From Chloroflexota bacterium (GTDB lineage Bacteria > Chloroflexota > Chloroflexia > QHBQ01 > JADMIH01): a stretch of DNA of 12,477 nucleotides. A program made the translations under genes and the position numbers. Where the stretch lies: positions 1 through 12,477 of the forward strand of contig JADMIH010000116.1 in the NCBI GenBank assembly GCA_015478675.1, written 5' to 3'. The notes under the pieces are model-generated. The model made no database searches, was not told the DNA's origin, and saw nothing but the letters and a program-made list of their open reading frames with translations. Below are positions 1-12,477 of this stretch, one piece after another; the stretch's first letter is position 1, and the number at the start of each line of letters is the position of its first letter.

Positions 1-299
1 GGTGCCGGTGGCCGCGTCGCGGGTGGTGGTGGTGTCGGTGTCGGTGGCCGCGTCATGGTTGGCGGTGTTTGTGTACCGCTCGGATAGTAATTGTTCGTGG
101 TGGTGGTCGTTATCGTGGAAGCTGCCTCGGTGGGCGTACCCCCGCCGGGGACCGACCCGATCACGGGCGCGGCTGTGGTGGGGGACCTCGGTGGAGATTT
201 TTTGGCCATGACACGTACAGCGACCACGACCACGAGAATGGCACCCGCCCAGATAGCGAGCCAGCGTAGTTGATAATTTTTCCAAATGGTATCAAGCAT
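1..299 (-). CDS. Membrane-anchored Pro/Thr-rich protein, 3' end cut by window edge
   Basis: The reading frame is open from an ATG at 299 to the left edge with no stop, so only the first 99 codons are visible. A Shine-Dalgarno site (GGGGGAGG) lies about 10 bases upstream. The N-terminus is short and charged (MLDTIWKNYQLRW), followed by one membrane segment at about residues 14-30 (LAIWAGAILVVVVAVRV), and then a long linker rich in Pro, Thr, Gly and Ala. A 13-bp direct repeat (6-18 and 42-54, period 36 bp = 12 codons) encodes repeated TRPP units. It is the last visible gene of the capsid operon. Inferred role: a virion membrane protein that projects a stalk or receptor or lysis domain beyond the edge. 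No family is recognised and the C-terminal domain is unknown. Confidence 0.75.
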   Translation of the reverse strand, partial: MLDTIWKNYQLRWLAIWAGAILVVVVAVRVMAKKSPPRSPTTAAPVIGSVPGGGTPTEAASTITTTTTNNYYPSGTQTPPTMTRPPTPTPPPPATRPPA

Positions 300-305
300 G
301 GTGGT

Positions 306-698
306 CTACCTCCCCCTCCCCGTGCCCGTGCCGACGCTACGCGCATCCATGAATCGCCTGACGTCGTCATAGGAGGGTGCGACCAGACTCATGTAGTACC
401 CCGGTGAGACGTAGGTCACCACCGACTTTGACCGCGGTAGGGCGATCTGCCAGCCCGATTGCTTGGACTGCGTGGGTGCGCTCGCCTGGAGCACGGGGTG
501 CGCGGCTCGTGTCCGATCAGGTGCCTGTATGTGTGCTCCCAGGTGTGTGACGTAGCCGCTGGGTCGCATCTGGCTCGCTCGGACGTCACTGGGTTGACCC
601 GTGACCCACGCGCGCGCGGTGTACGGCGCGGCGGCGGCGGGCGGTGGAGTGGACCGACCGCCATACCCAGGGAGCACCGCAATTGGTATGATGCGCAT
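306..698 (-). CDS. Hypothetical virion-operon protein, 130 aa
   Basis: The ATG at 698 has an excellent ribosome site (AGGAGG about 8 bases upstream), and the gene ends 7 bases before the next start, inside that gene's ribosome site. The product has a short hydrophobic start (MRIIPIAVLPGYGG), a Pro/Ala-rich stretch and a basic Gly/Arg tail (GTGTGRGR). The middle to C-terminal part (about 85-118) has a YVSPGYYMSLVAPSYDDVRRFMDAR-type pattern suggesting a small folded domain. No clear transmembrane helix and no known family recognised. Its place between short membrane proteins suggests a minor virion component; that is inference only. Confidence 0.65.
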   Translation of the reverse strand: MRIIPIAVLPGYGGRSTPPPAAAAPYTARAWVTGQPSDVRASQMRPSGYVTHLGAHIQAPDRTRAAHPVLQASAPTQSKQSGWQIALPRSKSVVTYVSPGYYMSLVAPSYDDVRRFMDARSVGTGTGRGR

Positions 699-709
699 AC
701 GTGTGCCTC

Positions 710-928
710 CTAGACGCCCGCCAGGTCCGCCCCGCTAGCACCGACAGCTCCACCGGGGTAATCGGCGAATTTGCCACTGGTATCACGACCGGTCAGGCTG
801 TAGATCAGCGCGCGCATGCTGGTAGCCGCCGCGCCCGCGTCAGTCGAGAGACCAATGAAATAAACGGCGATGATGAGCAGTACGCTGACCGCGAACCCGT
901 AAAACAGAATCGTGTTCGCACCTCTCAT
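710..928 (-). CDS. Small one-pass membrane protein with LTG motif, 72 aa
   Basis: The frame is open further upstream, but the start chosen is the ATG at 928 (MRGANTILFYGF...): it follows a purine-rich site (GGAAAGAGAGAAAA) and avoids overlap with the 79-aa gene ending at 952. One strong membrane helix spans about residues 8-28 (LFYGFAVSVLLIIAVYFIG), followed by an AG-containing turn, a short helix and LTGRDTSG (46-53), then a Gly/Ala tail. The same order (membrane helix, AG, short helix, LTG[KR]) occurs in the 182-aa protein at 1205-1753. Probably a minor protein of the internal virion membrane; this is inferred from operon position and from the many such proteins in PRD1-like viruses. Confidence 0.7.
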   Translation of the reverse strand: MRGANTILFYGFAVSVLLIIAVYFIGLSTDAGAAATSMRALIYSLTGRDTSGKFADYPGGAVGASGADLAGV

Positions 929-951
929 GAGTTTTCTCTCTTTCCATAATG

Positions 952-1191
952 TTACGCGGCTGGCCCAGTCGAGGGACCCGTGCGCGCGACGAGTCCAGGA
1001 CCCAGGCTCCGGAAGGGAGCCAGAACGCCCTTGAACCAGGCAAACTGTGTCACCAGTAGGAACAAAAGCATCAACAACAGCGCATAATACAGCGCCGCGT
1101 GGCCCAGTCGTGTCCGATTGAGGGCCGCGAGGAGCACCAGGAGCACCACCCAGGCAAGCATCCACTGAAAGGTCGAAAATCGTTGCTCCAT
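952..1191 (-). CDS. Two-pass membrane protein, 79 aa
   Basis: The start chosen is the ATG at 1191 (MEQRFSTFQW...), with AGGGGCAG just upstream; longer versions of the frame overlap the preceding gene, which ends at 1205. Two hydrophobic helices are clear: about residues 10-24 (WMLAWVVLLVLLAAL) and 32-52 (AALYYALLLMLLFLLVTQFAW), separated by a short basic loop (NRTRLGH). The tail is Pro/Gly/Ala-rich. It sits 13 bases after the 182-aa gene and 23 bases before the 72-aa gene, in one operon. Likely an integral protein of the virion membrane. A holin is a possible alternative on size and topology, but nothing specific favours it and no endolysin is visible in the window. Confidence 0.7.
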   Translation of the reverse strand: MEQRFSTFQWMLAWVVLLVLLAALNRTRLGHAALYYALLLMLLFLLVTQFAWFKGVLAPFRSLGPGLVARTGPSTGPAA

Positions 1192-1204
1192 GCTCTGCCC
1201 CTGA

Positions 1205-1753
1205 CTAAAATGCCCCGTAACTGGCGCTGCGCGGTCCGCTGGTAGGCGGTGCTGCTGGTGCCGCGACGGCCCCGGTGGGTGCGCTATCCTGTACCACACT
1301 GCCCGGCTGTAGTGGAACGACCCCCGTCGAAGTCCGCTCCTCCGGGAGAGACGTCTTCCCCGTGAGGGTCAACCACAGGAGCTGGAGCCTGGTGTAGCCA
1401 GCATTGACGGGGACAACCGCTGAGACGAGCAGGACGAGGGTGGCCGTGAGTGCCGAAAGCCCGCCTGGTGTGGGTATGCGAGCGGCGTAGCTACCAACCG
1501 AGCGGGATTGTGCCATGAAATCGGGGAGGATATCCCCGATGCGCTCTCTGAGGCGATCACGCCAGCTTGCGGACGGCTCCTTGGGCGTGGGCTTGTCCCC
1601 GTCCCCGTCCCCGCCCCCGTCCCCGTCCGCTGTGGAGTTGGTGGTGGCGAGTGGTGTGACCCCGGTGTCCCCCACGGGTACAACCGCGCGCGACGCCGGT
1701 ACGGGAGTGGCACCCCCATACGCGCGTAGATCGTCCATGTCACGCTGGGTCAT
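1205..1753 (-). CDS. One-pass membrane protein with Asp-Gly repeat and LTG motif, 182 aa
   Basis: The ATG at 1753 has a GGGAGG site and overlaps the stop of the 54-aa gene as ATGA, a sign of translational coupling. The N-terminal 60 residues look disordered, with an acidic Gly-Asp run (DGDGGGDGDGDK, about 43-54) encoded by repeated GTCCCC hexamers on the plus strand. A charged amphipathic stretch follows (WRDRLRERIGDILPDF, 64-79), then one membrane helix (about 98-116), an AG turn, and LLWLTLTGKT (125-134), similar to the motif in the 72-aa protein downstream. The C-terminal 45 residues are Pro/Ala/Ser-rich. Inferred to be a virion membrane protein. No named family recognised. Confidence 0.75.
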   Translation of the reverse strand: MTQRDMDDLRAYGGATPVPASRAVVPVGDTGVTPLATTNSTADGDGGGDGDGDKPTPKEPSASWRDRLRERIGDILPDFMAQSRSVGSYAARIPTPGGLSALTATLVLLVSAVVPVNAGYTRLQLLWLTLTGKTSLPEERTSTGVVPLQPGSVVQDSAPTGAVAAPAAPPTSGPRSASYGAF

Positions 1754-1914
1754 GCGCCGCCTCCCGGTGGTGTTGCCTCAGTCACAACCAGCAGGCCGGG
1801 CGTCACGGCGCACGCCAGCACACGACCGAATGACCCCTGTATGCCACTGACCATGAGAAGCAGGGCAGTGAGGAACATAAGCAGCCAGCCGAGTGATGCT
1901 TTGGTGTTACTCAT
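1750..1914 (-). CDS. Tiny two-helix membrane protein just after the capsid gene, 54 aa
   Basis: Translating the minus strand from the ATG at 1914 gives MSNTKASLGWLLMFLTALLL... ending in TPPGGGA at a TGA that overlaps the next start (ATGA). A purine-rich ribosome site (GAGGGGAGCGAGG) precedes it. There are two hydrophobic segments, about residues 8-24 (LGWLLMFLTALLLMVSG) and 32-46 (RVLACAVTPGLLVVT). In PRD1 a 47-aa membrane protein, P22, is encoded directly after the major capsid gene and sits at the packaging vertex. This gene has the same position, size class and topology, but sequence similarity cannot be judged here, so equivalence is an inference. Confidence 0.75.
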   Translation of the reverse strand: MSNTKASLGWLLMFLTALLLMVSGIQGSFGRVLACAVTPGLLVVTEATPPGGGA

Positions 1915-1941
1915 GTTCCTCGCTCCCCTCTCACTCGTGGC

Positions 1942-3291
1942 TTATCCCAACACCAGCTGCAGGCCCGCTGGATTGAGCGAGACCAGGTGGCGATTGACCC
2001 GTGGCGCGACACCAGCTTGCGCACCAACAGCAGCCAGTTGGTAGGCGGTGTTGACGTCTGGCCAGCCACCGATCATCATGTTGAGCGCGGCCTGCCCCTC
2101 ACGGTTATCCGCGTTGTTCGTGTGGTTGCCCCACCCAACAATCCAGGGGAAGACACCTTCTTCGATGTCCTGCCCGTACTGGCGGCGCATGCGTTCGTAG
2201 AAATCGAAGAGCGAGAGGTTGGTCCCTGACGCGCTGCCGAATTTGTAGAACGAGTTCTGGCCCACCGAATCCATGTCGAGCTGCGCGACGGAGATGTTGC
2301 TGATCTGCGCCGTTTTGCCTTGCACCTGCCCGTCCACCACCACATCCAGGACAAGATAATGTTGCAGCAGCGTGGCGATGCGCCCTCGGTTGATGTTGCC
2401 TGCCACCAGGTTGCTAATGGTCTGGTCCTCAATATATTGTACGGTTGGTTCCGAGGAGAGGTCCAGCGACAGCGCCGTGGGAGACCAGAGGTTGGTGCCG
2501 TCACGGTACTCCACATCCGCCTGGACGGTGCCCGTGACGGTCACAGCCGCGCCGGTGCCAGCGGTCGTCGCTACCGCATTGAGAATCGGGTCGTTACCGA
2601 GGGGAGCTGGGGCACACGTGAGCACGAGCTGAGGTTTGGTGCCCGCGGACATCATCGGGAGCATGCCGTAGGGGGAGTTTTCGTTCAGAGGAGCAAGAGG
2701 AATTCGGAACACAAATTTCCAGGTATTGGCGCCCGTCGCCACGGGAATTGGTCCGTTGAGGACGTTCTGGATGTTCGCGTCTTGTGTCCCTGACAGGACA
2801 CTTGACGGTTCGAGCGATCGCGAGTATCCGCGCAGGAGACCACTGACGTAGCGCAGAATGTACGGCCTAAAATTGTGCTGGATCCCGTTCAGCATGATTT
2901 GGCAGCGATCAAACAGCGCCAATTGCGCGAATTGATTGACGGCGTATGTGGCGCCGGTACCAGCCGCACACGTCACGGTGAGATTGCACGTCACCACAAT
3001 CGCTTCGGCCCAGGCGCCGCCAGCGGTTGGGAATTCGTACGTTAATGCGGTGCCAGCCGAGTAGGCGGCGTTCACGCCACCACCGGCGGGAATCATCGGC
3101 GCGAGACGTTTGATTGCCAGCGCCATGTACTGCGCGTTCTGCCCCGCGACGTACTGTTGATACGCCGCCTGCTCACCTGACATCAGCGGCGCGGGAAGCG
3201 AGCTAAAATACGCGGCGCGGTCGGCTGGCGACATAGCGGCGAGCTGCGACGCGGTCATAATTTGTTGGGTCGTTGCGCTTTGTTGCGGCAT
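1942..3291 (-). CDS. Major capsid protein, probable double jelly-roll fold
   Basis: The ATG at 3291 (MPQQSATTQQ...) is chosen because the GGAGAG ribosome site ends just before it; a GTG 12 bases upstream would place that site inside the gene. The 449-residue product starts with a helical, Ala/Gln-rich arm (1-65), followed by long beta-rich stretches. Visible landmarks are LALFDRCQIMLNGIQHNFRPY (about 124-144), FRIPLAPLNENSPYGMLPMM (195-214), KPQLVLTC (219-226), a Thr/Ala/Gly-rich beta region (235-262), and a second beta-rich half with LVLDVVVDG (313-321), ISNISVAQLDMDS (330-342) and an amphipathic FDFYERMRRQYG (362-373). The IPL...ENSPYGMLP segment and two beta domains are typical of tectivirus-like capsid proteins; PRD1 P3 is about 395 aa. 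The neighbouring packaging ATPase supports the assignment. The fold is inferred, not seen directly. Confidence 0.82.
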   Translation of the reverse strand: MPQQSATTQQIMTASQLAAMSPADRAAYFSSLPAPLMSGEQAAYQQYVAGQNAQYMALAIKRLAPMIPAGGGVNAAYSAGTALTYEFPTAGGAWAEAIVVTCNLTVTCAAGTGATYAVNQFAQLALFDRCQIMLNGIQHNFRPYILRYVSGLLRGYSRSLEPSSVLSGTQDANIQNVLNGPIPVATGANTWKFVFRIPLAPLNENSPYGMLPMMSAGTKPQLVLTCAPAPLGNDPILNAVATTAGTGAAVTVTGTVQADVEYRDGTNLWSPTALSLDLSSEPTVQYIEDQTISNLVAGNINRGRIATLLQHYLVLDVVVDGQVQGKTAQISNISVAQLDMDSVGQNSFYKFGSASGTNLSLFDFYERMRRQYGQDIEEGVFPWIVGWGNHTNNADNREGQAALNMMIGGWPDVNTAYQLAAVGAQAGVAPRVNRHLVSLNPAGLQLVLG

Positions 3292-3329
3292 TTTTCTCTC
3301 CACAAATAGAGGGGGTCGGTCAAAATGGG

Positions 3330-3470
3330 TTAGTGCGGTTGCGCCAGGAATTCGGCCTTGCGCGCGATGCCTGACAGCGGACCGCCGTAGTGGGCGATCA
3401 GGCCCAGGAGGGCGAACAAAACGATCAGCGAGAACAGCAGCCAGCCGAGTCCAAAAGCGAAGCGTTTCAT
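3330..3470 (-). CDS. Tiny one-pass membrane protein between ATPase and capsid genes, 46 aa
   Basis: The ATG at 3470 (MKRFAFGLGWLLF...) lies just after the ATPase stop at 3487, which forms part of the leader (CTAGAAAAGAGTTT); AAAAGAG is a modest ribosome site. The longer version of this frame overlaps the ATPase and is rejected. One membrane helix spans about residues 4-24 (FAFGLGWLLFSLIVLFALLGL) behind a basic N-terminus, with a short hydrophilic tail. In PRD1 the 42-aa membrane protein P20, part of the packaging vertex with the ATPase P9, is encoded in exactly this gap. The matching position and size suggest the same job: anchoring the ATPase at the membrane of the unique vertex. Confidence 0.78.
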   Translation of the reverse strand: MKRFAFGLGWLLFSLIVLFALLGLIAHYGGPLSGIARKAEFLAQPH

Positions 3471-3486
3471 GTCAAAAAACTCTTTT

Positions 3487-4350
3487 CTAGTGTAGGAACT
3501 CCCGCCAGTCATGGAATAAACTGGCGCCACTTGGTCGGTCCACACGTCCATAGTAAAACCCATGTGCCTCAGGCTCACGACGTGGTTCCGGGCTGCCATG
3601 GAGCAGCGTGTCAAGTTTTCGCGCGTCATACGAGTCTGTCAGGCGCATGCGTATGATGTGGGTCGTTTGTCCCAGCACCTGACGTGGAATGTAGGCCGCT
3701 TCCTGTGTCAACGACAGCACCGATTTATGGAGCGCGCGGCCCTGTTTCAGTAGCAAGATGTAATTATGCGGGAACGACGGTTGCCCGCTTTCACCCCCGA
3801 TGCTGGCCAGCTCATCAACTAGCAGGATGATAGGTTGCGAGCGCTGTCGCAGGAGCCGACCAAACCACGCATCGTAGAGGTCCACATCGTTACTGTCTGG
3901 TTGCCAGACGAGCTGTTCACCAGGCCCCACCAGTGGTGGTAGGGTGTCCCCAGCGAACAGACCGGGTTCGCTGTCAAAAACCCCCTCTCCCTTGGAGTCC
4001 AGGATATAGCGGGCCGCCTCTGGGTAGAGCAGTCCGAGGTGCTCGTAGAGGCCGCGCGCGAGGGTCGTTTTACCACTCCCCGTCGCGCCGATAATCGCCC
4101 AACGATCATCCAGGCTCAGGCGCACACCGGTGCGCGCGGTTTCGAAAACCCGCCGCCCCACACCGGCGACCCCCTCAGTAGCCGCCGCCGCCGCCCTGGC
4201 GTGAAACTCACGTGCCGTCGCGTTCGCCTGTTTCACGGCCAGGTAGTCAGTGTACTGGCGCTCTAATCGGGGGAGGAGCCGGGGCGCGGGCAGCGATGCG
4301 ATCAAACCACCCCAGCGTTGGCGGGCGAACGCGCGCGGATCACGGTTCAT
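3487..4350 (-). CDS. FtsK/HerA-type genome-packaging ATPase
   Basis: The 287-aa product has a canonical Walker A at residues 88-95 (GATGSGKT) preceded by RWAIIG, a hydrophobic Walker B at 174-180 (IILLVDE), and a following conserved block, ILLLKQGRALHKSVLSLTQ (about 198-216), containing the QGR and S-L-T-Q elements typical of the FtsK/HerA superfamily. It has no transmembrane helices; the first 80 residues are helical and basic. In PRD1-lineage viruses this enzyme (P9, 227 aa) drives DNA into the procapsid through one vertex. The start at 4350 overlaps the stop of the 149-aa gene as ATGA and is preceded by a GGGGGAGGGGGG purine tract. Its neighbours, a 46-aa membrane protein and the capsid gene, fit packaging rather than cell division or conjugation. 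Confidence 0.92.
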   Translation of the reverse strand: MNRDPRAFARQRWGGLIASLPAPRLLPRLERQYTDYLAVKQANATAREFHARAAAAATEGVAGVGRRVFETARTGVRLSLDDRWAIIGATGSGKTTLARGLYEHLGLLYPEAARYILDSKGEGVFDSEPGLFAGDTLPPLVGPGEQLVWQPDSNDVDLYDAWFGRLLRQRSQPIILLVDELASIGGESGQPSFPHNYILLLKQGRALHKSVLSLTQEAAYIPRQVLGQTTHIIRMRLTDSYDARKLDTLLHGSPEPRREPEAHGFYYGRVDRPSGASLFHDWREFLH

Positions 4351-4796
4351 GCGGTGCCCCCCTCCCCCTCCTCCCGCGCACGCGACGCGGGGGACCAGCC
4401 CAGTGGCTGGATGTGGAGCACGTCGCGGTCATCTGGTGCGACCGCTACATGCCACTCGCCGCTGCCCACCACAGCCAGGAGCGCATCCACGACATAATGT
4501 CCCACAAACGCGATACTGTCCGACCGTGGGGGCAGCGGGGGGAGCGGGGGCAGCGCGGCGAAGGGGGTCTGTCCCTGTGTGGTCACCTCTGCCAACATCT
4601 TGCGAATCGTGGGGAGGAGGAGCATGAGGGGGAAACGCATGGCGCTCGTGAGGGCAAGCGCGAGCGGGTGCTGCGTGCCTCCGAGCGTCTGATCCAGCGA
4701 GTGGTGCATCACCGAGGGCATGCTGGTGATGTCAATGGTAACCGGTTGGTTGTTGAGGAGGAGGGTAAGGGTCAGTGGTTGTGGTGACTCTACCAT
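4347..4796 (-). CDS. Hypothetical protein coupled to the packaging ATPase, 149 aa
   Basis: The ATG at 4796 overlaps the end of the preceding gene by 7 bases, and its stop overlaps the ATPase start (ATGA), so these genes are very likely co-translated. The product begins with a beta-like stretch (LTLTLLLNNQPVTIDITS), has a helical hydrophobic centre (about 46-70), a Pro/Leu tract (PPLPPLPPR, about 81-89) and a C-terminal part with HVAVAPDDRDVLHIQPLGW (about 115-133), ending in a charged, probably flexible tail. No family recognised. PRD1 encodes the assembly factor P10 and vertex protein P6 just before its ATPase; a matching assembly or vertex role is possible, from position only. Confidence 0.7.
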   Translation of the reverse strand: MVESPQPLTLTLLLNNQPVTIDITSMPSVMHHSLDQTLGGTQHPLALALTSAMRFPLMLLLPTIRKMLAEVTTQGQTPFAALPPLPPLPPRSDSIAFVGHYVVDALLAVVGSGEWHVAVAPDDRDVLHIQPLGWSPASRAREEGEGGTA

Positions 4797-5284
4797 AGTC
4801 CGATACCCCCGTTGCTGAGATACATGTGCGCTGTGGCGTAGAAGCGCGGGAGGAGAATCATACCCAGTTGCACCATTTGCCAGCTCTGTCCAATCTCACG
4901 TGTCACGAGTGCCACCTGCGCGCTGCGACGACCAAACAACAACATCACATCCACCAGCGTCTCCAGCTCGCTTGGTGTCATGCTGGACCAGATCGCGCTT
5001 TCCACGTGTTGGCGGTTGGTATGCGTGATGAGTGTATCCAGGTAGTGCGCATAACTCGCCAGCGCCTCAATCATCAGCGGTCGGAGCGCCGCGGCCTCCG
5101 TCACGCTCATGGCACCACCGCGCCGGGTGCTGGGGGTGGGAGCGCCGGGGGCCGACTCCCCCTTGCGCGGTCTGCCCCGTTTCCGTGGTGCCTGATCCAC
5201 GACGGGCGTCGGAGGGGGAGGGGGAGGGGACCCACCGGGAGGGCTGTCCTTGCCCCGTAGGCGGGCCAGCAGTGAATCATCCAG
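4790..5284 (-). CDS. AT-hook-containing protein, start codon uncertain
   Basis: The C-terminal part is convincingly coding: a helical domain (about 60-155 in this numbering) with LIEALASYAHYLDTL-like and ETLVDVMLLFGRRSAQVALVTREIGQSWQMVQLGMILLPRF-like features, preceded by a Pro-rich linker and an AT-hook-like motif, RKRGRPRKG (34-42), suggesting contact with AT-rich DNA. The start is not clear. There is no ATG before 5110 within the good region, and the 5110 ATG lacks a ribosome site and would drop the AT-hook. A CTG at 5284 has AGGGA at proper spacing and is used here provisionally. Alternatives are a -1 frameshift from the gene ending at 5290, or a start at the ATG at 5686 (which has AAGGGG upstream), giving a 298-aa product that overprints the 126-aa gene. 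Confidence 0.55.
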   Translation of the reverse strand: MDDSLLARLRGKDSPPGGSPPPPPPTPVVDQAPRKRGRPRKGESAPGAPTPSTRRGGAMSVTEAAALRPLMIEALASYAHYLDTLITHTNRQHVESAIWSSMTPSELETLVDVMLLFGRRSAQVALVTREIGQSWQMVQLGMILLPRFYATAHMYLSNGGIGLW

Positions 5285-5289
5285 AACGG

Positions 5290-5670
5290 TTATCCCTGGC
5301 TCGCGTGGGTGGCTGCCTGCTGCTGCTGGTAGCGGATGAGGGCCGCGCTCACGGTCACCAACCGTTCGGTTTGTTCGTCCACCCCCGCCAAAAATTGCTC
5401 CAGCAGTTCCAGAATCGCCTCCACCTTGGTCAGGACGGCCTCCGCTTGCGCCCACCGCGCCGTTTGTAGTTCGGCTGATTGTTCGAGCTGTTGATGCATC
5501 AGCGTCATATTGGTTCGCACGATCGTCGCCATGTCCGCTATCTGACGTGTCACGTCGTGCGGGGTGGTGTGCGCGTGCGGCTCGCTTGTCGTGGATGCGG
5601 GTGAGTGCGGCTGCTCGCTCGTCTGCTGTGGGGTCCCCGCTGGTGGGGTCTCCGGTGGCGTGTCGCTCAT
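5290..5670 (-). CDS. Coiled-coil protein with Pro/Thr-rich N-terminus, 126 aa
   Basis: The start at 5670 (MSDTPPETPP...) has a strong GGAGGAC site about 10 bases upstream. Residues 1-38 are Pro/Thr/Ser/His-rich and probably flexible. Residues 39-118 form a long amphipathic helix or coiled coil (DMATIVRTNMTLMHQQLEQ..., AVLTKVEAILELLEQFLAG, LVTVSAALIRYQQQQ). Codon third positions are mostly G or C in this frame, unlike the overlapping frame, which supports this as the real gene. It follows the 136-aa gene by 28 bases. Such a protein could form a trimeric stalk or an assembly scaffold of the virion; that is inference. Its relation to the AT-hook gene, which is in the -1 frame and begins around this gene's stop, is unresolved. 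Confidence 0.72.
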   Translation of the reverse strand: MSDTPPETPPAGTPQQTSEQPHSPASTTSEPHAHTTPHDVTRQIADMATIVRTNMTLMHQQLEQSAELQTARWAQAEAVLTKVEAILELLEQFLAGVDEQTERLVTVSAALIRYQQQQAATHASQG

Positions 5671-5698
5671 TCGTAGTGTCCTCCATACTGTGGTCCCC

Positions 5699-6109
5699 TT
5701 AAATGGCGTCGCCAATGCGCGTGTTCGCCACGCGGTAGAGCGCGCTCACGGCGGTGGCGGTGGTGACCATGGTACCGTCAGGGAGTTCGAGGGTGTTCCA
5801 GCCCGCGAGGAGATTGAGGGTGACCGGGGCTAGACCAGGTACCGTGAGGGTCACGGTGGTGTTGGCAGGGAGGAACAGCGCGTTATGTCGCCGTCCCTGG
5901 AGCGAGAGGGTGACGGGAGTCACCGCGTCCAGGCGGATCACCCGCAGGAGCGGGGGGTCGTACTGATCGCCTATGTGGCGCATGGTCTGGTGCATCGCCG
6001 TGATGCTCGCTACCATGGCGTCAACAGACGCGAGCAGTGGCTCCAGGCACGAGCGCAGTGCCGCCGTTAGCCGATCATGATCTGTCGCGGTGTCCGTGTC
6101 GTCGCTCAT
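5699..6109 (-). CDS. First gene of the structural operon: helical N-terminus, beta-rich C-terminus, 136 aa
   Basis: The start at 6109 (MSDDTDTATD...) is chosen over the ORF's upstream ATG at 6181, because the sigma70 promoter at 6153-6181 lies between them and a ribosome site (AGGATTGCGAGG) precedes 6109. Residues 10-48 form an amphipathic helix (LTAALRSCLEPLLASVDAMVAS...). Residues 56-115 are a regular run of short beta strands (LRVIRLDAVTPVTLSLQG, ALFLPANTTVTLTVPG, PVTLNLLAGWNTLELPDG), which looks like a small beta-sandwich. PRD1 places its penton (P31, 126 aa) and spike genes at the corresponding upstream position, so a penton, spike or decoration role is plausible but not shown. Confidence 0.72.
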   Translation of the reverse strand: MSDDTDTATDHDRLTAALRSCLEPLLASVDAMVASITAMHQTMRHIGDQYDPPLLRVIRLDAVTPVTLSLQGRRHNALFLPANTTVTLTVPGLAPVTLNLLAGWNTLELPDGTMVTTATAVSALYRVANTRIGDAI

Positions 6110-6152
6110 AGCCTCGCAATCCTGGCACAAAAGATGAATAAACCATAGACAC

Positions 6153-6181
6153 AGTATACCATAAACGCTTGTTATGGTCAA
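6153..6181 (-). promoter_or_regulatory. Sigma70 promoter of the leftward structural operon, with inverted-repeat operator
   Basis: On the minus strand the -35 box TTGACC (6176-6181) and -10 box TATACT (6153-6158) are separated by exactly 17 bases. The spacer contains a perfect 7-bp inverted repeat, ACCATAA (6158-6164) and TTATGGT (6172-6178), with a 7-base gap, so a bound repressor would block polymerase. Transcription would start near 6146 and run through the capsid operon. Which protein binds is unknown; the RHH protein encoded divergently is one candidate. Confidence 0.75.
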
Positions 6182-6215
6182 GTCTGGCTAGGACTATGGT
6201 CCTCTGCCCTCGCCA

Positions 6216-6247
6216 TTGACAGCGTGCCATATATGTGCTATTATAAT
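6216..6247 (+). promoter_or_regulatory. Sigma70 promoter of the rightward RHH operon
   Basis: A perfect -35 box TTGACA (6216-6221) is followed after 17 bases by TATTAT (6239-6244), which overlaps a consensus TATAAT (6242-6247) at 20-base spacing. Transcription should begin around 6251-6254, at the first copy of the GTCGAATGT repeat, and feed the gene starting at 6308. Confidence 0.8.
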
Positions 6248-6250
6248 AGT

Positions 6251-6275
6251 GTCGAATGTGTCGAATGTCGAATGT
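6251..6275 (+). repeat. Three tandem GTCGAATGT boxes: probable autoregulatory operator
   Basis: Exact copies of the 9-mer GTCGAATGT occupy 6251-6259, 6260-6268 and 6267-6275, the last two sharing GT. They start where transcription from the adjacent promoter should start. An inverted CGACAC (6280-6285) follows. Ribbon-helix-helix repressors of the CopG/Arc/MetJ class bind cooperatively to short tandem boxes over their own promoter, and the gene directly downstream encodes such a protein, so autorepression is the simplest reading. Confidence 0.7.
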
Positions 6276-6307
6276 GACACGACACCACAACAGAGGAGGA
6301 AAGAGAC

Positions 6308-6532
6308 ATGGAACGGAAGAAACGCGGGCGCCCGCCCATGCGGAGGGACGGTGCGCAGACGGTGTACTTCCGGCTGCCCCCCGCGCTCGTGGCGGAAATG
6401 GATGTCTGGATTGACGCGGGGCGCGCGCGCGGGGAGACCCGCTCCACGTGGCTCGCGGCGCGCCTCGAAGAATGGGTCGCTACACACGATCAACCAGATG
6501 TGGACGCAACCAGCACTGGGGGAAACACGTGA
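6308..6532 (+). CDS. Ribbon-helix-helix (CopG/Arc-type) transcriptional regulator
   Basis: The 74-aa product starts at an ATG with a strong GAGGAGGAAAG ribosome site. Residues 17-22 (QTVYFR) fit the DNA-contacting beta strand, 24-37 (PPALVAEMDVWIDA) the first helix, and 43-58 (ETRSTWLAARLEEWVA) the second helix with a typical [ST]-R-S turn; this is the layout of RHH repressors, which work as dimers. The N-terminal KKRGRPP is AT-hook-like and may add minor-groove contact. The C-terminal 14 residues look unstructured. It is the first gene of the rightward operon and overlaps the next gene by GTGA. It likely represses its own promoter through the three GTCGAATGT boxes, and possibly the divergent structural promoter. 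Confidence 0.85.
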   Translation: MERKKRGRPPMRRDGAQTVYFRLPPALVAEMDVWIDAGRARGETRSTWLAARLEEWVATHDQPDVDATSTGGNT

Positions 6533-6903
6533 ACAACAACGATACCAACGACGCCAACAACCCTGACCTCCCGGCCCACATCCTCGTCATGGCGGGCATG
6601 ATCTGGCAGGCCGCGCGGCGTGAGTACCTGAGCGCCCCACACGAGGAAAACCCGAAACGCCGCCGCCAGCTTGCCACCCTCAGGCGCCTGATATCCAACA
6701 TCACTGACGAGTTGGAGGACGAACTCCATGCGCGCGACGTGTGCAGCATGGACCTGGTGGCGCGCATGGAGGTTATCGGGGACGTGGTGGACGGCATCAG
6801 GCTCGCGGTCGTGCCCATGAGTGACAGCGAGGAGGCGATGATCGCGTCTATCGTGGAGCACATGCGTCTGCTCCGGCTACGCCCCACCGACAGCCTCAAC
6901 TAG
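6529..6903 (+). CDS. Hypothetical helical protein, 124 aa, GTG start
   Basis: The frame is open upstream, but the GTG at 6529 is chosen: it overlaps the RHH stop (GTGA) and follows a GGGGGAAAC ribosome site. The product begins with an Asn/Asp-rich stretch (NNNDTNDANNPD), then is almost wholly alpha-helical and charged: LVMAGMIWQAARREYL, a basic RRRQLATLRRLISNI, an acidic TDELEDELHARD, and EVIGDVVDGIRLAVV. No membrane helix, no cysteine pattern and no known family recognised. Position in the regulator operon suggests an early-expressed protein; a regulatory or replication-accessory role is speculative. Confidence 0.7.
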   Translation: MNNNDTNDANNPDLPAHILVMAGMIWQAARREYLSAPHEENPKRRRQLATLRRLISNITDELEDELHARDVCSMDLVARMEVIGDVVDGIRLAVVPMSDSEEAMIASIVEHMRLLRLRPTDSLN

Positions 6904-6905
6904 CC

Positions 6906-7505
6906 ATGCGCTATTGGTATCGCCCGCCAACAGCAGCCGAGTGGCTCGGACTCTGGTTGGCCTATGGCCCCCTCAATCGGGGCCACCTCCCCGCCCCAAT
7001 TGGGGGGTGGGGGACACACCTGGCGACGTATCCGACGTGGATACCGATCAGTCAACAGACACACACAGAAAAGAGTAAAGCAGTGAAGCGGTTTTCTCAG
7101 ACACAAGCGGCACAGTACACAGGCGGCGAGTGGGTCAACAAAGCAGCGCTCGTGGGGCACATCACCGTGATCACGGGAGTCACGCTACAACCGGCCACGT
7201 TCCCTGATCCCAACAAGGGTCGGACACAAGAGGCGGTTTTTTCGCTGAAGCTCGGTGAGGACATCATCGCCGAGGGGTTCCAGGACGCACCGATGCGCTA
7301 CGTCTCATCAAGCGCCGCTCGAAACGTACGCATCGCGGAAAACGCTAAAGCCGGGGACTGGCCATGTCTGGTGGAGTGGGTGCAGTCGCCGCCAACCGGC
7401 AATCTGCCGCATGGGGTCATCACAATCGCAGACCCCTCCCCCAGTAACGCGGGTCTGTGCGCGCGCCTTGAGCGGATGATAGAGGGGGGAATGGTGACCA
7501 ACTAG
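6906..7505 (+). CDS. Hypothetical early protein, possibly ssDNA-binding, up to 199 aa
   Basis: The ATG at 6906 lies two bases after the preceding stop, so coupled translation is possible, but it has no ribosome site. The first 59 codons show no third-position GC preference and contain two GC-rich palindromic elements, so the true start may be the GTG at 7083 (VKRFSQTQAAQY..., about 140 aa), which has AAAAGAG upstream. The core is beta-rich: VNKAALVGHITVITGVTLQP (about 77-96), QEAVFSLKLGEDIIAEGF (109-126), a mid Ser/Ala/Arg turn, and WPCLVEWVQSPPTGNLPHGVITIAD. This recalls OB-fold single-strand DNA-binding proteins of protein-primed viruses, but the match is impressionistic. It ends just before a strong terminator. 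Confidence 0.65.
   Translation: MRYWYRPPTAAEWLGLWLAYGPLNRGHLPAPIGGWGTHLATYPTWIPISQQTHTEKSKAVKRFSQTQAAQYTGGEWVNKAALVGHITVITGVTLQPATFPDPNKGRTQEAVFSLKLGEDIIAEGFQDAPMRYVSSSAARNVRIAENAKAGDWPCLVEWVQSPPTGNLPHGVITIADPSPSNAGLCARLERMIEGGMVTN
6966..7005. repeat. Two adjacent GC-rich hairpins
   Basis: GGCCCC (6966-6971) pairs with GGGGCC (6979-6984) across a 7-base loop, and ten bases later CCCCAATTGGGG (6994-7005) is a perfect 12-bp palindrome. They lie between the 124-aa gene and the GTG at 7083. If translation begins at 7083, this stretch is an intergenic leader in which the hairpins could act as an attenuator, mRNA-processing site or protein-binding site. No U-tract follows, so a simple terminator is unlikely. 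Confidence 0.5.
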
Positions 7506-7526
7506 GCACCTCGGAACGAACAAAAA

Positions 7527-7571
7527 GGCACCGTCCGCATAGGGACACGATACCCTATGCGGACGGTGCTT
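7527..7571. terminator. Bidirectional intrinsic terminator between convergent units
   Basis: GCACCGTCCGCATAGGG (7528-7544) and its exact reverse complement (7553-7569) form a 17-bp perfect stem with an 8-base loop. On the minus strand it is followed by CTTTTTGTT, a good U-tract for the leftward membrane-protein unit. On the plus strand it is followed by the weaker TTGTTA, serving the rightward RHH operon, which ends at 7505. Confidence 0.88.
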
Positions 7572-7616
7572 GTTACACACAACGAGTGAGAGGAACGGCT
7601 CACCTGTTTCAGTATA

Positions 7617-7919
7617 TCACGTATGCCTCTCGCGCGCAACCCCCGCCTGATACGCCTCATAGTCCATGCGGGTCATCAGGGTCCACACCTCCCGCTCCAC
7701 CTGGTCCAGGTGATCAATGAGCCGTTCCGCGTTGGCAAGCGTTTCAGTGCTGGCGTCCTCCCGCATATCCGCGATTGTGTACACCAGGTCAACACAAGCT
7801 GGACGCAGCGCGTCATAGAGAGCGCGAAGGGCTGCCGTGCCAGGCCCCCAGATGATGACTCCGCTCCGGTCAGTGAGCACCGTCCGACCGCGTACGTACG
7901 GCGGCTGATAGGATGTCAT
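7617..7919 (-). CDS. Hypothetical helical protein, 100 aa
   Basis: The ATG at 7919 (MTSYQPPYVRGR...) is preceded by AAGGGA at good spacing. A TTG at 7937 overlapping the previous stop (TTGA) is a possible longer start, adding six residues. The N-terminal part looks like short beta strands (TVLTDRSGVIIWGPG) and the rest is helical: ALRALYDALRPACVDLVYTI, then ETLANAERLIDHLDQVEREVWTLMTRMDYEAY, which could pair as a coiled coil. No known family recognised. It is the last gene of the unit that starts at 9040 and ends about 50 bases before the terminator. Confidence 0.68.
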   Translation of the reverse strand: MTSYQPPYVRGRTVLTDRSGVIIWGPGTAALRALYDALRPACVDLVYTIADMREDASTETLANAERLIDHLDQVEREVWTLMTRMDYEAYQAGVARERHT

Positions 7920-7933
7920 ATAACGCAATCCCT

Positions 7934-9040
7934 TCAACTGTTTGCCGTGACAGGGACGCTGTTCGGCGTGTGTTCGGCAGGTGTTCGGTATTGTTCGGCT
8001 GGCGTGGCTGGAGACCCCTTGAATTCCGGGTTTGCAGCAAGCGAGTGTTCGGCAGGTGTTCGGTGTTTGTTCGGTGTTTGTTCGGTCTTTGACGACCCGT
8101 GTCCGAGCACGGAACCACGCGCTACTCCACTACTCAGCAGTGGGACCACAGCCGACGCGGGTATCAACCAGTCGCCGGTACCCGCCTCGGACGTAACGCC
8201 CAACTCCCCCCGCTCCCCCGCGCGTCGTACCGCCCGTCGAATCAGCGCCTGCCCGCTCGCGTCACGTATACCCAGAACACTGTATAGATCACGCGCGCGA
8301 TACACCGTGTCAGGTTCCTTTCGGAGGAGTCCGACGATTCTTTGGAGCTGCGGGTTGTCAGGCAGAGCCGCGCCAAGCGCAGCGACATCACCATTCGTGT
8401 GCTTGTCATTCGCTATGCGGGTGCGCGCGAGTGCCAGTCGCGCCTCCAGCCCATGCATCGCGATCGCCTGCCCCGTCGCCATGGGGTCATGCTCCTCGCT
8501 GAAAATGGCGCTCATATAAAAAACCACCGGGGGCGCCGTCACAACCAGCACGATCTCAGTAGCGACCGTGGTGAGACTCACATGGGTCGCCGAATTCAGC
8601 GCGAAAATCACCCCGTAGACCGCACTCACCGTTCCACAAAAAACCGAAAATCCGAGTTGCAGTCGCATCTCACGGCGACACCGCGCTATGGCCACTCGTT
8701 TGCGACTGCTCAGCAACGCCGTCTGCTCCAGGAGGCGCGCTCCTCGTAGACGCGCGCTCGGTGTATAATCCCCGCTCGCCTCTATATACGCGAGGTCATG
8801 CCGCCGCGCGGCCCAGCTCGCCGCACTAGCCGAGTTGATAATCTCGGTGCAGACCAGTATACCCAGGACCGCCAGCACCTCAATGGCCAGACGCAAACCA
8901 AACGGCCAGAGCACATACGCCACCGTCATGGTGCTGATCACACCAGCGAGTCCCCTCACAATCATCGAAAGCAGAAAAATCGCATAGCTGGGCATCAGCG
9001 CGTATGCGCTAATCCATTGCTGCACACGACGTCCAGACAT
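7934..9040 (-). CDS. Four-TM membrane protein with C-terminal winged-helix-like domain and repeat-bearing tail
   Basis: The start at 9040 (MSGRRVQQWI...) has a GGGGAGGCG site; the extended frame would run through the promoter region and is rejected. The 368-aa product has membrane segments at about residues 19-45, 47-69, 129-149 and 156-180. Between TM2 and TM3 lies a basic helical loop (78-128). After TM4 comes a soluble part with LRKEPDTVYRARDLYSVLGI...ALIRRAVRRAGERGELGV...GDWLIP (239-294), whose helix-helix-wing rhythm resembles a winged helix. The last 50 residues are low-complexity with two RTPAEH repeats, encoded by the TGTTCGG array. No known family recognised. A membrane-tethered DNA-binding or sensing protein is an attractive guess: it could hold viral DNA at the membrane. 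Confidence is high that it is a gene, low for function. Confidence 0.8.
   Translation of the reverse strand: MSGRRVQQWISAYALMPSYAIFLLSMIVRGLAGVISTMTVAYVLWPFGLRLAIEVLAVLGILVCTEIINSASAASWAARRHDLAYIEASGDYTPSARLRGARLLEQTALLSSRKRVAIARCRREMRLQLGFSVFCGTVSAVYGVIFALNSATHVSLTTVATEIVLVVTAPPVVFYMSAIFSEEHDPMATGQAIAMHGLEARLALARTRIANDKHTNGDVAALGAALPDNPQLQRIVGLLRKEPDTVYRARDLYSVLGIRDASGQALIRRAVRRAGERGELGVTSEAGTGDWLIPASAVVPLLSSGVARGSVLGHGSSKTEQTPNKHRTPAEHSLAANPEFKGSPATPAEQYRTPAEHTPNSVPVTANS
7960..8085. repeat. Eight TGTTCGG iterons in two clusters at 11-bp spacing
   Basis: Exact TGTTCGG heptamers begin at 7960, 7971, 7982 and 7992 (steps 11, 11, 10) and again at 8046, 8057, 8068 and 8079 (steps 11, 11, 11). 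The clusters start 86 bp apart. A longer 19-bp stretch (7971-7989) is repeated exactly at 8046-8064. The array lies in the 3' end of the membrane-protein gene. Eleven is not a multiple of three, and the heptamers fall in all three codon phases, so protein repetition alone does not explain them. Helical spacing suggests one protein bound repeatedly on one face of the DNA. Confidence 0.85.
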
Positions 9041-9088
9041 TCTACCACGCCTCCCCTTTTTTCGTTGTGTGCGGGATGTCCGCACGTG

Positions 9089-9120
9089 AGTATAGTACCA
9101 CAATGTTCTGTTATTGTCAA
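9089..9120 (-). promoter_or_regulatory. Leftward sigma70 promoter for the membrane-protein unit
   Basis: On the minus strand a perfect -35 TTGACA (9115-9120) is followed after 17 bases by TACTAT (9092-9097), overlapping TATACT (9089-9094) at 20-base spacing. Transcription should start near 9083. An inverted repeat GTGCGG (9069-9074) / CCGCAC (9080-9085), 5-base gap, lies right at or after the expected start and could be an operator or leader hairpin. Confidence 0.75.
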
Positions 9121-9139
9121 ACGAGCATGGATGTGGTAC
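9095..9139. promoter_or_regulatory. Symmetric operator across the divergent promoters
   Basis: GTACCACA (9095-9102) and its exact complement TGTGGTAC (9132-9139) are 8-bp arms centred on base 9117, which is also the centre of the shared -35 palindrome TTGTCAA. Each arm overlaps a -10 region. A dimeric regulator bound to the arms, perhaps the HTH protein encoded at 9186, could control both directions at once. Confidence 0.6.
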
Positions 9140-9145
9140 GATACT
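9114..9145 (+). promoter_or_regulatory. Rightward sigma70 promoter for the HTH gene
   Basis: A -35 box TTGTCA (9114-9119) is followed after 17 bases by TACGAT (9137-9142), overlapping GATACT. The -35 shares its bases with the leftward promoter on the palindrome TTGTCAA (9114-9120). The gene start at 9186 follows with a GA-rich ribosome site. Confidence 0.7.
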
Positions 9146-9185
9146 CCTATGACCGCGTTGCGCGACATAAGAGAGAGAGAGACAC

Positions 9186-9461
9186 ATGGAATCCACCGAT
9201 ACCCCCCTGCCACCGGAGTACCACTGGCTCAGTGAGGAGGCGCACCCCAACCCGATGTACACCATTCCGGAACTCGCGCACTATCTGGATTATGCCCAAC
9301 CCACCATATCGCGCTGGGTACGACACGGGCATTTTCCGGGGGCCGTTGCGCTGCCCAACTCTAGTGTGCGCATACCGCGATCAGCCATAATCGCGTTCCT
9401 GCTCGCCATGCCGGGGTTACGTCAGGGTGGGGGAGTGGACGTGGATGTGGAGGGGGACTAG
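9186..9461 (+). CDS. Excisionase/MerR-like helix-turn-helix DNA-binding protein, 91 aa
   Basis: The ATG at 9186 follows an AGAGAGAGAGAGA purine tract. Residues 25-72 fit the small winged HTH of the AlpA/excisionase (HTH_17) type: YTIPELAHYLDYAQPTISRW (25-44) for the two helices, VRHGHFPG leading to the wing, then VRIPRSAIIAFLL (61-73), the usual 'R[IV]PRSAI..FL' ending. The tail is Gly/Val/Asp-rich. These proteins act as DNA-bending cofactors or as transcriptional regulators. No integrase is visible, so a regulator of the divergent promoter just upstream is more likely than a recombination factor. It is monocistronic and ends 12 bases from the convergent polymerase stop. Confidence 0.82.
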   Translation: MESTDTPLPPEYHWLSEEAHPNPMYTIPELAHYLDYAQPTISRWVRHGHFPGAVALPNSSVRIPRSAIIAFLLAMPGLRQGGGVDVDVEGD

Positions 9462-9472
9462 GGGCTAGCCCC
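9461..9472. terminator. Palindrome GGGGCTAGCCCC between convergent genes
   Basis: This perfect 12-bp palindrome fills the gap between the HTH stop (9459-9461) and the polymerase stop (9474-9476). It can fold only as a 4-bp stem with a 4-base loop and has no U-tract, so its role as a terminator for both converging transcripts is a guess from position; it may instead be a protein-binding site. Confidence 0.4.
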
Positions 9473-9473
9473 A

Positions 9474-11393
9474 CTACCCCGTGTTGGCGACGGCGCGCGT
9501 CTCACCACTCAACTGGACCGGGTAGACCGCGCCGGTGCCGTCGGCTCGCCACTGCTCGGACCGCTCCAACCGCGAGTAGGAGCGACGACGGTCCTCGGTT
9601 TTCGCGCGCCCGCGTTTGAGGGAAGCGAGCGTGCTGTTCATGCTCAGGTACACGACCTCCACCGCATGACCCGCGAGCGCCAGCGCGTGCGCCTCCATGG
9701 CGGGCATGTTTTGTGCTACACCGTCCACACGCACGGGGATGCTGTCCTGATTCAGCAAACTCCGAGGGATGCCTTTCGCTCGGTCAATCAACTCCCCGCT
9801 GTCCGTTTGCGCCTGGTAGTTTTTCGGGCCGCCGCACTGAAACCACCTATAATGATGTTCGATTTTCACATCACCATAGGTGCGCGATATCCGGAGCGAC
9901 CCGTCGGCTAGGGCCGACTCCAGGTTGCGGGCTGGGAACACGACACTATCGGTGTCGCCGTAGACCCCCTCCAATCGCCGCGCCAACTGAGCGAGACGGA
10001 CACGAGCATGCGCCGTGATAAACGCTGCCCACACCGGTTGGAGGTAGGGTTCATCAATCGTCGCTGCCTGGGCGTACAGGCAGGGCACGAGGGCACCCGT
10101 GTGGGGGTCCACCACGGGTGTCAGGCCCTCGCGGGGACTCTCGGTGAGGACATAATTCATGGACGCGGGCTGGCTTCCGAATTTTCCGTAGAGAGAATTA
10201 CGCATGATTTTGACGGCATAGCCCAGCGCGTCCCCCTTATGGTCCATTTCCAGGGCCTGGGCCTGCGACAGAAATTGCTCGAACGGGTGGCCCATTTCCT
10301 CAAAATAGCAACCGTCCTGTACGACGTAGGAGTACCCACGCCGCCGCGCCTCAACCAGTTCCACACTGGTGACGGTGGCGGAAAACACACCGGTGGGTTT
10401 CAGCGAGGGAACGCCATTCGAGCCGATGAACGGATAGCGCTCGCTCGCGGGCACACGCAGCTCCACGCGATAAATCCCCGGATATCCGACCACCTCGTGG
10501 TCGGTCAGGATGCCCCGTCCGACCGGAACCCCCTGCGCCATTGCCCAGGCATACATCGCGTTGACATCCACATGCACCATATCATACTGGCGGTCACACC
10601 GAGTAAAAATAATCAGACCCCCCTTGTAGGCCTCACGACCCAGCGCGTCTACACGGGGATGTTGTCGCCAGTACGTCACGTCCTCCGGCAGACTGCGGCG
10701 CCACGCTCGCATAGCGGTCCCACCTGCGGTGTAGCCGGTGTTGATATCGAAAAGTTGGAAAATGGTGTCCTTAAATCGCCGTACCGCCACGAGCAGCCCG
10801 CGCACATCACGCGCGAGATACGCGCGGTCCTCCTCCGAATCGGGTGAAAAGTAATTAGTGGACCCGTCAGGAAGCACCCACGACCGCGACAGCTTCACAA
10901 GCTCCGGCGCAAGCGCACTCGTGACACGACTCAGGGCGTCAGGTATGAGGGCGTACGTGTCCAGCAAAAGATATTTTTGCTTATCGCGTTTGAGCACGAT
11001 CGCGATTATCCGTCCGTCGCTGCGACAGAGGAGATAATGTTCCAAACCAGGATAATCGTCGCGATGCGCAATGAGGTATTCGACGAGGTAGCGGTAATCG
11101 TATTCGCCGCCATTGTGCGCAACCCAGACGCTCCCGCGATTGCGTTTGGCGAAAATGGCCGTGACCCACTCGCCTACATCGGAAAAATAGTTTGTGTAGT
11201 CTGGGTCGGCTTCGGATACCCACGCGCCCAGGACAAATGTCCCTCCGAGTGTGGCCTCACCAGGCACTCCGGTCTCAATATCTACCGCGATAATATTTTT
11301 CTGGTCCTGTGGACGATGTGGTAGCGACGTAAGGCACCGGCGTTTTTTTTGGCACCAATACGCCTCTTTCCCCTGGTGGTCGTGTGGTGTCAT
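9474..11393 (-). CDS. Protein-primed family B DNA polymerase
   Basis: This 639-aa enzyme carries all landmarks of the pPolB family. The 3'-5' exonuclease motifs are Exo I DIE (38-40), Exo II HNGGEYD (93-99) and Exo III YLARD (192-196). The YxGG motif is YKGG (256-259). Polymerase motif A is DVNAMYAWA (276-284), motif B KIMRNSLYG (395-403), motif C YGDTDS (478-483), and the late lysine motif is PKNY (523-526). Insertions between A and B and between B and C leave room for TPR1 and TPR2, needed for terminal-protein contact and strand displacement. The start at 11393 is chosen because it overlaps the previous stop as ATGA; a start at 11435 would overlap further. There is no ribosome site, so it is probably coupled to the upstream gene. 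It implies a linear genome replicated from protein-capped ends. Confidence 0.95.
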   Translation of the reverse strand: MTPHDHQGKEAYWCQKKRRCLTSLPHRPQDQKNIIAVDIETGVPGEATLGGTFVLGAWVSEADPDYTNYFSDVGEWVTAIFAKRNRGSVWVAHNGGEYDYRYLVEYLIAHRDDYPGLEHYLLCRSDGRIIAIVLKRDKQKYLLLDTYALIPDALSRVTSALAPELVKLSRSWVLPDGSTNYFSPDSEEDRAYLARDVRGLLVAVRRFKDTIFQLFDINTGYTAGGTAMRAWRRSLPEDVTYWRQHPRVDALGREAYKGGLIIFTRCDRQYDMVHVDVNAMYAWAMAQGVPVGRGILTDHEVVGYPGIYRVELRVPASERYPFIGSNGVPSLKPTGVFSATVTSVELVEARRRGYSYVVQDGCYFEEMGHPFEQFLSQAQALEMDHKGDALGYAVKIMRNSLYGKFGSQPASMNYVLTESPREGLTPVVDPHTGALVPCLYAQAATIDEPYLQPVWAAFITAHARVRLAQLARRLEGVYGDTDSVVFPARNLESALADGSLRISRTYGDVKIEHHYRWFQCGGPKNYQAQTDSGELIDRAKGIPRSLLNQDSIPVRVDGVAQNMPAMEAHALALAGHAVEVVYLSMNSTLASLKRGRAKTEDRRRSYSRLERSEQWRADGTGAVYPVQLSGETRAVANTG

Positions 11394-11953
11394 GGGTGGA
11401 CCACACGCAGCGGTGGCGGCGCGGCAATTCGCCAATAAACCGTATACAGCAGGATTTCACGAAACAGCAAGCTGCTCTCTCGTTGGACCTCATCCCAATG
11501 AATACTATCCCGGTCGGTGGAGGGCATGACGGTCCGATACTCTGGGTCGCTCGGCTCGTCACCGCCGCCTGACATGCCCGGTCGCAGGATGCCGAGCACC
11601 GTTACAAAAATGACGACAAGGCCGCGCCCACGCTGAATACCACGAGCGAACGCGCGCGCCTCCTCAATTGTCTCAAAACTCGCGAGGAGCCACTGCCCGC
11701 GTTTGCTAATCACGACATCAGCACCACCGGGTCGTGTTCTCCCCCGGCGACCGCGTCCAGGTCCAGGCGGCAGACCCGCTTGCTTCCGCGCGGCGGCCTG
11801 CTCCTCATTCGATCGAAACCCCTGCGCATGCAGTCGCCCATAGCAAACATCATACTGCCGACGACTGATGATTTCTCCCGTGGTGTCATGGACGTAGCGG
11901 CGGGCTTTATCACCGGGAATGCGATGAAACCCAGCGGCGGGCGGGTCTGCCAT
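11390..11953 (-). CDS. Basic 187-aa protein, candidate terminal protein
   Basis: The ATG at 11953 (MADPPAAGFH...) follows a GGGGGT site, and its stop overlaps the polymerase start (ATGA). The first 75 residues are basic: ARRYVHDTTGEIISRRQYDVCYGR (17-40), a charged helix, then a Gly/Arg/Pro-rich linker (GPGRGRRGRTRPGG, 64-77). A small alpha/beta segment follows (VVISKRGQWLLASFETIEEARAFARGIQRGRGLVVIF, 80-116), then an acidic linker and a helical C-terminus with SLLFREILLYTVYW (161-174). Terminal proteins of PRD1, Bam35 and phi29 are encoded next to the polymerase, are basic and carry a priming Ser, Thr or Tyr; those are about 245-266 aa, so this would be short. Candidate priming residues include Tyr170 and Tyr173, purely as guesses. 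Position is the main argument. Confidence 0.75.
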   Translation of the reverse strand: MADPPAAGFHRIPGDKARRYVHDTTGEIISRRQYDVCYGRLHAQGFRSNEEQAAARKQAGLPPGPGRGRRGRTRPGGADVVISKRGQWLLASFETIEEARAFARGIQRGRGLVVIFVTVLGILRPGMSGGGDEPSDPEYRTVMPSTDRDSIHWDEVQRESSLLFREILLYTVYWRIAAPPPLRVVHP

Positions 11954-11966
11954 GATGATACCCCCA

Positions 11967-12158
11967 CTAGACGACTGACAACACCACACGCACTATAACT
12001 GTACCATGAGCTGGACAGTTAGGCAATCGCCCATGATTGCCGGTTTCACCACCCGTACGACCATAATCACACCGCGTTTCGACCACTGTGATGTGACCGA
12101 ATTCGAGGCCCATTCGTCGTAATCCATGTACGCACCAAATGGGCTGGCGACGCATCAT
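11967..12158 (-). CDS. Small Cys/His-containing protein at the head of the replication operon, 63 aa
   Basis: The ATG at 12158 (followed at once by a second ATG) has AGAGGGG at good spacing, very similar to the leader of the next gene, which begins 14 bases after this stop. The product is basic at the start (MMRRQPIWCVHGLRRMG) and has Cys9, His11, Cys30, Cys48 and His51 (CVHG, RCDYG, NCPAHG), which could bind one zinc ion. The last residues are hydrophobic (TVIVRVVLSVV). No family recognised. A promoter lies just upstream. Real on the basis of ribosome site, spacing and promoter; function unknown. Confidence 0.62.
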   Translation of the reverse strand: MMRRQPIWCVHGLRRMGLEFGHITVVETRCDYGRTGGETGNHGRLPNCPAHGTVIVRVVLSVV

Positions 12159-12204
12159 GATACCCCTCTGTCTCTGCTATAAGTATAGCACATTTTGGTG
12201 CGTA
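12129..12204. repeat. 11-bp inverted repeat flanking the replication promoter
   Basis: TACGCACCAAA (12129-12139) recurs inverted as TTTGGTGCGTA (12194-12204), with a 54-base gap holding the 63-aa gene start and the -10 box. Paired sites on both sides of the promoter core could let a repressor loop the DNA. The left copy is inside the start of the 63-aa gene. Confidence 0.5.
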
Positions 12205-12210
12205 TGTATA
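12182..12210 (-). promoter_or_regulatory. Promoter of the replication operon
   Basis: On the minus strand a -10 box TATACT (12182-12187) is preceded, with 17-base spacing, by TATACA (12205-12210), a 4 of 6 match to the -35 consensus. The -10 is embedded in GCTATA-AG-TATAGC (12176-12189), a near-perfect palindrome that may be an operator. The 63-aa gene starts 24 bases downstream of the -10. Confidence 0.6.
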
Positions 12211-12477
12211 GTCCTAGTGAGTAGCACTTTTTTCCTCTGGACATCATGGGTACAGGGAGAGGCGAATCCGGCGCACGTCATCAAGACGCACAGTCCAGAA
12301 ACACCCACGCACGTACGCGCACACATCACCCCTCGACTCGCCACTCCTCTCGTGACACCTCCACTCCCTCACAGCATGACCCGGTCGCTCGAACAAAAGA
12401 CCGAGACCACGCAACTCGGCTCGGTTGGACAAGGGTTCGGGTCGCCGGTCGCTTGTGTGTAGCACAAGGGTCCTATC
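12211..12477. other. Gene-free right end with short repeats and a hairpin
   Basis: No frame here has both a ribosome site and a protein-like translation. From about 12290 to 12395 the plus strand is rich in C and A and poor in G and T. Near the edge, ACAAGGGT occurs twice (12429-12436 and 12464-12471), and CTTGTG (12452-12457) pairs with CACAAG (12463-12468) around a 5-base loop. The position upstream of the replication operon, as in other protein-primed viruses, suggests this is next to or part of a genome end. No matching inverted copy exists at the left edge. Confidence 0.5.

Follow-up and report, generated by a model that had tools for sequence, protein, structure and literature searches.

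Helically phased heptamers within the gene of a predicted wHTH membrane protein: a possible membrane address in a viral genome

The window, by which we mean the whole stretch of 12,477 bases under analysis, carries eight copies of the heptamer TGTTCGG in two helically phased clusters. They are set within the gene of a membrane protein that features a predicted winged helix-turn-helix (wHTH) just ahead of the residues encoded by the repeats. The repeats very probably constitute a genuine, though putative, protein-binding array. The best explanation we can offer, and offer tentatively, is that the protein recognises, by its wHTH, the array lying within the very gene that encodes it, and thereby tethers the viral DNA to the membrane.

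A phased array within a coding sequence

An earlier note on this DNA had described eight TGTTCGG words in two phased clusters inside a coding sequence, and an exact search agrees: all eight lie on the plus strand between 7960 and 8085, and no other exact copy occurs on either strand of the window. Measured from word start to word start, the first cluster (7960..7998; starts at 7960, 7971, 7982 and 7992) has steps of 11, 11 and 10 bp. After a step of 54 bp the second (8046..8085; starts at 8046, 8057, 8068 and 8079) follows with three steps of 11 bp. The 47-bp stretch between the clusters (7999..8045), delimited by the word positions, is not AT-rich in base composition; GC content is 0.50-0.62 in the 50-bp blocks covering 7900-8149, and no AT-rich tract adjoins the array. 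Copies of TGTTCGG with one mismatch number 42 and are scattered across the window.

On the coding (minus) strand the word reads CCGAACA, and its copies fall in codon phases 1, 0, 2, 1, 1, 2, 1 and 0, being translated as TEQ, PNK, HRT, AEH, AEQ, YRT, AEH and PNS (residues 319-361 of 368). All three phases are thus used, as the note had observed, and a protein-level repeat fails to explain eight words spread in this manner. Of 1000 dinucleotide-preserving shuffles of the window, 0 contained any 7-mer repeated three times in succession at steps of 10-12 bp, against two runs of four in the window itself. The three phases, the varied spacers and this chance test lend support to the earlier suggestion that selection acts here on the DNA rather than on the protein.

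Chance, tandem slippage or a protein-level repeat, an explanation already disfavoured, is thus the most improbable of those we weighed. Some duplication is evident in a 27-nt stretch common to both clusters (93% identity), which indicates that partial duplication contributed to the array, and several TGTTCGG arrays in other viral contigs have uniform, minisatellite-like spacers. However, four of the six short spacers in the window's array differ from one another, and simple slippage, like chance in view of the shuffles and like protein-level repetition in view of the codon phases, explains the array poorly.

The host protein and its neighbours

The gene that hosts the array (7934..9040, minus strand) encodes a protein of 368 aa for which hydropathy and fold models suggest four hydrophobic segments, a wHTH and an array-encoded tail. 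The hydrophobic segments (residues 20-38, 51-69, 130-148 and 163-181; with their loops 8498..8983, minus strand) are predicted from hydropathy only. Twelve K/R residues fall in the loop between the second and third segments, from which we infer that this loop and the C-terminal part of the protein are cytoplasmic.

Single-sequence fold models predict the wHTH at residues 236-303 (8132..8335, minus strand), with pLDDT averaging 71-86 in blocks of ten residues across the domain core. It is placed directly before the tail (residues 304-368; 7937..8131, minus strand), which was delimited by translation and fold model. In the full-length model, whose overall confidence is low (pTM 0.28) and which was used for the tail and wHTH only, the tail lacks secondary structure from residue 310 on and its pLDDT is mostly below 50. 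From these fold models we place a wHTH just ahead of the iterons with moderate confidence. The array begins at 0.86 of the host open reading frame (ORF), and seven residues follow its last codon.

Searches for relatives of the host protein returned little. Structural searches with the wHTH model gave weak matches only; Pfam gave no match at E <= 1, and PHROG gave one, to a family of unknown function at E 0.13. No relative was found in viral_contigs (single-protein search), in INPHARED or in PLSDB, and among the best 7998 candidates scored in a protein database the protein matched only itself.

Downstream of the host gene lies a gene for a 100-aa protein of unknown function (7617..7919, minus strand), the ATG of which follows the end of the host gene by 14 bp and the array by 40 bp. 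The two genes likely belong to one operon, and a terminator-like hairpin follows the 100-aa protein gene (7528..7569, minus strand). Upstream, a divergent promoter-like pair with sigma-70-like hexamers occupies 9088..9146: the minus promoter, TTGACA-17-TACTAT, faces the membrane-protein gene (promoter-like site 9092-9120), and the plus promoter, TTGTCA-17-TACGAT, faces the gene for an HTH_17 or excisionase-like DNA-binding protein (9186..9461, plus strand; PF12728, E 1.2e-9). An exact 14-bp element, GTGGTACKATACTC, recurs in both promoters with its orientation reversed, a hint that the genes for the membrane protein and the HTH_17 protein are controlled jointly.

This neighbourhood bears on the main rival to a tether. 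On that view the array would serve some other DNA-binding protein as an operator or segregation site, the foremost candidate being the HTH_17 protein and the alternative the small protein at 6308..6532 (plus strand). The latter, labelled RHH in the earlier note, has no Pfam match and weak PHROG matches only (one CopG-like, E 0.24). The HTH_17 protein might line up head to tail on the repeats, the array might control the 7617-7919 gene, or it might act in partition independently of an ATPase. Precedents for such behaviour exist. BldC and RdfS, both wHTH proteins, are described as forming head-to-tail oligomers on DNA, in the case of BldC on direct repeats one turn apart (PMC5859096, PMC11963761). 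According to the account in PMC3098194, the stbDRs of R388 form two sets, each of five 9-bp repeats with two bases between neighbours, giving 11-bp steps, and confer plasmid stability together with StbA, the ATPase StbB not being required. The window resembles the first in encoding an HTH_17 protein and the second in having two repeat sets at 11-bp steps (four and four, with one step of 10). The array also stops 40 bp short of the next start codon, and a TGTTCTG (9104-9110), one mismatch away from the array word, falls in the spacer that separates the two hexamers of the minus promoter, though it is one of the 42 such copies in the window.

These likenesses are of working rather than of membership, as is that to phi29 discussed below, and the differences are considerable. 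Where BldC is concerned, the array lies outside the gene of the HTH_17 protein, and the repeats in the promoter region of that gene are others: the divergent promoters have GTGGTACKATACTC in common, and exact TGTTCGG is absent from them. The stbDRs flank a promoter with five 9-bp repeats per set, whereas the window has four 7-bp repeats per set in coding sequence, at the 3' end of a gene whose promoter-like site is at 9092-9120. No promoter-like match was found in the 40 bp between the array and the downstream gene, which itself starts only 14 bp past its neighbour. Lastly, were another protein the binder, the embedding of the array in a wHTH gene would be coincidence. On balance we consider another binder rather unlikely. 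The centromere-like site proposed in the earlier note belongs here as well; such a role is possible, although no ParA-like ATPase was recognised among ten scanned window proteins.

Phased arrays in other viral contigs

Scanning viral_contigs for three TGTTCGG at 11 bp (first step 11 or 12) returned 30 contigs, with locus GC contents from 0.25 to 0.67. Two control words that match TGTTCGG in base composition, GTCGTTG and TTGCGTG, gave phased arrays in 37 and 7 contigs, respectively. That GTCGTTG is found in more contigs than TGTTCGG indicates that this type of array recurs without enrichment of the word, and we rejected the notion that TGTTCGG is an origin word of a special, enriched kind. With steps of 10-12 bp allowed, the TGTTCGG tally rose to 60 contigs, many with 12-bp steps and uniform spacers; the 30 contigs so added were left out of all counts save the membrane survey below.

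Host ORFs, defined as ORFs that cover the array and reach at least 120 aa, were present at 22 of the 30 TGTTCGG loci and 33 of the 37 GTCGTTG loci. In 18 of the 22, CCGAACA lies on the coding strand, the orientation seen in the window, and CAACGAC, the complementary reading of GTCGTTG, does so in 32 of the 33. These strand counts retain two hosts with the array within their first few codons (L030, L176) and three cut by the locus end (L002, L154, L178). In most hosts the array starts at about 0.3-0.57 of the ORF, with more protein behind it.

Replication-labelled PHROG families (E <= 1e-5) matched 8 of 11 singly scanned CCGAACA hosts, which consist of ten representatives of our choosing (eight matched) and L010 (no match). 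The labels of the eight are DnaD-like helicase loader and O-like or other initiation protein, and at E <= 1e-3 phrog_2514, a DnaD-like helicase loader family, was matched by 12 of the 22 hosts. Compared with annotated phages, one host (L008) matches lambda O via its C-terminal half, and the annotated DnaD-like helicase loader of Lactobacillus phage BH1 has three CCGAACA at 11 bp. Among five annotated relatives of one host, one, phage BH1, has the CCGAACA array, three have other phased words and one has none; words other than CCGAACA at 11-12 bp occur in a record named Hydrogenophilus phage vB_LmoS_C996 and in two Listeria phages, and Lactobacillus phage JNU_P2 has no phased array. For CAACGAC, replication-labelled families (E <= 1e-5) matched 14 of the 19 deduplicated hosts scanned singly, and four match nothing. 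Two of the 21 deduplicated hosts, L144 and L147, fell outside these single scans, L144 being matched elsewhere as a replisome organizer (E 2.4e-17). In-ORF phased arrays are thus mostly found in replication genes and in one orientation relative to the gene.

The remaining host of the 19 (L175, 1317-3548) is a transposase of the Mu type. Its N-terminus reads as HTH, and from residue 54 on its own reading frame holds the array (1481-1558) of phased GTCGTTG words, with three different spacers. The layout is hence not limited to origins. We take the N-terminal domains of array-bearing initiators to be DNA-binding wHTHs, in part from reading the sequences; among the 33 CAACGAC hosts, few have a domain that Pfam recognises as HTH-type (HTH_29 in two). 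Within the viral contigs examined, phased arrays commonly follow a DNA-binding domain encoded by the same gene.

Where a protein recognises the array inside its own coding sequence, one would expect the region preceding the array to change with the word. The helix pattern S/T-x-Q-x-x-R-T-A precedes the array in 23 of 32 CAACGAC hosts and in 0 of 19 CCGAACA hosts. Deduplicated, with upstream segments shorter than 40 residues left out and the phage BH1 protein (L134) added to the CCGAACA hosts, the pattern is present in 14 of 21 CAACGAC hosts against 0 of 10 CCGAACA hosts (Fisher p 0.00046). The subset that looks DnaD-like gives 5 of 6 against 0 of 6 (p 0.015). These p values are optimistic because the pattern was chosen after inspection and the sequences are related. 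By eye, a CCGAACA host (L006) shows the same contrast with similar CAACGAC hosts such as L144 and L145. A wHTH recognition code, by which the pre-array segment would change with the iteron word, is possible. The window's helix lacks the CAACGAC pattern and the CCGAACA hosts have no visible common signature, so the argument does not apply to the window directly: the contrast supports the layout rather than identifying the window's binder.

Across 121 in-ORF arrays, two of them the window's own, credible membrane segments were found in the window's host only. The other match to membrane segments (L102) was discarded as low-complexity sequence. We also considered a further contig (L018) as a second case and rejected it, as its membrane protein is not like the window's and its array has three copies with one spacer. 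Its region 6644-9945 holds an integrase, an excisionase-like HTH protein, a 401-aa protein with four hydrophobic segments and then the gene with the CCGAACA repeats.

TGTTCGG arrays of another kind were seen as well. In two contigs (L004, L021) the array is flanked by two long phage genes that look like those of a terminase and a portal, and in a third (L003) it lies beside the second gene of such a pair; these three arrays, with one or two spacer types, are probably minisatellites. A single match among 398 genomes from the phylum of another locus (L076, Exiguobacterium) proved to be a perfect 12-bp minisatellite.

Initiators, membrane anchors and the proposed tether

The lambda origin sits in the middle of the O gene (PMC7466680), and lambda O and DnaD-like initiators carry a DNA-binding domain followed by direct repeats in one reading frame. 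The window's protein likewise has helically phased iterons in its own gene. It differs in its N-terminal membrane domain and in having only seven residues behind the array, in a setting without an AT-rich tract, without detected homology and with a family-B DNA polymerase of the virus's own. The comparison of its wHTH with eleven DnaD-like hosts by hhalign gave a probability of 0.1, that is, no similarity, in what is a weak test from a single sequence.

On these grounds an internal replication origin, another of the roles proposed earlier and here conceived as lambda-O-like with a membrane-bound initiator, has lost ground, and we judge it unlikely. The succession of DNA-binding domain and phased iterons is indeed that of an initiator. 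However, seven residues behind the array leave no helicase-recruiting domain, the GC content noted above provides no AT-rich tract, a virus with its own polymerase argues against such an origin, and no helicase, helicase loader or primase family was recognised among the ten scanned window proteins. Alternatively, the 3' part of a tailed-phage initiator may have been captured behind a membrane domain and persist as a relic with no present function, which would account for the word, its orientation and the order of domain and array being as in tailed phages. We regard this as very unlikely, given that eight exact copies with varied spacers would be hard to maintain without selection and that the wHTH has no sequence similarity to DnaD-like hosts.

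Membrane anchoring does have precedent in a protein-primed phage, and this favours a tether. The membrane-associated proteins p1 and p16.7 of phi29 have been proposed to anchor protein-primed replication, p16.7 working via the terminal protein and displaced single strands, as summarised in PMC4974454. Hydropathy and fold prediction for the window's protein would fit a membrane organiser of DNA of the p16.7 type, with a cytoplasmic DNA-binding domain on an integral membrane protein. We know of no iterons in the p16.7 gene.

Of the three roles offered in the earlier note, the membrane-protein tether thus gains the most, from the predicted wHTH before the array and from a layout common in viral contigs. 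By analogy with tailed-phage initiators, the protein's own wHTH is probably the binder, a reading favoured by its predicted place just upstream of the array in the same protein and by a tail predicted to be unstructured. The array would then act in cis, recognised by the cytoplasmic wHTH that its own host gene encodes. Copies of the wHTH would sit head to tail on one helix face, four per cluster, the clusters lying about five helical turns apart. With the hydrophobic N-terminal half in the membrane, the viral genome would be fastened there at one point. Such a point would most likely serve to organise replication, packaging or inheritance, and occupancy of the array may additionally dampen transcription of the operon.

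Tethering to the membrane is conceivable, if slightly less than an even prospect. It is favoured by the occurrence of exact TGTTCGG nowhere else in the window. It is weakened by the position of the array at 0.86 of the ORF, where most hosts have about 0.3-0.57, and by a wHTH that is a single-sequence model with weak structural matches and no detectable resemblance to the DnaD-like hosts. Perhaps, then, the protein is a self-addressed membrane anchor, whose wHTH reads repeats within its own reading frame and ties the genome to the membrane. If so, a wHTH with its in-frame address would be a portable module, coupled to helicase loading in tailed phages, to a transposase in one Mu-like element and to the membrane in the window, and the lambda O principle of an address in the protein's own gene would here serve membrane anchoring instead of the start of replication. 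With an array inside a gene, a single read shows both a protein and its site, and such arrays may offer a hint for decoding pairs of wHTH and iteron, albeit from a pattern recognised post hoc. Among the literature matches listed, no title or abstract opening described iterons inside the gene of a membrane protein.

The virus and its relatives

The earlier note had assumed a protein-primed virus that replicates from its ends. The polymerase is compatible with this, being a family-B enzyme of the DNA_pol_B_2 type (9474..11435, minus strand; Pfam E 8.4e-30), but the ends of the window carry neither an exact direct repeat nor an inverted repeat without gaps, and no terminal protein was identified in the window. 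The contig is probably partial, since the nearest relatives of its polymerase and capsid-like protein lie on contigs as long as 24,333 and 29,612 bases. Three pairs of a polymerase relative and a capsid relative agree in the length of their longest contig (24,333, 23,975 and 29,612 bases), and the two members of each pair presumably share a contig. Scans of the window for tRNA and Rfam families returned nothing.

The protein at 1942-3303 is taken as capsid-like and has no significant Pfam match. It has at least 84 relatives besides itself (E <= 0.001), and the polymerase at least 52 (E <= 1e-5). The group is thus well represented at the protein level, yet poorly known. No relative of the capsid-like protein was found in the IMG/VR scan (viral_contigs) or in INPHARED; the name of one relative derives from an Anaerolineae MAG. 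A search with the capsid-like alignment matched 1 of 400 genomes in the phylum of one locus (L059, Chloroflexi), on a contig of 4,756 bases which ends before any membrane gene like the window's. In class samples, which overlap with the phylum sample, it matched 0 of 396, 0 of 177 and 1 of 29, the last being the same genome.

As a single protein, the window's polymerase had no match in viral_contigs, while a search with the alignment gave 27 and 38, in total 65, loci, mostly of distant relatives. None has a CCGAACA array of at least three in phase, which weakens the tether reading; pairs of CCGAACA at 12 bp in two of them (L042, L048) were read as incidental. Runs of any word, as three 7-mers at 10-12 bp, occurred in 4 of 66 loci (the 65 and L143) and in 1 of 325 shuffled ones. 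A further helically phased array in this kind of virus was seen in a polymerase relative from a Saccharimonadales MAG (L058), where six TTGAT stand at exact 10-bp steps (7399-7453). It is intergenic, directly before an ORF (7471-7839) and upstream of an ORF that is capsid-like by position only, and so occupies the position of a promoter.
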